64,000 nucleotides of DNA from Fulvivirga maritima. Lineage in GTDB: Bacteria; Bacteroidota; Bacteroidia; Cytophagales; Cyclobacteriaceae. This document shows positions 1 to 64,000 of the stretch, piece by piece (the stretch's first letter is position 1; every line of letters begins with the position of its first letter). The position numbers and the translations under genes were made by a program. The stretch is taken from positions 433,501 to 497,500 of the forward strand of contig NZ_CP089980.1 in the NCBI RefSeq assembly GCF_021389955.1, read 5' to 3'. The notes below the pieces were generated by a model. The model saw only the letters and a program-made list of their open reading frames with translations. It did no database searches and was not told the DNA's origin.

Positions 1-1388
1 CTATCTCCCTTTCTGCCGGATAGCCATCCCAGGCATCTAAATTATAAGGCAAAACAGTCTCTACCTTGGCAATTTCTTCCGCCGTTAAAGACGGATCATT
101 TTGCAGCATTCGTGATTTTATGGTAACCAACTGCGTAACCAATGTGTTGTAATTGGCATATAACTCTGGCGTAACTCCACTTGCCGTTATTTCGGCGGTA
201 ATAAGCAAAAGCTCCACGGGTATGTACACTTTACCCATAAGCACCTGACTGCCCAGCACTTGCCAGGTAGCTCCACTGCCAGCTAACTGACCAGTAAGCC
301 ATGAAAGCTGTTCTGCCCCTAATATAGTGCGATCGCTGTCCATCCAATCAGCTAAAAAGGCTTCACTATCTAATCCTGATAAAGTGAAATAATCTGCATA
401 GCTGAGCTGTTTATTCCTACCTATTATTCGGGTATCCAGCATAAGGAGGTTAACAATGCCACCCATATCAAAACTGCGATAGATTTTGGCATTATCGCTC
501 ACTCTGGCAGGTAAATACTCTGCCCAGGCTTGTATAGCATTTGATTTGCGCACCTCAAAACTACCCTCATCATCCTGGTGATTCTCGGCTCCATCAGTAT
601 AGGCATCATTAGCTATCTCATGGTCATCCCACACACAAATAAAAGGTTTTAATCTATGCGCTTCCTGTAATTGAGGGTCTCTCCTATATTGCCTATATCG
701 GGCTCTGTAATCATCTAGTTCTATAATTTCACCGGTAGGCTCATGCTCCCGACCTAACTGGGTAGTCAGTTCGCTACTTCCGTATCCTCCTGCGGGGTAT
801 TCGTAAATGTAATCGCCCAAATGCACTACCACATCAGCTTCCGATTGAGCCACTGCGCCATAAACATTAAACAAGCCGGCCTGAAAGTTAGCACAAGACA
901 TTACCGCCAGGTTAATCTGGCTAGCCTCTCCCGCAGCCGGTAGTGTTTTGGTTTCTCCTATAACTGAAGCAGTAGCTGTCATTTCATTTCTAAATCGGTA
1001 ATAATAACGGGTATTAGAGCTTAAATTACTTACATCTACATAAATGGTGTTATCACTTCCGGCATCTACTTCTACCGTTTCACTGGCCACTACTATCTCA
1101 AAATCTGCATCTGTGGCTACATCAAGAATAATGGTAGGTGTGCCTGTTTCATTAGTAGCGGGTGTATAACGAGACCATAACACCACTCTATCCTGAGCAG
1201 GATCAAAGCTGGCTACTCCTTCAAAAAATCCGGGATTCCCTTCCGGAGTAAACGGTGGCGTATTATCATCATCGTCATTACAACTGCTGAGCAGTGTGGG
1301 CGCCAGGCCTACACCCGCTGCGGCCACTACTGAGTTTCTTAAAAAGCTTCTTCGGCTTAGGTTCTTAAGTATTTTTTTCTTTGTTCAT
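1..1388 (-). CDS. PhoD-family alkaline phosphatase/phosphodiesterase (3'-truncated by window edge, frameshift at start)
   Basis: The minus strand reads continuously as a PhoD-type metallophosphatase: an N-terminal fibronectin-like region, then HLGDYIYEY (metal site) and DDHEIAND, as in the PhoD family that hydrolyses phosphate mono/diesters outside the cytoplasm. The export signal is NLSRRSFLRN (twin-arginine) followed by LLSSC, suggesting a Tat-exported lipoprotein. The frame of this signal has no ATG, GTG or TTG: it meets a stop at 1385-1387. An ATG at 1386-1388 would fit if the run of seven T at 1372-1378 (A on the coding strand) were six, giving MNKEKILKNLSRR. So either an indel in the homopolymer, slippage, or a non-standard start. 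The C-terminus lies beyond position 1. Family assignment is solid, start is not. Confidence 0.85.
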
Positions 1389-1570
1389 GGTTGATAGCAA
1401 TTAAGCTTCTAAAATACTCTGCATGCCGAATAGAAGACATTTTTACTGATAATGGATTTATTAATTTTCTTTGAAATATTTAACATTTTAATAAAACATT
1501 CCATACTAAATCCACTACTTAACGCTCAACCATTATTACAATAAACACTAAAAGTAATTACTTCCATTCT

Positions 1571-1642
1571 CACTGAAAACAGTGATTTTCAATAGAATAA
1601 GGCCTATAAGCACTTAGAAATACTTTTCGATTGATAATATTG
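1571..1642 (+). promoter_or_regulatory. Putative promoter with upstream 21-bp element (copy 1)
   Basis: A 21-bp element at 1571-1591 contains the inverted repeat TGAAAA-N6-TTTTCA. It lies 44 bp (start to end) ahead of TAATATTG (1635-1642), one mismatch from the Bacteroidota -7 box TAnnTTTG, with TTA at 1614-1616 in the -33 position. The same element, 20/21 identical, occurs at 7370-7390 with exactly the same distance to its -7 box. The position around -65 suits an activator site. Function is inferred. Confidence 0.5.
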
Positions 1643-1674
1643 TATTTCTATTAGTTTAAACTCATTCTAAAGCG

Positions 1675-4443
1675 ATGAAACAGGACATCACCCAATCTAC
1701 AGGTTATATTTTCAATCATACCATTGAAAAAAGCATTAACACCTACCTTATAGAATGGCAAGGCCTCTTTACCAAAGCCATTAATTCATCTGATAGCGAG
1801 GACTCTTCTATTTCTATACAAGCCCTGAATGAAGCAATGGAACTGCCCTGTAAGGTGCCATTTTTCAAAAGTTGGGACTGGTTGGTTTCCTGCCTGCCGG
1901 CCATGCAGATCTCTAACAACACTTTGAAGTATATCGACAAGGTGCCTTCTCATGGTATTGATGATGAGTACAATCTGTTTATGGGTCATATATATCTGTT
2001 TTATCAAATACCAAATGAAGCTTTAGGATATTATAATGCAGTTTCTAAAAACTATAACAGCCCAAGCCTTTCTTTTTACAAGGCCATGGCTCATAAGCTA
2101 GCTGAAGAATATGAAGAGGCTATTTCACATTTGACCAAATATATTAAAGAAAGGCCCACACATGCCTACGCTTACTATGAAAGAGGATTATGCAATTATG
2201 AACTAAAATACTACTCTCAGGCTGAGTATGATTTATCTACAGCCTCTATGTTTGAGCCCAATTACTTTGAATATCAGTACGGAATAGGACTCATTCTTAA
2301 TATGCAAGGTGAGTATGATAAAGCCCTAAGTCACATCAATCACTCCATAAATATTGCCAATAGCGCAGAAACGCAAGTACAAAAAGGAGTGGCACTTGGT
2401 AATCTCAAAAAGTATGACCAAGCGGTAACAGCCATATCTATGGCATTACACAGTGATCCATCAGTAAAAGGAGCACATTTGGAGAGAGCCAAGCAGTTTA
2501 TCTCTCTTGGATATTACGAAAAGGCGCTAGCTGATCTTGATGTAGCTATAAACCAAACCAAAAAGAGCAGGATGGATCTTGTCTATTTTCATAGAGGCAG
2601 AGCACTAGAGGCGCTGGACAGAAGTGAGTTAGGCTTAGAGGCTTATACCAAATCATTAGAATTAACCTTAAATTCTAACCTAAGGCCTACTATTTTCCAA
2701 AACAGGGGCAACTGCTGGCTGTCATTAAAAGATAATGATAAGGCTAAAGCCGATTATAACAGGTCTATTGAGCTGAACCCTGATAATGCAGATGCTTATT
2801 ACAATCGGGCCCTGGCCAATACAAACCTTAACCTGATAGAAGAGGCTATTGAAGACTTCAGCACGTCATTGAACATGCTGCCAGATGACCCGTTAGCACT
2901 ACGCCTACGGGCCGAATTAAAAGCTAAAACAGAGGATTTTGAAGGTGCTTATAATGATTTAGAAACGGCTCTTCTCTATGATTCTAATAGTTACCTCATT
3001 TATGAAACCCTGGGAGATGTACACGCGCTAAAAAATAACATCCCAGCAGCCATAGAGGCTTTCAACAAAGCAGTAAGCCTGAAGCCCAGAATTGCAAGAA
3101 TTTATTTTAAAAGAGCACAGCAGAAAGAAAAAGCAAAAAACATTCATGGGTCAATGATGGATTTAACCCAGGCCTTGCAATTAGACAGCACCTATGAAGA
3201 AGCTAAGGAGTTAATGCGCTCGATTACCTCAAAAAACCAACAGGCCGCTTCCGTATTTACCCAAAATACAGCTGCTACTAATACCGTAGAGCCGGAGCCA
3301 GACAATGATGCCTTTTACTTTAAAAGAGCGTTAACTCACAGCAAAGCCAATAAAACGCTTGAGGCATTAGAAGATCTTAACAAAGCGATAGAGCTCTCTC
3401 CTAATAACAGTCGTTATTATACCCAGCGAGGTGTTGAGTGGATGAAACTCAAAGATTACACAAGAGGCATTCAGGACTTTAACAAAGCAAATGAATTGAC
3501 TGATCGTGATGTTTTAGCCATTTATAACCGTGCTGTTTGCTATTATTACCTCGGTGAATACGAAAATAGCATAGCCGATTATACCACTATCATTGAATCA
3601 CATACGCCTAATGCTCCTACTTATGCTAACAGAGGTCGGGCTTATGCTGCCATAGGAGAAAATGATAAAGCTGTAGCTGATTTTGAAAAATGTATCGGTT
3701 TCAATCCGAAATCGCCATATGGCTATCTGGAGAGAGGTAACTACTACATGAGAACCGGTCAAAATGAAGAGGCGTTGAAGGACCTCAACATGCTCATAAA
3801 GCTTCAGCCAACAAATGCCACTTTTTATAATAGCAGAGGTCAGGTTAATGACAAGCTTAATCGCACAAAAGAGGCTATCGCTGACTTTGAAAAAACCAGT
3901 AAACTTGATCCTCAAAGCACATATCCCTATATAAATATGGGTAACTTATACAGAAAACTCAACCAACCTACTGAGGCGCTGGCGGCTTATAATAAGGCCA
4001 TTTCATTAAACCCTAAAGAGCCGCTTACATTCTCTAATATGGGATTGATTTATTATGATATGGCGCTTTACGATGAAGCTATGAAATGCTTTGATAAAGC
4101 TATTGCTAATGACCCTGAACATGTGAATGCCTACTATTTTAAGTCATTAGTATATATACAAAACGAAGACACCTATGATGAAGCTTTAGAAGAATTAGAA
4201 CAAACACTGATTCTGGCCCCTAACCACCAGGATGCCTTAGAGCAAGTAGGTGCCATTATGCTTCATAAAGAAGAATATAAAAAATCCAAAGAAGCTTTAG
4301 ATCACCTTTTAAACATCAATACACAAAGGGCTCGTGCCTATTTTTTAAGGTCTAAGGTTCACTCGGCACTTCAGCTGCAGGAAGCTTCAATAGAAGACGC
4401 TATCAAAGCTCACTCTCTTGATCCTGATAATTTTCCTTTATAA
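1675..4443 (+). CDS. Large cytoplasmic TPR-repeat protein (paralog 1)
   Basis: 922 residues made almost entirely of 34-residue tetratricopeptide repeats (recurring A-Y-N-R-A / L-N-P-D-N-A pattern). Roughly residues 1-110 are a non-TPR head containing a W-rich stretch (FKSWDWL), 110-515 a first TPR array, 520-545 a polar linker, and 546-918 a second array. No signal peptide or membrane segment is visible, so it should be a cytoplasmic protein-binding scaffold. The next gene is a paralog sharing the head and the tail (SALQLQEASIEDAIKAHSLDP against NALQLEDEAIEDAIKAFSLDP), so a tandem duplication is likely. Start chosen at the only ATG following the promoter; the Shine-Dalgarno is weak. The partner protein is unknown; the DUF4132 gene downstream is a candidate by context only. 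Confidence 0.9.
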   Translation: MKQDITQSTGYIFNHTIEKSINTYLIEWQGLFTKAINSSDSEDSSISIQALNEAMELPCKVPFFKSWDWLVSCLPAMQISNNTLKYIDKVPSHGIDDEYNLFMGHIYLFYQIPNEALGYYNAVSKNYNSPSLSFYKAMAHKLAEEYEEAISHLTKYIKERPTHAYAYYERGLCNYELKYYSQAEYDLSTASMFEPNYFEYQYGIGLILNMQGEYDKALSHINHSINIANSAETQVQKGVALGNLKKYDQAVTAISMALHSDPSVKGAHLERAKQFISLGYYEKALADLDVAINQTKKSRMDLVYFHRGRALEALDRSELGLEAYTKSLELTLNSNLRPTIFQNRGNCWLSLKDNDKAKADYNRSIELNPDNADAYYNRALANTNLNLIEEAIEDFSTSLNMLPDDPLALRLRAELKAKTEDFEGAYNDLETALLYDSNSYLIYETLGDVHALKNNIPAAIEAFNKAVSLKPRIARIYFKRAQQKEKAKNIHGSMMDLTQALQLDSTYEEAKELMRSITSKNQQAASVFTQNTAATNTVEPEPDNDAFYFKRALTHSKANKTLEALEDLNKAIELSPNNSRYYTQRGVEWMKLKDYTRGIQDFNKANELTDRDVLAIYNRAVCYYYLGEYENSIADYTTIIESHTPNAPTYANRGRAYAAIGENDKAVADFEKCIGFNPKSPYGYLERGNYYMRTGQNEEALKDLNMLIKLQPTNATFYNSRGQVNDKLNRTKEAIADFEKTSKLDPQSTYPYINMGNLYRKLNQPTEALAAYNKAISLNPKEPLTFSNMGLIYYDMALYDEAMKCFDKAIANDPEHVNAYYFKSLVYIQNEDTYDEALEELEQTLILAPNHQDALEQVGAIMLHKEEYKKSKEALDHLLNINTQRARAYFLRSKVHSALQLQEASIEDAIKAHSLDPDNFPL

Positions 4444-4502
4444 AAAAGTATGAGCGTGGCCTATACTTATTTAAACGGTAAAACATTTTTGCTATAAGAT
4501 TA

Positions 4503-4510
4503 TAATTTTG
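4503..4510 (+). promoter_or_regulatory. Possible -7 box for the second TPR gene
   Basis: TAATTTTG matches TAnnTTTG exactly and lies 73 bases before the ATG at 4583. No TTG sits at the usual 17-20 base spacing upstream, and the 21-bp element seen ahead of the genes at 1675 and 7496 is absent here. It is followed by GACCA-CA-TGGTC (short inverted repeat) in the leader. Confidence 0.3.
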
Positions 4511-4582
4511 TAAGACCACATGGTCTGAATAAAGGTATAATCCAGACTACTTAGTTATTTTTTAATCAATCATACTGAGGAT

Positions 4583-7321
4583 ATGAAGCCAGGAGATCAA
4601 TCGAACCTACCAGTTATTAAATCGCAGCTGCAATCCTATTATCTAAAAGAATGGCATAAGCATTTTTCTAATGCACTCCAATGTGCTGATAATAATGACA
4701 GACAGATGGTCGTGAGCCATGTAAATATTGCCATGGAGCTAGGCTGCAGTGCTTCGCTGATCAACAGCTGGCAATGCCTGCAGGCTCATTTACCACTTTC
4801 AGTTCAGCAGCTAGAAAAACTTATAGAGCTGGTTCCTTCACCCAAGTCTGACGAAGAAAGACTTTATCTGGCCCATATGCACTTGCTTTCAAATGATTAT
4901 TTCAATGCACTAGTGCTCTATAAATCATCTGAATACAGCACCTCTTTATCATTTTACAAAGGGTTGGCCTATTTCAATAATGGTTATTATGATAAAGCAC
5001 GGCAATGCTATAATCAATACCTCGAACATCATCCGCTACAGCCTTTTGCCTACTACGAAAGAGGACTGACTCTTCTGGAGAAAAAGCAACCAAAAGAGGC
5101 TATTGATGATTTTCAAACGGCACTAATGATCAATTCATCTCATTATGAATACCATTTTCAATATGCCAAAGCCAAAATAAATTTTGGCACCAATGACAAT
5201 GCCTTAGATCACCTCACCAGAACTATTAACTTAAATCCTGAGCACTATGAGAGCTACCTTTTAAGGGGCAACCTAAGAGTGCAGACAAAGCTAAACGAAC
5301 AGGCATTAGAAGATTTTACCCAGGCCATTGAGATTAACCCTGAAAGGGCTGAAGCTTATGCCAAGAGAGGCTCACTTTATAACAATGCTTATAATGATAA
5401 TACTAAGGCCATTGATGATCTCCGCAAAGCTGTAGAACTAATCACCCCTAACCTGCCTGATGGCATAAAAGAAGAAATCTTCATAAGCCGGGCTAAGGTG
5501 AATCAGGACATGAAGTACCACTCTCAGGCTATTAATGATTATAGTAAAGCCCTTGAGTTTTCATCAGGCTCGCATCACCTGTATATCTCCAGAGGCAATT
5601 CATTCTTTGCCCTTCAAGAATATAAAAAGGCACTTGCTGACTATAAAAAATCAACGGAATTTTGGAAAAATAGCGCGGTTTCTCATTACAACATAGCTTT
5701 AGCCAAAGAAAACCTGGGAGACAAAAAGGGCGCTATTGAAGCTTATACGCTAAGCCTTATTGAAAGGAAAAATGACCTAAGAGCCATTACACAAAGAGCG
5801 ATTCTCCGTGCTGAAACAGATGATTGGGAAAATGCAAAAAAAGACTTTGACCTGGCCATTATGATCAATCCTAAGCGAGCACAGACCTATAATGATTTAG
5901 GAAATGCACTTTCTAACAGAGACGAAAAGGAAGAAGCCATAAAAGCATACACTCACGCGATAGAGCTTGAGCCTGAAGCTTATATTTTCTTTAACCGCGG
6001 TCTGTGTAAAGAAGCTTTGAAAGATAGTGAAGGCGCCATTGCTGATGCTAACCTGGCCATACAGCATAATGATCAATATGCCGAAGCCTATAACCTGAAA
6101 GCCAACAACCTGGCCATTCAGGGCAAACATGAAATGGCCATCACAGCTTTCACTAAAGCCATAGAGCTTGAGCCTGATAATGCCATGTATTACTGCAACA
6201 GGGCACTTTCATATAGTAAAAACATAGACCAGCTAAAGGCGCTTGAAGATTACAACAAAGCCGTAGAATTAGCTCCTGCTTATAACAGAACTTATGTGAA
6301 CCGAGGTAGCCTATGGGTAGATATGAAAGATTACACCAGAGCTATACAAGATTGTGATAAGGCCATACAAAAAGAACCACTCAATGATATCGCCTTGTTT
6401 AACCGAGCCATTTCTCACTTTAATCTGGGTAATTATAGCCAGGCAGCAAAAGACTACACCATGGTGATATCTCTATTACCTTTTGACTATGTAGCCTATC
6501 ATAACCGCGCTCGTGCTTACGCTAAGCTAAGAGAAAGAGAAAAGGCTTTAATGGACTTTGACAAATGCCTTGAAATCAACCCTGACTATGTAGAAACATA
6601 CGCTGAAAGGGCAAAATTCTTTGAACAGCTCAGGCTATATGATAAGGCTATGCAAGATTTTAATATGCTGATACAACTCAGGCCTGCCTCCTCCAAGTAC
6701 TATAACTGGCGGGGCTTGCTGTTTGAACAATTAAATCAGCTAGATGAAGCCATGGAAGATTATAATATTGCAATAGAATTATCTCCTGATATAGCAGACC
6801 CATTTATAAACAAAGGCAATATTTACAGAAAAAAAGGAGACCCTATTCAAGCCTTAGACTGTTACAGCGAAGCGATTGAAATCAACCCCAAAGACCCTGT
6901 AACCTACTCTAACAAAGGCCTGATTTACTATGACATGGAAATATTTCATGAGGCTCTTGAGAATTTTGATCAGGCCATAGCTCTTAACCCTGAGCTTGCT
7001 CATGCTTACTATAGCCGTGCCTTGGTTTACAGCCAACAAAACCAGGAAGACAAGGCATTAGAAGATTTCCAACAGGCTATTGAGCTGGATGCTGGCTACA
7101 TTGATGCCTATAAAGAAAAAGGCCATTTATATTTCAGGCTTTTGAAGTTTAAAGAAGCAAAGGAGGTAATAAACCAGCTCATCAAGGTGAAACCAAACTT
7201 AGCTTATGCTTACCATTTCAGGTCAAAAATCAATAATGCATTGCAGCTGGAAGATGAGGCTATAGAAGATGCTATTAAGGCCTTCTCATTAGACCCCATC
7301 AACCATCCGCTCAACTCATAA
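4583..7321 (+). CDS. Large cytoplasmic TPR-repeat protein (paralog 2)
   Basis: 912 residues, paralogous over its whole length to the preceding TPR protein, 139 bp downstream on the same strand. The head (YYLKEWHKHFSNAL, then NSWQCLQAHLP) matches the head of paralog 1 (YLIEWQGLFTKAI, SWDWLVSCLP), and the rest is an uninterrupted series of TPRs without the polar linker of paralog 1. No signal peptide or transmembrane segment. GAGG seven bases before the ATG is a better ribosome site than most in the window. Divergence between the two proteins is substantial, so the duplication is old rather than an assembly artefact. Function presumably scaffold or adaptor; no enzymatic motif seen. Confidence 0.9.
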   Translation: MKPGDQSNLPVIKSQLQSYYLKEWHKHFSNALQCADNNDRQMVVSHVNIAMELGCSASLINSWQCLQAHLPLSVQQLEKLIELVPSPKSDEERLYLAHMHLLSNDYFNALVLYKSSEYSTSLSFYKGLAYFNNGYYDKARQCYNQYLEHHPLQPFAYYERGLTLLEKKQPKEAIDDFQTALMINSSHYEYHFQYAKAKINFGTNDNALDHLTRTINLNPEHYESYLLRGNLRVQTKLNEQALEDFTQAIEINPERAEAYAKRGSLYNNAYNDNTKAIDDLRKAVELITPNLPDGIKEEIFISRAKVNQDMKYHSQAINDYSKALEFSSGSHHLYISRGNSFFALQEYKKALADYKKSTEFWKNSAVSHYNIALAKENLGDKKGAIEAYTLSLIERKNDLRAITQRAILRAETDDWENAKKDFDLAIMINPKRAQTYNDLGNALSNRDEKEEAIKAYTHAIELEPEAYIFFNRGLCKEALKDSEGAIADANLAIQHNDQYAEAYNLKANNLAIQGKHEMAITAFTKAIELEPDNAMYYCNRALSYSKNIDQLKALEDYNKAVELAPAYNRTYVNRGSLWVDMKDYTRAIQDCDKAIQKEPLNDIALFNRAISHFNLGNYSQAAKDYTMVISLLPFDYVAYHNRARAYAKLREREKALMDFDKCLEINPDYVETYAERAKFFEQLRLYDKAMQDFNMLIQLRPASSKYYNWRGLLFEQLNQLDEAMEDYNIAIELSPDIADPFINKGNIYRKKGDPIQALDCYSEAIEINPKDPVTYSNKGLIYYDMEIFHEALENFDQAIALNPELAHAYYSRALVYSQQNQEDKALEDFQQAIELDAGYIDAYKEKGHLYFRLLKFKEAKEVINQLIKVKPNLAYAYHFRSKINNALQLEDEAIEDAIKAFSLDPINHPLNS

Positions 7322-7340
7322 AGGGGCCAAAAGCCCCCTT
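7321..7340 (+). terminator. Hairpin after the TPR pair
   Basis: AAGGGG (7321-7326) pairs with CCCCTT (7335-7340) around the loop CCAAAAGC. It begins on the last base of the stop codon. There is no T tract after it, so it may be a weak terminator or a 3'-end stabilising hairpin. Confidence 0.45.
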
Positions 7341-7369
7341 AACCTCCTTATTTACAGGGAACTGCTTAC

Positions 7370-7441
7370 CACTGAAAACCGTGATTTTCACGAATCCTTA
7401 CTTATAATGAGCTTGAAAAAGCATCGAATATGATATTTTTG
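7370..7441 (+). promoter_or_regulatory. Promoter with upstream 21-bp element (copy 2)
   Basis: The 21-bp element (7370-7390; core ACTGAAAACCGTGATTTTCA) is followed by TTG at 7413-7415, an 18-base spacer and TATTTTTG at 7434-7441, a perfect TAnnTTTG -7 box. The predicted start of transcription is near 7447, about 49 bases before the ATG at 7496. Element-to-box distance is identical to that at 1571-1642. Confidence 0.6.
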
Positions 7442-7495
7442 TCGAGCATCATTTGATGTATAAATCACAACCTGTAATCACAAAACCTAATAGTG

Positions 7496-7921
7496 ATGAA
7501 AATCAATTACAGTGTAAAACAGATGGGTAAAAAACACCCACTCATAGGTAGAAGTACCATTGAAATAAAAGATATAAGTCAGCCTGCCCCATTAAGGGAT
7601 CTCATATCAGCAATAGTAACACAACAAGTAGAGGCCTTCAACCAACGTAAAAGCGAAAACAACATTATCCCCTACCTTTTAGATCAAGATATTGATAGCC
7701 AGAAAGAGCATGGTAAAGTAGGATTTAATGACAGCTATAATAATGAGCTGGCCAATGTAGACGAAGCCATTGAAAACGCACTACTCTCTTTTGAAGACGG
7801 CATATACTGCGTCTTTATTGATGATGAGCAAGTAGAACACCTAAATGACAGGGTGAATATATCAGCGGACAGCATTCTTTATTTTATCAGATTAACTTTT
7901 TTATCAGGTAGCATTTGGTAG
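7496..7921 (+). CDS. Conserved hypothetical small protein preceding DUF4132
   Basis: 141 residues, acidic, without signal peptide or membrane helix. The family is not named with confidence; visible blocks are KQMGKKHPLIGR near the N-terminus, a central GKVGFNDSYNNE, then DEAIENALLSFEDGIYCVFIDDEQVEHL and a C-terminal ILYFIRLTFLSGSIW. The mix of short strands with a strand-rich C-terminus would be compatible with a beta-grasp-like fold, but this is a guess. A GTG lies directly before the ATG at 7496; ATG is preferred. It is 45 bp from the DUF4132 gene on the same strand and probably cotranscribed from the promoter at 7413-7441. Confidence 0.75.
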   Translation: MKINYSVKQMGKKHPLIGRSTIEIKDISQPAPLRDLISAIVTQQVEAFNQRKSENNIIPYLLDQDIDSQKEHGKVGFNDSYNNELANVDEAIENALLSFEDGIYCVFIDDEQVEHLNDRVNISADSILYFIRLTFLSGSIW

Positions 7922-7966
7922 CCTATCCGCACTAAAATGTTATGATTATTATACTACAATAACACT

Positions 7967-10900
7967 ATGAATACAGAAGAGTATTTAAAATCAAAAAGGA
8001 TAGATAACAGACTGGTTAACCTTCATAATCAGTACTATGCTATCAACCAAAGTACTAACAAGGCCGATGAGCCTAATAAACATAAAGCCGCACTAGGGCT
8101 CATGTTCCTAAACGCCTACCCTAGCCTGAGAGAAAACAACAATAATTATAGCACTCACAGCTACTGGGAAAATGTAACGGAGGGCTCTCCCCGCATGAAA
8201 GCCTTTGCTGAATTTGGCGATATCAATAACTTCTGGAACGAGCAAAATTATCCTGTTCTGGAAGATTTATTCGGTAAGGAAATTGCCCCATTCGTTAAAA
8301 AAGCCTGGGATAGCATTCCTTCATTACCCTACCAAACAGGCTATAACCGTCGTTCCTTCAGAACATCACAAAAGCCATATTTACACTTCACCAAAAAGCT
8401 TAATTTCGTTATCTCTCTCAATGTGAGAATGGATTATGATCTTACTCTAAAAGAATATATTCTCTATTCTAACGAAATCGCAGCTTACACCTCTGAGTTT
8501 GGAATATTACTTTCATCATTAGTAGAAGAGGAGCATGCAGAACTCTATCCCTTACTACAAGACATCGTGTATAATAGGCACCCTACAGCTAAAGTAAGCA
8601 GGCCCATTATAAAAGCATTCCTGATCAGCAATAATGAAGGTGCCTGGAAAGCGATTGAAGACCTGCTGCTTTCCGCTCAAAGACAGGAAGGCCTGCGCCA
8701 AACCATATTAGAGCAGCTGGATGAAACCTCCATAGGTGCGCTGATTCATTTTATAAAGTTAACACTTAGGGAGAACCTGATACGCTTCTCTTCTGTAGTT
8801 CGAGCTATGAACACCTGGGCCGGTCTGGGCTGGGATGCTGAGAAACAAAGCACCGTAAAACGCTTTTTTGAGCTCGCACTACACTTTCTGGAACACCCGG
8901 AAGAAGTTAAAAATGCCATTAAAAGTAAAGACAATGCTGAAATATACATGGCCTTATGGGCTGCCGCAGTAAGAGACACCAATAACTGCACAGAATTACT
9001 ACAAGAACTACTTCAGCAAGACAACAAAGAGAAAAACCACCTGGCTCTATATTTTATTAACGAAATAAGCCTGCCAGATACTACCTCAATTGCTGTAGAT
9101 TCACTTATAGAAGATAAGCTTAAAAATGATGACTCTCAGGAGTTCTTATTCTGGCTTATTCATCTGTTAAAATACAGATCGTATTTCACAGAAAACCATA
9201 TCAATGAAGAAACCCATCAGTTAATTGTTGATCACCTGACTAGTGAAGTGCCTAAAATCCCTAAAAAAGGCAAGAAGTTTACGGGTAAGGTGTTTAGCTG
9301 GTCTGTTTTTAACCTTACACAAGAGGAAGGTTATGACTTTTTAATTAACCTGCTTGATGAAAAAACACAAAAAGACCTTGATCTCTTGATTGAGCTATTC
9401 CCTAACATGGGTGTTTACCAAAGAGAAAGAGTAACAAGACTGATACTTCCTGAATTTCATACTTACGGTCAAAATAAACCCAATGAAAGCTATACGCTAT
9501 CTACATTTAAAAGAAATTTCTGCCTGAGCGTACTAAAAGACCGTTCGGCCAGTATAAAAAATGTAGCTATAGAAGCACTTGGCTTTGCTGAGCTAAGTGA
9601 GGAAGAACTGGGTCAATTTGAAGACCTCCTCAAAAGTAAAAGTGCAGACGTACGCGCCAGCATTATCAGCTTTATAATGAAAAAAGATGATGCTACCGTA
9701 CAGCAAAGTATCGATAGGCTTCTTACCGCCAGCAATCAGGAGCAGCGCCTTTCTGCATTAGATATGCTTAATCAATTGCATCAGAAAGAAGAGCTTAGAG
9801 ACTGGACCGCCACTAAAGCAGAGGAATTTATTGCTATGAGGGAGCCTTCTCCGAAAGAACAAATCCTTCTTGAGAACCTTCGCCAAGATGAATCCATCCT
9901 CAATAAATACACTATTGAAAATGGATATGGACTCTTTGATCCTAACAACATTTCATCACCACAAAAGCCTGACGCTCCTAAAAAGGAGATAGAAGAACGT
10001 TTCTTTAATAGCAATTTCGGCCTGAGTGTTTCTGTAGATAAGCTAAAAGAAGAATTAAAGAAACTAGAAGCCATCGTAAAGGAACACCATGATTATGAAT
10101 ATACCGTAACCTACTGGCAGGGAGATAAAGAAAAGGTACTATTAGGCAACCATTTTGCTCCAATAGACAGGGATGATAAAAATAAAACTCCTGAAGAAAA
10201 GTATAACAACTACCCACTGCCTGAGGTATGGAAAGAGTGGATGGAAAACTCAGGGCTTACTAATTTAGATCTGTTTATAACCAGCTTATTCTATTATAAG
10301 ATCAGCTATTTTGATCAAAAAGACAGTAAGTATGATGTATTTCCTAAATCAAAAGAAGTACTAGACAAACTTATTTTTGATGCCCAATTTTCCGATAGAA
10401 AAAGAGACCGTTGGAGAGATGATACCGAATTCAGGATTGTAAGAAATCTCATGAACATATATCCTTTCGAGGATAAAACATTGTATTATAAGGCTTTCTT
10501 AGAGAAGTTCATTAACGAAGTAACTAAAGAAGAGCTAGCCGAATATAGAACAATTGAAGACCGATATTACTCTAATGTAGCTACTTGGAGAGACCTCCCT
10601 ACTATTGCCGGAATTTTCGAGCTCTACCGTGATCGTGCTGATAAAATGAACGATGATGAGTTTAAAGCATATTGGCAATTTGAAGATTGGAGGGTAAAAA
10701 CCTTACCATCAAACTTCAGACTTCAAAATTACGAAGCTGATATAGATCAATTCGCCAGAGCTTATCAATTAGAACTTATCACTAAAGATGAACTGCTTAA
10801 GCGCATTCTTAAGCCCGCAGGCCTAAGAGAGTTAACCAATAGAAGGTTAAATTACGGCAGAAGGCAAAAAGAAAATTTACTCACCAAGTTTCCTTTCTTA

Positions 10901-13018
10901 TCGGAAATACTTGCTCCATGCATTGATTTATTAGTAGATGTAGAATTACAAAGAGGTGATTCACCTACTTCGGTTACTGAGCTGGCCCAAAACATCGACA
11001 CGTTGCAGGGTACTGACTATCTGATAAGAATCCTTCAGGCACTGGGGAAAGACAAACTTCACAGAGGGTATGCTTACTCATATGGCTCGCACCTAATGAA
11101 CAAGCAGGAGGTTTTAAGTAAATATTTAAAAGGTGTTCATCCTAAACCTGAAGAAACTCAGGAAACATTTGATGCTAAAATCAAAGAAGGCAAAATCTCA
11201 GAAACACGATTAGTAGAAGCAGCCATGTATGCTCCTCAATGGCTCTCTTTTGTAATGAACTACCTGGGCTGGTCAGACATGGATAGCGCCGTATGGTGGC
11301 TACATGCCCATGCTAACCAAAGACATGACTCAGAGACTGAAACTGAAATAGCCAGATTCTCTAAGGTAGATGTAGCAGAGTTTAGCGATGGCGCAGTAGA
11401 TAACGACTGGTTCTTATCTATGTACAAATCTCTAGGGCTATCTAAATGGAAAATAGTTTACAATGCCGCTAAATATATTTCTGATGGTGCCGGCCATACC
11501 AGAGCGCAGCTATATGCTGATGTAATACTTGGCAACACTAAAATCAGAGAGGTAACTAAGCGTGTTAAAGACAAGCGTAATCAGGATTACCTCAGAGTCT
11601 ACGGTCTCGTTCCTCTAAGCAAGAAAAACCGAGACAGCGACTTACTAAGCAGGTATAAGTACTTGCAGCAGTTCAAAAAAGAAAGCAAGCAATTTGGCTC
11701 TCAAAGACAAGCCAGTGAAGCTCATGCTGTAAAAATAGCCATGGAAAACCTGGCCCGAACAGCTGGCTATACAGATCCTATCCGTCTTACCTGGGTAATG
11801 GAAACAGCACTGGCCAAAGAGATCATGGACTCTTCTGACACCCTTACTTTTGATAATGTAGAAATCTCTTTAGAGGTAAATGATCAGGGTAAAGCGGAGC
11901 TTAAGGTCACTAAAGATGGAAAACCTTTAAAAAATATTCCTGCTAAGCTGCGCAAAGACAAGGCCGTAACTGAACTTAAAGAGCATCAAAAAACACTTAA
12001 AGAGCAGTATAGCCGTACTTTAAAAAGTCTGGAAGCTGCCATGGTAAACCGTGATAACTTCACTGCCAAAGAAATAACAGAGCTGATCAGCCATCCGGTA
12101 TTAAAACCAATGCTCGAAAAGCTGGTACTGAAAAACGGCGATACCCTGGGGCTATTACAAGAAGGCCAACTGGTAGACATTCATGGAGAAGCGCATCAGC
12201 TGGAAGGGGAATTGTTCATTGCCCACTCTTATGACCTGTATCAAGACAAAAGCTGGAGTGCATTCCAGAAATATGCCTTTGATAATAAACTGAAGCAACC
12301 TTTCAAACAAATATTCAGAGAGCTCTACTTACCTACTGAAGATGAATTGAAGGCGGTAAGCGTATCTAAAAGATATGAAGGCCATCAAGTACAGCCAAAA
12401 CAAACGCTGGCCCTATTAAAATCTCGTGGCTGGACGGTGAGCTACGAGGAAGGTCTGCAGAAAGTATTCCATAAAGAAGGCTTTATAGCTAAAATTTATG
12501 CCATGGCAGACTGGTTCTCTCCTGCTGATGTAGAAAGCCCTACGCTGGAAACGGTAGAGTTCCTTAACAGAAAAACCTGGAAAAATATACCATTTGAAGA
12601 GATCAATGGCCATATTTTCAGTGAGGTAATGCGAGATCTGGATCTGGTAGTAAGTGTAGCTCACGTAGGCGATGTTGACCCTGAAGCCAGCCATTCTTCA
12701 ATGGAGATGCGTGGTGTACTGGTTAAAGAAACTGCTCGTATGTTTAAGCTGGATAACGTGGAAGTGAAAGGCAATCATGTTCATATTACTGGTGAACTTG
12801 GTGAATACAACGTACACCTGGGCAGTGCCATAGTGCATAAAAAACCAGGTCGTTATATACCTATTCTGCCTGTTCACTCGCAGCATAGAGGCCGACTGTT
12901 TTTACCTTTCGTAGATGATGATCCTAAGAGTGCTGAGCTCATGTCTAAAGTACTGATGCTGGCTAAGGATAATGAAATACAAGACCCTACTATTCTCAGT
13001 AGCATAAAAGAAATTTAA
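7967..13018 (+). CDS. Giant DUF4132 protein (YehI/MolR-like)
   Basis: 1683 residues, cytoplasmic by lack of any signal. Residues around 530-620 contain HEAT-like helical repeats (SIKNVAIEALGFAELSEEEL, DVRASIISFIM). A large central part includes YLGWSDMDSAVWWLHAHAN, as in proteins of the DUF5724/DUF4132 architecture. The DUF4132 domain falls roughly at 1290-1460, and the last 190 residues form the conserved C-terminal domain (DVDPEASHSSMEMRG, then RYIPILPVHSQHRGRLFLPF). E. coli YehI and MolR share DUF4132, but their biochemistry is not established. Here the gene follows a small conserved protein by 45 bp and two TPR scaffolds, a context suggesting a multi-protein cytoplasmic assembly. No nuclease, protease or P-loop motif was seen. 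Confidence 0.85.
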   Translation: MNTEEYLKSKRIDNRLVNLHNQYYAINQSTNKADEPNKHKAALGLMFLNAYPSLRENNNNYSTHSYWENVTEGSPRMKAFAEFGDINNFWNEQNYPVLEDLFGKEIAPFVKKAWDSIPSLPYQTGYNRRSFRTSQKPYLHFTKKLNFVISLNVRMDYDLTLKEYILYSNEIAAYTSEFGILLSSLVEEEHAELYPLLQDIVYNRHPTAKVSRPIIKAFLISNNEGAWKAIEDLLLSAQRQEGLRQTILEQLDETSIGALIHFIKLTLRENLIRFSSVVRAMNTWAGLGWDAEKQSTVKRFFELALHFLEHPEEVKNAIKSKDNAEIYMALWAAAVRDTNNCTELLQELLQQDNKEKNHLALYFINEISLPDTTSIAVDSLIEDKLKNDDSQEFLFWLIHLLKYRSYFTENHINEETHQLIVDHLTSEVPKIPKKGKKFTGKVFSWSVFNLTQEEGYDFLINLLDEKTQKDLDLLIELFPNMGVYQRERVTRLILPEFHTYGQNKPNESYTLSTFKRNFCLSVLKDRSASIKNVAIEALGFAELSEEELGQFEDLLKSKSADVRASIISFIMKKDDATVQQSIDRLLTASNQEQRLSALDMLNQLHQKEELRDWTATKAEEFIAMREPSPKEQILLENLRQDESILNKYTIENGYGLFDPNNISSPQKPDAPKKEIEERFFNSNFGLSVSVDKLKEELKKLEAIVKEHHDYEYTVTYWQGDKEKVLLGNHFAPIDRDDKNKTPEEKYNNYPLPEVWKEWMENSGLTNLDLFITSLFYYKISYFDQKDSKYDVFPKSKEVLDKLIFDAQFSDRKRDRWRDDTEFRIVRNLMNIYPFEDKTLYYKAFLEKFINEVTKEELAEYRTIEDRYYSNVATWRDLPTIAGIFELYRDRADKMNDDEFKAYWQFEDWRVKTLPSNFRLQNYEADIDQFARAYQLELITKDELLKRILKPAGLRELTNRRLNYGRRQKENLLTKFPFLSEILAPCIDLLVDVELQRGDSPTSVTELAQNIDTLQGTDYLIRILQALGKDKLHRGYAYSYGSHLMNKQEVLSKYLKGVHPKPEETQETFDAKIKEGKISETRLVEAAMYAPQWLSFVMNYLGWSDMDSAVWWLHAHANQRHDSETETEIARFSKVDVAEFSDGAVDNDWFLSMYKSLGLSKWKIVYNAAKYISDGAGHTRAQLYADVILGNTKIREVTKRVKDKRNQDYLRVYGLVPLSKKNRDSDLLSRYKYLQQFKKESKQFGSQRQASEAHAVKIAMENLARTAGYTDPIRLTWVMETALAKEIMDSSDTLTFDNVEISLEVNDQGKAELKVTKDGKPLKNIPAKLRKDKAVTELKEHQKTLKEQYSRTLKSLEAAMVNRDNFTAKEITELISHPVLKPMLEKLVLKNGDTLGLLQEGQLVDIHGEAHQLEGELFIAHSYDLYQDKSWSAFQKYAFDNKLKQPFKQIFRELYLPTEDELKAVSVSKRYEGHQVQPKQTLALLKSRGWTVSYEEGLQKVFHKEGFIAKIYAMADWFSPADVESPTLETVEFLNRKTWKNIPFEEINGHIFSEVMRDLDLVVSVAHVGDVDPEASHSSMEMRGVLVKETARMFKLDNVEVKGNHVHITGELGEYNVHLGSAIVHKKPGRYIPILPVHSQHRGRLFLPFVDDDPKSAELMSKVLMLAKDNEIQDPTILSSIKEI

Positions 13019-13025
13019 CCCTTTC

Positions 13026-13067
13026 AAGCTGTCTTAAGGCTCCAATTTTACTGCCTTAAGACAGCTT
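13026..13067 (+). terminator. Strong hairpin after DUF4132 gene
   Basis: Perfect 15-bp arms AAGCTGTCTTAAGGC (13026-13040) and GCCTTAAGACAGCTT (13053-13067) around a 12-base loop, beginning 8 bases after the stop codon. The downstream run is AT-rich but not a clean T tract. Confidence 0.75.
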
Positions 13068-13164
13068 AATTCATGATTTTGCTCAGTTGCGAGCTCTTTC
13101 CTTCCTGCTGATTATTAAATTTTGATTTTGTCGGTTAGCTTTCCCCTCTTAACCAACTGACAGC

Positions 13165-13893
13165 ATGAAAATCAAAACATCACTACTAATATTCTTTTGC
13201 CTCACCACCTTCTTCAACCTTGCTCTAGCGCAGAGTGACTTGAACAAATTGGCTTACAAGGCCTATATTACTGAAGACAAAGACCTATGGAAAGAGGTGG
13301 TAGAAAAAAGGCAAAACCTCTATAACAATGATAAGTCTGGAGAAAACCTTTATCAGCTAGCTATGGCTCAGTATGGCCTGCTTAACAATACCAGAGTAGA
13401 TAAAGACGAAGATCTCTTTGATGAATATTATGATGAAATTCTTGAAAATATAGATGACCTGCTAGATCAAGAATATGAAAAAGCCAATGCTTATGCACTT
13501 AGGGCGGCGGTTTATGGATTAGAAACCTCTTACAGTGGCTGGAAAGGTATGTTTTTAGGTCCTAAAAGCAGCAGTAATTTGAGCGATGCAAAGGAAGAAG
13601 ATTATTCATCACCATTTGTGTGGGCTACTTATGGCAGTGCCAAATTATTTGCTCCTTCTATGTTTGGCGGAGACAAAGAAGAAGGTATTAAATCATTTAA
13701 AAAGGCAGTTGAATTATATGAGAAAGCCCAGCTACAGCAAGACTGGCGTTACCTCTACGCCCTGGCCTGGCTAGGACAAGCCTACTACCGCACAGAGCAA
13801 CCCGAGAAAGCTAAAGAAATATACAAGAAAGCATTAAAAGCGGAACCCAATTTCCAATGGGTGAAAGACGACCTTTTACCTGAAGTCAATTAG
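13165..13893 (+). CDS. Exported TPR-containing protein, unknown function
   Basis: 242 residues. It starts with a clear Sec signal peptide (KIK, hydrophobic core, cleavage near LALAQS at residues 20-22). The mature part is helical and acidic in the middle (DEDLFDEYYDEILENIDDLL) and has a TPR-like unit at the C-terminus (YALAWLGQAYYRTEQPEKAKEIYKKALKAEPNF). It is probably periplasmic. It is separated from the DUF4132 gene by a strong hairpin, so it is likely an independent transcription unit. No enzymatic motif is visible; role unknown. Confidence 0.8.
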   Translation: MKIKTSLLIFFCLTTFFNLALAQSDLNKLAYKAYITEDKDLWKEVVEKRQNLYNNDKSGENLYQLAMAQYGLLNNTRVDKDEDLFDEYYDEILENIDDLLDQEYEKANAYALRAAVYGLETSYSGWKGMFLGPKSSSNLSDAKEEDYSSPFVWATYGSAKLFAPSMFGGDKEEGIKSFKKAVELYEKAQLQQDWRYLYALAWLGQAYYRTEQPEKAKEIYKKALKAEPNFQWVKDDLLPEVN

Positions 13894-13900
13894 TAAAAAT

Positions 13901-13934
13901 AGGCCATAGCCAAACTTTCATAAGGCTATGGCCT
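13901..13934. terminator. Bidirectional terminator between convergent genes
   Basis: AGGCCATAGCC (13901-13911) pairs perfectly with GGCTATGGCCT (13924-13934) around a 12-base loop, in the 48-bp gap between the convergent genes ending at 13893 and 13942. AT-rich flanks occur on both sides. Confidence 0.75.
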
Positions 13935-13941
13935 TCCTTTA

Positions 13942-15138
13942 TCAGGTAGGCGTTTCCACTTCATCCCACGGCTGATCCATGAAATGAGTGAGCCAGTTAA
14001 GCGCATAATGTCTTTCATAAATAACACTTGGCATTATAGCTCCTCCCACTTCTCTTCCATTTATACGAGCATTTACACAAGCCCAGTGCATGCGATAAGT
14101 CATATCCAGAGCATCTAAAATTTCCGCTTTAGTTCTTAGCTGCACGCTTGCCTCAAACTCCTCTCTTGTAGGTTGAAAAATAGAGCTAACCACATCAGAC
14201 ACATTGCATATATTATCAGGGTATATTAAATCATCAAATTTACCGAGCGCCCAAAGCAATACATAAAGGCTTTCATACCTCCAGGTAGCATACGCTCGCT
14301 GCTCGTCAGTTAAACTTTCAGCATTATAGATAAACTGCTCCTGCTCAGTAAAAGAGTTTATATTTTTCTCGCCTACCACCCTACCCAGGTGCTCCTGCTC
14401 TACGCCTTCGCCTTTCGCCGCTATCACTAACAAGGCATAAGCACGATCCAGCACCTCTTGCAAAGTCCTCACCTCCACTGTTTCCTGAGAAGGCACACAT
14501 GGTAAATGCTCGTTAACAGCTATTCCTTTTTCCTCTAAAAATTCGCCTGACTTACTTTTTCTGGCCAGCTGATCTTCAGTATAATTTTCTTTAGGCTCAT
14601 CCATATAAGCGGCATTCACATTTACTTCCAGATCATCTATCTCACAGTTTCCGTTCAGGTCTATAATGAGGTTAAAATTCTTATCTAAAAAATGCTGAGT
14701 CTCACTTTTCGTAAACAGATGGTTGGGCTGAGCAAATATAAATCCATCTAAATCCTGCACTAATACCCTTATTATAGACTCAAAGGCCTCTGTAATCTCA
14801 GGCTCTGCCATTAATGACATTTCGCAGTTCATAGACATGATTTTATAGATAAACTTATTTTTCACCTCGGTATTACCAGCAGGTAACGACTGCACAAAAT
14901 TTACCATGCCCGCAAGGTTTTGCGTTAGTCCACATTCTATCTCTTCCAGCTTGTAAGAGGGCGTCTTTCTTTCTCTATAATTAAGCTGAAAGCTGCTATC
15001 TTCAGATGCCTTAACAGCTACTCTTTTCTCTAAGCCATCATCATCTACCTCTAGTTTTACATCAGGCAAAATAGATTTAATTACCCCAAGTATTTTCTGA
15101 AATTCTAAATAGTGACTATATATCGTACAGTTTTCCAT
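13942..15138 (-). CDS. DUF4272 domain protein
   Basis: 398 residues without signal peptide. The C-terminal half (from about residue 190: ARKSKSGEFLEEKGIAVNEH, then TDEQRAYATWRYESLYVLLWALG, and the final ALNWLTHF) fits DUF4272 proteins, whose biochemical role is not established. The N-terminal 180 residues are a separate alpha/beta region found in some longer members. Probably a cytosolic protein. The gene is convergent with the exported TPR protein and has its own upstream region of 128 bp. Confidence 0.8.
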   Translation of the reverse strand: MENCTIYSHYLEFQKILGVIKSILPDVKLEVDDDGLEKRVAVKASEDSSFQLNYRERKTPSYKLEEIECGLTQNLAGMVNFVQSLPAGNTEVKNKFIYKIMSMNCEMSLMAEPEITEAFESIIRVLVQDLDGFIFAQPNHLFTKSETQHFLDKNFNLIIDLNGNCEIDDLEVNVNAAYMDEPKENYTEDQLARKSKSGEFLEEKGIAVNEHLPCVPSQETVEVRTLQEVLDRAYALLVIAAKGEGVEQEHLGRVVGEKNINSFTEQEQFIYNAESLTDEQRAYATWRYESLYVLLWALGKFDDLIYPDNICNVSDVVSSIFQPTREEFEASVQLRTKAEILDALDMTYRMHWACVNARINGREVGGAIMPSVIYERHYALNWLTHFMDQPWDEVETPT

Positions 15139-15266
15139 ATCCTTACTTATTTAAGCTAAGCAATAATACATAATAGACCGTACCACAAAGAATTATCAGG
15201 GGGCTATTCTCCTTATTAACAGCAATTTCACTGGTTTCAGGGATAGTAAATAAGTGTTTCTAAAGT

Positions 15267-16175
15267 TTATAGGTCAGAACGTAATTCTACACGATCCATT
15301 TCTTTAATGACTGTGCTTACCGTAATTTCTGACACCTGAGAAGTAACTCCCCTCAAAGGGTTAGTAGAAAGTTGCTTCTTTTGAAAAGTATTAAGTTTAC
15401 CAGCGAGTAAGCTGCCATTTGCATCATCTACTAACAGCTCTGTGTTAAAGCGCACGCTATCTCCCTGATAACGGCCAGAAAAGGCTATAGCTTGCTCATA
15501 ATTCATAGAAGATAACCTGTAAACCATGGAATCACTCCTATATGGCTCTGCCCAGCTAGCATATTCCTCAAAATCGCCATGCGTATGATCTAATAATAAG
15601 CCAAAAACCGTCTGCAAATATTGCTTATTCAAATCTTTTAAAAGTTGCTCATGAGGTGAAAAAACATAGGTAGCTACTGCCGCTGATAATGGATAATCCG
15701 TCATTTGCACCTCAAAGTCTACACTATCATTAGTAACTAAAGAAAAGGTATAGCCTTTAATATTCCTGAAGTGATCAAGCACCTGATTAGATTTATTGTC
15801 TTTATTCATAGTTAATCCCACTCCAGGAAAATCACTTTCCACAATCACACTATCAATACTTGTATCAAATATATAATTGATCATAGGGGTATAAACTTCA
15901 TAGATTACCTCCATAACCTGTATATCATAACCGTGAGCCTGCTTGCTCAAAGTAAAATCCATGCTAAAACTATAGCCATCTAACTGCTCCGGGAAGATCT
16001 TTTTGATTACCAACTCTTTATCTAAATGATAAGCTTTGCTTTCAAACGTATTTTCAGGAATAGAAATGAGATTTTCGTTTTCTTCTTGCGAAGAAGAGCC
16101 ATTACCACAACCTGCCAACGTGATTATAGCGAACAATAAAACAACCGTTTGTCTCATTTTAAATAATGTATACAT
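15267..16175 (-). CDS. Lipoprotein, unknown function
   Basis: 302 residues as given; ATG at 16157 (residue 7) is an equally good start and gives a standard lipoprotein signal MRQTVVLLFAIITLAGC with lipobox LAGC. The mature part is mostly beta-strand predicted by eye, with no recognisable domain. It is 128 bp upstream of DUF4272 on the same strand and divergent from the ferredoxin-cyclase gene. Expected to be anchored in the inner or outer membrane facing the periplasm. Family not recognised. Confidence 0.75.
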   Translation of the reverse strand: MYTLFKMRQTVVLLFAIITLAGCGNGSSSQEENENLISIPENTFESKAYHLDKELVIKKIFPEQLDGYSFSMDFTLSKQAHGYDIQVMEVIYEVYTPMINYIFDTSIDSVIVESDFPGVGLTMNKDNKSNQVLDHFRNIKGYTFSLVTNDSVDFEVQMTDYPLSAAVATYVFSPHEQLLKDLNKQYLQTVFGLLLDHTHGDFEEYASWAEPYRSDSMVYRLSSMNYEQAIAFSGRYQGDSVRFNTELLVDDANGSLLAGKLNTFQKKQLSTNPLRGVTSQVSEITVSTVIKEMDRVELRSDL

Positions 16176-16290
16176 AGCTTATATAAAATAAAGAAAGCCC
16201 AAAGAAACATCATTTTCATCAAAATCACTTATTCACAGCAACTTACACTTATTGGTTAACGCAGGATTTATTACCTTATGAGGGGCAACA

Positions 16291-16315
16291 TTGCCGGGCA
16301 AATACCTAATTTTGC
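16291..16315 (+). promoter_or_regulatory. Promoter of ferredoxin-cyclase gene
   Basis: TAATTTTG at 16307-16314 is a perfect TAnnTTTG box, preceded by TTGCCGGGCA at 16291-16300. The 25-bp segment is 19/25 identical to the segment upstream of valS at 59032-59056, and both -7 boxes end 28-29 bases before the start codon. Confidence 0.55.
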
Positions 16316-16342
16316 ACTTTAGAATAGAGTTTAGCTTATAGC

Positions 16343-17275
16343 ATGGATAAGAATTTAACCCTTGTAGGAGAAAAGTCATTTAATATTCCCCCTGAAAAAA
16401 CCATTCTTCAGGCTTCGCTGGATGAGGGCATTCCTTTCCGGTATGAATGCGGAGGAAAAGCCCGATGCTCTACCTGCCGAATATTAATAGAAGAAGGGGC
16501 GGAAAATCTGTCTGAAATGACATTAGGTGAACGCCATTTGAGGAGTCAGATTAATCTATCAGAAAATGTGCGACTGGCCTGCCAGACTTGCGTGAAGAAG
16601 GGAAAAGTGAAGGTTAAGAGAATTATGAAGGACAAGACTGATTATGAACTATATATCCGAAAATCTAACGGAGAAACCACCAGCATGGGTAAGGAGTTAC
16701 AGCTATGCTTGTTTTTTCTGGATATAAGAAATTTCACTCGCTTCATGGAGCTACACCTGGCTTTTGATGCTATTCACCTGATCCGTAAACTTTTTAATTC
16801 ATTTGAACGGATTATTAATGACCATCATGGCAAGATCATAGAAACAGCCGGAGATGGTTTATACGCCGCTTTTGGCTTTAAAGATCAGCCTATAGAAGCC
16901 GCCAACCATGCTGTAAAAAGCGGCTTTGAGATTATAGAAAAATTAAAAGAGCTTAATAACGAGTATTTCAAGCAACACTTCGGCGAATTTATACAAGTAG
17001 GCATTGGTATACATTATGGTAAGGTAGCTACAGGAGATATTATGCTGGAAGGCCGGCAACATAAACTAGTGATGGGCTATCCTGTAAATATTGCAGCTCG
17101 TATACAGGAGCTAACCAAAAAATATAAAAACAACTTTATTATTTCTGACAAGGTATTCATCCTACTTCAAACGCCTCCTAAATCAGAGCAGATTACAGAA
17201 ATAATTAGAGGCACAGGAGAAAGGATAAATATACATGTGATTGGTGAACCGTATGAGCTCCCGCTCACGTCTTAA
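16343..17275 (+). CDS. 2Fe-2S ferredoxin domain fused to class III adenylate/guanylate cyclase
   Basis: 310 residues in two domains. Residues 1-95 are a plant-type ferredoxin with cluster cysteines C36, C42, C45 and C80 (C-X5-C-X2-C-X34-C). Residues 119-300 are a class III nucleotide cyclase with the metal-binding aspartates D127 (FLDIRNFT) and D171 (GDGLYAAF) and the motif GYPVNIAARIQE. No membrane segment. It should make cAMP or cGMP (not distinguishable by eye) under control of the redox state or occupancy of the iron-sulfur cluster. Monocistronic, with its own promoter at 16291-16315 and a terminator downstream. Fusions of this type are known, but the effector in Bacteroidota is unclear. 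Confidence 0.9.
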   Translation: MDKNLTLVGEKSFNIPPEKTILQASLDEGIPFRYECGGKARCSTCRILIEEGAENLSEMTLGERHLRSQINLSENVRLACQTCVKKGKVKVKRIMKDKTDYELYIRKSNGETTSMGKELQLCLFFLDIRNFTRFMELHLAFDAIHLIRKLFNSFERIINDHHGKIIETAGDGLYAAFGFKDQPIEAANHAVKSGFEIIEKLKELNNEYFKQHFGEFIQVGIGIHYGKVATGDIMLEGRQHKLVMGYPVNIAARIQELTKKYKNNFIISDKVFILLQTPPKSEQITEIIRGTGERINIHVIGEPYELPLTS

Positions 17276-17282
17276 AAAAAGA

Positions 17283-17310
17283 TAGCAGAGGCCATGGAAA
17301 ACCTCTGCTA
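17283..17310. terminator. Terminator between convergent genes
   Basis: TAGCAGAGG (17283-17291) and CCTCTGCTA (17302-17310) form a 9-bp stem. On the minus strand the stem is followed by TC and a run of seven T, a classic intrinsic terminator for the gene ending at 17321; it may also stop the + gene ending at 17275. Confidence 0.75.
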
Positions 17311-17320
17311 CTTCCTATAA

Positions 17321-18406
17321 TTACTCCATAACCAGAGTTAATTCTGCTTCTAACACAAAGTCGGTAGTAGAGGATTCGTTCTCAACCACTAACGTATATT
17401 CTCCGGCAGTTAATGAAGTATTTCCTTGAACAGACACTCGGCCATTTTCCTCATCTATAGAAAATAACGCCTCTGTATCTTCAAATGCATTGCCATCTTT
17501 TGATATACTCTTTATACTAAAAGAACCTCTATATTTTTCTGGGTAAAAGGCAGGAATCATAGTAGCATATTCATTACCCAAAGCCATAACCAGTCTGTTT
17601 TGGATAACAGTAATATCAAGATCAGGATAATAGCTACCATAGAAAAACTTAGGTTTAGGCACTAACATCACTCTAAATTGCTTTCTAGCAACCATATAGC
17701 CATCTTTGGTTAGGGTAGGAATCAAATCATAAGTCCATTCGCTTTCCTTATTTTCATCACCGGCATCTTCATCTACCACAATCTTTCCCTCTACCAGGTT
17801 AACATGACCATCAGGCCTACCATTAAAAAAGAGGTCCAACTCAGTACCTTCGCTTTCTAATCCATTATAGTCTATACTGTATTCAGCCACCGTACCATAT
17901 AAAGCATAGTCATAAGGTATTTCATCTGCTGAGCTCACTTCTACTATTCCTAAATCAGCAAGATTAACCCTAAGTACAAATGAAGTTTGCACTGCTTCTA
18001 AGCCCGCTTCTGAACTGGCATTTACCGTAACATTATAAACCTCAGGCAACCTAACATCACTGTCTTCAGAGTAAACATTGTTAGGGTAAATTTCGGAAGC
18101 ATCTATAAGGATAGAATTTTCAGAAGTGTTAATAGTTATAGCCTCAGCCAGCAAATTGGCCAGGGTTTCTGAGCTATTGACCTGCAAGTCATCATTACTG
18201 CTAAAATCTAAAGTTAGTGTAGTCCCTTCCCGCTCCTGATACTCAGTAGGCAAGGCCAACGTTAAGGTTTCACCATAGGTAACTACCACTGAATCTTTCA
18301 GTTCTATTGGAGGTAAATAACCATTATAAGTGACTTGGTCATCATCATTACAGCTAAAAATCGCCAAAATGGCAAGCAAGAAAAGACCATTGTATCTTTT
18401 TAACAT
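17321..18406 (-). CDS. Surface lipoprotein with beta-rich repeats
   Basis: 361 residues. The N-terminus is a lipoprotein signal (MLKRYNGLFLLAILAIFSC, lipobox IFSC at residue 19) followed by NDDD, a sequence resembling Bacteroidota lipoprotein export signals that direct proteins to the cell surface. The mature part reads as two or three Ig/cadherin-like beta domains (repeated SIDEENGRVSVQGNTSLTAG-type segments). No catalytic motif. It is divergent from an outer-membrane beta-barrel gene at 18630, across an intergenic region with two perfect inverted repeats. Function unknown; adhesion or ligand binding is conceivable. Confidence 0.75.
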   Translation of the reverse strand: MLKRYNGLFLLAILAIFSCNDDDQVTYNGYLPPIELKDSVVVTYGETLTLALPTEYQEREGTTLTLDFSSNDDLQVNSSETLANLLAEAITINTSENSILIDASEIYPNNVYSEDSDVRLPEVYNVTVNASSEAGLEAVQTSFVLRVNLADLGIVEVSSADEIPYDYALYGTVAEYSIDYNGLESEGTELDLFFNGRPDGHVNLVEGKIVVDEDAGDENKESEWTYDLIPTLTKDGYMVARKQFRVMLVPKPKFFYGSYYPDLDITVIQNRLVMALGNEYATMIPAFYPEKYRGSFSIKSISKDGNAFEDTEALFSIDEENGRVSVQGNTSLTAGEYTLVVENESSTTDFVLEAELTLVME

Positions 18407-18470
18407 TTTCTCTTTATTAATTTATTTGATTAAGTAAAAAGGATCGTGCACTAACCTGGCTCAAATATAG

Positions 18471-18511
18471 GATTTTATTTAAATGCAACTATGATGCATT
18501 TAAATAAAATC
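18471..18511. repeat. Perfect 17-bp inverted repeat in divergent intergenic region
   Basis: GATTTTATTTAAATGCA (18471-18487) and its exact reverse complement (18495-18511) flank a 7-base spacer. It sits between the divergent genes starting at 18406 and 18630. It may be an operator or a hairpin in the leader of the minus-strand gene. Confidence 0.8.
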
Positions 18512-18571
18512 AGGAATTGCTCTATATAGATTTCTTTCCGCTATCAATTCACAAGACCAAACTGAAGTCTA

Positions 18572-18592
18572 TGATATCTCCGCACGATATCA
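18572..18592. repeat. Second inverted repeat in the same intergenic region
   Basis: TGATATC (18572-18578), 7-base spacer, GATATCA (18586-18592). It lies 23 bases upstream of a possible -7 box TAATTTTG (18615-18622) and is in a typical activator or repressor position for the gene at 18630. Confidence 0.6.
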
Positions 18593-18629
18593 GAAATAAT
18601 TTTATGCATTTCTATAATTTTGAAGCACT

Positions 18630-19214
18630 ATGAAAAAATATTTTTTAATTATTACATTTTTAACACTGTTTACTAGCAGTTACGCTCAACTTAAAAAAGG
18701 ATACGCCGGATTTTCTCTTGGACCAGCTCTATCAATGGGCGACTATAAATCGGATTTAAACATGAAAACTGATGTAAGTGCAAGTTTAGAATTTGGATTA
18801 AGATTTACAGAACATGTCGGAATTGCTGCCAAAGGCTATCTTATTATAGCTGAACAAAAGGAAAGTAATTATTATAGTGAAGCCGGAAGCTGGGAGTTTC
18901 AAGGACTATTGGCAGGACCACTTATCTCATTCGCATTGAATGACAACATAGAGTGGGATCTGAGACCGATGATTGGCTTTTGCACCATGGCAGATGCTGC
19001 ATATTCACCCATAGAAATTGAAGACGTAGCTAGTTTGGCCCTAAATCTTGGAACTTCATTTAGATTTAACATAGGTGGCAGAGTAGCCATACCCATTAAC
19101 ATAGACTACTTTTCTACCGAAATAGCAGCCACTACTTTAGGCTACAACCGTTTAGAAATGAATGCCAATTATCTCAATATCACCACAGGTATTTATATTC
19201 GCTTTAAAGGCTAA
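18630..19214 (+). CDS. Outer-membrane beta-barrel protein
   Basis: 194 residues with a Sec signal peptide (MKKYFLIITFLTLFTSSYAQ, cleavage near residue 20) and alternating hydrophobic strands typical of the OmpW/PorT-like small barrels of Bacteroidota (FSLGPALSMGDY near the N-terminus, last strand ITTGIYIRFKG with the common terminal pattern). A perfect TAATTTTG at 18615-18622 ends only 7 bases before the ATG, so transcription from it would give an almost leaderless message; another promoter may be used. Role unknown. Confidence 0.8.
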   Translation: MKKYFLIITFLTLFTSSYAQLKKGYAGFSLGPALSMGDYKSDLNMKTDVSASLEFGLRFTEHVGIAAKGYLIIAEQKESNYYSEAGSWEFQGLLAGPLISFALNDNIEWDLRPMIGFCTMADAAYSPIEIEDVASLALNLGTSFRFNIGGRVAIPINIDYFSTEIAATTLGYNRLEMNANYLNITTGIYIRFKG

Positions 19215-19246
19215 CAGCACTTAAATTACTTATCATATCAACCGTT

Positions 19247-19285
19247 CTTCATTTCAGATAATACATGATATAATCTGAAATGAAG
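19247..19285 (+). terminator. Terminator hairpin after barrel gene
   Basis: CTTCATTTCAGAT (19247-19259) pairs perfectly with ATCTGAAATGAAG (19273-19285) around a 13-base loop, 32 bases after the stop codon. Confidence 0.65.
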
Positions 19286-19610
19286 GACTCAACTGAATTT
19301 AACTTGCATCATCCCAGGTAATGCAGAACTTTTCTTATCCATACTCACCCTTCTTCTCCACTAAACAAATCCATTAATAAATCTAATTTTTATAACTAAA
19401 TTTAAACAAAATCAAAAGTCAAGATTTTGGAATCACTACAATCAAAAAAAGCCATTTAAAGCCAAATTAAAGCCTTTTACACTCAAAATTTCACCAAAAA
19501 AAACAAGAACTTAAAAATTTTATTATCCAAAAAAGTCTAATTTCTTCTTTATTAAAAGCACCTTAACATATTTATGATTAGCTTGAAGCTCAATACCATT
19601 TTTTAGAACA
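19286..19610. other. AT-rich non-coding stretch
   Basis: No open reading frame with coding character. It contains three copies of AAAGCC (19448-19453, 19458-19463, 19469-19474) at 10- and 11-base spacing, that is, on one face of the helix, about 140 bases before the start at 19611. Otherwise only poly-A/T runs. Confidence 0.5.
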
Positions 19611-20522
19611 ATGAAAAAATTTGCTTTTACCCTGGTCATAGTTGCCCTACACATCTATGTAGGTCTACCCACTTTTTATATAGGATTTCACGGAGTACCA
19701 TTCCTCATATTATTAATTTTAGGATCACTATATGGCTGGCGTGTTTATTTGCGGTCTAACTCTTCTTCCTATGAAGCTTCAGAGGGCAGAAATTACCTTG
19801 CCATTACGTTTTTCACCTACCTGGCTATTTACCTCATCACAGTGGGAGCCTCCACCATGTCTCTTTTCCGCAGCGGTGATTATCAGGAACAAATTGGTGA
19901 AGTAAAAATAGCCAAAGACCTTGAAGAGCATATGGCCCCTATTTCTACCGAAGAAATTATAATAGTAGATAAATCTATTGCTTATAGACTGGGAGATAAG
20001 GTAATTGGCGCCGATCCTTCTTTAGGAAGCCAGACCGAATTAGGCGATTTTACTTTACAGAAAATTAACGATAAACTTTACTGGGTAGCGCCCTTGCTCC
20101 ATTCCGGATTTTTCAAGTGGTTCAACCATAAAGAAGGCACTCCTGGCTACATTCGTGTATCAGCTACCAACGAAAGAGATGTAGAACTCATCCAGTCATA
20201 TGACGGTAAGCCTATCAGGTTAAAATATCAAACGCAGGCCTTTTCATTATCTAACCTGGCCAGACATGTCTATTTTAACGGCTATATGAATAAAGGCTTA
20301 ACCGATTTTAGCTTTGAAACAGATGACAAAGGCAGACCTTATTGGGTAGTAACCATTTATGATAACGAAGTAGGTTTTGCGGGGCAAGAAGCCACTGGCG
20401 TACTTACCGTAGACCCTGAAAGTGGTGAAATAACCGAATACACTATAGAAGATGCACCTAAATGGGTTGACAGAATACAACCCGATGATTTTGTAATCAC
20501 CCAATTAAACAACTGGGGATAA
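19611..20522 (+). CDS. Membrane protein, N-terminal part, ended by an in-frame TAA
   Basis: 303 residues: three hydrophobic segments near residues 4-22, 24-44 and 63-85, then a soluble part containing GRPYWVVTIYDNEVGFAG and GVLTVDPESGEITEYTIEDAPKWVDRI. That block resembles extracytoplasmic proteins that handle large polypeptides at the membrane, but the family is not named with confidence. The coding frame continues without shift past TAA at 20520-20522 (YINGYWNFSNNGKLKT...), so the native protein is probably about 537 residues. One substitution (for example GAA or AAA to TAA) explains it. Confidence 0.65.
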   Translation: MKKFAFTLVIVALHIYVGLPTFYIGFHGVPFLILLILGSLYGWRVYLRSNSSSYEASEGRNYLAITFFTYLAIYLITVGASTMSLFRSGDYQEQIGEVKIAKDLEEHMAPISTEEIIIVDKSIAYRLGDKVIGADPSLGSQTELGDFTLQKINDKLYWVAPLLHSGFFKWFNHKEGTPGYIRVSATNERDVELIQSYDGKPIRLKYQTQAFSLSNLARHVYFNGYMNKGLTDFSFETDDKGRPYWVVTIYDNEVGFAGQEATGVLTVDPESGEITEYTIEDAPKWVDRIQPDDFVITQLNNWG

Positions 20523-21224
20523 TACATTAACGGATACTGGAACTTCTCTAATAACGGCAAATTAAAAACCACTAATGGAGTAACTCTAGTCTATGGACCC
20601 GATAATGAATCTTACTGGTACACAGGTCTTACTTCAGTAGGTAAAGATGAAGGTACCGTTGGTTTTGCCTTAGTGAACACCCGAACAAAAGAAACCTTCT
20701 GGTACAAGCATATAGGTGCTACTGAAGAAGCAGCTCAGCAATCTGCCATGGGTAAAGTACAGGAAAAAGGCTACGTAGCCACCTTCCCTGTCACTTATAA
20801 CATTAATGGCGTGCCTACCTATGTAATGTCTCTGAAAGACCAGGCCGGCCTAATAAAAATGATAGCCATGGTATCAGTAGAAGATTACACCATAGTAGGC
20901 GTAGGCAATACAGCTCAGGAATGCTTAAGATCATATAAGAGCATTCTAAACAGCAACTCTAATGATATAGAAGTAACTTCTCAGCAGACCCACAACACCA
21001 TTAATGGGAAAGTATCTCGCTTTGCATCAGACACAAGAGATGGCAATACTTACTATTATCTGAAATTAGACAACTTCGATAAAACATTTATTGGCACTTC
21101 GCTGTCATCGACCAGCATCATCCTCACCCACGAAAGTGATAGTGTATCTGTATCCTATGACAATGCCAATACTCAACTTATAGATATTGTTAGGTTCCAA
21201 AACCTGACCTTAGGAGATAAGTAA
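20523..21224 (+). pseudogene. C-terminal part of the same gene, downstream of the in-frame stop
   Basis: The 233 codons after the TAA at 20520-20522 are in the same frame as the gene starting at 19611 and are well conserved in character (YWYTGLTSVGKDEGTVGFAL, then QQSAMGKVQEKGYVATFPV and a last domain of beta strands with NGKVSRFASD). No ATG lies near the beginning; the first credible restart is GTG at 20673, which would cut a strand in half. So this is either the remnant of a recently broken gene, a sequencing error, or a readthrough extension. Confidence 0.6.
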
Positions 21225-21243
21225 AACAACTTAACCTTGCATT

Positions 21244-21289
21244 AAAACCGTCATTCTGACTCTCTCTACGAGTTTGAGTGACGGTTTTT
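21244..21289 (+). terminator. Terminator with long hairpin
   Basis: AAAACCGTCA (21244-21253) pairs with TGACGGTTTT (21279-21288) and the 3' arm runs into T5-C-T. The loop (TTCTGACTC...GAGTTTGAG) looks like the dispersed intergenic repeat described for 21358-21530. Confidence 0.75.
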
Positions 21290-21357
21290 CTGTTTCTACG
21301 GATTATTAATTTTCAATCTTGAGGTCAATTCGAATCAATCTCTTGCCTAGACAGTAG

Positions 21358-21530
21358 TCCCGATCGTCTACTCTTCGACGAGCTCAGAGTGACTCGGCAA
21401 TAGTTTGCTCTTGCTGCACCGTTGTGAGATGAAAGCGAAATGAGAGGAAGTTCCGTTGGTGATAACTCAATTGCAGGTAAAGGTTTTAAGCAAAGCATCC
21501 ATTTGAAATCACCAATCATTTAAACCCTTT
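21358..21530. repeat. Degenerate dispersed intergenic repeat
   Basis: The segment contains CTCTTCGACGAGCTCAGAGT, of the CTTCGAC-GCTCAGAATGAC type that is scattered between genes in many bacteria, with an imperfect hairpin (21366-21374 against 21386-21393). It is followed by GTTCCGTTGGTGATAAC at 21452-21468, a block similar to one at 22749-22765. No coding character. Confidence 0.4.
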
Positions 21531-21877
21531 TAAAACAAAACATAAGGCAATTTCAACTTCTGCATTTCACTCCTCAATTCATCATTATTACTTGCCTCTT
21601 CAATGAAGATTGTATCAGGAGCTTCCTGAGCATACCATTGTTCTTCTAACTGAAGAATAGAGTCTTCGGATGGTATCTCCATATGACTCAGTTTATAAAC
21701 TTCACTGTTCGTATTGTCACTGCTTAACTTTAGCATTAACGCCAGCACGGTCACTATTAAAAGGGCTAGCAACACTACAAACGCGCCAATAAATTTATAC
21801 AATCGACCTTTTTCTTCTTTTTTAGTGAGCCCAATTTGGGCATTATTTTTACGCAAAGCGGTGCCATTATACTTCAT
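21530..21877 (-). CDS. Small single-span membrane protein, unknown function
   Basis: 115 residues. A basic N-terminus (NAQIGLTKKEEKGRLYKF) precedes one transmembrane helix at about residues 29-50, then a short acidic extracytoplasmic part rich in E and D. No recognisable domain. A positive-inside pattern suggests a cytoplasmic N-terminus. It stands alone between decayed repeat sequence and an unrelated lipoprotein gene, with 158 bp on its upstream side. Confidence 0.6.
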   Translation of the reverse strand: MKYNGTALRKNNAQIGLTKKEEKGRLYKFIGAFVVLLALLIVTVLALMLKLSSDNTNSEVYKLSHMEIPSEDSILQLEEQWYAQEAPDTIFIEEASNNDELRSEMQKLKLPYVLF

Positions 21878-22035
21878 AACATGAGCATTTAGTTGATTAA
21901 TATGTAAAATTGAATGTTTAGATTTTACCTATATTGGTTGGTTCCTGTCATAGTTTCTATGATTAGGGAGTGGTTTTATAGGTGATTACTCTAATTATAA
22001 GTGAAGTCTATTTTATAAGACTCCCAAATAAATAG

Positions 22036-22509
22036 CTACAATAAAGGTATCTCAGAAAAAGGCCCATAAACCACTGGGCCAACTTCATAATTTATGGTTG
22101 AATCTTCCTCAACGGTAAAAGACATATAATAATCGTGGGTATCATTCTTGAAAGAAATATCCCTAATAACATAACTGCCATTGACCATCAAGTTAATCGG
22201 CAAAGTATCACTCCTTTTTAGATTGTACAACCAGTAGTAGCCTGGATTTCTTTCCTTAAAAAGAACCTCATCCCTTAACTGAACGAGGACATCATCTTTA
22301 TAAAAAGTTTTACCATTAACTTCATCGTAAACCACACTATCATAATCCAACTTTAATTGAATTGGTGATTTTCTCTCCTTTTCATACAGCATTAGCCCAT
22401 CCCCAACACCATCGCGAAATGTTAGCCCATCATAATCAACTGCTGCTCGCGGCTTCTTACATGAGCTCAGGCTAATGATTATCATAATAACAAAGACAAC
22501 CTTTTTCAT
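22036..22509 (-). CDS. Small lipoprotein, unknown function
   Basis: 157 residues with a lipoprotein signal (MKKVVFVIMIIISLSSC, lipobox LSSC). The mature part is about 140 residues with predicted beta strands. A SYVIRDISFKNDTHDYYMSF segment may be a small beta sandwich. No family is recognised. It is on the minus strand, 158 bp upstream of the single-span membrane protein gene, so cotranscription is possible but unproven. Confidence 0.7.
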   Translation of the reverse strand: MKKVVFVIMIIISLSSCKKPRAAVDYDGLTFRDGVGDGLMLYEKERKSPIQLKLDYDSVVYDEVNGKTFYKDDVLVQLRDEVLFKERNPGYYWLYNLKRSDTLPINLMVNGSYVIRDISFKNDTHDYYMSFTVEEDSTINYEVGPVVYGPFSEIPLL

Positions 22510-22748
22510 AATTTATCACATTATTTGTTGAGTAAGATTTATCTCCCATACATATAAATAAACTGAAGACAAAACACACACATCTATTGGAATTGAATAG
22601 ACAAAGCAATTCCACTCAATGAAGTAACCTTTCATTGCATCTATATGAGACTTATTAAAACCCCACATTTACCAAATAAACCTATTAATAAAGCAACCTG
22701 TACACTTGTTGACAGCAGCTCCAACAGTCGACTTTCCAAGGTGAGCAG

Positions 22749-22774
22749 TTCTGTAGGCGATAACACCTACAGAA
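22749..22774. repeat. Inverted repeat in the intergenic region 22510-22793
   Basis: TTCTGTAGG (22749-22757) and CCTACAGAA (22766-22774) form a perfect 9-bp stem with an 8-base loop. It lies 20 bases past the stop codon (minus strand) of the AAA ATPase gene ending at 22794, so it can act as its terminator hairpin. The rest of the 284-bp gap shows no coding character. Confidence 0.55.
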
Positions 22775-22793
22775 ACTACACAAAGTCCTTAAA

Positions 22794-25700
22794 TCACTTC
22801 TTCATCAAAGCATCTCTGATGCCATCCAGACCTTTGGTCACTTCTTCAATATGACTAAGCATTTGCCCCATTTGGTTGCCCATGCCATAGCCTTTGGTAC
22901 GCTGCTGCTTCATGAAGATTTCTTTTATCTCCACCCAACGCGCCTGGCTTTCGGCGGTTAGGTAGCCATTGAGCTCTTTAAACTTCAGCAAGTTGGCTTC
23001 AGCTCCGGTGGTGAGGGTCTGAGCTTCATTATTATAATGGCCATTCACCAAAGTAGTCAGCTCATCGTCATTCATTACAGAGAATACTTTCTCAGCAATT
23101 TTATTCATATCTCTGTATGACCCCTGCAGTTTAAAGGCAGGTTCTGTTCTGTACTCATCGGCCTGTCCTGCTGAGCGGATATATTCCAGGTTTACCTTCA
23201 AAATAATATCTCTCACCTTCATCAGCTTTTGGAATACACTCATATATTCTCTCACCTCCTCCTGCGAATGATTGGTTTCGAACTCAGCACCTTCCAGCGT
23301 ATCCTTTTCTGCTGCGCTCACTAAGGTATACACATCATCAAGGCTTTTACCTGCCAGCTTATTCAGCACCGGATTAGAGGTAATACAGTTCTCCAGATAA
23401 CTCAGCTTAAAGGCTGAATCAGAATCTCCGATGATGTCACCCAGGTTATATACATCAGCACGGTTAGAGAGCATATCAGGGATGCGGAATTTTTCACCAC
23501 TTTCTGTATATGGGTTCCCAGCCATCACCACACTCACCTTTTTACCTCTGAAGTCGTAAGTTTTACTCTTACCTTTATAAACCCCTTCTATCTTACGCTG
23601 AGCATCACAAAGTGAAATAAACTTCTGTAAAAATTCAGGGTTACAATGCTGAATATCATCAAGATATATCATTACATTATCTCCCATTTCAAAGGCCAGG
23701 TTAAGCTTATTAAGCTCTTCACGAGCAGCTGCATTTGGCGCTTCAGCAGGGTCAACTGAGGTGACCTGATGTCCAATAGCCGGCCCATTGATCTTCATAA
23801 AAATCACACCCAATCTATTGGCGATATATTCCATCAAAGTGGTTTTACCATAACCCGGAGGCGAAATAAGCAAGAGCATTCCCATCAGGTCAGTACGCTT
23901 ACCTTCGCCTGCCTCTCCTATTTGCTTAGCCAGGTTAGCGCCAATAAGCGGCAAGTACACCTCATTTATCAGTTTATTACGAACAAATGAAGACATTACT
24001 CTGGGCTTAAACTCACCCAATCTCAGCTCTTCTGTAAAGTCCGCTACCAATTCCTTTTTCAGCGCATTAAACTCCTTATAGGCAGGCACCGTTATATTTT
24101 CAAAGGCTTCCAACTTCAGTAAAAACTGGTTGAAATTCATGTGATATTTACCGTCTTCTACCACAGCATGACTCCCCTGCATTCCTTCTACCTCGGCCAC
24201 TAAAGGAATATTAATGACTCTTGGCTGTGCTTTATCTTCCATTAAAAGCAAGGCCGTTTCTGAAATAAACTGAAGACCATCCTGATCATCATTAAACTCA
24301 GCATACGCTTGAAGCCATTTTCTGATCATCTGAAACTGATCTTGTTCCTGCTTCAGTTTTTTCACTGAGTCCTCATATCTTTTTGCTGCCTTTTTATCTT
24401 TCAAATAAGCCTGAAAGCTTTCTGCCAAAGACACAGCATCACCAGCTTTCACAAAATCATTATGATCTTTAATCTCAAAAAACAGATATTCGGCAGCCTT
24501 AGCAGCATGGCTCAAGTCAAAGACATCAGCCAGCTTACTTTCAATATCCAGCTTCACCTCTTCTATTACCTGGTAAAATTCTTCCAGGTTAGGAAACACA
24601 TCAATTATTATCCCCAGCCCCTTAATTCTGGTATCTAGCAGCTGTTTATACTCTTCATTTACCGCATATTGCCAGTAAAATTGAGCCATAGCACGTGTTT
24701 CTGAGGCATACTTAAGCAATCCACCTGATTGATAGAACATAAGCAGAGACTCCAATAGACGGACAGCATCATTGTCATGCACGCCTTTCATGTACCCTTC
24801 ATTATACCGCAAAGCCATAAACTGCTGCACGTAAGTCAGCAACTGCTCAGGAGTAAGCTTGTAGAGCTCTGCCAAAGTTTTATGCACCTCTTCTCCATTG
24901 GCCTTTTTTTCTCCCACTTTCAGGACTTTATAAGCCAGATACTCGGCACGGTATAGCTTTTCATTCTCTGACATCACCGCCTGATTCCAAACCGCTCTAC
25001 TGGCATTAATCCTCTCGTTTTTAATTTCTTCGTACAGGCTGGTACCGGTAAGGTGGAAAAATAAGTTTTCATCTCTTGGCACCACCGTCACTTCCAGAGA
25101 CTGCGTATTGACAGAGAATTTATATTTCCCGAACTTGATTATATCTTCTCCCGCTTCAAATAGCTCATTTTTATCTCTCAGCTGCCTGATAGCATCTTCC
25201 TTCAGTGCTTTGAGCTTACTTTGTACATCATCAGCCTTTACAGAGTCGCCTATTTCTTTGAGCTCAGCCACAATATTTCTGAGCTTCTCTATCATCATGT
25301 CTGATGAAAAATAGCCATTGATCTCTGCCGCGGTAGTCATACGTTCCGTTCTACTCTGAGCAGCACTTAGTATTCTGGCAGCCGATTGCTGTAATGAATT
25401 AGCGCGTTTATTTCTAGCTTCTACTAATGATACCTTTTTAGATTCAAAGGCATTATATATATCCTCCCTCTTTTCAGATATTTTCAGCACAAAATCATCA
25501 AACTCAGCAAATTTACCTTCCAGCTCCTCTAGCTGTACCATGAGCTTAGCCAGGTATTCATCACATTTTTTGGGAGTATCAGAAAGGTCAAGGTAGTTAG
25601 TTACCCCTTGCTCCAATAGCTTGATTTGAGCGTTGAATTCAGCCTTGCCTTCAATCAGCATCAGCTCCCGCCGCTTTTTCTTTAAGGCAGCTCTGTTTCT

Positions 25701-26564
25701 ATTAAGAATAGAGAACAAGGCGGATATATTATCAATGATCTGCGTGGTTTGCGTAGCATCAGAAATCTTAAGGTTACTCACAATATCTATGAGCATTTCT
25801 AAATCATGAGCTATCTGGTCTATTTTCTTTTCGAGCTCATCGATATCTATTACTTTGTTTACCTCTTCAATTTCCAGCTCCAGACCCTTTACCTTGGTTT
25901 CATACTCATCTAAAGCATCATCTCTAAGTAAAAAACGAACGCAGCTATCAGCATATTTAAGGTTGGTTTCCTTAAGCAGCTCTTCATATTTTTCTATGCG
26001 TTGCTCATCAGCATAACGCAATGATTTTAAAGATTCCGTTTCTCCCCTGAGCTCACGCAGAGCATTCAGGTTATTAACAAATTTCTCCAAGCTGGGCTGT
26101 GTTTCACGACTAATCTTCTTAGTCATTTCATCTACCCTGTTAAGCACATCATTGACCCGATCGGCCGTATTTTTTCTTATGCTTACTACTTTTTCATATT
26201 CATCTATGGCTGATGAAGCCGTTTGACGAATAGCCTTTAATGGCTCCAATGCCTTGAAGGCTTCCTCTTTATCCAGCCAATGATAAGTATCTATTATATC
26301 AGTAGATTGCTTTTGAAGGTCAGAATAAAGATTAGTATAATTCTCTCCTTTCTCTACCAGAGTAATGAGCTCATTACACTCAGCCATGGCGCGTACTATT
26401 TCCTTATTACCAATTTTAAAAAGGTATGAATCATTATTGGCTGTAGCCTGAAAATCTGGCCCTGTAAATGGTGTTTGCCATATTTTAGTAGCGTGGTGCT
26501 TTTTTAGGCTCATCATCAGCATTAAAGAAGCACATCTCTCCATTTTCAAAAATAGAATAACCAT
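22794..26564 (-). CDS. DUF3686-type 'DNA repair ATPase', C-terminal part (coiled coil + AAA)
   Basis: Frame encoding the last 1234 residues of a protein that begins in the preceding open frame. Real homology starts at KKHHATKIWQTPFTGPDFQ (about residue 20); the first 20 residues here are out-of-frame noise. Long coiled coil at about residues 60-420, helical middle, then an AAA domain of MoxR/AAA_3 type with Walker A SPPGYGKTT (about 898-906), Walker B VMIYLDDIQH (about 965) and an NRADVYNLGD arginine region. The family is annotated as DNA-repair ATPase, but biochemical proof is lacking. Its operon (PspA, flotillin, YqiJ-like) points to membrane stress instead. Joined to the upstream frame it would be about 1633 residues, a typical length. 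Confidence 0.8.
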   Translation of the reverse strand: MVILFLKMERCASLMLMMSLKKHHATKIWQTPFTGPDFQATANNDSYLFKIGNKEIVRAMAECNELITLVEKGENYTNLYSDLQKQSTDIIDTYHWLDKEEAFKALEPLKAIRQTASSAIDEYEKVVSIRKNTADRVNDVLNRVDEMTKKISRETQPSLEKFVNNLNALRELRGETESLKSLRYADEQRIEKYEELLKETNLKYADSCVRFLLRDDALDEYETKVKGLELEIEEVNKVIDIDELEKKIDQIAHDLEMLIDIVSNLKISDATQTTQIIDNISALFSILNRNRAALKKKRRELMLIEGKAEFNAQIKLLEQGVTNYLDLSDTPKKCDEYLAKLMVQLEELEGKFAEFDDFVLKISEKREDIYNAFESKKVSLVEARNKRANSLQQSAARILSAAQSRTERMTTAAEINGYFSSDMMIEKLRNIVAELKEIGDSVKADDVQSKLKALKEDAIRQLRDKNELFEAGEDIIKFGKYKFSVNTQSLEVTVVPRDENLFFHLTGTSLYEEIKNERINASRAVWNQAVMSENEKLYRAEYLAYKVLKVGEKKANGEEVHKTLAELYKLTPEQLLTYVQQFMALRYNEGYMKGVHDNDAVRLLESLLMFYQSGGLLKYASETRAMAQFYWQYAVNEEYKQLLDTRIKGLGIIIDVFPNLEEFYQVIEEVKLDIESKLADVFDLSHAAKAAEYLFFEIKDHNDFVKAGDAVSLAESFQAYLKDKKAAKRYEDSVKKLKQEQDQFQMIRKWLQAYAEFNDDQDGLQFISETALLLMEDKAQPRVINIPLVAEVEGMQGSHAVVEDGKYHMNFNQFLLKLEAFENITVPAYKEFNALKKELVADFTEELRLGEFKPRVMSSFVRNKLINEVYLPLIGANLAKQIGEAGEGKRTDLMGMLLLISPPGYGKTTLMEYIANRLGVIFMKINGPAIGHQVTSVDPAEAPNAAAREELNKLNLAFEMGDNVMIYLDDIQHCNPEFLQKFISLCDAQRKIEGVYKGKSKTYDFRGKKVSVVMAGNPYTESGEKFRIPDMLSNRADVYNLGDIIGDSDSAFKLSYLENCITSNPVLNKLAGKSLDDVYTLVSAAEKDTLEGAEFETNHSQEEVREYMSVFQKLMKVRDIILKVNLEYIRSAGQADEYRTEPAFKLQGSYRDMNKIAEKVFSVMNDDELTTLVNGHYNNEAQTLTTGAEANLLKFKELNGYLTAESQARWVEIKEIFMKQQRTKGYGMGNQMGQMLSHIEEVTKGLDGIRDALMKK

Positions 26565-27696
26565 GACAGATGATAGGATTCTCTACCTTTTGCTGAATAA
26601 TATTGTATGGAAGCAATAAATAAACGCCTTGCAAGCGGTTATAAAATACATAGAGGTAATCTTCTCCATTAGGAGAGGCAATGGTCTTTTCATAAACCAT
26701 ATCCTTAAGGTTATTGTCAAAAACCTTATAATCACCACTTTGCAGATAATAACCATTAGAGAAAATAATCCCCTGATCATCAGGCAAAAGGATGCAGGCA
26801 TCAGCAATAGCTTTGATATTTCTGGCTTCTTTTAGCTTGCTATTAAATACGATATACCGATATTCCTTTTCCTGATAAGGCTTTATTCTCAACAGGATCA
26901 GGTTGCCTAAAATAGCATACATAATTTCAGCATCGTCCAGTGTTTGATCAGGATTATCCACATCCTCCTGATACACACCTCTGCCAGAATCAGTATTATC
27001 TTCCACCTTAATAGTAAGGTCACCACCCACAGTCTCTACAAAGACTTTATCTTCAATAGAAATATGTGGATATTTTCCTTCTCTATGATAATCTCTGGTG
27101 GTTCTTTTCCACTGGAATGCATGCTGAGCAGGAAAAGAAAACTCATGCTCACTACGATTATCCAGATAAGTAAGCTTCTCCCCTTCCACCAACCATTTAA
27201 AGGCCTTGATGTCAGTAACGGATTTACCGATACGAAAAATCATGTATAAGTGCGGCCCTATAGAAGCAAACTTGACAAACTGCGTGTCTTTATAATATTT
27301 ATATAGCTTTTGAAAGTCTATTATAAACTGCTCATCGGCAATCATAGACATATCTAAAGCAGGGAAAGTATGATCTTTATATTGATGAATGCTAAAAACA
27401 TCAGACAGCTCAATGTGAGTCTTTAAGCCTAAATGAACATTAAAGCCAAACAAAAAGTGATTACCAATGGGCACCATATCCCAGGGAATACAATTGTGCT
27501 CCGTAGTGATTCGCTCAGTAGCTATCAGCTTAGTTTCTAATGAACCAAAAACCTGCTTTCTCGACTCATTGAGCTTTTTTAATACTTGCGACAGGTCTTT
27601 TGTGCTGGCCTCTAATCGGTTTTTTAAAACTTCATAGGTGCCGCCTTCCAGTGTCACTTGTGATGGGTTATTATTTTCTGTCTGTTCCTGAGACAT
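26485..27696 (-). CDS. DUF3686-type ATPase, N-terminal part
   Basis: 403 residues, of which the first 399 belong to the DUF3686 ATPase and the last four arise from the shifted frame. The N-terminus is polar (SQEQTENNNPSQ), followed by a short helical segment (about 20-60) and a region of strands with repeating YLDNRSEHEF / YIVFNSKLKEARNIKAI / YSIFENGEMCFFN segments, consistent with a beta-propeller-like module found at the start of this family. No signal peptide. It is the last gene of the PspA-flotillin operon, 147 bp after the flotillin gene, with a structured hairpin between them. Confidence 0.8.
   Translation of the reverse strand: MSQEQTENNNPSQVTLEGGTYEVLKNRLEASTKDLSQVLKKLNESRKQVFGSLETKLIATERITTEHNCIPWDMVPIGNHFLFGFNVHLGLKTHIELSDVFSIHQYKDHTFPALDMSMIADEQFIIDFQKLYKYYKDTQFVKFASIGPHLYMIFRIGKSVTDIKAFKWLVEGEKLTYLDNRSEHEFSFPAQHAFQWKRTTRDYHREGKYPHISIEDKVFVETVGGDLTIKVEDNTDSGRGVYQEDVDNPDQTLDDAEIMYAILGNLILLRIKPYQEKEYRYIVFNSKLKEARNIKAIADACILLPDDQGIIFSNGYYLQSGDYKVFDNNLKDMVYEKTIASPNGEDYLYVFYNRLQGVYLLLPYNIIQQKVENPIICHGYSIFENGEMCFFNADDEPKKAPRY
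26500..26505 (-). other. Frameshift site (poly-A6) splitting the DUF3686 gene
   Basis: On the minus strand CCT-AAA-AAA-GCA-CCA reads into a stop 5 codons later, whereas with one A fewer the frame becomes DEPKKHHATKIWQ and continues for 1234 codons. The two frames overlap at 26485-26564. Either an extra A (error or mutation) or slippage on the A run. Confidence 0.75.
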
Positions 27697-27766
27697 AGTT
27701 AATAGATTTAAGGCGAATAATACCGGAGGTGATTGAGAACGAATAATTTAAGAAGAAGAATGTAAA

Positions 27767-27824
27767 GGCTGTATGTTGTACTAGTAACTACTTAATAGTT
27801 ACTGGTATTTAATGACATACAGCC
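27767..27824 (-). terminator. Nested hairpin between flotillin and DUF3686 genes
   Basis: Outer arms GGCTGTATGT (27767-27776) and ACATACAGCC (27815-27824); inner arms AGTAACTA (27783-27790) and TAGTTACT (27796-27803). The two stems are perfect. It could attenuate or process the message so that the ATPase is made at another level than the membrane proteins. Confidence 0.6.
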
Positions 27825-27843
27825 AACAATTCTTACGGTCTAC

Positions 27844-30009
27844 TTAAATCAACCCCAGTGTTTTGGGAGTCTCATTATCCAACCCGGCAGATTTAGCAAT
27901 ACTCATCATTTGACGCAGACTGTTTTTCACACTATCGTCTTGAGTACTACCCATCATCTTGAACAGCAGCGCTGACACGGTGATGTTTTTCACATCTTCA
28001 GAAGTTAGGTTAAAGCTCTTTAATAGCTGACCAACATTTTCCTTAAAGGAGCTTCCACCATCAGTGCTTAAAAAGGCTGATTTCACATCTGTAGCCACTT
28101 CGCTACCATTGATAAAAGCATCTATTGATTTTCCTTTAGCCACAGATCCTGCAATCTGATTAAAGAACATGCTTTCACCACCTATGATGTCTATCTTAGC
28201 TGACTTCATAGCCTCTGCCAGCACAAGAGCCTGCGCTTCAGCAATATATTTGCTTACATCTATTTGAGCTAATTCTATGGCTCTATCTTTCTCAAGTCTA
28301 AGCTTAAATTCTTCATGCTCCATACCTGCACCATCCAGCGCTTTCATAGCAGCAGCTTTCTGCTTGATACCCTCAGCATCAGCTTTGAATTTCTCTGCCA
28401 TTACTCTGGCTTCTGCCATACCTTTTTTCTCATCAGCTACAGCTTTCACCTCAGTCACTTCTGCATCAGCTGTTCCTTTTTCACGAGCCACTTTAGCCGC
28501 TACAAATCCTAGTTTTTCATCTGCTTCTGACTGCGCTACAGCTTTCAGTCTTATACCTTTAGCTTCAGCATCAGCTTTCATTTCTATTACAGAAGCTTCA
28601 GACTCACCTTCTTTCTCTTTGGCTTCCGCTTTGGCTGTCATCACTTGCGCTTCAGACATACCTATAGACGCTTTTTGCGCTGCTTCTGCCTCTGCGAGAG
28701 TCTTCATTGCTTCCGCTTTATGGTTAGCGGCCGCTTTCTCAGCCTCAGCATCTATTAATGATTTTTTAGCTAATGAATCAGCTGCTTGACGCGCTGCTTC
28801 TGCCGCTTTTATCTCCTGAACTAATGCTTCTTCAGCTTTTTGCTCAGCAACGGTAATGGCCACCATTTTATTTCTATCTGCCTCAGCCTGAGCACGAGTA
28901 TCTTTGATTTTCTCTTCTTCTGCTACTGTAGCTTTCTCTACGGTAACACGCTCACGGATCACTTCTTGTATGTTTCTACGCTCTACTTCTAGTGATTTTT
29001 CTTTATCTATACGCGCCAGCTCTACTACTCTTTCTCTTTCAGTAGCTTCAAGCGCCCTAGCTTGCTCTACTCTTTCATTTTCAACGGCCTCTGTTTTTTC
29101 TTTGTTTTTCAGAGCTACCACTATCTGTCTCAGCTTATTCTCTTCTGCCACTCCTATCTCTTCTTCAGTAGCTATGCGAGCCTGAGCTGCTTTCATTTCA
29201 TTTTCCTGACGAACCTTCTCTATCTCTGCCGATTCTCTTGATCGGATATTTTCAATCTCTCTACGCTGCTGCTCTTCTTTTTCAGTCTGCTGCTTCTCCA
29301 GCTCCAAAATGGTTTCCCTGGCTTCAACATCCTGCTTTTTAATGGTTTTTTCTTTCTCTCTTTCTATAAGGTTAGACTTGATCTTCTCAGTAGATGTGAG
29401 CTCAATAATCTTCTTAATACCTTGAGCATCTAGAATATTACTTTCATTAAGATCATGAATAGAGGTTTGTTCTACGTAATCAATAGCGCAGTCATCCAGA
29501 ATATACCCATTGAGATCTGTACCTATTTCATCTAATATTCTCTCTTTAAATGCAGCTCTGGAGTTATACAGTTCTACAAATTCAAAGTGCTTACCTACCG
29601 TTTTTAAAGCTTCAGAAAATTTAGCATCAAATAGCATTTCCAGCTGATCTATGTCAGAAGCACGCTTACAACCTATGCTTTGAGCCACATGAATTACATC
29701 TTCAGTAGTTTTATTTACTCTTATGAAAAAGCTCACTTTAATATCGGCTCTCATATTATCTTTACATATAAGGCCATCTTTACCCAATCTGGATATAGTA
29801 AGACTTTTGAGAGTAATATCCATAATTTCTAACTTATGGATAACGGGTACAATGAAGATCCCAGAGAACGAAACTTTAGCTCCTCCCTGGCCGGTTTTAA
29901 TAAGCGCTTCTCCTTGAACCGCCTTCTTATACATTTTGACGATGATAACAACTATCGCCAAAAGAACAAGACCTACTACCAGTAAAGCAGTATAGATTGA
30001 TGATAACAT
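27844..30009 (-). CDS. Flotillin / SPFH-domain protein (YqiK-like)
   Basis: 721 residues. One N-terminal transmembrane helix at about residues 5-24, an SPFH/band 7 domain at about 35-190 (KTGQGGAKVSFSGIFIVPVI start), then a very long Ala/Glu/Lys coiled coil (about 195-610; repeated KAEAEAKG/AEAD units) and a C-terminal small helical domain. This is the YqiK/flotillin layout: such proteins form large membrane-attached oligomeric cages that organise microdomains. It is the fourth gene of the operon, 18 bp after the YqiJ-like gene, its usual partner. Confidence 0.9.
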   Translation of the reverse strand: MLSSIYTALLVVGLVLLAIVVIIVKMYKKAVQGEALIKTGQGGAKVSFSGIFIVPVIHKLEIMDITLKSLTISRLGKDGLICKDNMRADIKVSFFIRVNKTTEDVIHVAQSIGCKRASDIDQLEMLFDAKFSEALKTVGKHFEFVELYNSRAAFKERILDEIGTDLNGYILDDCAIDYVEQTSIHDLNESNILDAQGIKKIIELTSTEKIKSNLIEREKEKTIKKQDVEARETILELEKQQTEKEEQQRREIENIRSRESAEIEKVRQENEMKAAQARIATEEEIGVAEENKLRQIVVALKNKEKTEAVENERVEQARALEATERERVVELARIDKEKSLEVERRNIQEVIRERVTVEKATVAEEEKIKDTRAQAEADRNKMVAITVAEQKAEEALVQEIKAAEAARQAADSLAKKSLIDAEAEKAAANHKAEAMKTLAEAEAAQKASIGMSEAQVMTAKAEAKEKEGESEASVIEMKADAEAKGIRLKAVAQSEADEKLGFVAAKVAREKGTADAEVTEVKAVADEKKGMAEARVMAEKFKADAEGIKQKAAAMKALDGAGMEHEEFKLRLEKDRAIELAQIDVSKYIAEAQALVLAEAMKSAKIDIIGGESMFFNQIAGSVAKGKSIDAFINGSEVATDVKSAFLSTDGGSSFKENVGQLLKSFNLTSEDVKNITVSALLFKMMGSTQDDSVKNSLRQMMSIAKSAGLDNETPKTLGLI

Positions 30010-30027
30010 ATTATGTAGTTTAAATTA

Positions 30028-30660
30028 TTAATTATAAGGTTCGATTAAGTATAAGTTGAGATCCTGATTATGCTCTAACACGAGTCCGGTATCTCCTTTT
30101 TGCATCTCTATGCCTTTAATGGTCCTCACACTTAGTATGTGAGGAGCACCATTAGTTTTCACTTGGGCTTGTCCTGTTTTACTCTCTGTGGCAGCTATAG
30201 TTATAGCGCATATTTTACCTATTATACTATCGTATTCATTCTCCTTTTCTAGCTTTTGATAAAGCTTCACAAAGGGATAAGTAAGAATTTTAGTTATAAA
30301 AAGACCAACAAATAGACTCCCAAACAATACAAATAGACCTATTAAAAATGAGGAATTACCTATGAAATAATTGATGTTTATGCACAATAACCAAGTTGGA
30401 ATAATCCAAAATGAGAGAAAAATCATAAAAGGTATCTTTCCGAGGTTAAAAAATGACAATAACGAATTTAACCAGATAACAGAACTGCCTTCAACTTCCA
30501 CATCGGCATCAGCATCTACGTCTACATCCATATCAAAATCAAAAACATCTATATCGAAAATTCCGATGATGACCGTGATCCAATAGATCACAATGAAAAT
30601 AGACAAAGCGGTTATAATTATGTTCGCAGGGTTCACTGCTACTTCAAGTAATTCACCCAT
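30028..30660 (-). CDS. YqiJ-like OB-fold membrane protein (DUF1449)
   Basis: 210 residues: transmembrane helix at about 14-34, an aspartate-rich linker with nine Asp between residues 36 and 53 in near alternation, two or three further helices at about 77-130, and a C-terminal OB-fold/NfeD-like domain (about 145-208; IGKICAITIAATESKTGQ). YqiJ-type proteins occur beside YqiK-type flotillins and are thought to act with them in membrane integrity. The gene is 11 bp after pspA and 18 bp before the flotillin gene. The Asp tract is unusual and could bind divalent metal; that is inference. Confidence 0.85.
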   Translation of the reverse strand: MGELLEVAVNPANIIITALSIFIVIYWITVIIGIFDIDVFDFDMDVDVDADADVEVEGSSVIWLNSLLSFFNLGKIPFMIFLSFWIIPTWLLCININYFIGNSSFLIGLFVLFGSLFVGLFITKILTYPFVKLYQKLEKENEYDSIIGKICAITIAATESKTGQAQVKTNGAPHILSVRTIKGIEMQKGDTGLVLEHNQDLNLYLIEPYN

Positions 30661-30671
30661 TTTAATTTTAT

Positions 30672-31385
30672 TTATTCTTCTTTTTTAATTCCTATTTTAG
30701 CTTTTAGCTTGGCCAATTCATCACTTGCACTTGCTCCACCGGTTTCGGCCAGCTTTCTATCTATTTCTTCGTCTATGCTTTTACTCTCATTAGCTATTTC
30801 GCCGTAAGATTCTGCCAAAGCTTCCTCTTGAGCTACTTTATCTCTCATTCTCTCCAGCATAGACACTGTACTTGTTGAATCGATCTGAGCCATTTGCTTA
30901 TTGATATTTTTAGTGGCAGTACTTACTTTAACCCTGGCCTTCAAAGTCTTCAATTCATTTTCCCATTTAGCAATGGTACTTCTCAATCTTTTGACATTGC
31001 TCTCCAATTTAGCAACGGAGTCATCATACTGCTGCTGCTCACCCATGGCTCTGGAAACATGTTTCAGATTCTCCTCTTTTTGCATTAAAGCCTCTGATGC
31101 CAATCTATCTGCTTCTGAAGATTCTATATCTCCTTTCTCTGCTCGTTGTAATAGCATTATAGCTTTCTGCTCATAATCCTGGGCTTTAGACTTGTAGGTC
31201 TGCACATCATTTTTAGATCTTATGGCCATTGCCTTTACCTGAGCTAAAGCATTTAAAGCCTTATCAAGATCCACTTTCATATCTCTTATCCCCTGCTCTG
31301 TAAGCTTTATAGGATCTTCCAATTTATCAATTGCTGAATGAGCCTCTGATTGCCCAATCTTAAATAGTCTTCCAAAGATATTCAT
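30672..31385 (-). CDS. PspA/IM30 family protein
   Basis: 237 residues, nearly all helical coiled coil, starting MNIFGRLFKIGQSEAHSAID with an amphipathic N-terminal helix as in PspA, Vipp1 and LiaH. These ESCRT-III-like proteins bind stressed membranes and assemble into rods or rings. The typical DPIKLTEQGIRDM segment is present after the first helix. The gene is 12 bp downstream of the YbjN-like gene and 11 bp upstream of the YqiJ-like gene, so the message is polycistronic. Confidence 0.92.
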   Translation of the reverse strand: MNIFGRLFKIGQSEAHSAIDKLEDPIKLTEQGIRDMKVDLDKALNALAQVKAMAIRSKNDVQTYKSKAQDYEQKAIMLLQRAEKGDIESSEADRLASEALMQKEENLKHVSRAMGEQQQYDDSVAKLESNVKRLRSTIAKWENELKTLKARVKVSTATKNINKQMAQIDSTSTVSMLERMRDKVAQEEALAESYGEIANESKSIDEEIDRKLAETGGASASDELAKLKAKIGIKKEE

Positions 31386-31397
31386 CTCTTTTAATTT

Positions 31398-31805
31398 TTA
31401 GTGTTTTGACAATTCAATTAACTCATTTGAAAATTCGCTAAGCAATAGGCCTAATGAGTTAAAAACAGCCTCCAGCTCGTTAAAGTCAAGATTTTCGAGC
31501 TCTAAAGTATCTCGAAAAATAACCTTCTTCCCCGTGTCATCCAGCACAAAGGCACCGTGTATAATGTCTCTGTTTTTCTGCATGAGTCGGATGTAAGTAC
31601 TCGCTGAGGTATCCTTTACTTCAAAAATGAATTGCTCCAATATCAAAATAGGATCCGCACAGCCCAGCACCATGTTGCTTACCCCTGACCTCTCATCACT
31701 CACCACGAAAACACATTCATCTTCGCTTTCATAAGTGATCTCATAATCAAGGTCTATTAGGTACTCTTTTACTTTTTTAAAATGTTGGGTCATGTAGAAT
31801 TGCAT
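31398..31805 (-). CDS. YbjN-like small protein, first gene of the PspA operon
   Basis: 135 residues, cytosolic, with the alternating helix-strand arrangement of YbjN/type III secretion chaperone-like proteins (FKKVKEYLIDLDYEITYESE...CVFVVSDERSG...MVLGCADPILILEQFIFEV). Such domains are found beside PspA in several phyla and probably act as adaptors. Start at 31805; ATG at 31793 (residue 5) is an alternative. The upstream 239 bp are shared with the divergent XRE-family regulator. Confidence 0.75.
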   Translation of the reverse strand: MQFYMTQHFKKVKEYLIDLDYEITYESEDECVFVVSDERSGVSNMVLGCADPILILEQFIFEVKDTSASTYIRLMQKNRDIIHGAFVLDDTGKKVIFRDTLELENLDFNELEAVFNSLGLLLSEFSNELIELSKH

Positions 31806-32044
31806 TAATACTTCGAAAAAATCAAAAGTGGTTCAAATTATATAAAATAATCAAACTCACCATATCAATTTCTTCAAATTATTAGGGCGGTATGTCATTA
31901 TCGTGTTTCATAATTCAATAATAAGAAATAAAATCTACTTTTACTAGCATTGCTCATTTTATTAGCAGCCATTTATTTACCTATACGTTAGCATTTTTAA
32001 AAAGGTTATACGATTTTTGAAAAATATTTCAGCGAAAAGGGATT

Positions 32045-32809
32045 ATGTCATTTATAGGAAAGAATATCAAGAAGATCAGGGCTGTCAAAAAAATGAGCCA
32101 ATCAGACTTTGCCCAGCTGTTTAATCTGGCTCGCCCCAGTGTAGGTGCATATGAGGAAGGAAGAACGGAACCCAAAATAGAAACCCTCATACAAATAGCC
32201 AGGCATTTTGAGCTTTCTATAGACACGCTGCTTACCAAAGAACTTACTATAAATGAGCTCTATAAATTCGATATATTTAAAAAGGAGTTTTCTAAGGAGG
32301 AAAAGGAAGCGATTACAGACAAGGACGATGTAGCTGAGCAAACACCATTCATATCTTTAGAAAAACACTTAGACTACATTGTAAGCTTCCAAAACAAGGA
32401 CTTTATAAATAAACTACCTGCCATACACTTTCCCTTTACACAGCACAAGAAATCACGTGCCTTTCAGATTAATGGCAATGAGATGGTTGTAGAGAACCAA
32501 GGCATACACCATAAAGACATCTTACTCTGCCTACCCTCTGCTATTGAAGATGTAGAAAAAGGCCTTTTATATGTTATCATCACTAAGAATGACATTCTGG
32601 CAAGGCGCTTTTCAAGATACAATAGCACCTATATATTTAAAGCTGATAATCCTGCCTTTGATCCGCTGAGGGTAAAAGCCAATGAAATATTAGAAATCTG
32701 GAAGGCCGATGCCATTTTCAGCAAAAACCTGGAGTCTCCTTCAAGACTTGAAGAAAGGGTAAATACACTGGAAGCACAAATGAAGAAGCTCCTAAAAAAG
32801 GTAGAGTAA
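32045..32809 (+). CDS. XRE-family regulator with S24/LexA-like C-terminus lacking the catalytic Ser
   Basis: 254 residues. Helix-turn-helix of the Cro/C1 type at about residues 5-60 (MSQSDFAQLFNLARPSVGAYEEG). Residues 115-225 have the shape of a LexA/CI S24 domain (PAIHFPFTQHKKSRAFQINGNEM), but at the place of the usual GDSM nucleophile serine the sequence is GNEM, and no obvious catalytic lysine follows in LARRFSRYN. It ends in a coiled coil (RLEERVNTLEAQMKKLLKKVE). It probably binds DNA as a dimer without self-cleavage. It is divergent from the PspA operon, so it is the natural candidate regulator of that operon. Confidence 0.85.
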   Translation: MSFIGKNIKKIRAVKKMSQSDFAQLFNLARPSVGAYEEGRTEPKIETLIQIARHFELSIDTLLTKELTINELYKFDIFKKEFSKEEKEAITDKDDVAEQTPFISLEKHLDYIVSFQNKDFINKLPAIHFPFTQHKKSRAFQINGNEMVVENQGIHHKDILLCLPSAIEDVEKGLLYVIITKNDILARRFSRYNSTYIFKADNPAFDPLRVKANEILEIWKADAIFSKNLESPSRLEERVNTLEAQMKKLLKKVE

Positions 32810-32829
32810 CTGATTTCTACGCACAAAAA

Positions 32830-32853
32830 AGGCCGATTGAAATCAATCGGCCT
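32830..32853 (-). terminator. dnaN terminator
   Basis: AGGCCGATTG (32830-32839) pairs with CAATCGGCCT (32844-32853). On the minus strand the stem is followed by T5, so it ends the transcript coming from dnaN; it lies between convergent genes. Confidence 0.85.
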
Positions 32854-32882
32854 CAGTCATTATATTTTATTAACTAAATATC

Positions 32883-34007
32883 TTATACGTAGTTGTTAAG
32901 CATTACAGGCATTACTAACATAAGAATGTCTTCATTATCACTCTTATCTGTAGGTATTAAAAGCCCTGCTTTATTGGGTTCAGAAAGTCTTAATTCCACT
33001 TTATCAGAATCTACATTATTCAGCATTTCGATAAGGAATTTAGCATTGAATCCGATTTCTATATCTTCTCCATCATGCTCGCAAGACAATCTTTCATTCG
33101 CTTCGTTAGCAAAATCAAGATCTTCCGCAGAGATCTGTAGCTCACTACCTGTAATTTTCAGCCTTACCTGATGGGTAGTTTTGTTAGCATAGATAGCAAT
33201 CCTCTTTAAAGAGCTTAGCAACTCAGAACGATCAATAAACATAGTATTGTTATTATCAACCGGAATCACGTTTTCATAATCAGGGAAACGCTCATCTATC
33301 AGTCTACATATCATTCTGATATTATTGAACCTGAAGAAAGCATTAGACACGTTAAACTCTACTGATACGTTGGTGTTTTCTGAAGGCAATGTAGATTTTA
33401 AAAGGTTAAGCGCCTTCCTTGGTATGATGATAGCATTGCCATTATCAGAAGCCACATCCACTCTTCTATATCTTATCAGCCTATGACCATCTGTAGAAAC
33501 AAAGGTAGTGTTAGTATCAGTAAGATTCATGTACACACCCGTCATGGCAGGTCTCAGCTCGTCATTACTAGTAGCAAAAATAGTATTGTTAATAGCACTG
33601 CTTAGCACCTCGGTAGACATGTCTACTGAAAAGTCATCAGAAACAGTAGGCACTTTAGGGAAATCAGTAGCATTCTCACCAGCAAGTTTGTATCGACCAT
33701 TATCACTGCTAATTTCCACACTGTACGTATCTTCATCAATAGAAAAAGTTACCGGCTGTTCCGGTAGGTTTTTCAAAGTCTCAAGCAATATCTTAGCTGG
33801 CACAGCTATGTTGCCACTCTCTTTAGATTCCACTTCTATCTCAGTGATCATAGACGTCTGCAAGTCCGATGCCGTAACAGTAAGCTTACCCTCTTCAATT
33901 TCAAAAAGGAAATTCTCAAGAATAGGCACTACTGGATTAGTAGTAATTACACCATTGATACTAGCAAGCTGCTTTAAAAGTGATGATGACGAGACTATAA
34001 ATTTCAT
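32883..34007 (-). CDS. dnaN: DNA polymerase III beta subunit (sliding clamp)
   Basis: 374 residues, the normal length for a bacterial beta clamp, with the three-domain pattern and the terminal segment LMLVMPVMLNNYV matching the conserved MPMR-type C-terminus. N-terminus MKFIVSSSSLLKQLASINGVI with PVVPILENFLFE. The clamp encircles DNA and tethers polymerase III. It is placed 80 bp after the DUF4340 gene that ends the gld operon, a position unusual compared with the dnaA-dnaN arrangement of many bacteria. Confidence 0.98.
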   Translation of the reverse strand: MKFIVSSSSLLKQLASINGVITTNPVVPILENFLFEIEEGKLTVTASDLQTSMITEIEVESKESGNIAVPAKILLETLKNLPEQPVTFSIDEDTYSVEISSDNGRYKLAGENATDFPKVPTVSDDFSVDMSTEVLSSAINNTIFATSNDELRPAMTGVYMNLTDTNTTFVSTDGHRLIRYRRVDVASDNGNAIIIPRKALNLLKSTLPSENTNVSVEFNVSNAFFRFNNIRMICRLIDERFPDYENVIPVDNNNTMFIDRSELLSSLKRIAIYANKTTHQVRLKITGSELQISAEDLDFANEANERLSCEHDGEDIEIGFNAKFLIEMLNNVDSDKVELRLSEPNKAGLLIPTDKSDNEDILMLVMPVMLNNYV

Positions 34008-34087
34008 TACTGATGTCGATTACGTATAGTTAAGTTTAAAACTCGGTAAAGTTAAAAATAAAATCATTCACAAGAAACGTTATGATT

Positions 34088-35041
34088 TTAAATCGGCTGT
34101 TTCTTTTTCTCAAAAAAACCTTTAGGACGCAAAATTCTACGCATCCTTGAAATATCAAATATAGCATAATCAGCAGAATCTTTTCTACCAATTATCTCTC
34201 GATTATTCTTCAAGGCCTGATACACTTCCAGCGTATAAATGTTATCCGCCACATCGTGCACCTTAATTATGGCTTGCGGCTCCTGATCTACTAACTCCTG
34301 ATACTCTGACACTTCCTTTTGATTTAGAAAGTCATTTGCATAAAGCAATGACACATCATCCAGGAAGTCAGTAAGCCGGGATGAGTCCGTTTGAGCCAGC
34401 CCTCTCACCTCGTAAAAGCTAGAGTCAAAGCCTACGGAAAAGCCATTCTCAGGATGCTCATTATAGACCACTTCTACGCCTTCAAGATTAGCCCAGTTAA
34501 AATCAAATATTCTGGGATTTCTCCACCCATTTTGATCTAACTCATAAATACCAGCCAAATAACTTCTGTATCCTGGTATTTCCACAATATACGCCTGAGA
34601 TCCAGGACTTTCAGCCATATAGGTGATTTTATTTTCATCATCACCCAAAACATAAAAATCCTTCACGCCATTAGCTTCCTCATAATAGGTAACATGAACG
34701 CCTCTCTTTTCAAAAGCCTGTTGTAATGAATCTTGCTGCTGCCTGGCGGCCATTCTTCTTACCCGCTGCTGTGTGAGCAATGCAAAAATAACACTCACCC
34801 GCTGCGGGTCAGCTTCATAATTATCATTTAGCAGCCAATGAGAGCCATTGTAAGTCAGACTGTTTTTCTCAGCTCCTAACTCAAACACCACTCTATTAAT
34901 AGCTGACGGATCTTCATAAGCAAATATAGTCCTGTCTACCTCCAGCTTATCGGCGGGTCTGGTGAGAAAATAAGCCACCACTGTAGCCCCTATGAGCAAC
35001 ACCAGCACTACTATTAGCTTTATATTTCTTTTTCTCTGCAT
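34088..35041 (-). CDS. DUF4340 domain protein in gld operon
   Basis: 317 residues with one N-terminal transmembrane helix (about 8-26) and an extracytoplasmic part containing YEADPQRVSVIFALLTQQRV and the DUF4340-type blocks YVLGDDENKITYMA and YEVRGLAQTD. DUF4340 proteins commonly accompany GldG-like ABC export subunits; the role is presumed to be in that complex. The gene begins 7 bp after gldG. Confidence 0.85.
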   Translation of the reverse strand: MQRKRNIKLIVVLVLLIGATVVAYFLTRPADKLEVDRTIFAYEDPSAINRVVFELGAEKNSLTYNGSHWLLNDNYEADPQRVSVIFALLTQQRVRRMAARQQQDSLQQAFEKRGVHVTYYEEANGVKDFYVLGDDENKITYMAESPGSQAYIVEIPGYRSYLAGIYELDQNGWRNPRIFDFNWANLEGVEVVYNEHPENGFSVGFDSSFYEVRGLAQTDSSRLTDFLDDVSLLYANDFLNQKEVSEYQELVDQEPQAIIKVHDVADNIYTLEVYQALKNNREIIGRKDSADYAIFDISRMRRILRPKGFFEKKKQPI

Positions 35042-35048
35042 GAACTAC

Positions 35049-36737
35049 TTACTTGGTAAATCCAGTATATTTTTTCTTTCTTAAATAGAACCTAATTACT
35101 CCATAAATGATAATGAGCAACACTGGCAACACCATATTAATGATCTGCCATTTGGTTTTCTCTCTGCTCACCTGCACTTTATCTAAAGGCCTTATTTTTA
35201 ATTCTTTATTTCTGGCGGTAATCAGCCCTTCATCATCCAGCATATAAGCCAGTGAGTTGAGCAGAAAATCCTGATTAGCGAATTCTGTCTGCGCAAAAGG
35301 ATAAAAGCCCAGCGGCTGAGGATCTCCATTGCGCTTATTAATTTCATTTTTCGCTATATCACCATCACTCACTACTAATAATTTAGCATCATCTGCTGCT
35401 GTATCTACAAAATCATCATCAGACACATTTTCAGGTTTAAACCGATTTTTGTATAACGAACTAAAATTCCCTTCTAACAAGTATGCTACTGGCAAAAAGG
35501 GTTTATTGAGCATTTCAGGAGTTAAATTCTTTCTCAGATCCTGCACAGAAACATTAACTGGCGCCGTTACTGATCGGGCATACTGGGAGCTAAATAACAA
35601 AGGAGTTTTCTTCACTCCATCCACCCGAATACTATCCATGGTAGAGGCAAATTTCAACAGCACAGCATCCATATTTCTGGTAATAGGATGATTAGCAAAC
35701 TTATTAATGATAGGGAAAAAGGGCCAATTTTCTAAACTCAGCTGAGGCTGATCTCCCATATTACCCACCACTATCGGGTATTTGGCAGCCATTTGATCCT
35801 GAATAAGATCTCCATTTAAACGAACGCCATATTTAAAAAGCTGATCATCAAGGTTAAGATCATATGGAAAAGCGAAGTTCATAGGAGCAGAAGCGCTATC
35901 CATATTAGCATGCATCTTATCAAGCAACAGCATTACTTTTCCGCCCTTCATCAGGTATTGATCTAAGTAATACTTCTCTGTTTCGCTGAACTTCTTCCTG
36001 GGCTTAGCCACTATCATAGCATCATACTGACTCAAATCTCTATCCAGCCTTTCTTTACCTAAATCATACAAATTTGCCAGTGCAGCGGTATAGCTAGCCA
36101 TTTCCAGCGAATCAAGTTCATCATGCCCTCTGATTACAGCCACCTTTTTTCTTGATAAGGTAGTTAGTCCTCGAATAGCTGATGCTATTTCATATTCTAT
36201 CCCTTCAATAGACTGATTCAATTTTTCTTCAGCACTAGAGGCTTTATTCCCTTTCAGAAGCATTACACCGGTCTCCACACCTCCATAGGAGATCAGAGCA
36301 CCCGGAAACACTAATTTTTCAACCCTGTTACCATTTTGCTCATCAATAATATTAGTAGGCTGAATACCTTTAGCCATTAAGCTTCTCATAAACTCACCAC
36401 GAGCCTTTTCACTCATAGCCGCGGTAGGATCATTAAAAGTATATTGAATATTATCACCGGAATAGACTCTAAATTCTTCCAGCGTTTCTCTTATAGATCT
36501 TTGCAGGCGTTTGAAACCGGAATTAAGTTCACCATCCAGATACACCTCTAAATATACTACATCATCTAAATCTTGGAGCATTTCTTTGGTAGGCTCCTTT
36601 ATGGTATACCTTCCTTCTTCAGTAAGATCAAGACGAAAAAACTGAGATGAAGCGATGATATTAATAAGCACCACGGCCACCAGCCCAATACAAAACCTTA
36701 AAAAAGACTCTAATTTTCTACTATCTAAAGCTACCAT
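35049..36737 (-). CDS. gldG: GldG, gliding-associated ABC transporter substrate-binding-like protein
   Basis: 562 residues with N-terminal (about 10-32) and C-terminal (about 528-550) transmembrane helices around a large periplasmic domain, as in GldG (ABC_transp_aux, DUF7088). Recognisable blocks: TEEGRYTIKEPTKEML near the start, KKVAVIRGHDE and YDAMIVAKPRKKFSETEKYYLDQ. It overlaps gldF by 7 bp. GldA-GldF-GldG form an ABC transporter connected with gliding in Flavobacterium; its cargo is not known. Confidence 0.93.
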   Translation of the reverse strand: MVALDSRKLESFLRFCIGLVAVVLINIIASSQFFRLDLTEEGRYTIKEPTKEMLQDLDDVVYLEVYLDGELNSGFKRLQRSIRETLEEFRVYSGDNIQYTFNDPTAAMSEKARGEFMRSLMAKGIQPTNIIDEQNGNRVEKLVFPGALISYGGVETGVMLLKGNKASSAEEKLNQSIEGIEYEIASAIRGLTTLSRKKVAVIRGHDELDSLEMASYTAALANLYDLGKERLDRDLSQYDAMIVAKPRKKFSETEKYYLDQYLMKGGKVMLLLDKMHANMDSASAPMNFAFPYDLNLDDQLFKYGVRLNGDLIQDQMAAKYPIVVGNMGDQPQLSLENWPFFPIINKFANHPITRNMDAVLLKFASTMDSIRVDGVKKTPLLFSSQYARSVTAPVNVSVQDLRKNLTPEMLNKPFLPVAYLLEGNFSSLYKNRFKPENVSDDDFVDTAADDAKLLVVSDGDIAKNEINKRNGDPQPLGFYPFAQTEFANQDFLLNSLAYMLDDEGLITARNKELKIRPLDKVQVSREKTKWQIINMVLPVLLIIIYGVIRFYLRKKKYTGFTK

Positions 36738-37459
36738 TTCCTACTACTTAAAACGAGTTTAGTGGCTAATAGGACTACTGCTATCACACTAAGAAAATAT
36801 ATTACATCACGGCTATCTATCAGGCCTTTGCTCAGGGCATCATAATGATATAGAATACCCAACTGCTCCAGCATACCTGAAAACTGCCCCCAATCATTTA
36901 TAGAAGCGATTGATTCGAACCCTGAATACACTATAAAGCAGAAGAACACTGCTACTATAAAAGAGATGATTTGGTTAGAACTAATTACTGACGAGAAAAT
37001 TCCGATGGCAGTAAAAACCGCCCCCAGTAAGACCAGGCCTACATAAGACCCCATTACCCCGGCGGTATCAATATTACCTTCAGGACTACCTAATTTATAA
37101 ATAGACCAATAGTAAACCAGCGTAGGAACAATAGCAAAAACCACTAAAACCAACCCAGACAAGTACTTACCAAATATAATCTGCCAATCAGTAATTGGCT
37201 TGGTAAGCAATAATTCAATAGTACCTCCACGCTTTTCTTCAGCAAACATGCGCATGGTTATGGCCGGTATTAAAAACATAAACACATAAGGCCCTAAAAC
37301 GAAAAGCGTTTCCATATCAGCATAGCCATACTCCAGCACAGAAGTATCAGGAAAGACCCACATCAAAAGGCCTATTCCCGTAAGGAACACACTAATTACA
37401 ATATAGGCTATTAAAGAATTAAGAAAGCTGTTGAACTCTTTCAAAAAGATCTGAATCAT
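36731..37459 (-). CDS. gldF: GldF, ABC transporter permease
   Basis: 242 residues with six predicted membrane segments (ABC-2 type permease). The block RMFAEEKRGGTIELLLTKPITDWQIIFGK is typical for ABC-2 permeases of the Gld/NosY type. It overlaps gldA by four bases (ATGA) and gldG by seven, so the three are translationally coupled. Confidence 0.95.
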   Translation of the reverse strand: MIQIFLKEFNSFLNSLIAYIVISVFLTGIGLLMWVFPDTSVLEYGYADMETLFVLGPYVFMFLIPAITMRMFAEEKRGGTIELLLTKPITDWQIIFGKYLSGLVLVVFAIVPTLVYYWSIYKLGSPEGNIDTAGVMGSYVGLVLLGAVFTAIGIFSSVISSNQIISFIVAVFFCFIVYSGFESIASINDWGQFSGMLEQLGILYHYDALSKGLIDSRDVIYFLSVIAVVLLATKLVLSSRKW

Positions 37460-38382
37460 TCTGTTTTGCCTCCTTTCGTTAACTCCTGGAATACATTTTC
37501 TATAGTCACTTCTTCTTGTTGTAAACCCAGCAAAGTGACATTCTCTTTAGTTGCATAATTGAAGATTTCAGGTCTCACATCCTTCTCTACGGAAGCGGTA
37601 ACTTTATATTTATGCCCATCTCCTCTCTCTACCTCTAGCACCCCTTCTATAAGTTTCAGACCTTCCTCATCTATTGTCTCTGCAAACTCCACAGTAATGA
37701 CTGCCACCTTTCTTTGGGTATTTTTAAGCTGGTCAATGGCATCGTTCGCCACTATTTTTCCATTATTAATTACTACTACCCTATCGCAAAGCGCCTGCAC
37801 CTCCTGCATAATGTGAGTAGAAAAGATCACCGTTTTATCCTGACTAATGCTTTTGATCAGGTTACGAATTTCTACTATCTGGTTAGGATCGAGACCGGTG
37901 GTAGGCTCATCCAGAATAAGCACTTCCGGATCATGGATTAGCGCCTGCGCCAAGCCTACACGCTGCCTATACCCTTTTGATAGGGCTTCTATTTTTTTGT
38001 TTTGCTCTTTAGTGAGCCCACAGAGACTGATAATTTCATCTATCCGGCTTTTAAGAATCTTACCGGACACGCCGTAAACCTTACCTATAAACTGTAAGTA
38101 CTCTCGCACATACATTTCCAGATAAAGAGGATTGTGCTCTGGCAGGTAGCCAATATGCTTTCTCACCTCTACTGATTCTTCTATAACATCCAGGCCACAC
38201 ACCTCCACGGTGCCTTCGGTAGGTGGTAAATAGCAGGTGGCTATTTTCATAGTGGTGGACTTGCCCGCTCCATTAGGTCCTAAAAAGCCAAGAATCTCTC
38301 CTTTTTTCACTTCAAAAGAGATGCTATCTATTGCCTTCTGTTGCCCGTATACTTTCGTGAGATTTCTGACAGATATCGACAT
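37456..38382 (-). CDS. gldA: GldA, ABC transporter ATP-binding subunit
   Basis: 308 residues from the ATG at 38382 (MSISVRNLTKVYG). An upstream in-frame ATG at 38427 would add 15 hydrophobic residues that do not belong to an ABC domain and is rejected. Walker A GPNGAGKST at residues 35-43, signature LSKGYRQRVGLAQALIHDP, Walker B VLILDEPTTGLD, and a switch histidine IFSTHIMQ. First gene of gldA-gldF-gldG-DUF4340. Confidence 0.95.
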   Translation of the reverse strand: MSISVRNLTKVYGQQKAIDSISFEVKKGEILGFLGPNGAGKSTTMKIATCYLPPTEGTVEVCGLDVIEESVEVRKHIGYLPEHNPLYLEMYVREYLQFIGKVYGVSGKILKSRIDEIISLCGLTKEQNKKIEALSKGYRQRVGLAQALIHDPEVLILDEPTTGLDPNQIVEIRNLIKSISQDKTVIFSTHIMQEVQALCDRVVVINNGKIVANDAIDQLKNTQRKVAVITVEFAETIDEEGLKLIEGVLEVERGDGHKYKVTASVEKDVRPEIFNYATKENVTLLGLQQEEVTIENVFQELTKGGKTE

Positions 38383-38554
38383 AATACAAATGAACGACAA
38401 AAGTATTAAGTTGATGTGTTTATGCAAAAAAATATCCTTATTACTAATTGTAGTAATTTTTAACCTAAATTACCTAAAATTGTGTCATATCATTCAGAAA
38501 CTTTGTTTTCTTTAATGATGTTTCATGATTTCAATGTATCCTGTAAGAATAGTT

Positions 38555-39979
38555 ATGCAGAAATTCATCTTTACTTTTTTACTTTCAATCACATTTTTAA
38601 CCAGCCAGGCACAAAATGGCTACAAGCTTGATTTTCAGATTCATGGCTTATCCGACACCACCATTTATCTGGGCAACTTCTTCGGAGAAAGCACCTACCT
38701 CACTGATACCGCTCAGGTAGATAGTCAGGGGAAATTCACTTTTGACGGCAAAAACGCATTGAGCAAAGGCATTTACTTCCTGGTATTAAACAAATCCAAA
38801 TTATTTGACCTGATCATTAATGATGACCAGACATTTAAAATAGAAACGACCAGACCTGAGTTTGTAGAAACAGCTAAGGTTACCGGAGATGTTGATAATG
38901 AAGTGTTCTTCAAAAACATGCTCTACAATGAAGCTCGTAACGAAGAAGCCAAGCCGCAAGTAGAAATTTTAAAAGACAGCAGCAGCACTACTGCAGAAAA
39001 AGAAGCCGCCAGAGCTTTTCTCAATACTTTAAATAAAAAAGTAATGAAGCATCAGGATGAAGTGATAGAGAAATACCCTAACACTTTGTTTGCTAAAATA
39101 TTAAAAGCTAATCAAAATATTGAAGTCCCTGAGCCTCCTAAATTAGAAAATGGTGCCATAGACTCTACTTTTAGTTACAGATACTACAGAGCGCACTATT
39201 GGGATAATTTCAATCTGGCTGATCCTGCTATGATCAGGCTAAATGAGCCTTTATATAAGAGAAAAGTTGAAGACTATTTAGATAAAATGCTGCTACAGCA
39301 CCCTGACACCATTAGCAATGCTATAGATGAATTAGCCGCTATCGCCAAAAAGGATCAGGACACTTACAAATACTTTGTTTGGATAGTGACCATAAAATAT
39401 CAGCAGCCCGAAATAATGGGTTTAGACGAGGTCTTTGTTCATCTCTATGATAAATATTTTGCTTCTGGCGAAATGGACTTTTGGGCGAATGACAAGTTAA
39501 AACAAAACCTTGGAGATAGAGCCAACCAACTAAGAAACAGCCTTATAGGACTAAAAGCACCTAACTTAATTATGCAAAATGAAGACTTAAAGTCTCGCGC
39601 TTTGTATGATATGAAAAATAAGTACACGGTGATTTATTTCTATGATCCTGACTGTGGCCACTGTAAAAAAGAAACGCCCAGACTTAAAGAATTTTATGAT
39701 AACTCCGCTTATGACGTAGGTATTTATGCAGTATCTGCTGACACCTCTATGGTGAAGATGAAAGACTACATTAAAACCATGCATATGGAAGAGTGGACCA
39801 CCGTAAATGGCCCCAGAACCTACACGGAGTCATACAGAAATCTATATGATGCTATGACTACCCCTACTATTTATGTACTGGATAGTGATAAAAAAATTAT
39901 AGCTAAAAAACTTCCGGCCGAGCGATTGGAAGAATTTTTAAAAAGATATGAAGCAATAGAAAACAGGGAGCATCAATAA
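38555..39979 (+). CDS. Periplasmic thioredoxin-like protein (DUF4369/DUF5106 type)
   Basis: 474 residues from ATG 38555, chosen because MQKFIFTFLLSITFLTSQAQ is a proper signal peptide; the ATG at 38525 would add ten charged or irrelevant residues. An N-terminal DUF4369-like beta domain (YKLDFQIHGLSDTTIYLGN), a helical DUF5106 region, and a C-terminal thioredoxin fold with the redox motif DPDCGHCKKETP (C367, C370) and a cis-proline TPTIYVLD. Probably reduces or isomerises disulfides in the periplasm. Divergent from gldA. Confidence 0.9.
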   Translation: MQKFIFTFLLSITFLTSQAQNGYKLDFQIHGLSDTTIYLGNFFGESTYLTDTAQVDSQGKFTFDGKNALSKGIYFLVLNKSKLFDLIINDDQTFKIETTRPEFVETAKVTGDVDNEVFFKNMLYNEARNEEAKPQVEILKDSSSTTAEKEAARAFLNTLNKKVMKHQDEVIEKYPNTLFAKILKANQNIEVPEPPKLENGAIDSTFSYRYYRAHYWDNFNLADPAMIRLNEPLYKRKVEDYLDKMLLQHPDTISNAIDELAAIAKKDQDTYKYFVWIVTIKYQQPEIMGLDEVFVHLYDKYFASGEMDFWANDKLKQNLGDRANQLRNSLIGLKAPNLIMQNEDLKSRALYDMKNKYTVIYFYDPDCGHCKKETPRLKEFYDNSAYDVGIYAVSADTSMVKMKDYIKTMHMEEWTTVNGPRTYTESYRNLYDAMTTPTIYVLDSDKKIIAKKLPAERLEEFLKRYEAIENREHQ

Positions 39980-39990
39980 GCTCCCTTTTT

Positions 39991-41361
39991 TTATATCTCT
40001 TTTAGATCAGCCAACATAGTTGGTATCAGTTCTGACACAGTTGGGTGTATGTGCACAGCATTTTTTATCACTTCATAAGGCTGCTTAGCATACATCACAT
40101 CAATAATAGAATGGATTATTTCATCGCCTCCTACCCCAAGAATTGAGGCTCCGAGAATCAAATGGGATTCAGCATCTACTATCACTTTCATAAAGCCTTC
40201 TGACTCTCCTTTTTCTTTTGCTCTGGCCACCTTGTTCATCGGCATTTCAGCTTTCAAGGCCTTGATACCCTTTTCTTTTACTTCCTTTTCGGTCATTCCT
40301 ACACGAGCTAGTGGCGGATCCATATATAGCGCATAACAGGCGATTCTATCAGAGACCTTTCTGGTGCCTCCATTTAACAGGTGATCCTCCACTATTTCAA
40401 AGTCATTATAAGCAGTGTGAGTAAAAGCTCCCTTGCCGTTACAATCTCCCAAAGCCCAAACGCCACCTACAGTGGTAGCTAAACATTCATCAGTTTTTAT
40501 ATAACCCTGTTCATCTAACTCAATATCAGTATTCTCCAGCCCCAGATCATCAGTATTAGGAATTCTACCTATGGCGTAAAGCACATGACTTCCTGATACA
40601 GCCGGCTCACCATCAGTACAATTAATTTCCACCTCCACACCATCTTCCTCAGAGGACTTAGCATAAATACATTCCGCCTGCGTACGAACATGAATTCCTT
40701 CTTTCTCAAGAATTTGTCTCACATTTTCAGAAACATCCTGATCTTCTCTACTAAGAAGATATTCGCCTTTTTCTATAATAGTTACTTTACTACCAAACCT
40801 CCTGAACATCTGAGCAAACTCCACCCCCACATAACTACCTCCGATAATTACTAAATGCTCTGGCAGCTCAGCCAGATTCATGATGGTAGAATTAGTAAGA
40901 TATTCTAGTCCTTCTTCATGATCAGCTATACGCGCTCTACCTCCTACATTTATAAAAATCTTCTCTGCGTCTATTTCCTCATCATTAATTTGAAGTGCCT
41001 TATTATTAATAAAATGAGCTTGGCCTCTAAATACAGTGATATTCTCATCTTCTTCCATCCAGGTTTCTATCCCTTCTCGGGATTGCATCACTATCTCGTC
41101 ACGCCTTTTCTTTACCTGATCGAAATCTATCTTGAAATTAGAAGCACCAATTACTCCATGAGTTGAAGCATGTTTTACGGTATGAGCAACTTTAGCACTG
41201 GCTACCATAGCCTCGGTAGGAGTACAGCCTGTATTAACACAGGTACCACCAAAGAATTTTCTTTCTACAATAGCTACTTTATACCCTTCAGATGCTAACC
41301 TGGAGGCTAAAGGAGGGCCTGCCTGGCCTGCCCCAATAATTATCGCATCAAAGTGAGTCAT
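39991..41361 (-). CDS. FAD-dependent pyridine nucleotide-disulfide oxidoreductase
   Basis: 456 residues. N-terminal FAD site GAGQAGPP, redox-active pair C41-VNTG-C46 (GGTCVNTGC), second Rossmann motif VIIGGSYVGVEFAQMF for NAD(P)H, and the C-terminal dimerisation domain with HIHPTVSE carrying the catalytic His-Glu. This pattern fits mercuric reductase, glutathione reductase and dihydrolipoamide dehydrogenase relatives; substrate cannot be decided. No N-terminal heavy-metal-associated domain and no C-terminal CC pair, so mercuric reductase activity is doubtful. Confidence 0.9.
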   Translation of the reverse strand: MTHFDAIIIGAGQAGPPLASRLASEGYKVAIVERKFFGGTCVNTGCTPTEAMVASAKVAHTVKHASTHGVIGASNFKIDFDQVKKRRDEIVMQSREGIETWMEEDENITVFRGQAHFINNKALQINDEEIDAEKIFINVGGRARIADHEEGLEYLTNSTIMNLAELPEHLVIIGGSYVGVEFAQMFRRFGSKVTIIEKGEYLLSREDQDVSENVRQILEKEGIHVRTQAECIYAKSSEEDGVEVEINCTDGEPAVSGSHVLYAIGRIPNTDDLGLENTDIELDEQGYIKTDECLATTVGGVWALGDCNGKGAFTHTAYNDFEIVEDHLLNGGTRKVSDRIACYALYMDPPLARVGMTEKEVKEKGIKALKAEMPMNKVARAKEKGESEGFMKVIVDAESHLILGASILGVGGDEIIHSIIDVMYAKQPYEVIKNAVHIHPTVSELIPTMLADLKEI

Positions 41362-41432
41362 AATATTCTATTCAAATTATAGAATACTACACCTATCACA
41401 GCAATTTTGTTTAAATACGAAAGGGATCGCGC

Positions 41433-42407
41433 TTATTTATTGCGCTCTATAGTAAACTGAACCAGGTTTTTTAATGATGTTTTATAAGGCGTATCAGCAA
41501 AATCATCTAGAATGGCCACTGCTTCCTCGTAGTACCTCATCATCACGGTCTGAGCATATTCTAATCCGCCTGAGGTCTTTACAAAATCAATGATCTCGTT
41601 GATCTTCTTGGTGTTATCATTATGGTTTCTTACCAGATTGAGTACACGTTTTCTTTCTAACCAAGAGGCCTTTTGCAGAGCATGAATTAATGGAAGGGTC
41701 ATTTTTTTCTCTCGGATATCAATTCCAAGGGGCTTACCTACCTCATCCTCACCATAATCAAAAAGATCATCTTTAATCTGAAACGCCATACCTACTTTTT
41801 CGCCAAAAGCATGCATTTTCTCTACTACCTCAGCATTATCTTGCACTGATGCTGCCCCCACCGCACAACATGAAGCGATAAGTGAAGCGGTTTTCTGCCT
41901 GATGATCTCATAATAAACCTCCTCTGTAATATCCAGCTTGCGTGCTTTCTCCATTTGCAGAAGCTCACCCTCACTCATTAGCTTTACTGCCTGAGATACT
42001 ATTTTCAATAAATGATAATCTCCATTATCAATAGAAAGCAATAACCCTCGGCTCAGTAAATAATCACCAACAAGTACGGCTATCTTATTTTTCCATAAAG
42101 CATTTACAGAGAAAAATCCACGACGGTAATTAGCATCATCTACTACATCATCATGCACAAGAGTGGCGGTGTGTAATAATTCAATTAAAGACGCTCCTCG
42201 GTAGGTGGCCTCATCAATATTTCCGCAAGTGCCTGCCGTAAGAAACACAAACATAGGCCGCATCTGCTTACCTTTGCGCTTTACGATGTAACTCATTATT
42301 TTGTCGAGCAACAACACTTTGGTCTTCATAGAGGCTCGGAATTTTTTTTCAAATTCCTCCATCTCTGAAGCTATTGGGGACTGGATATCACGTAGTTTTA
42401 AAGCCAT
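41433..42407 (-). CDS. Polyprenyl diphosphate synthase (octaprenyl/solanesyl type)
   Basis: 324 residues, a trans-isoprenyl diphosphate synthase. First aspartate-rich motif DDVVD at residues 86-90 after LLHTATLVH, second motif FQIKDDLFDYGEDE about residue 213, plus KQMRPMFVFL for IPP binding. It should make the side chain of menaquinone. The residues before the first motif are small (ATLVH), so long-chain product is likely. Monocistronic; 54 bp from the divergent hydrolase gene. Confidence 0.93.
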   Translation of the reverse strand: MALKLRDIQSPIASEMEEFEKKFRASMKTKVLLLDKIMSYIVKRKGKQMRPMFVFLTAGTCGNIDEATYRGASLIELLHTATLVHDDVVDDANYRRGFFSVNALWKNKIAVLVGDYLLSRGLLLSIDNGDYHLLKIVSQAVKLMSEGELLQMEKARKLDITEEVYYEIIRQKTASLIASCCAVGAASVQDNAEVVEKMHAFGEKVGMAFQIKDDLFDYGEDEVGKPLGIDIREKKMTLPLIHALQKASWLERKRVLNLVRNHNDNTKKINEIIDFVKTSGGLEYAQTVMMRYYEEAVAILDDFADTPYKTSLKNLVQFTIERNK

Positions 42408-42461
42408 GTGGACTAATGAGCTACAATATTAATGACACAAAACACCTAATCAAAATATAAT

Positions 42462-43349
42462 ATGACCAACTCGTTAAAATTGAAAGATAATATTCTAATA
42501 CCTGGTGAACACAAAGCTGCAAAAATATTAGTTGATGTTAGATATATATCAAATAACAGCAAAAAACCTTTAATAATATTTATTCACGGCTTCAAAGGTT
42601 TTAAAGATTGGGGTTATTTCAACATTTTATCAGAAAAATTTTCTAAAAATGAATTTGTTTTCGCCAAATTCAACCTTTCACATAATGGTACTACCCCAGA
42701 AAACCCAACCGATTTCGCTGATCTGGAAGCCTTTTCTCAGAACAATTTTACGATAGAGCTAGATGACATTAAGAGTGTAATAGACTATTTCCATTCTGAT
42801 GAATGTGAAGTACCTACCAGCGAAATTGATCTCAATGCCATTTATTTAATGGGTCATAGCCGTGGTGGTGGCATTTCTATATTAAAAGCTGCAGAAGATG
42901 AAAGAGTGACAGGCCTTGCTACCTGGGCTTCTATTGCAGACATAAAAATGCGCTGGCCACAGCAGGTGCTGGACCAATGGAAAAAAGACAAGGTATTCTA
43001 CATTACTAACAGCCGCACCAAGCAAGAAATGCCTATGGATTACCAAATAGTAGAAGATTTTCTGGCCCATGAGGAGAGGTTCACCATTTCGAATGCTGCC
43101 AAAAAACTGAATATTCCGCAACTTATTGTACATGGCACTAATGACGAAACCGTAGAACACAGAGATGCGCTTATGCTGCATGAGTTAAACCCTAACAGTG
43201 AATTATTCCTTATTGAAGATGCTGATCATGTTTTAGGAGGCTCACATCCTTATAACGGAGATGATTTACCGGAAGATGCTCAGAAAGCCTTTTTAAGGAC
43301 ACTTGAATTTTTCAAAGCCATTAAAAATTCTGAACTTGAACATAACTAA
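42462..43349 (+). CDS. Alpha/beta hydrolase
   Basis: 295 residues. Oxyanion motif FIHGFKGFKDWG, nucleophile elbow GHSRGG with S133, an acid in HGTNDETVEHRD, and catalytic His in EDADHVLGGSHP. No signal peptide. Typical of the dienelactone hydrolase/esterase-like or acyl hydrolases; substrate is not known. Followed 73 bp later by corA on the same strand. Confidence 0.9.
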   Translation: MTNSLKLKDNILIPGEHKAAKILVDVRYISNNSKKPLIIFIHGFKGFKDWGYFNILSEKFSKNEFVFAKFNLSHNGTTPENPTDFADLEAFSQNNFTIELDDIKSVIDYFHSDECEVPTSEIDLNAIYLMGHSRGGGISILKAAEDERVTGLATWASIADIKMRWPQQVLDQWKKDKVFYITNSRTKQEMPMDYQIVEDFLAHEERFTISNAAKKLNIPQLIVHGTNDETVEHRDALMLHELNPNSELFLIEDADHVLGGSHPYNGDDLPEDAQKAFLRTLEFFKAIKNSELEHN

Positions 43350-43422
43350 GCGCTCCTGATGAAAACTAGCACCTAAACCTTTACCCCACAGTTTTCATTA
43401 TTAAAGCATAAGCCTAACAAGC

Positions 43423-44544
43423 ATGAATTTAACACGTATTTCAAAATTGTCTAAACTAATAGGCATAAGAAACTCTAAGCAAAAGGCGGGTTTACCTCCC
43501 GGCACGCTCATATACACCGGTAGTAAGCTTACCAATAAGTCAGAAATCGATCTTATTTCTTATAATGAAAAAGAAATACAAGAATTTACTGGTAAAGACA
43601 TCAAAACGGTACTGCCACACACGAATGATGCCCGAGTAAATTGGCTCAACATCGATGGACTTCATAATATTGAACTGATAGAGAATATTGGAGAACATTT
43701 TGGACTACACCCTCTTTTGCTGGAAGACATTCTTAACCCAGGTCAAAGGCCTAAAACTGACGATTATGAAAACCACCTGTTTTTCACTCTAAAAACTTTG
43801 CATTCCATTCAGGAAGAAGAGAATGATGATGGCAGCGTCATTAATTATGAGCAAATCAGCTTTGTGCTAGGCAAGAATTATTTACTGTCGTTTCAAGAAA
43901 AAGAAGGCGATCTCTTTGATGGCTTACGCAGCAGGTTAAGACAAGACAATATTGCCAGTGTAACACGAGCTAGAAAAAAAGGAGCTGATTACCTTTTCTA
44001 TAGACTTATAGATACCGTGGTAGACAGCTACTACATAGTGCTAGAGCAGGTAGGAGAAAAAATAGAAGAGCTGGAAGACGAAGTATATCTGGAACCTACT
44101 AATGACACACTCAAGCAAATTCAAAAGCTAAAGAAGGAACTTATATTTCTCAGGAAATCAGTTTACCCACTTAGAGAGTCTCTAAGCAAAATAATAAAAG
44201 GTGAATATGCCCTGATAAACCCAGATACCATTACCTTCTTTTCTGATGTGTATGATCATACTATACATGTAATAGAAACCATAGAAACTTACCGGGATCT
44301 TACCACCAGTTTAATGGACATGTATATGACTAGCATTAGCAATAAAATGAACGAAGTGATGAAAGTGCTTACTATCATAGCTACCATTTTCATTCCACTT
44401 ACTTTTATTGCAGGCATCTACGGCATGAATTTCGAGAATATGCCGGAGCTCCACCTCAAATACGGCTATTTCTATACCTGGGGAATCATGATAGCCATTT
44501 TTATAGCTATGATTATCTATTTTAAGCGGAAAGACTGGATATGA
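43423..44544 (+). CDS. corA: Magnesium/cobalt transporter CorA
   Basis: 373 residues, the standard length. A large cytoplasmic funnel domain (coiled coil at about 210-300) and two C-terminal transmembrane helices with the selectivity motif YGMNF between them (AGIYGMNFENMPELH). The final KRKDWI is the usual basic tail. CorA pentamers import Mg2+ or Co2+. It overlaps the next gene by four bases (ATGA), so the L,D-transpeptidase is probably cotranscribed. Confidence 0.95.
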   Translation: MNLTRISKLSKLIGIRNSKQKAGLPPGTLIYTGSKLTNKSEIDLISYNEKEIQEFTGKDIKTVLPHTNDARVNWLNIDGLHNIELIENIGEHFGLHPLLLEDILNPGQRPKTDDYENHLFFTLKTLHSIQEEENDDGSVINYEQISFVLGKNYLLSFQEKEGDLFDGLRSRLRQDNIASVTRARKKGADYLFYRLIDTVVDSYYIVLEQVGEKIEELEDEVYLEPTNDTLKQIQKLKKELIFLRKSVYPLRESLSKIIKGEYALINPDTITFFSDVYDHTIHVIETIETYRDLTTSLMDMYMTSISNKMNEVMKVLTIIATIFIPLTFIAGIYGMNFENMPELHLKYGYFYTWGIMIAIFIAMIIYFKRKDWI

Positions 44545-46133
44545 AAAGAGCCTTTTTTGTGCTGATTTTAATAGCAACCGTTAATCAGCTCTTTGCGCTG
44601 CCAGTTGAGCCTAGCGAAGAAATAAGAAGATGGATAGAAGGTAAGTCTTTCAAAATTGACGACCAGCCTATCTTCTGCAAAAAGTCTATCCCTGATTTTT
44701 ATATGGATCGGGGCTTTGAACCCGCCTGGGATAACGACGACAGCATTGCTGAACTCATAGAGCAAATTAAGCTAGTTCATGAAGACGGCCTAAATCCGGA
44801 AGACTATCACCTGAGTTATTTTCTTAAGCATGTGGAAGGCGCCAATTCCGTCACGCCACTAATAGATATAATGCTTACAGATGCCTATTTCCTACTTACC
44901 TCTCACCTGCTAATAGGCAAGGTTAACGCTACCAGTATAGACCCTGAATGGAAAAGTAGCACTAAAGAAATAGACCTAAAACAGACGCTAACCCATGCAC
45001 TAGCTGAAGTTGAAGTAGCCAAAACTATCAACAATGTAAAGCCAAAATATGAAACCTACCTAAGATTAAAACAGGCCCTGGCGGAATACGAACAAATGAA
45101 AACTAAGGGCACATGGCCTCTTATCAACCCAGGAGAAACTTTAAAGCCTGGAGATAAAGATGATCGCATATTACAACTTAGAGCTCGCCTGGCATTTACC
45201 AGTTACTATGAACCACCAATAGCTCCAGATTCTACACTTAAAATTTATGATGAAGCACTGGCTGTATCCGTAAAAGAATTTCAAAAGAGGAATGGTCTGG
45301 CTACTGATGGAGCCATCGGGAAGGGTACTCTGGGAGCTTTGAATGAGACCTTAGAAAGCAAAATAAAAAAGATAACCGTTAATTTAGAGCGTTGTCGCTG
45401 GCTGCCAACTGATTTAGGCAAGGAGCACATTATTGTAAATATTGCTAATTATGAGCTTCATGCGGTAAAAGACGGAAAAACTATGCTTACTATGAATGTG
45501 GTGGTAGGCAAGCCTTACCGTAAAACACCTGTTTTTAGTGAAAAGCTCAGATACCTGGTCTTTAATCCTTATTGGACTGTGCCTCCCACTATACTTTCGC
45601 AAGACATATTACCTGCGGTAAGAAAAAACAGAAACTACCTCAATTACCTCAACATAAAAGTAGTTAGCGGAGAAACCATTATTGATCCTGCTACTATTAA
45701 CTGGGCCTCCACTACAGCGTCTAATTTCCCTTATCAGCTAAGGCAAGATCCTGGGCCTAATAACGCATTAGGCATAGTGAAATTTATTTTCCCTAATCCT
45801 TACAATGTTTATATGCATGACACCAATCACAGAGAGCTTTTTGCTAATACTGATCGCGCTTTGAGCTCTGGCTGCATTCGCCTTTCAAGACCTAAAGAAA
45901 TGGCTGTATATATACTAAATAACGGTAATGATGCCTGGGATGAAAACAGAGTAGACAACATCCTAAAAACCTCTAAGAACTATACTGTAATGATCAAAAG
46001 AGACATTATGATTCACCTGCTATATTGGACGGCCTTTGTTGATGATAATGGAATTGTAAACTTCAGGACAGATATTTACAACAGAGATGATGCAGTATGG
46101 AAGGCCTTAACTCAAGACCCTCCATCTTTATAA
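44541..46133 (+). CDS. Murein L,D-transpeptidase (YcbB-like), paralog 1
   Basis: 530 residues with a Sec signal peptide (MKRAFFVLILIATVNQLFAL, cleavage near residue 20). Helical N-terminal region, a peptidoglycan-binding helix bundle (VKEFQKRNGLATDGAIGKGT), then the YkuD catalytic domain with MHDTN histidine and SGCIRL cysteine C445. It makes 3-3 crosslinks or attaches proteins to peptidoglycan. It overlaps corA by 4 bp and is paralogous to the protein at 47100-48854. Confidence 0.92.
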   Translation: MKRAFFVLILIATVNQLFALPVEPSEEIRRWIEGKSFKIDDQPIFCKKSIPDFYMDRGFEPAWDNDDSIAELIEQIKLVHEDGLNPEDYHLSYFLKHVEGANSVTPLIDIMLTDAYFLLTSHLLIGKVNATSIDPEWKSSTKEIDLKQTLTHALAEVEVAKTINNVKPKYETYLRLKQALAEYEQMKTKGTWPLINPGETLKPGDKDDRILQLRARLAFTSYYEPPIAPDSTLKIYDEALAVSVKEFQKRNGLATDGAIGKGTLGALNETLESKIKKITVNLERCRWLPTDLGKEHIIVNIANYELHAVKDGKTMLTMNVVVGKPYRKTPVFSEKLRYLVFNPYWTVPPTILSQDILPAVRKNRNYLNYLNIKVVSGETIIDPATINWASTTASNFPYQLRQDPGPNNALGIVKFIFPNPYNVYMHDTNHRELFANTDRALSSGCIRLSRPKEMAVYILNNGNDAWDENRVDNILKTSKNYTVMIKRDIMIHLLYWTAFVDDNGIVNFRTDIYNRDDAVWKALTQDPPSL

Positions 46134-46137
46134 TATT

Positions 46138-46878
46138 TTATAATAGGTAGCTTACGGAGTGAATGGCTTCGTAGGCTACTTCTTCATTTATTAAGTTAGA
46201 ATTTTGAAGATATTCATTATCCGGATAATAAATAAATAGGCAGCTTTTTTCAGCTATCAAAGGAATAATCTCTTCTCTCAGCCCCATTGGGATAGAAGGA
46301 CAACCAAAACTGCGACCTAATCTTCCATAATTCTTAGTGAAAGATTTATCTACATAATTAGCTCCGTGCATTACGATGGCTCTATCTCTGGCATTATTAT
46401 TAAAACCAGCTTCTACACCATCTAATCTCAAAGAAAGGCCATGCTTGCCTGAATAAGTTTCACCTGTTACATAAAAACCCAAGCTACTAGTGTTAGAGTT
46501 AGGCACATTAGAAAACTTCTTGGCAAACTCATTACCACTGTTTCTACCATGGGCTACTAAAGTATGATAAAGGACCTCGTGAGTTTTAAGATCAATAATC
46601 CATAGACGCTTTTTATTAGAAGACATTCGAAAGTCAATGAGAGTAAGCAAACCACTTTCAGAAAGTTTATTTTGCTTTTTTAAATTCAGATAACCAATCA
46701 ATCCTTTTTTGAAGAGTTCATACTCAGGTTTAGGGCCAGTGGTTTTAAGCAGCGCATAGTTATTCTCGATATAGCTCGCCAGAGCTTTACTTTTTTCAGA
46801 TACCGGAATGTTAGCGAAAAGACTAGAATAAGGAACAAGCACAACTATTAAAAAAGAGAGGATAGTTCTTCTTATCAT
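46138..46878 (-). CDS. L,D-transpeptidase catalytic domain protein (YkuD_2 type)
   Basis: 246 residues with a signal peptide (MIRRTILSFLIVVLVPYSSLFA). The catalytic domain has the pattern of the shorter murein L,D-transpeptidase family: VMHGANYV histidine and GRSFGCPSIP cysteine C193. Convergent with the paralog before it (4 bp apart) and divergent from the next transpeptidase, so three transpeptidase-like genes are adjacent. Confidence 0.9.
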   Translation of the reverse strand: MIRRTILSFLIVVLVPYSSLFANIPVSEKSKALASYIENNYALLKTTGPKPEYELFKKGLIGYLNLKKQNKLSESGLLTLIDFRMSSNKKRLWIIDLKTHEVLYHTLVAHGRNSGNEFAKKFSNVPNSNTSSLGFYVTGETYSGKHGLSLRLDGVEAGFNNNARDRAIVMHGANYVDKSFTKNYGRLGRSFGCPSIPMGLREEIIPLIAEKSCLFIYYPDNEYLQNSNLINEEVAYEAIHSVSYLL

Positions 46879-46941
46879 TAACTAATGTTTAAAAGGTTAA
46901 AACTGATACTTCTTTGATGTCCAGATGAGGAACGAACCAGC

Positions 46942-46998
46942 GTGCAAAATAATTTCCGACTTGTAAAAAAAATTCTCAGGTCGGGAAAAAAGTTGCAC
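46942..46998. repeat. Nested inverted repeats between divergent L,D-transpeptidase genes
   Basis: Outer arms GTGCAA (46942-46947) and TTGCAC (46993-46998); inner arms CCGAC (46956-46960) and GTCGG (46980-46984). The loop carries an A8 run. It could be an operator or a leader structure for either gene. Confidence 0.4.
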
Positions 46999-47099
46999 AT
47001 GACGCTTCATTTACAACCGGCTATACAGCTAAAAAACTCCCTTATGGCAGTCTGGCATAACATTTACTTATATAAAATCGTAAAACTGATATATAAGTT

Positions 47100-48854
47100 A
47101 TGTTCTATAGATACCTAAAGCTATTAATTCTCTTACTATCATCTGTGTTATTCACCCAGTGTAATAACACTATGAAAAGAACCTCACAACTTGAGTCGAA
47201 AGGTCTAATAAATCATGACCCTAACGACACCTTCAAGTATACAGTAGAACCGGCTGAAGGTAACCTGACTAAACTTCCCAATTCAGCTCTAAAATCTTAC
47301 ATACAACTGTTTTTAGACACTTTAACTACTGCTCACTACATACCGGATAATATCCATAGGGAAGAGGTGAAACAAGAAGTTGACAGTTTCTATCAATTGA
47401 ACGATCATAAGCTGTTTTGGCTATCTTACGATGGACCATCTCCTAAAATAAAAATACTTCAGGCCGAATTACTCAATGCTTCGGCTCATGGTTTAAATTC
47501 AGAAGATTATAATATTTCTAAACTCATTAATTATGAACAACAGGTTTTCTCTAAAAAACCGGTTAATGCCTTTGAACTGATGCAACTTGATGTCCGCCTA
47601 TCAATAGCTTACCTTTCATATGGCTATCATTTAAAAAATGGTAGAATTAAACCAATACAAATAGATAAATTATGGAGTTCTGAGTATGCTCCCGAACCTG
47701 TAGCTCATGAGCTTTATCAAGACGATATTCAAAAAGCCTTGAAAGAGATGGCTCCTAAAAATGAAAACTACGAATCATTACAAAAAGCCTTAGCCTTTTA
47801 TAAGGCAATTCAGGTAAACGGAGAATGGAGCACATTACCGGAAAAAACGAATCTGAGACTGGGAGATAGCAGTGTTTTAATTCCTCAACTTAAGCAAAGA
47901 CTAGTGTTCTCTAATGACCTGGCAGAGGAAGAATTAAAGAAAGACAGCATCTATTTCAGTGAGGCCTTAGAGTCTGCTGTAAAAAGATTTCAAAGCAGAA
48001 ATGGGCTTACTACAGATGGTATAGTAGGAAAAGGAACCGTACAAGTAATGAACATTCCTCTACAATCAAGAATAGATCAGATAAAACTCAACTTAGAAAG
48101 AATGCGCTGGATGCCTAGTAACTTGGGCAATAAGTTCATTTATGTGAATATACCGGCCTATGAATTATTTGTGTTTGATGATGGTGACACGCCTGTACAT
48201 ATGCGTGTGATAACTGGAGAAACTGACCACGCCACACCTGTTTTAACTGACCGATTAACCCACTTAGTATTTAGCCCTACATGGACTATTCCTAAAAAGA
48301 TTATACAAAATGAAATGCTTCACCGCATGAAAACGGATTCCACTTATTTAACCAGAAATGGATATGAGCTTTATGAGGGCTGGAACTCTACCGCTCCAAT
48401 AGATCCAACTTCTGTTAACTGGGATGAAGTAAATGTGAGTAATCTGAGAGTAGTACAAAAACCTGGCAGATCTAATGCCCTGGGATTAGTAAAATTTCCT
48501 TTAACTAATGACAGAAGCATTTACCTTCATGACACGCCATCTGATTACCTTTTCACCCGCGATAAAAGAGCTTTCAGCCATGGATGCGTAAGGTTAGAAC
48601 AACCAGATGTACTGGCAGAATATTTACTTAAAGACCAAAATTGGGATAATAAAAAAGTAAGAGAATACATGGAGAAAGGCGAGCCCGCCACCATTTCTTT
48701 AAATGAAGAAATACCAGTATTCTTAGTTTATAGAACCTGTTGGGTAGATAAAACCGGTCTAGTTAATTTCAGAAAGGATATTTATAACATTGATGATATC
48801 CAGTTAGTAAAGCTAAGAGACATGCAAAAGCAAAAGATAGTGAGTCTATTTTAA
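47100..48854 (+). CDS. Murein L,D-transpeptidase lipoprotein (YcbB-like), paralog 2
   Basis: 584 residues. The N-terminus is a lipoprotein signal (LLILLLSSVLFTQC with lipobox FTQC), unlike paralog 1. Same arrangement: helical N-region, peptidoglycan-binding segment (VKRFQSRNGLTTDGIVGKGT), YkuD domain with LHDTPSDYLF histidine and FSHGCVRLEQP cysteine C496. The gene ends 9 bp inside the convergent mscS gene. Lipid anchoring places it at a membrane, while paralog 1 is probably soluble in the periplasm. Confidence 0.92.
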   Translation: MFYRYLKLLILLLSSVLFTQCNNTMKRTSQLESKGLINHDPNDTFKYTVEPAEGNLTKLPNSALKSYIQLFLDTLTTAHYIPDNIHREEVKQEVDSFYQLNDHKLFWLSYDGPSPKIKILQAELLNASAHGLNSEDYNISKLINYEQQVFSKKPVNAFELMQLDVRLSIAYLSYGYHLKNGRIKPIQIDKLWSSEYAPEPVAHELYQDDIQKALKEMAPKNENYESLQKALAFYKAIQVNGEWSTLPEKTNLRLGDSSVLIPQLKQRLVFSNDLAEEELKKDSIYFSEALESAVKRFQSRNGLTTDGIVGKGTVQVMNIPLQSRIDQIKLNLERMRWMPSNLGNKFIYVNIPAYELFVFDDGDTPVHMRVITGETDHATPVLTDRLTHLVFSPTWTIPKKIIQNEMLHRMKTDSTYLTRNGYELYEGWNSTAPIDPTSVNWDEVNVSNLRVVQKPGRSNALGLVKFPLTNDRSIYLHDTPSDYLFTRDKRAFSHGCVRLEQPDVLAEYLLKDQNWDNKKVREYMEKGEPATISLNEEIPVFLVYRTCWVDKTGLVNFRKDIYNIDDIQLVKLRDMQKQKIVSLF

Positions 48855-49817
48855 GTCATCAGGTGAAATCACCTTTTGACTTAGGAGCTCCCTCATTACT
48901 ATCTCAGTCATATCACTTTTAAAGGCAAATTCATATCTAATGTCTGCCACATAGGCTTTAAGCCTCATTTTAAGATATGACCTGCGCTCTTTTACTTCAT
49001 TAAAGAAAAGTACTGCCACTGGTTTATTAAGGTACACAAACTTAGAAGTCTGAGCTGCTTCCATAGCTATCTTTCTTACTTCATCAGTATTAACGGTGAT
49101 AGGAAGATAAATTTCTGCTACTACCTGGCAGTTAGCCTCGCCAGTGTTAGAGTTAGATACAGACTTATTCATGAGCTCACCATTAGGTACACTCACCAAG
49201 GAATCATCAGGAGTTACTATTCTGGTAGACCGAAGACCTATTTCTAGCACTTCTCCATAATATTCACCTATTTCAATTTTATCTCCTACCTGAAAAGGCC
49301 TGTCAAATAAAATCATTACTCCTCCGAAAATATTCTTTAAAATATCCTGAGCCGCAAAACCAACCGCTATACCAATTGATGCCGTAGCCGCAATGAGGCC
49401 ATCTACTGGAGGATGAAAAATACCTACAATAATAACTAATAGCACGGCTATCCATATAGATATTTTTATTACAGGAATAAGGCCTTTGATAGTAATCCTA
49501 TAATTGGTACTCTTTTCGGCCATTCTCTCCAGAATAGAACCAAAAAAACGGGTAACAAAATAGCCTACAATAAGAAAAATAATAGCCCAAAACACTTTAC
49601 CCACTGATACGATTTCAGTAAGTGATGGTGCATGATCTTTAAGACCGTCAATCAGATTTTCACCTTCCTTTTGAGTTAATGTATCTATTTTAGTCTCCCC
49701 CAGAGCTGAAGAATCTACCTGCACTACTACTATGGCAGTATCTTTCACAGAGTCTGTTTGTGCATAGCCAGCACTCAACACCAGCATCAAAACTAATATG
49801 CCTATAACCTTTTTCAC
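48846..49817 (-). CDS. MscS-family mechanosensitive channel
   Basis: 323 residues from GTG at 49817 with a signal peptide-like start and three membrane helices at about 70-160. The pore helix and beta domain follow: ASIGIAVGFAAQDILKNIFGGVMILFDRPFQVGDKIEIG, cut here as AVGFAAQDILKNIFGG, the typical MscS signature. It opens on membrane stretch. The start codon overlaps the stop of the preceding ATPase gene (TAGTG), a strong sign of coupled translation. Confidence 0.93.
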   Translation of the reverse strand: MKKVIGILVLMLVLSAGYAQTDSVKDTAIVVVQVDSSALGETKIDTLTQKEGENLIDGLKDHAPSLTEIVSVGKVFWAIIFLIVGYFVTRFFGSILERMAEKSTNYRITIKGLIPVIKISIWIAVLLVIIVGIFHPPVDGLIAATASIGIAVGFAAQDILKNIFGGVMILFDRPFQVGDKIEIGEYYGEVLEIGLRSTRIVTPDDSLVSVPNGELMNKSVSNSNTGEANCQVVAEIYLPITVNTDEVRKIAMEAAQTSKFVYLNKPVAVLFFNEVKERRSYLKMRLKAYVADIRYEFAFKSDMTEIVMRELLSQKVISPDDLK

Positions 49818-52800
49818 TAATGAATAATATTTTTAGACTTTAATAAGTCCAGCGTATGCCTGTACAATAACGGATTTATAAAATACTTTTTCTCTTCTTT
49901 TATCAGCACTCCATCTTCATATAAAGGATAAAGCACTGACCTCACTTTGCTTACCGATGCATGACTGATATTACTGTATTCCTCCTCTGTAATGCCATCA
50001 TGTAAAATAATATTAGCCAGAGCAAAGGTTTTATCCAAAGACAAGCCCTTCATAAAAGAAAAATCATTTTCATTTAAAGAGCCGATAAAGATAGTATTCC
50101 CTTCAATTTGCCTCGTAGAACGAAGCCAATAGACTAAAGCTAAGCTCACATTGCTCTTCGCAATATTATTTAAAGAATGAAAATACCTTTCTCTCAAAAA
50201 CTGCTGCTGCTCATTTTCAGGAAGCCTTTTAAACTTTTTGTTATTGAGTTCATTACCTGAAGGTTCATATTTCAGATTATAACCACTCACGCGGTGCCTC
50301 TTATCTATTAAGCTAATGATAGAGGCATCACTCATGTCATTTAATGAAATATGATAACTAAAATGGTCAGACAGATTGATAGTTTTATCTAGATAATTCC
50401 ATGAATATTTAGTGCAAGAGCATACCCAAAAAACTTTTTCGTTAGTCATGGCTATTATCTCCATAAGCTTACGCAGGGTATCAAAGCCTCTTACCTTCTT
50501 TAGATATAGCTTTTGAATATTTTCCAGCACTACAATCTTTTTCTTTGCATTTAAGAAAGTAATTAACTCCTCCTCGGTTCTAAACTCCTCTTTAAACGCC
50601 TCCGCAAAGCAACTGATCAACTCATCTAAATTATGAATTGTATCAGAAGGACTAATTCTATAAACCGTGCTGCTGGTGCCTAAATCTTTGAGATAAAAGT
50701 TGAGTAAAGTGGTGGCTCCACTCCCCTTTTCTCCTATGAGCACTGATGCTGCAAAGCGGCCCTTCATCCAATTATTATAAGCCGTATTCAAAGTCCTCAT
50801 TTCCTCGGCGCGTCCCTCAAAAAAGTTGATATCAGCCAACGGCTCAAGTTTAAAAAGCCTTTGATACACAAAAGGAAGCTTCTCTATGGCACTTCTGGTT
50901 TCAGCCAGAAAATCAGCCAACTCCGCAGAAATAGAATCCTGACTGGATAAGCCATACCTTTTATAGGTTTTATTAATGAGCAAGTGAATATGCTCATACT
51001 TTAATCTCACAAAAGAAATGACGGCAGGCGCTAAATTCTTAATTCTATGAACCAGTTCCTCTTTTAGGACCTTACTCTTTTGCAGTGCCTTACCCTTGGC
51101 TATCCTAACCCGGATATCATAAATATTCTCATTATTAGTGAAACGCGTGAGGCCTTCATTAAACTTATATAACCCCTCATATAGCTGTTTATCAATCTCC
51201 TGCTCAAATGATTTTAAGCTTTCTTCTATTGATATTATTTTTTCTGCCGTTCTATCAATACCCTGAATGGCTATATTCTTAGGCTTATTTTCTTTATCAT
51301 CACCACCAAATAATGATAGCGCAGACTCCAGATTAAACTCTGCAATTTGTCCCACCCCTATAATTTCATTCTGGGTTTGGCTGAGCTGCTCAGTAAGCTT
51401 CACCTTAACCGCTCTTATTACTTTTAATAGCTGAGGCCATGATTCAAAATGAATAAGTTCAAAAGGCGAGATATAGTTAATAGCAGAAGCCTTAATAGGT
51501 TGATCATAGTCAGCGCCCTTTACAATGGCTCGTTTTTCTGATACAGAAGCAATCAATCTGTCAATTCTATAATCCACACTATTTACTAAAGAAGGCAAGT
51601 CTTGTTTGAGGATCAGCTCATTGGTTTCTACCAAAGTCTTTTCAGAAAGCTCTTCTCGAAGAGCTGTTATCTCCTTACGAATTAAGGTCTTTAGTTGATT
51701 ACCATCATCAGAAGCACTGGCTAGTCTTTCTTTTACCTTTTCCAGGTAGGCTGTAACCTTTTCCAATTGACCTCCAATTACTTTTTCTACCCTATGCTTA
51801 AGCTGATTAAATGCCTGATGATATTCTGTGAGGCCTGCGTACTGAATGAAGTATAATTCCAGGTCTATCTCCCAATCATCAGACAGTGCGGTAAAGGTAT
51901 TGAGCCAGCCTTGCTGATCAGACTTGTACTGTTTTAGCAAACGCTCATGCAGGCTTTCAATCTTCTTATGACTGTACTGAGAGTTAGAAAGCTCCATAGT
52001 CCCTACTTTGAGGTAGGCATTTTCATAATCATTAAAAAGCTTTTCAAAGGCTTCTATGGCAAAGTCTTCTATTTCCTTTTTGAATTCCTCCAGGTTATGT
52101 ATCGCCTGATCCAGAGGATGTAAAATATTCTCTTCTACTTCAAACTCATGCTCTGAGGACTGCACATACTGCTTACAGGCTTTCTCTATCTCCTCATCTA
52201 TCTGCCATGCTACTCTGGTAGAATGACTTACTCTACGATCAATTTTAGCTATAACCGGAAGCAAAAGCAGAGGCAATGAACCTCCGAAATGAAAGCTTGC
52301 CAGATTCTTTAAACGAACATGATGTACCCAGGGTCTTAAAGGCTTAACAGGCTTTTTAAAAAGCTTTCTAAATACATTAAGAAATTTCTCAGGAGATTTA
52401 GACACGGCGTAGAACCGCCTTTTGAACCACTTTCTTGTTCTCAGAAAACGAGAATCACCCTGAGTTTTATAAAACCTTTCCTGCTCTTGTGGCCGGGTAA
52501 TATCTTCCTCTAAATCCTCTATAAGATCATTCACCTCCTGGTTAAAAAGCAGAAAGTCAACATCAAAATTGACCACTTCGGGTTCTGAAAATCGGCTTTC
52601 AACCAGCTTTACTAAACTAGATTTATAGTCTTTGATCAGTAAGAGTGATGATTCAAAATTATCTGGCGCTATACCTCCCTCAAGGATGTCTTGCTGCAAA
52701 GCCCGCACCTGTTTCAGAAAAGTGATCTGAACATCAATATCACGATGTAAAACCTCTAGAAATTGCTTTTCAACAATTGCCTTGGCTCTATGGTATTGCT

Positions 52801-52819
52801 CTTGAAGCTCGGAATTCAT
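49817..52819 (-). CDS. Large coiled-coil P-loop ATPase coupled to mscS
   Basis: 1000 residues. Long helical/coiled-coil N-terminal part (1-660), containing one hydrophobic patch at about 180-195 (SLPLLLLPVIAKID) that may be a membrane contact. P-loop domain: Walker A GEKGSGATT near residue 698, Walker B KIVVLENIQKLY near 760 and a sensor-like VFWVCSCTK. The last 60 residues form a winged-helix (SNISHASVSKVRSVLYPLYEDGVLIKEE). STAND- or AAA_16-like by layout; family not recognised. The stop overlaps the start of mscS (TAGTG), so the two proteins very likely work together. Confidence 0.8.
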   Translation of the reverse strand: MNSELQEQYHRAKAIVEKQFLEVLHRDIDVQITFLKQVRALQQDILEGGIAPDNFESSLLLIKDYKSSLVKLVESRFSEPEVVNFDVDFLLFNQEVNDLIEDLEEDITRPQEQERFYKTQGDSRFLRTRKWFKRRFYAVSKSPEKFLNVFRKLFKKPVKPLRPWVHHVRLKNLASFHFGGSLPLLLLPVIAKIDRRVSHSTRVAWQIDEEIEKACKQYVQSSEHEFEVEENILHPLDQAIHNLEEFKKEIEDFAIEAFEKLFNDYENAYLKVGTMELSNSQYSHKKIESLHERLLKQYKSDQQGWLNTFTALSDDWEIDLELYFIQYAGLTEYHQAFNQLKHRVEKVIGGQLEKVTAYLEKVKERLASASDDGNQLKTLIRKEITALREELSEKTLVETNELILKQDLPSLVNSVDYRIDRLIASVSEKRAIVKGADYDQPIKASAINYISPFELIHFESWPQLLKVIRAVKVKLTEQLSQTQNEIIGVGQIAEFNLESALSLFGGDDKENKPKNIAIQGIDRTAEKIISIEESLKSFEQEIDKQLYEGLYKFNEGLTRFTNNENIYDIRVRIAKGKALQKSKVLKEELVHRIKNLAPAVISFVRLKYEHIHLLINKTYKRYGLSSQDSISAELADFLAETRSAIEKLPFVYQRLFKLEPLADINFFEGRAEEMRTLNTAYNNWMKGRFAASVLIGEKGSGATTLLNFYLKDLGTSSTVYRISPSDTIHNLDELISCFAEAFKEEFRTEEELITFLNAKKKIVVLENIQKLYLKKVRGFDTLRKLMEIIAMTNEKVFWVCSCTKYSWNYLDKTINLSDHFSYHISLNDMSDASIISLIDKRHRVSGYNLKYEPSGNELNNKKFKRLPENEQQQFLRERYFHSLNNIAKSNVSLALVYWLRSTRQIEGNTIFIGSLNENDFSFMKGLSLDKTFALANIILHDGITEEEYSNISHASVSKVRSVLYPLYEDGVLIKEEKKYFINPLLYRHTLDLLKSKNIIH

Positions 52820-52840
52820 TCACGCAATATAAAAAATTAT

Positions 52841-53782
52841 TCATTCGCTACCTATGTGAAGCAGCGCATCGCCCATGTTCACTACCGGATAATTATTAAT
52901 ACCTATAACATATCCATTGATAGGCGATTTTATACTTTTCTCGAACTGGCCATAAGGATCTGTAATAAGGCCTATGATTTGATTTTTCTCTACTTTGCTA
53001 CCATTACGCACGTCAGCATGATGCAGCCCCGCATGCTTAGCCCTTACCCAAGTAGAAGTTTTCAAAAACACCGATTCCTTTTCTATAGCAGGTGCTTTTT
53101 CTCTCATGCCCAGGTATTTCATTACTCTAAGCAATCCATTCACACCCATATCTATTACCTGCTTTCTGAGACGAAGTGTTTCTCCACCTTCAAAAACCAA
53201 GATAGATTTTCCCGCTTTGGCGGCTGTTTTTCTTAATGATTTATCTCTAAAAGGAGATTCTATGATAAATGGAGCTCCAAAGGCTTTGGCCAGATCCATT
53301 TCTTTAACTGTATTAAAGACTCCTCTCACTTGAGGGAAGTTATTATGACTTGCCCCTCCTGTATGAAAATCTATTCCGAAATCTACCTGAGGTAATATTT
53401 CACTGGTCATAAAATGTGCCACCCTGCTTGCCAAAGATCCATTCTTAGACCCTGGAAATGACCTGTTAAGATCTTTACCATCAGGCAAACCTCTTGACTG
53501 GTTGATAAAGCCATACACATTAAAAACCGGAATCGCTATCACACTTCCCTTTGTAGGCCTGTGATAATGATTCATGATTACCCTGCGCATAATTTCAATA
53601 CCATTGGTTTCATCACCATGCACCCCTGCCATCACTAATAAAGTAGGCCCTGGCTTAGTAGACCTGCTCACAAACACAGGTATATTAATAGGCGTTCTGG
53701 TTGGCAGTCTTGCTATAAGAGCATTGATCTGCAATTCCTGCCCTGGAGCCACTTTATGACCATCGATTACTATATCATGCAT
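52841..53782 (-). CDS. Succinylglutamate desuccinylase/aspartoacylase-family amidohydrolase
   Basis: 313 residues of the AstE/AspA (M14-like) zinc carboxypeptidase fold. Zinc ligands GVHGDE (H55, E58) and a further histidine in GIDFHTGG near 138. A C-terminal beta-barrel extension (about 235-310) ends the protein. No signal peptide. Overlaps rimK by 8 bp at its start and belongs to the rimB-like/rimK trio. In that context it may remove residues added by the ligase. Confidence 0.9.
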
Positions 53783-54686
53783 TCACCTTATCCTTTTGTA
53801 TCTTCCTCTTTTTTTGGCTGTTTCTTTCTAAATATTCAATGATTTTACCTGCTATATCAAGGCCGGTAGCATTTTCTATACCTTCTAGCCCTGGAGATGA
53901 GTTCACTTCTAAAATAAGTGGCCCGCGAGATGATTGTAACATATCAACACCAGCAACTCCTAAGCCCATTTTCTTAGCTGCTGTAACTGCTGCGGTCTTT
54001 TCTTTTCGAGATAATTTAATAACCTGAGAGGTACCTCCTCGGTGTAGGTTAGAACGGAATTCTCCTTCTTTAGCCTGTCTTTTCATGGCTCCTACCACCT
54101 CACCGTCTACCACAAAGGCACGAATATCTGCACCGCCAGCCTCTTTAATAAATTCTTGCACTATGACCCTGGCTTTAAGCCCATGGAATGCTTCAATTAC
54201 TGAAGCTGCCGCTTTTCTATTTTCGGCCAATACTACCCCAAGACCTTGTGTTCCTTCTAGTAATTTAATAATTACAGGTGCGCCACCCACGGCGTTAAGA
54301 ATATCATCGGTTTCTCTGGAGTAGTTAGTAAAAACTGTTTTAGGAAGTCCTAAACCTGCTCTGGATAAAATCTGAAGACTTCTCAGCTTATCTCGTGAGC
54401 GTATAAGAGCCTGAGATTCTACAGCGGTAAACACTTTCATCATCTCAAACTGACGCACTACCGCTGAACCATAAAAAGTAACAGAGGCCCCTATTCTGGG
54501 GATAATTGCGTCAAAATCATCTAAATTTCTTCCTTTATACATAATGGATGGCTTGTTTTGCTCCATCACTATGGTACATTTCAGATGATCTATCACTTCA
54601 GATTCATGTCCTCTATCCTTACATGCTTCTACCAAACGGTGGGTTGAATATAACTCAGAGTTTCTGGAAAGAATGCCTATTTTCAT
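53775..54686 (-). CDS. rimK: RimK-type alpha-L-glutamate ligase (ATP-grasp)
   Basis: 303 residues of the RimK-type ATP-grasp family: N-terminal [21 protein letters not shown]-binding [18 protein letters not shown] and [20 protein letters not shown], and the metal-binding [15 protein letters not shown]. coli RimK adds glutamates to the C-terminus of ribosomal protein S6; this protein may do that or act on another acceptor. It is between a retropepsin-like protease gene and the aspartoacylase-like gene, a recurrent trio. Confidence 0.92.
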
Positions 54687-54729
54687 GGTTAGTCTTATTT
54701 GGCGATTTTTAAATTTTGAAGATTCAGCC

Positions 54730-55185
54730 TTAGCTTATTTTGTTTTTCTTTTGTTTACTTTTAAATGACAAGTTGTGATGAGCTACATCTACAACAAAGC
54801 CCTTTTTTAATAATTTACGCCCCAACAGAATAGGAAACTTCAAATTACCTCTGTTACTCAGAGAAAATTCTGTTATAAAGTCTTTACCAAACATGTGAAT
54901 TACGGTGGTTATAATAAACCTCTTCTCAGAGTCTCCAAAAGAGTTTTTTATTTCTCTTTCTTCGAACTGCTCGAAGTAAAAACTTTTTCCATTGTAGTCA
55001 GGGTGTGTAGGATCCAGTAATGTGAAATGCAATACCCGGCGCCCGTCTCTTTCTACTATTTCTGCATGGTGATAATGAATAGCAGAGGTAAAGGCTCCTG
55101 TATCTATTTTAGCATCCAGATCGTACAAATCTAGCTTTGGCAAATCAATTTTATCATTTCTGCCGATTAATATTTTTTCAGCCAT
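54730..55185 (-). CDS. Retropepsin-like aspartic protease (RimB/DUF-type 'ATP-dependent zinc protease')
   Basis: 151 residues. The motif [13 protein letters not shown] with D28-T29-G30 is the aspartic protease active site of the single-domain retropepsin-like family that is often called ATP-dependent zinc protease although it is neither; a second motif GRKLLKKGF is the flap/psi-loop region. It lies 43 bp upstream of rimK. In Pseudomonas a similar protease works with RimK in ribosomal protein modification. Confidence 0.85.
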
Positions 55186-55237
55186 TGATGTACAGTAAAA
55201 TTTCTTTCGAAATTTAAAAAGTTATTATAAAAAACTA

Positions 55238-55741
55238 CTACTCACTCACCTTGAACTTCACCTTTGTATTCTCCCAACTTAGGGCGACATCAGATGGTTC
55301 TACCTCTATAGTAAAGGCTTCTACGGGAGCACTTAGGGCCTCTGGTTTTACGTTTACACGCAGTACGTCCTGAGACTCATCATAGTTATAGGCCCCCCAT
55401 TGGTTGGCGTTACTATTAAATATGACTATCCATTCGTTTTCTCCCGGAATAGTAAACAGCGAGTAAGTTCCTTTATTCAAACTTTTTCCTTCTACTTTTA
55501 CATCCTTATCAAAAGTGATGGTAGTAGCATTATTAGCTCCTGTTCTCCACACTTTTCCATAAGGAACCAGTTTGCCCATTACTTTTCTGCCCTTGGCTGA
55601 TGGCTGGTGATATTTCACTTCTATATTTACGCCATCAATCTCTCCTTTAGCAGTAGCTGCGGGGCTCTTCATCTTCTTTTGAGCCATCAATGCAGTAGCA
55701 CTGAAGAGCATCACTATAAAAACTGTAACAATTCTTTTCAT
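55238..55741 (-). CDS. DUF2911 periplasmic protein
   Basis: 167 residues with a signal peptide (MKRIVTVFIVMLFSATALMAQ). The whole mature part is a DUF2911 domain (VKYHQPSAKGRKVMGKLVPYGKVWRTGANNATT, cut at WRTGANNATT; then GTYSLFTIPGENEWIVIFN). Function unknown; common in Bacteroidota. The gene stands alone between the RimK trio and the universal stress gene. Confidence 0.9.
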   Translation of the reverse strand: MKRIVTVFIVMLFSATALMAQKKMKSPAATAKGEIDGVNIEVKYHQPSAKGRKVMGKLVPYGKVWRTGANNATTITFDKDVKVEGKSLNKGTYSLFTIPGENEWIVIFNSNANQWGAYNYDESQDVLRVNVKPEALSAPVEAFTIEVEPSDVALSWENTKVKFKVSE

Positions 55742-55936
55742 ATAAAATTCATTTAAAAACTAACAGAAGGATTCTAAAAATTGTTAAAATAAAAAAAGGT
55801 TGACGCCCGAAGACACCAACCTCTTTAACTTTCATTATTTCAACCTGTAAACCAATAATATAAACGGTGCATACCTTAAAAGGTTATGAAAAAATAGCAT
55901 CTTTTTTACAATTTAGTAACTTAAAAAAATAACGCT

Positions 55937-56758
55937 ATGACTACTGTAACTCCTATAAAAAACATATTAATCCCATATGATGGTTCTCCTCAGTCTAAAA
56001 ACGCACTGCAATATGCTATAGTACTCACAAAGCTTGTAAGTGGTCAGCTCACCATACTGAAGAGCTATAATGTGGCTATGGAAACCACCACTGCTGACGC
56101 CACCACGGGCATATACCCTATTGCACTCACTGAGTTTAAAGAAATCACTGAAGATGAACTCAGCGAGCTAAACGCTGAGTTTAAAGAGCTAAATGATATT
56201 CCTTATAAAACCATTAGCTCACCCGGCGTGCTTATAACCGCCATTGAGCTCTACACAGAAGATAATCCTATTGATGTGATTATTATGGGAACTCATGGTG
56301 CAAGCGGTTGGGAAGAATTTCTGGGAGGATCTACCACTGCAAATATGGTGGGCAACACTGATTCTACTCCATTATGGGTAGTGCCATACGATGTAAAAAG
56401 CTATGAAACGCCCAAAAGAATAGCTATAGCAGTAGATCCTGATAATATACCTGCTGCTGAAAAGCTGACTTTTCTGGATGAAGTAAGTACGCTCTTTTCT
56501 GCTGAAGTATCAGTAGTGTATGTAGCCGATAAAAAGAAAGGTTCCATCGACTCTTTTGCTGAATCAATAGACAAAAATGCTGAAGTCTACTGGCTGCAGG
56601 GAGATATAGATGATGCCCTATTGGATTTTTCAATCAATAATGATATTGACATTTTATTTGCTGTGCACAAAGATCGTAATTTCTTTGCCTCATTATTTCA
56701 TAGTAGTGTAGCTAAGAAAATAGTATCTCACACTTCTATACCTGTAGTAGTTTTATAA
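55937..56758 (+). CDS. Tandem universal stress protein (UspA family)
   Basis: 273 residues: two Usp folds in tandem (about 5-150 and 155-273). The first has NILIPYDGSPQSKNALQYA and the ATP-binding-like GTHGASGWEEFLGGSTTANMVG, cut here as GTHGASGWEEFLGGSTT. The second has IAIAVDPDN and VAKKIVSHTSIPVVVL. No signal. Stress-associated cytosolic protein. The 3' end overlaps the convergent flavin reductase gene by 6 bp. Confidence 0.9.
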   Translation: MTTVTPIKNILIPYDGSPQSKNALQYAIVLTKLVSGQLTILKSYNVAMETTTADATTGIYPIALTEFKEITEDELSELNAEFKELNDIPYKTISSPGVLITAIELYTEDNPIDVIIMGTHGASGWEEFLGGSTTANMVGNTDSTPLWVVPYDVKSYETPKRIAIAVDPDNIPAAEKLTFLDEVSTLFSAEVSVVYVADKKKGSIDSFAESIDKNAEVYWLQGDIDDALLDFSINNDIDILFAVHKDRNFFASLFHSSVAKKIVSHTSIPVVVL

Positions 56759-57616
56759 ACTATCAGCATATAAAAGCACTTTCCAGGCTTCCAGCACCTC
56801 GCCTTTTTCGAGGTGTTGCCTGGCTTGCTGGTGCAGTTCCGTAATATTTGCTTTTAGGTTTTGCGTTTTCGCAAAGGCTTGAACTTCATCTGCCGATGGC
56901 AGTACTTCTACATTACCCAGCCTCCCCAGGTCATTGCCGGTAAGCACGTCACTATTTCTTATTGACTCAGGTATCTGATCTACTCCTACACCTAATTTAC
57001 GTAGCGGCTTGGGCACTTCAAAAATAGCATCTCCCTGAGCCCTGGTATACCAGTTTGCCCCCATGCGAGCCACAGCATCCAGTTTGTAAGGATCTATTAC
57101 CTGATTTTCATTTAAAACAGAATCTTTAACATGAACCAGAAGCACCTCACAAATTACCAGTATACCTGCACCACCCTGATCTCCTAACGGCTGTACTTTA
57201 TTAACCTTACACTCAAAGGCCACTGGCGATTCCGCCACCCTTGGCGGCTTCACTTTTTCTGATGCCACTGGCGTAAGACCCGATTTCACAAACTCATTTA
57301 CCCCTTTATCATATTCAGTGCTAGTAAGCGACATCTGTTCTACAATAGGATAATTAACCGTGCTTATAACCACTTCTGGTACTTCCAGCACATTTTCATG
57401 CGTATCTTTTGTAGTATTATCCCGGCCCCTTCTGGCAGGAGCAAATATTAATACTGGAGGATTAACACTGAAAATATTGAAATAACTAAAAGGACTTAGA
57501 TTAACATTTCCTTGCTTATCTACGGTGCTGGCAAAGGCTATTGGTCTTGGCGCCACCGCTCCCACCAACGCAGAGTGTAATGTGCTTAACTCTACTTTAT
57601 TCGGATCTATTATCAT
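56753..57616 (-). CDS. Flavin reductase-like FMN-binding split-barrel protein
   Basis: 287 residues. The start VGAVAPRPIAFASTVDKQGNVNLSPFSYFN, cut at APRPIAFASTVDKQGN, is the typical FMN-binding split barrel of the flavin reductase-like family. A C-terminal extension of about 80 residues (ELHQQARQHLEKGEVLEAWKVLLYAD) is helical. It follows fumarylacetoacetase by 9 bp, so it is likely to belong to aromatic amino-acid catabolism or supply reduced flavin to an oxygenase. Confidence 0.85.
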   Translation of the reverse strand: MIIDPNKVELSTLHSALVGAVAPRPIAFASTVDKQGNVNLSPFSYFNIFSVNPPVLIFAPARRGRDNTTKDTHENVLEVPEVVISTVNYPIVEQMSLTSTEYDKGVNEFVKSGLTPVASEKVKPPRVAESPVAFECKVNKVQPLGDQGGAGILVICEVLLVHVKDSVLNENQVIDPYKLDAVARMGANWYTRAQGDAIFEVPKPLRKLGVGVDQIPESIRNSDVLTGNDLGRLGNVEVLPSADEVQAFAKTQNLKANITELHQQARQHLEKGEVLEAWKVLLYADSL

Positions 57617-57625
57617 TCCCTATTA

Positions 57626-58918
57626 TTATTTACCTGGTAAAATTCTATTCCTGAGCTCTCCAAACCCCAGCCTAACACCATTCTTCTTACAGCATCCCTT
57701 CATTATTACGGCATCCCCATCTTCTAAAAACTTTCTTTCTTCACCGTTTTTTAATTTAAGAGGCTTCGTTCCTTTCCAGGAAAGCTCCAGCATAGAACCA
57801 TAACTGCCCGGCTCTGCACCACTAATAGTACCTGAGGCATACATATCTCCCACCTTCAAATTGCATCCATTCACCGTTTGGTGGGCCAGCTGCTGATTGG
57901 CATTCCAATACATATATTTAAAATTAGTAGAGCAAATAAGATTTTCTTCTTCGCCTTCTGGCTGAAGATAAACTTCAAGGTCTATATCATAGTTTTTATC
58001 TCCGGCATACTGTAAATAAGGAAGTACTTCAGGTATTTGTTCCGGTCCTTTGGTTCTAAAAGGCTCCAAAGCATCAGCTGTTACCACCCAGGGAGAGATG
58101 GATGACGCAAAACTTTTAGCCAGAAAGGGACCCAATGGCACATACTCCCAAAATTGAATATCTCGGGCTGACCAGTCATTAAATAATACGAAGCCAAATA
58201 TATACTCATCAGCCTCCACTGTGCTTACGGGATTTCCCATCCCATTTTCTTTACAGGTAATAAACGCCATTTCCAGCTCAAAATCCAGTCTTTTAGAAGT
58301 ACCGAAGAGTGGCTTATCAGCTCCCTGAGGTTTCAACTGCCCTTTTGGTCTATGTATATTAGCTCCCGATGGCACTATAGATGAAGCCCTACCATGATAG
58401 CCCACCGGCAAATGCTTCCAATTAGGCATTAGTGCATTTTCTTTATCTCTAAACATTTCCCCTACATGAGTAGCATGATGTTCATTACTATAAAAATCGG
58501 TGTAATTGGGGATGTTTACCGGCATCAACATCACCGCCTCTTTAATGGGGATCAGCGCCAACTCCCGGGCAGGCTTGTTATCTCGTAGCTCTTCATTTTC
58601 TCTATTGAGCAATTCTGAGATTCTGTTTCTCACCTTTCTGGTAATTTTCTTCCCTAAGCCTATAAAACTATTCAGATATTGCTGATTAAAAACCCCTGAG
58701 GGTAATCCCAGCCCGTCTAAAAATCCATTTTCATGAAGGTAGGTAAGATCCAATATGTATTCTCCGATAGCCACGCCTGCACCTGCGGTGAGGTAGTCAG
58801 TCTTAAAAACACCAAAGGGTAAATTTTGAATAGGAAAATCAGATTCAGCAGAAACCATTACCCAACTCTTCAATGAAGGATCATTCGCTTTTATATTCAT
58901 TCCAGTAGCATTTTTCAT
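57626..58918 (-). CDS. fahA: Fumarylacetoacetase
   Basis: 430 residues. N-terminal FAH domain, then the catalytic part with VNIPNYTDFYSNEHHATHVG, metal-binding HRPKGQLKPQGADKP, GTSKRLDFELEMAFI and VLFNDWSARDIQFWEYVPLG, cut at NDWSARDIQFWEYVPLG. It splits fumarylacetoacetate into fumarate and acetoacetate, the last step in tyrosine degradation. ATG at 58900 (residue 7) is a slightly better start by comparison with the family; both are possible. Operon with the flavin reductase-like gene. Confidence 0.95.
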   Translation of the reverse strand: MKNATGMNIKANDPSLKSWVMVSAESDFPIQNLPFGVFKTDYLTAGAGVAIGEYILDLTYLHENGFLDGLGLPSGVFNQQYLNSFIGLGKKITRKVRNRISELLNRENEELRDNKPARELALIPIKEAVMLMPVNIPNYTDFYSNEHHATHVGEMFRDKENALMPNWKHLPVGYHGRASSIVPSGANIHRPKGQLKPQGADKPLFGTSKRLDFELEMAFITCKENGMGNPVSTVEADEYIFGFVLFNDWSARDIQFWEYVPLGPFLAKSFASSISPWVVTADALEPFRTKGPEQIPEVLPYLQYAGDKNYDIDLEVYLQPEGEEENLICSTNFKYMYWNANQQLAHQTVNGCNLKVGDMYASGTISGAEPGSYGSMLELSWKGTKPLKLKNGEERKFLEDGDAVIMKGCCKKNGVRLGFGELRNRILPGK

Positions 58919-59031
58919 CAGAAGCGTCCTTTATCCATTAAACAATATAGTGCTTCAAAAATGTATTTACAAAATCATAGAGTAAACCTGAGCAGCCGCT
59001 GTATGTTTAACCTTTCATTTTATGTTAAAAA

Positions 59032-59056
59032 TTGCGAGGCATTTTCCTATTTTTGC
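59032..59056 (+). promoter_or_regulatory. valS promoter
   Basis: TATTTTTG (59048-59055) is a perfect TAnnTTTG box with TTGCGAGGCA at 59032-59041 before it. It lies inside the long reading frame starting at 59022, which shows that the upstream ATG is not the translational start. 19/25 identical to the element at 16291-16315. Confidence 0.55.
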
Positions 59057-59084
59057 GTTCTTAACCAAAAATCTAGAATTTAGA

Positions 59085-61706
59085 ATGTCGCTTTCAACAA
59101 AGTATGATCCATCGGCAGTAGAAGAAAAATGGTACCAGTATTGGATGGACCATGGTTTTTTTCACTCAGAGCCCAACCCTGACAAGGAGCCTTACACCAT
59201 AGTAATACCTCCTCCTAACGTCACCGGTGTATTGCACATGGGTCACATGCTAAATAATACCATTCAGGATGTTTTGATAAGAAAGGCCCGAATGGAAGGA
59301 AAAGAAGCATGCTGGGTGCCAGGAACTGACCACGCCTCCATAGCTACAGAAGCTAAAGTGGTGGCCATGTTGAAAGAAAAAGGCATAAACAAAAAAGACC
59401 TTACCCGCGAAGAGTTTCTTAAGCATGCCTGGGAATGGACTGACAAGTACGGCGGCATCATTCTGGAACAGCTTAAAAAATTAGGAGCTTCTTGTGACTG
59501 GGACAGAACGCGCTTCACTATGGAAGAGTCTCTCTCTGAGTCTGTGATAGACGTATTTATAGACCTTTATAACAAAGGCCTTATTTACAGAGGGGTGCGC
59601 ATGGTAAACTGGGATCCTCAAGGAAAAACAGCGCTTTCTGATGACGAGGTAATCCATAAAGAAGTACAATCAAAACTGTACTATGTAAACTATAAAATTG
59701 AAGGCGAAGATACTTATGTAACTATCGCTACCACCAGACCTGAGACTATTTTAGGAGACTCTGCTATATGCATTAACCCTAATGATGAAAGATACGCTCA
59801 TCTAAAAGGGAAAAGGGCTCTGGTTCCCTTAATAAACAGATCTATTCCGATCATTGAAGATGAATATGTATCAGTTGAGTTTGGTACAGGTTGCTTAAAA
59901 GTAACGCCTGCCCATGACATTAATGACTATGAGTTGGGTATAAAGCATAATCTGGAGTCTATCGACATTCTTAATGATGATGGTACGCTCAATGAAGCCG
60001 CTCAGATGTTTGTTGGCGAAGATCGCTTTGTGGTAAGAAAGAAAATAGCAAAAGAACTTGATGCCATTGGTCAGCTCAACAAAATAGAAGACTATACTAA
60101 TAGCGTAGGTTTTTCTGAAAGAACTGATGCTGTTATTGAGCCTAAGCTTTCTACACAGTGGTTCTTAAAAATGGAAGACATCACTAAGCCGGCTTTAGAA
60201 AATGTGATGAATGATGAAATCCAGCTGATACCGCCTAAGTTCAAGAATACTTACAGGCACTGGATGGAGAACGTGCATGACTGGTGTATTTCCAGACAGC
60301 TATGGTGGGGACATCAAATTCCTGCTTTTTACCTGCCTAATGGAAGCTATGTAGTAGCCAAAACTAAAGAGGAAGCACTTGCTAAAGCACAAGAAAAAGA
60401 TAGTAGCATTACCATAGACCAGCTTACGCAAGACGAAGATGTGCTAGACACCTGGTTCTCTTCATGGCTATGGCCAATGTCAGTTTTTGATGGATTAAAC
60501 AATCCTGATAACGAAGATATTAACTACTACTATCCTACTAATGATCTGGTAACAGCGCCCGAGATCTTGTTCTTCTGGGTAGCCAGAATGATCATAGCAG
60601 GATATGAATATAGAGGAGAAAAACCTTTCAAAAACGTGTACCTCACTGGTATAGTAAGAGATAAGCAGAGAAGAAAAATGTCTAAATCATTAGGCAACTC
60701 TCCTGATCCTCTTGACCTGATAAAACAATATGGTGCGGACGGTGTGAGAACTGGAATGCTTTTCAGCTCACCTGCAGGAAACGACTTATTGTTTGACGAG
60801 AAACTTTGTGAGCAGGGAAGAAACTTCTCTAACAAAATATGGAATGCCTTCCGTTTAGTTCAAGGTTGGGAAGTAGATGAAAACCTGGATGGTGCTGCCA
60901 ATGAAACAGCCATAAAATGGTTTAAATCCAGATTTAACCAAACGGTAACTGAGGTAGAAGATCATTTCAGCAAATTCCGTATTTCTGATGCATTAATGAG
61001 CATATACAAACTGATATGGGATGATTACTGCTCATGGTATTTAGAAATGATTAAGCCTGAGTTTGGCCAACCTATTGATGCTAAAACTTTAGAGCAAACC
61101 ATTATTTTCAACGAGCAATTGATGAAAATTCTTCATCCGTTTATGCCATTCCTTTCTGAAGAATTATGGCATGAGCTAAGAGAAAGAGATGAAAAAGATT
61201 GCCTTATTGTAGCAGAATGGCCAAAAGCAGAAGCCATTGACGAGCAACTGTTAAGTGATGCGGCTTTAGCTTTTGAAGTAGTTACTAACGTTAGAAATAT
61301 CAGAACTACCAAGCAGATCTCATTCAAAGAAGCTCTGGAATTAAAAGTAAAATCAGAGAAATTTGATACGCTAAAAAACTTCCAGTTCATTATTCAAAAA
61401 CTGGCTAATGTTAGCAGTGTAGAACAAGTAACTGATAGCGTAGAAGGGGCTCTGACTTTTGTAGTAAAGGCCGATGAATTCTTTATACCAGTATCAGGAT
61501 CTATAGATGTAGAAAAAGAGAAAGAAGAACTTCAGAAAGAGCTGGAATATACCAAAGGCTTCTTAAAATCTGTAGATAAAAAGCTGAGCAATGAAAGGTT
61601 TGTTAACAATGCCCCAGAGCAGGTAGTGGCTATGGAGCAGAAGAAAAAAGCCGATGCTGAAGCCAAGATTAAAGTTTTGGAAGAGAGCTTGGCTAATCTT
61701 GGATAA
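59085..61706 (+). CDS. valS: Valyl-tRNA synthetase
   Basis: 874 residues from ATG 59085. The longer frame from 59022 adds 21 residues, but the promoter box at 59048-59055 sits between them, and [20 protein letters not shown] is the usual beginning. HIGH-type motif GVLHMGH (51-54), editing domain [16 protein letters not shown] motif [10 protein letters not shown] (about 531), and a C-terminal coiled coil ([20 protein letters not shown]). Charges tRNA-Val in the cytoplasm. Single gene. Confidence 0.98.
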
Positions 61707-61726
61707 GAGTTAGTCCTAAAAAACAC

Positions 61727-61763
61727 AAAAAAGCCTGATTCAAAATTTGAATCAGGCTTTTTT
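61727..61763. terminator. Bidirectional terminator between valS and ald
   Basis: AAAAAAGCCTGATTC (61727-61741) and GAATCAGGCTTTTTT (61749-61763) form a perfect 15-bp stem. T runs occur on both strands, so it stops both convergent transcripts. Confidence 0.9.
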
Positions 61764-61769
61764 TATAGC

Positions 61770-62996
61770 TTAAAACCTGGCTGCCATGAGCAGCCCCAGA
61801 TCTTTATGTTTCATATGAAATTTTCGAGCAATATGTTCATTGGTAAGGCTGCCTTTATACGCATAAACCCCTCTCATAAACCATTTATGAGCAAAGATCA
61901 TATCTTCCATGCCGCCTTCTTCTGCTGCTCGTAAAATAGTAGGGGTAAATATATTACTCAATGCCGTAGTAGCTGTAAAAGCCACTCTGGAGGCTATGTT
62001 AGGAACACAATAGTGAATAACATCATACTTTCTAAATACAGGATTCTTCAGGCTGGTTTGCTCTGAAGTTTCAAAGCATCCACCTTGATCTATAGAAAGG
62101 TCTATAATTACTGAATCAGGCTTCATTTCTGCTACCATCTCTTCAGTAACCACATATCTGTTTCTTCCTTTTTCTGGCCTTAAGGCACCTATCACCACAT
62201 CAGCCTGCTTTAAACTGCGAGCTAAAGTAGCAGAATCAATGGTAGAAGTATATAGCTGCCGGCCTAGTGCCTGCTTAATTCTTCTCAGTTTATAAATATG
62301 ATTATCGAAAATCTCTACATCGGCTCCCAGGCCTATGGTGGCGCGGGCAGCATATTCGGCCACAGTACCGGCGCCAAGTATCACTACTTTTGTAGGCGGT
62401 ACTCCGGTAATACCACCCATGATTACGCCTTTACCACCACTGCTACTGCTCAAATATTCTGCTGCTATAGACATCACCGTATTACCTGCTATTTCACTCA
62501 TAGCTCTGATAATAGGCATGCCTCCTACTTTATCTTCTATAAATTCAAAGGCCAGCGCGGTGATCTGCTTTGCGTTTAAGGCTTTTATATATTCTGCTGA
62601 CTGACTTCCCATTTGAATAGCAGAAATAAGCACCTGCCGGGGTTTCATCATCTCTATCTCTTCCAGTGTTGGGGGCTCTATTTTAAGTATCGCCTCTGCC
62701 TTATAGACCTCTTCCGCAGAATAAACTATTTTAGCTCCGGCATCGCTATAGTCCTTATCAGAAAATTTGGAACCAAGACCTGCCTTAGTTTCCACCCATA
62801 CTTCATGACCATTGTTAACCAAAAGGGCTACAGAGTCAGGAGTTAAGGTTATGCGCCTTTCTTGTAGTGAAATTTCATTAGGAAGACCTAAAAAAAAGGA
62901 ATGCATATTTTTCTTTACGGGCATTAATTTTTCCTCGGGAGATAAGCTAGACTCCTTTACCAGCTCAGCAAAACCCATATGTTCTTTCTTACTCAT
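61770..62996 (-). CDS. ald: Alanine dehydrogenase
   Basis: 408 residues. The N-terminal domain carries LPNEISLQERRITLTPDSVALLV (cut at ERRITLTPDSV), the NAD domain GGITGVPPTKVVILGAGTVAEYAARA, cut at VVILGAGTVAEYAARA, and the C-terminal segment HYCVPNIASRVAFTATTALSN, cut at CVPNIASRVAFTATTALSN. It makes pyruvate and ammonia from L-alanine or the reverse. The first 35 residues (MSKKEHMGFAELVKESSLSP) are an extension that is common in Bacteroidota; ATG at 62978 is an alternative. Overlaps tsaE by 8 bp. Confidence 0.95.
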   Translation of the reverse strand: MSKKEHMGFAELVKESSLSPEEKLMPVKKNMHSFFLGLPNEISLQERRITLTPDSVALLVNNGHEVWVETKAGLGSKFSDKDYSDAGAKIVYSAEEVYKAEAILKIEPPTLEEIEMMKPRQVLISAIQMGSQSAEYIKALNAKQITALAFEFIEDKVGGMPIIRAMSEIAGNTVMSIAAEYLSSSSGGKGVIMGGITGVPPTKVVILGAGTVAEYAARATIGLGADVEIFDNHIYKLRRIKQALGRQLYTSTIDSATLARSLKQADVVIGALRPEKGRNRYVVTEEMVAEMKPDSVIIDLSIDQGGCFETSEQTSLKNPVFRKYDVIHYCVPNIASRVAFTATTALSNIFTPTILRAAEEGGMEDMIFAHKWFMRGVYAYKGSLTNEHIARKFHMKHKDLGLLMAARF

Positions 62997-63435
62997 ACCT
63001 GGTTACTTCAATTAACCTGCTGTTATCTTCAGTAATGCTAATATCTATTTTTAATAACTCATCAGGTAAGAGATCACTTACTTTAGAAGGCCATTCTATA
63101 AAGCAATAATCTCCAGAGTAAAAATATTCTGTGGCTCCTATTTCCATTGCCTCTTCCTGATCATCCAAACGATAAAAATCAAAATGATAAAGGGTTTCCC
63201 CTTCATCATTATTATATTCATTAACTATAGCATAAGTAGGGCTATTTACCACATCTTCAACTCCTAATTGATCACAAATAGCCTTTATTAAGGTGGTTTT
63301 CCCAGCTCCCATTTCTCCGTCAAAAATCCACACCTTATCATCTCCGGCAAAGTCAATAATCTGCTTTGCCACTACTTTTATTTCTGCCAGACTTGAGTAA
63401 GTAATACTAAGTCCTGGCGAGATTTTATGAACCAT
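62989..63435 (-). CDS. tsaE: tRNA threonylcarbamoyladenosine biosynthesis ATPase TsaE
   Basis: 148 residues, normal length. Walker A GEMGAGKTT at residues 40-48, the motif NSPTYAIVNEY of the TsaE family, YHFDFYRLDDQEEAMEIG and FIEWPSKV. TsaE works with TsaB, TsaC and TsaD in t6A37 formation in tRNA. It overlaps porX by 11 bp and ald by 8 bp, giving the operon porX-tsaE-ald. Confidence 0.96.
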   Translation of the reverse strand: MVHKISPGLSITYSSLAEIKVVAKQIIDFAGDDKVWIFDGEMGAGKTTLIKAICDQLGVEDVVNSPTYAIVNEYNNDEGETLYHFDFYRLDDQEEAMEIGATEYFYSGDYCFIEWPSKVSDLLPDELLKIDISITEDNSRLIEVTRYE

Positions 63436-64000
63436 ACTTCGAATTTAGTGAAATAATCGGAATAATCATTTCCTCCATCGATACTCCTCCGTGCTGAAAG
63501 GTATCCTTGTAGTAATTCACATAATAATTATAGTTATTAGGATAAGCAAAGAATTGATCTTCTGTAGCAAATACATAGGTAGAAGAGACATTAATTTTAG
63601 GTAAGTGCAAGCGTTCAGGCTTAAATGCTTCCATTATTTTATCTCCACTATCATAGCCTAAATTTTTACCTTGTTTATATCTAAGGTTAGTATTTGTATT
63701 ACGATCACCCACAATTTTAAAAGGCCTTTTTACCCTGATAGTACCATGATCTGTAGTAATCATCAGCCTTCCGCCGGCTTCAGCAATATTTCTAATGGCT
63801 TCTATAAGAGGTGAATGCTCTATCCATGATTTAGTAATAGAACGATAAGCAGACTCATCAGGGGCAAGCTCCCTGATCATAGCCATATCAGTACGGGCAT
63901 GAGAGAGCATGTCTACAAAATTATAAACAATCACATTGAGCTGATTATTCATCAGGTTTCTGATATTATCTACCAGCTGCTTTCCTTCACTGATCTGTTT
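63425..64000 (-). CDS. porX: PorX-type response regulator, C-terminal PglZ part (runs off the window)
   Basis: 191 residues visible, frame open to position 64000. Sequence ITTDHGTIRVKRPFKIVGDR carries the DHG of alkaline phosphatase-like PglZ domains; YKQGKNLGYD and the final GGVSMEEMIIPIISL match the end of PorX, a response regulator with receiver and PglZ domains that controls type IX secretion and gliding in Bacteroidota. The receiver domain lies outside, so the assignment rests on the C-terminus and the tsaE-ald context. Confidence 0.85.
   Translation of the reverse strand, partial: KQISEGKQLVDNIRNLMNNQLNVIVYNFVDMLSHARTDMAMIRELAPDESAYRSITKSWIEHSPLIEAIRNIAEAGGRLMITTDHGTIRVKRPFKIVGDRNTNTNLRYKQGKNLGYDSGDKIMEAFKPERLHLPKINVSSTYVFATEDQFFAYPNNYNYYVNYYKDTFQHGGVSMEEMIIPIISLNSKYGS

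Follow-up and report, generated by a model that had tools for sequence, protein, structure and literature searches.

Genes, promoters, and dyads at the locus

The window analyzed here is a 64,000-nucleotide stretch of the Fulvivirga maritima genome. Close to its start lie the genes of two paralogous tetratricopeptide (TPR) proteins, TPR1 (1675..4443, plus strand; 922 aa) and TPR2 (4583-7321), followed on the plus strand by a small gene (7496..7921, 141 aa) and by a gene encoding a DUF5724-DUF4132-DUF7737 protein of 1683 aa (7967..13018). The 141-aa small protein matched nothing in the family search, and its structure model is poor (pLDDT 72). The initial annotation had singled out a 21-mer upstream of TPR1 and of the small gene, and it is found exactly there (1571-1591 and 7370-7390), with 20 of 21 bases identical. 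Each copy begins 64 bases before a promoter box (1571 to 1635 and 7370 to 7434), and each box is preceded at 18 bases by a TTA (1614-1616, plus strand; a possible -33 element of the TPR1 promoter) or a TTG (7413-7415, plus strand; near -33 of the small-gene promoter). As also annotated, TPR2 has no copy of the element upstream.

The boxes are TAATATTG for TPR1 (1635..1642, plus strand) and TATTTTTG for the small gene (7434..7441, plus strand). Sigma-ABfr promoters of Bacteroidota carry TAnnTTTG at -7 and TTTG at -33 (PMC7366714). The -7 motif is exact in TATTTTTG and in its counterpart TACTTTTG in the sister species Fulvivirga sediminis (genome G008), and it has one mismatch in TAATATTG; at -33, TTG at 7413 is CTG in F. 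sediminis, and TPR1 has TTA at 1614. The promoters of the regulon described below resemble Sigma-ABfr promoters in their -7 box, but their -33 element appears to be weak, or its place to be taken by the activator site, as expected for activator-dependent promoters.

Comparison with F. sediminis redefines the element. The locus there has matching gene order with one TPR gene instead of two, orthologous to TPR2 (75% identity), after which come the small gene and the DUF5724-DUF4132 gene (83%); since TPR1 is missing, the upstream site of TPR1 has no orthologue there for comparison. At the small-gene promoter of F. sediminis, CCACTGAATTCCGTGATTTT and TACTTTTG have kept their distance, with a diverged spacer between them. 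The orthologous site, CACTGAATTCCGTGATTTTAGTG, keeps CACTGAA-NN-CCGTGATTTT and has lost the TGAAAA and TTTTCA arms, so that the inverted repeat TGAAAA-N6-TTTTCA proposed initially is not the conserved dyad. The conserved dyad, centered about 5 bp farther upstream, is the 7-2-7 inverted repeat TCACTGA-NN-TCMGTGA, followed by TTT, and at both window sites its center lies 57.5 bp upstream of the -7 box. Dyad 1, TCACTGAAAACAGTGA (1570..1585, plus strand), is without mismatch to TCACTGANNNCMGTGA, and the first copy of the 21-mer amounts to this dyad plus TTTTCA. Dyad 2, CCACTGAAAACCGTGA (7369..7384, plus strand), has one mismatch and is kept in F. sediminis (L028:7819) at equal distance. Both dyads are predicted regulator-binding sites, with TPR1 and the operon headed by the small gene as predicted targets. 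In the place of TPR1, F. sediminis has about 190 bp of unrelated sequence (L028 4741-4930) with a short ORF starting MAYYKASFYTSIKSLADTF, which is perhaps a gene remnant.

The 20-base core of the 21-mer is exact at 1572-1591 and has one mismatch at 7371-7390, where shuffled windows lead one to expect 0.01 matches. The genome-wide tests were pattern searches, and in the whole genome (6,392,613 bp) the 21-mer at up to 1 mismatch retrieved the two window copies only. Searched in the genome and across the genus, the 21-mer as written seems private to the locus because its TTTTCA arm lies outside the conserved dyad. At 3 mismatches, the genome search suggested by the initial annotation yielded two coding matches (L004 and L005) in addition to a regulon site at 13893.

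A recent local duplication, or a dispersed intergenic repeat with no regulatory role, would fit the near identity of the two copies and the paralogy of TPR1 and TPR2. Such an origin is very improbable, however: the similarity does not extend beyond the element, TPR1 and TPR2 share only 36% identity, the genes with a copy in front are TPR1 and the small gene rather than TPR1 and TPR2, and the other copies are restricted to promoters at fixed spacing. A duplication of the TPR1 promoter was rejected on the same grounds of protein identity and lack of flanking similarity. The element is short and has two copies in the window, which might suggest that two AT-rich promoter regions are alike by coincidence, but this can practically be dismissed, given the 0.01 matches expected per window and the conservation of spacing and sequence across species and genera.

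Site-to-box geometry and distribution in the genus

A relaxed-core search in the F. maritima and F. sediminis genomes gave orthologous sites concentrated at G000:1834427-1848505 and on F. sediminis contig C49, respectively. The predicted regulon comprises about 10 promoters in F. maritima (G000), the majority of which are inside a 25-kb cluster, where the sites lie within divergent promoters. This cluster encodes a 1300-aa zinc-ribbon protein, DUF1266, TPR, TssD-like, SUKH, VWA-like, and PurA-like proteins, as well as a TPR histidine kinase and a LuxR-type response regulator. Conserved sites are also present upstream of a SUKH gene (13.9 kb) and of a TPR gene for a 141-aa protein (4.119 Mb), and the target promoters align on the inverted repeat TCACTGA-NN-TCMGTGA. 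The initial annotation had assigned the signal to TPR1 and to the pair formed by the small gene and the DUF4132 gene; sites do precede both, but they are not private to this locus, being two of about ten. Orthologous promoters in Fulvivirga kasyanovii (G003) and in genome G014 also have the dyad (with proteins about 40 to 70% identical). In these two genomes, the dyad is present at the kinase/regulator promoter as well, with no clear box at 30 or 56.

The first T of the box follows the dyad center at either 56.5 bp (57.5 bp for the window pair) or 30.5 bp (31.5 bp in the VWA operon); the center is always upstream of the box and never on or past it, and one dyad is frequently common to two divergent promoters. 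A set of 19 intergenic sites was picked by the 16-mer alone in F. maritima, F. kasyanovii, and six other genera; 15 of the 17 exact TAnnTTTG boxes downstream of these sites are at offsets 30, 56, or 57 (binomial p of about 1e-21, promoters on one dyad being not fully independent and the loci of the Fulvivirga genomes having been retrieved for their sites). Among the controls, 19 chance 16-mers of which 18 are in regulator-less genomes, none has an exact box at 30, 56, or 57. The element-to-box distance, which the initial annotation had put forward as a test, holds across species and genera.

Nine of the 56.5-bp promoters have a weaker second dyad exactly 26 bp downstream (mean score, 5.9/8, versus about 2 at neighboring offsets). 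With the transcription start placed, on the assumption of a distance of about 11 nt, by the first T of the box, the two classes are centered at about -42 and -68, and the weak dyad implies that the -42 position is used at distal promoters too. The 30.5-bp position, which is class II-like, is a second allowed position beyond the one envisaged initially. At the window promoters, the small gene reaches about 5/8 and TPR1 1/8 in the score for a proximal second dyad, and neither is clear. Their 57.5-bp distance places the dyad center at about -68 from the start inferred from the box, upstream of about -60, so that class I is a label of position for these promoters; the initial proposal of an activator-type site at fixed distance from TAnnTTTG is supported in kind, with its dyad drawn about 5 bp off and its scope not limited to the locus.

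The spacing of 57.5 bp at the window promoters, where the other distal promoters have 56.5 bp, and the want of a clear proximal dyad count against the reading, developed below, of the element as an activator site of the cluster regulator. Site-plus-box pairs at 57 (up to 2 mismatches) are confined to the window sites in F. maritima and to their orthologue in F. sediminis; the genus yielded three further matches, none demonstrated as a regulon member. A third, weaker window dyad, which the initial annotation did not include, is TCCCTGAAACCAGTGA (15228..15243, minus strand), located before the gene of a 398-aa DUF4272 protein (13942..15138, minus strand). It is conserved in F. sediminis, and we regard it as tentative and the DUF4272 gene as a possible target; its nearest box-like sequence, TATTATTG, is 67.5 bp away, one helical turn past 57, which puts the spacing outside the main classes. 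Elsewhere, the dyad TCCCTGAAAACCGTGA (L168 4052-4067) precedes TAGCTTTG by 68 bp in front of a 228-aa gene, and contig C10 of F. sediminis has a site similar to this L168/L170 dyad. The spacing of the L168 dyad is possibly a fourth class.

The cluster is present in 4 of 15 genomes of the genus, and an orthologue of its regulator (70 to 100% identity) is found in the identical four. Pairs of a site and a box at 30 (up to 2 mismatches) number 7, 7, 1, and 2 in the cluster genomes versus 2 in the other eleven, i.e., 17 in 26 Mb of regulator-bearing genomes versus 2 in 69 Mb of regulator-less genomes. Exact 16-mers occur at seven places in F. maritima, of which six belong to the regulon while the remaining one shows homology to a coding stretch, and at six places in F. 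sediminis, every one orthologous; the genomes without the cluster have 0 or 1 each, among the genomes listed. Within the genus, site-plus-box pairs are found essentially only in the four regulator-encoding genomes. Several candidate sites were set aside: L167 3529 and L169 1998 (coding), TCACTAACACCAGTGA in L172/L173 (conserved, not at a regulon gene), L121 5886 (with a box at 30 yet not upstream of a matching gene), and the site on contig C46 of F. sediminis (L068; possibly chance).

A candidate NarL/LuxR-type activator

The regulator encoded in the cluster is a NarL/LuxR-type response regulator of 213 aa (L063:12413-13054, corresponding to G000:1838415-1839053), about 1.4 Mb from the window. 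It has a receiver domain (PF00072, 9e-22) and a GerE domain (PF00196, 1e-15), and its best match among solved structures is NarL (1a04, 7e-27). The adjoining kinase is a TPR-containing protein of 665 aa with HisKA_3 (PF07730) and HATPase (PF02518) domains. NarL recognizes dyads of the 7-2-7 type and can activate transcription at positions -44.5, -67.5, and -77.5 (PMC7419079); at Escherichia coli ogt, tandem NarL sites are located at -44.5 and -77.5, and activation is possible from -67.5 (PMC7419079). These positions, together with the Bacteroidota -7 box and the centers at about -42 and -68 found here, lead us to read the element as an activator site. On this comparative evidence, the element is predicted to be the site through which the NarL/LuxR-type regulator of the cluster activates transcription, a reading to which we assign a probability of about 0.8.

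The proposed mechanism would be as follows. A regulator dimer would occupy the 7-2-7 dyad TCACTGA-NN-TCMGTGA. At proximal promoters, 30.5 bp would separate the center of the strong dyad from the TAnnTTTG box (about -42 relative to the inferred start); at distal promoters, this distance would be 56.5 bp (about -68), mostly together with a weak dyad at -42 that would be filled cooperatively. The bound regulator would then recruit RNA polymerase carrying the Bacteroidota primary sigma factor, and a single dyad between divergent genes may act as the proximal site of one promoter and as the distal site of its partner. The window sites, being of the distal type (57.5 bp), would activate TPR1 and the small/DUF5724-DUF4132 operon alongside the cluster. 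The analysis establishes the site, its spacing, its conservation, and its joint occurrence with the regulator; we infer that the regulator binds the dyads, that it is phosphorylated in response to a signal, and that regulation is positive.

It is unlikely, if conceivable, that the regulon is real and its activator is another protein, such as another regulator of the LuxR type with its gene elsewhere in the genome. F. maritima does encode LuxR regulators at 43% identity, and the helix-turn-helix region belongs to a common type; with the many paralogues that LuxR-type regulators have in these genomes, the recognition helix is no diagnostic feature. However, the cluster regulator (at least 70% identity) alone tracks the sites across the genus, it is encoded amid the sites in nearly every genus examined, and the genes of a paralogous pair are accompanied by a dyad variant of their own (see below). 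Less probable still is a repressor operator that turns the promoters off. A palindrome conserved upstream of many genes and a regulator from a class able to repress would agree with it, whereas the centers fixed at about -42 and -68, upstream of the box, are as expected for activators, and the base-pair-exact spacing between box and site is unneeded for repression.

Activation by the cluster regulator would most resemble the NarX/NarL system of E. coli (ogt and yeaR), which likewise combines a receiver-GerE regulator, a HisKA_3 kinase, and 7-2-7 inverted repeats. The system described here departs from it in the dyad sequence, in the Bacteroidota -7 box, and in a tandem spacing of 26 bp rather than 33 bp. 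In addition, two divergent promoters commonly share a single strong dyad, the kinase contains TPR repeats, and the targets have no connection with nitrate. Among Bacteroidota, the FimS/FimR system of Porphyromonas gingivalis is comparable, FimR being a LuxR-type regulator. The TPR part of the kinase matches the NCBIfam FimS model with 69.8 bits, far below the curated cut-off of 600, and the target genes differ; no comparable site for FimS/FimR was found in the literature searched.

The regulon is new, its regulator is of a known kind, and the geometry is strikingly exact and widely conserved. No prior description was found in the literature searched (DUF4132, TAnnTTTG and response regulators, FimR/FimS, MoxR/vWA conflict systems, and TssD). 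The predicted regulon unites scattered genes (DUF4132/DUF5724, DUF1266, DUF4272, SUKH, TssD-like, and large TPR), and a named candidate regulator with a searchable site-plus-spacing signature provides a handle on the role of the system. It further offers a natural series of activator positions, exact to the base pair, on the unusual Bacteroidota promoter, for which activator geometry is little documented in the literature searched. A search of 10 of the proteins against catalogued defence systems (PADLOC) identified none, with weak TPR, PrimPol, and HEAT-ARM matches alone. The TssD-family matches are weak: one scores 40 bits (L063:9209-9676; cut-off, 25.8), and another is below the cut-off with 23.8 bits (L064:696-1100). 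Neither sheath nor baseplate genes were noticed in the cluster of Fulvivirga.

Other genera and a paralogous two-component pair

Loci in other genera were found through a conserved 133-aa protein and not through the site. Its structure is predicted with confidence (pLDDT 92), and fold matches to the model do not rise above background (best Z, 7.0; no Foldseek match with an E value of <0.1). In six of six genera, the 16-mer (up to 1 mismatch) lies exactly 56 before TAnnTTTG upstream of the gene of this protein (131/146 aa), often accompanied by a divergent box at 30, and the Mesonia site, TCACTGAAAACCGTGA, equals dyad 2 of the window except for the first base. Flavobacterium, Flexithrix, Salegentibacter, Formosa, and Mesonia keep the kinase and regulator pair, with regulators 65 to 76% identical; the Joostella stretch examined contains other genes of the cluster. 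In Salegentibacter, relatives of the small gene, the DUF5724-DUF4132 gene, and an LRR gene adjoin the kinase/regulator cluster, which independently ties the window genes to the cluster regulator. In a more distant genus of the family (G088, L029), the orthologous small gene has no site-box pair.

A relative of the 133-aa protein (29 to 32% identical) was also noticed in the gammaproteobacteria Thalassolituus, Marinomonas, and Thalassobium (L136, L137, and L138); no kinase or regulator was seen in the stretches of L136 and L137 examined. In Flavobacterium beibuense, a contractile-tail-sheath-like ORF (L128 17387-20033; recognized by eye from its N terminus) lies a few kilobases from the regulated module.

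A paralogous kinase/regulator pair exists in F. kasyanovii and in genome G007, its regulator being 48% identical. Dyads of the form TCACTA-N4-TAGTGA precede its own and neighboring genes at 56 and, divergently, at 30 to boxes, with tandem weaker dyads 26 bp apart (L124 858-899 and 5128-5143; L125 6056-6097, 9748-9789, and 13340-13355). The geometry is thus kept and the dyad altered in sequence, which is what one would expect of regulators that each recognize a dyad of their own. With somewhat better than even confidence, we propose that an apparently mobile, conserved Bacteroidota two-component regulon commands an undescribed multi-gene system (1300-aa zinc-ribbon, DUF1266, VWA, PurA-like, SUKH, TssD-like, DUF5724-DUF4132, LRR, and TPR proteins) and that its paralogues keep the 30.5- and 56.5-bp spacings and change the dyad. 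The paralogous pair, with its shifted dyad, could serve for asking how such regulators change DNA specificity. By eye, a PorP/SprF-like gene is also recognizable in the neighborhood of the pair in L125.
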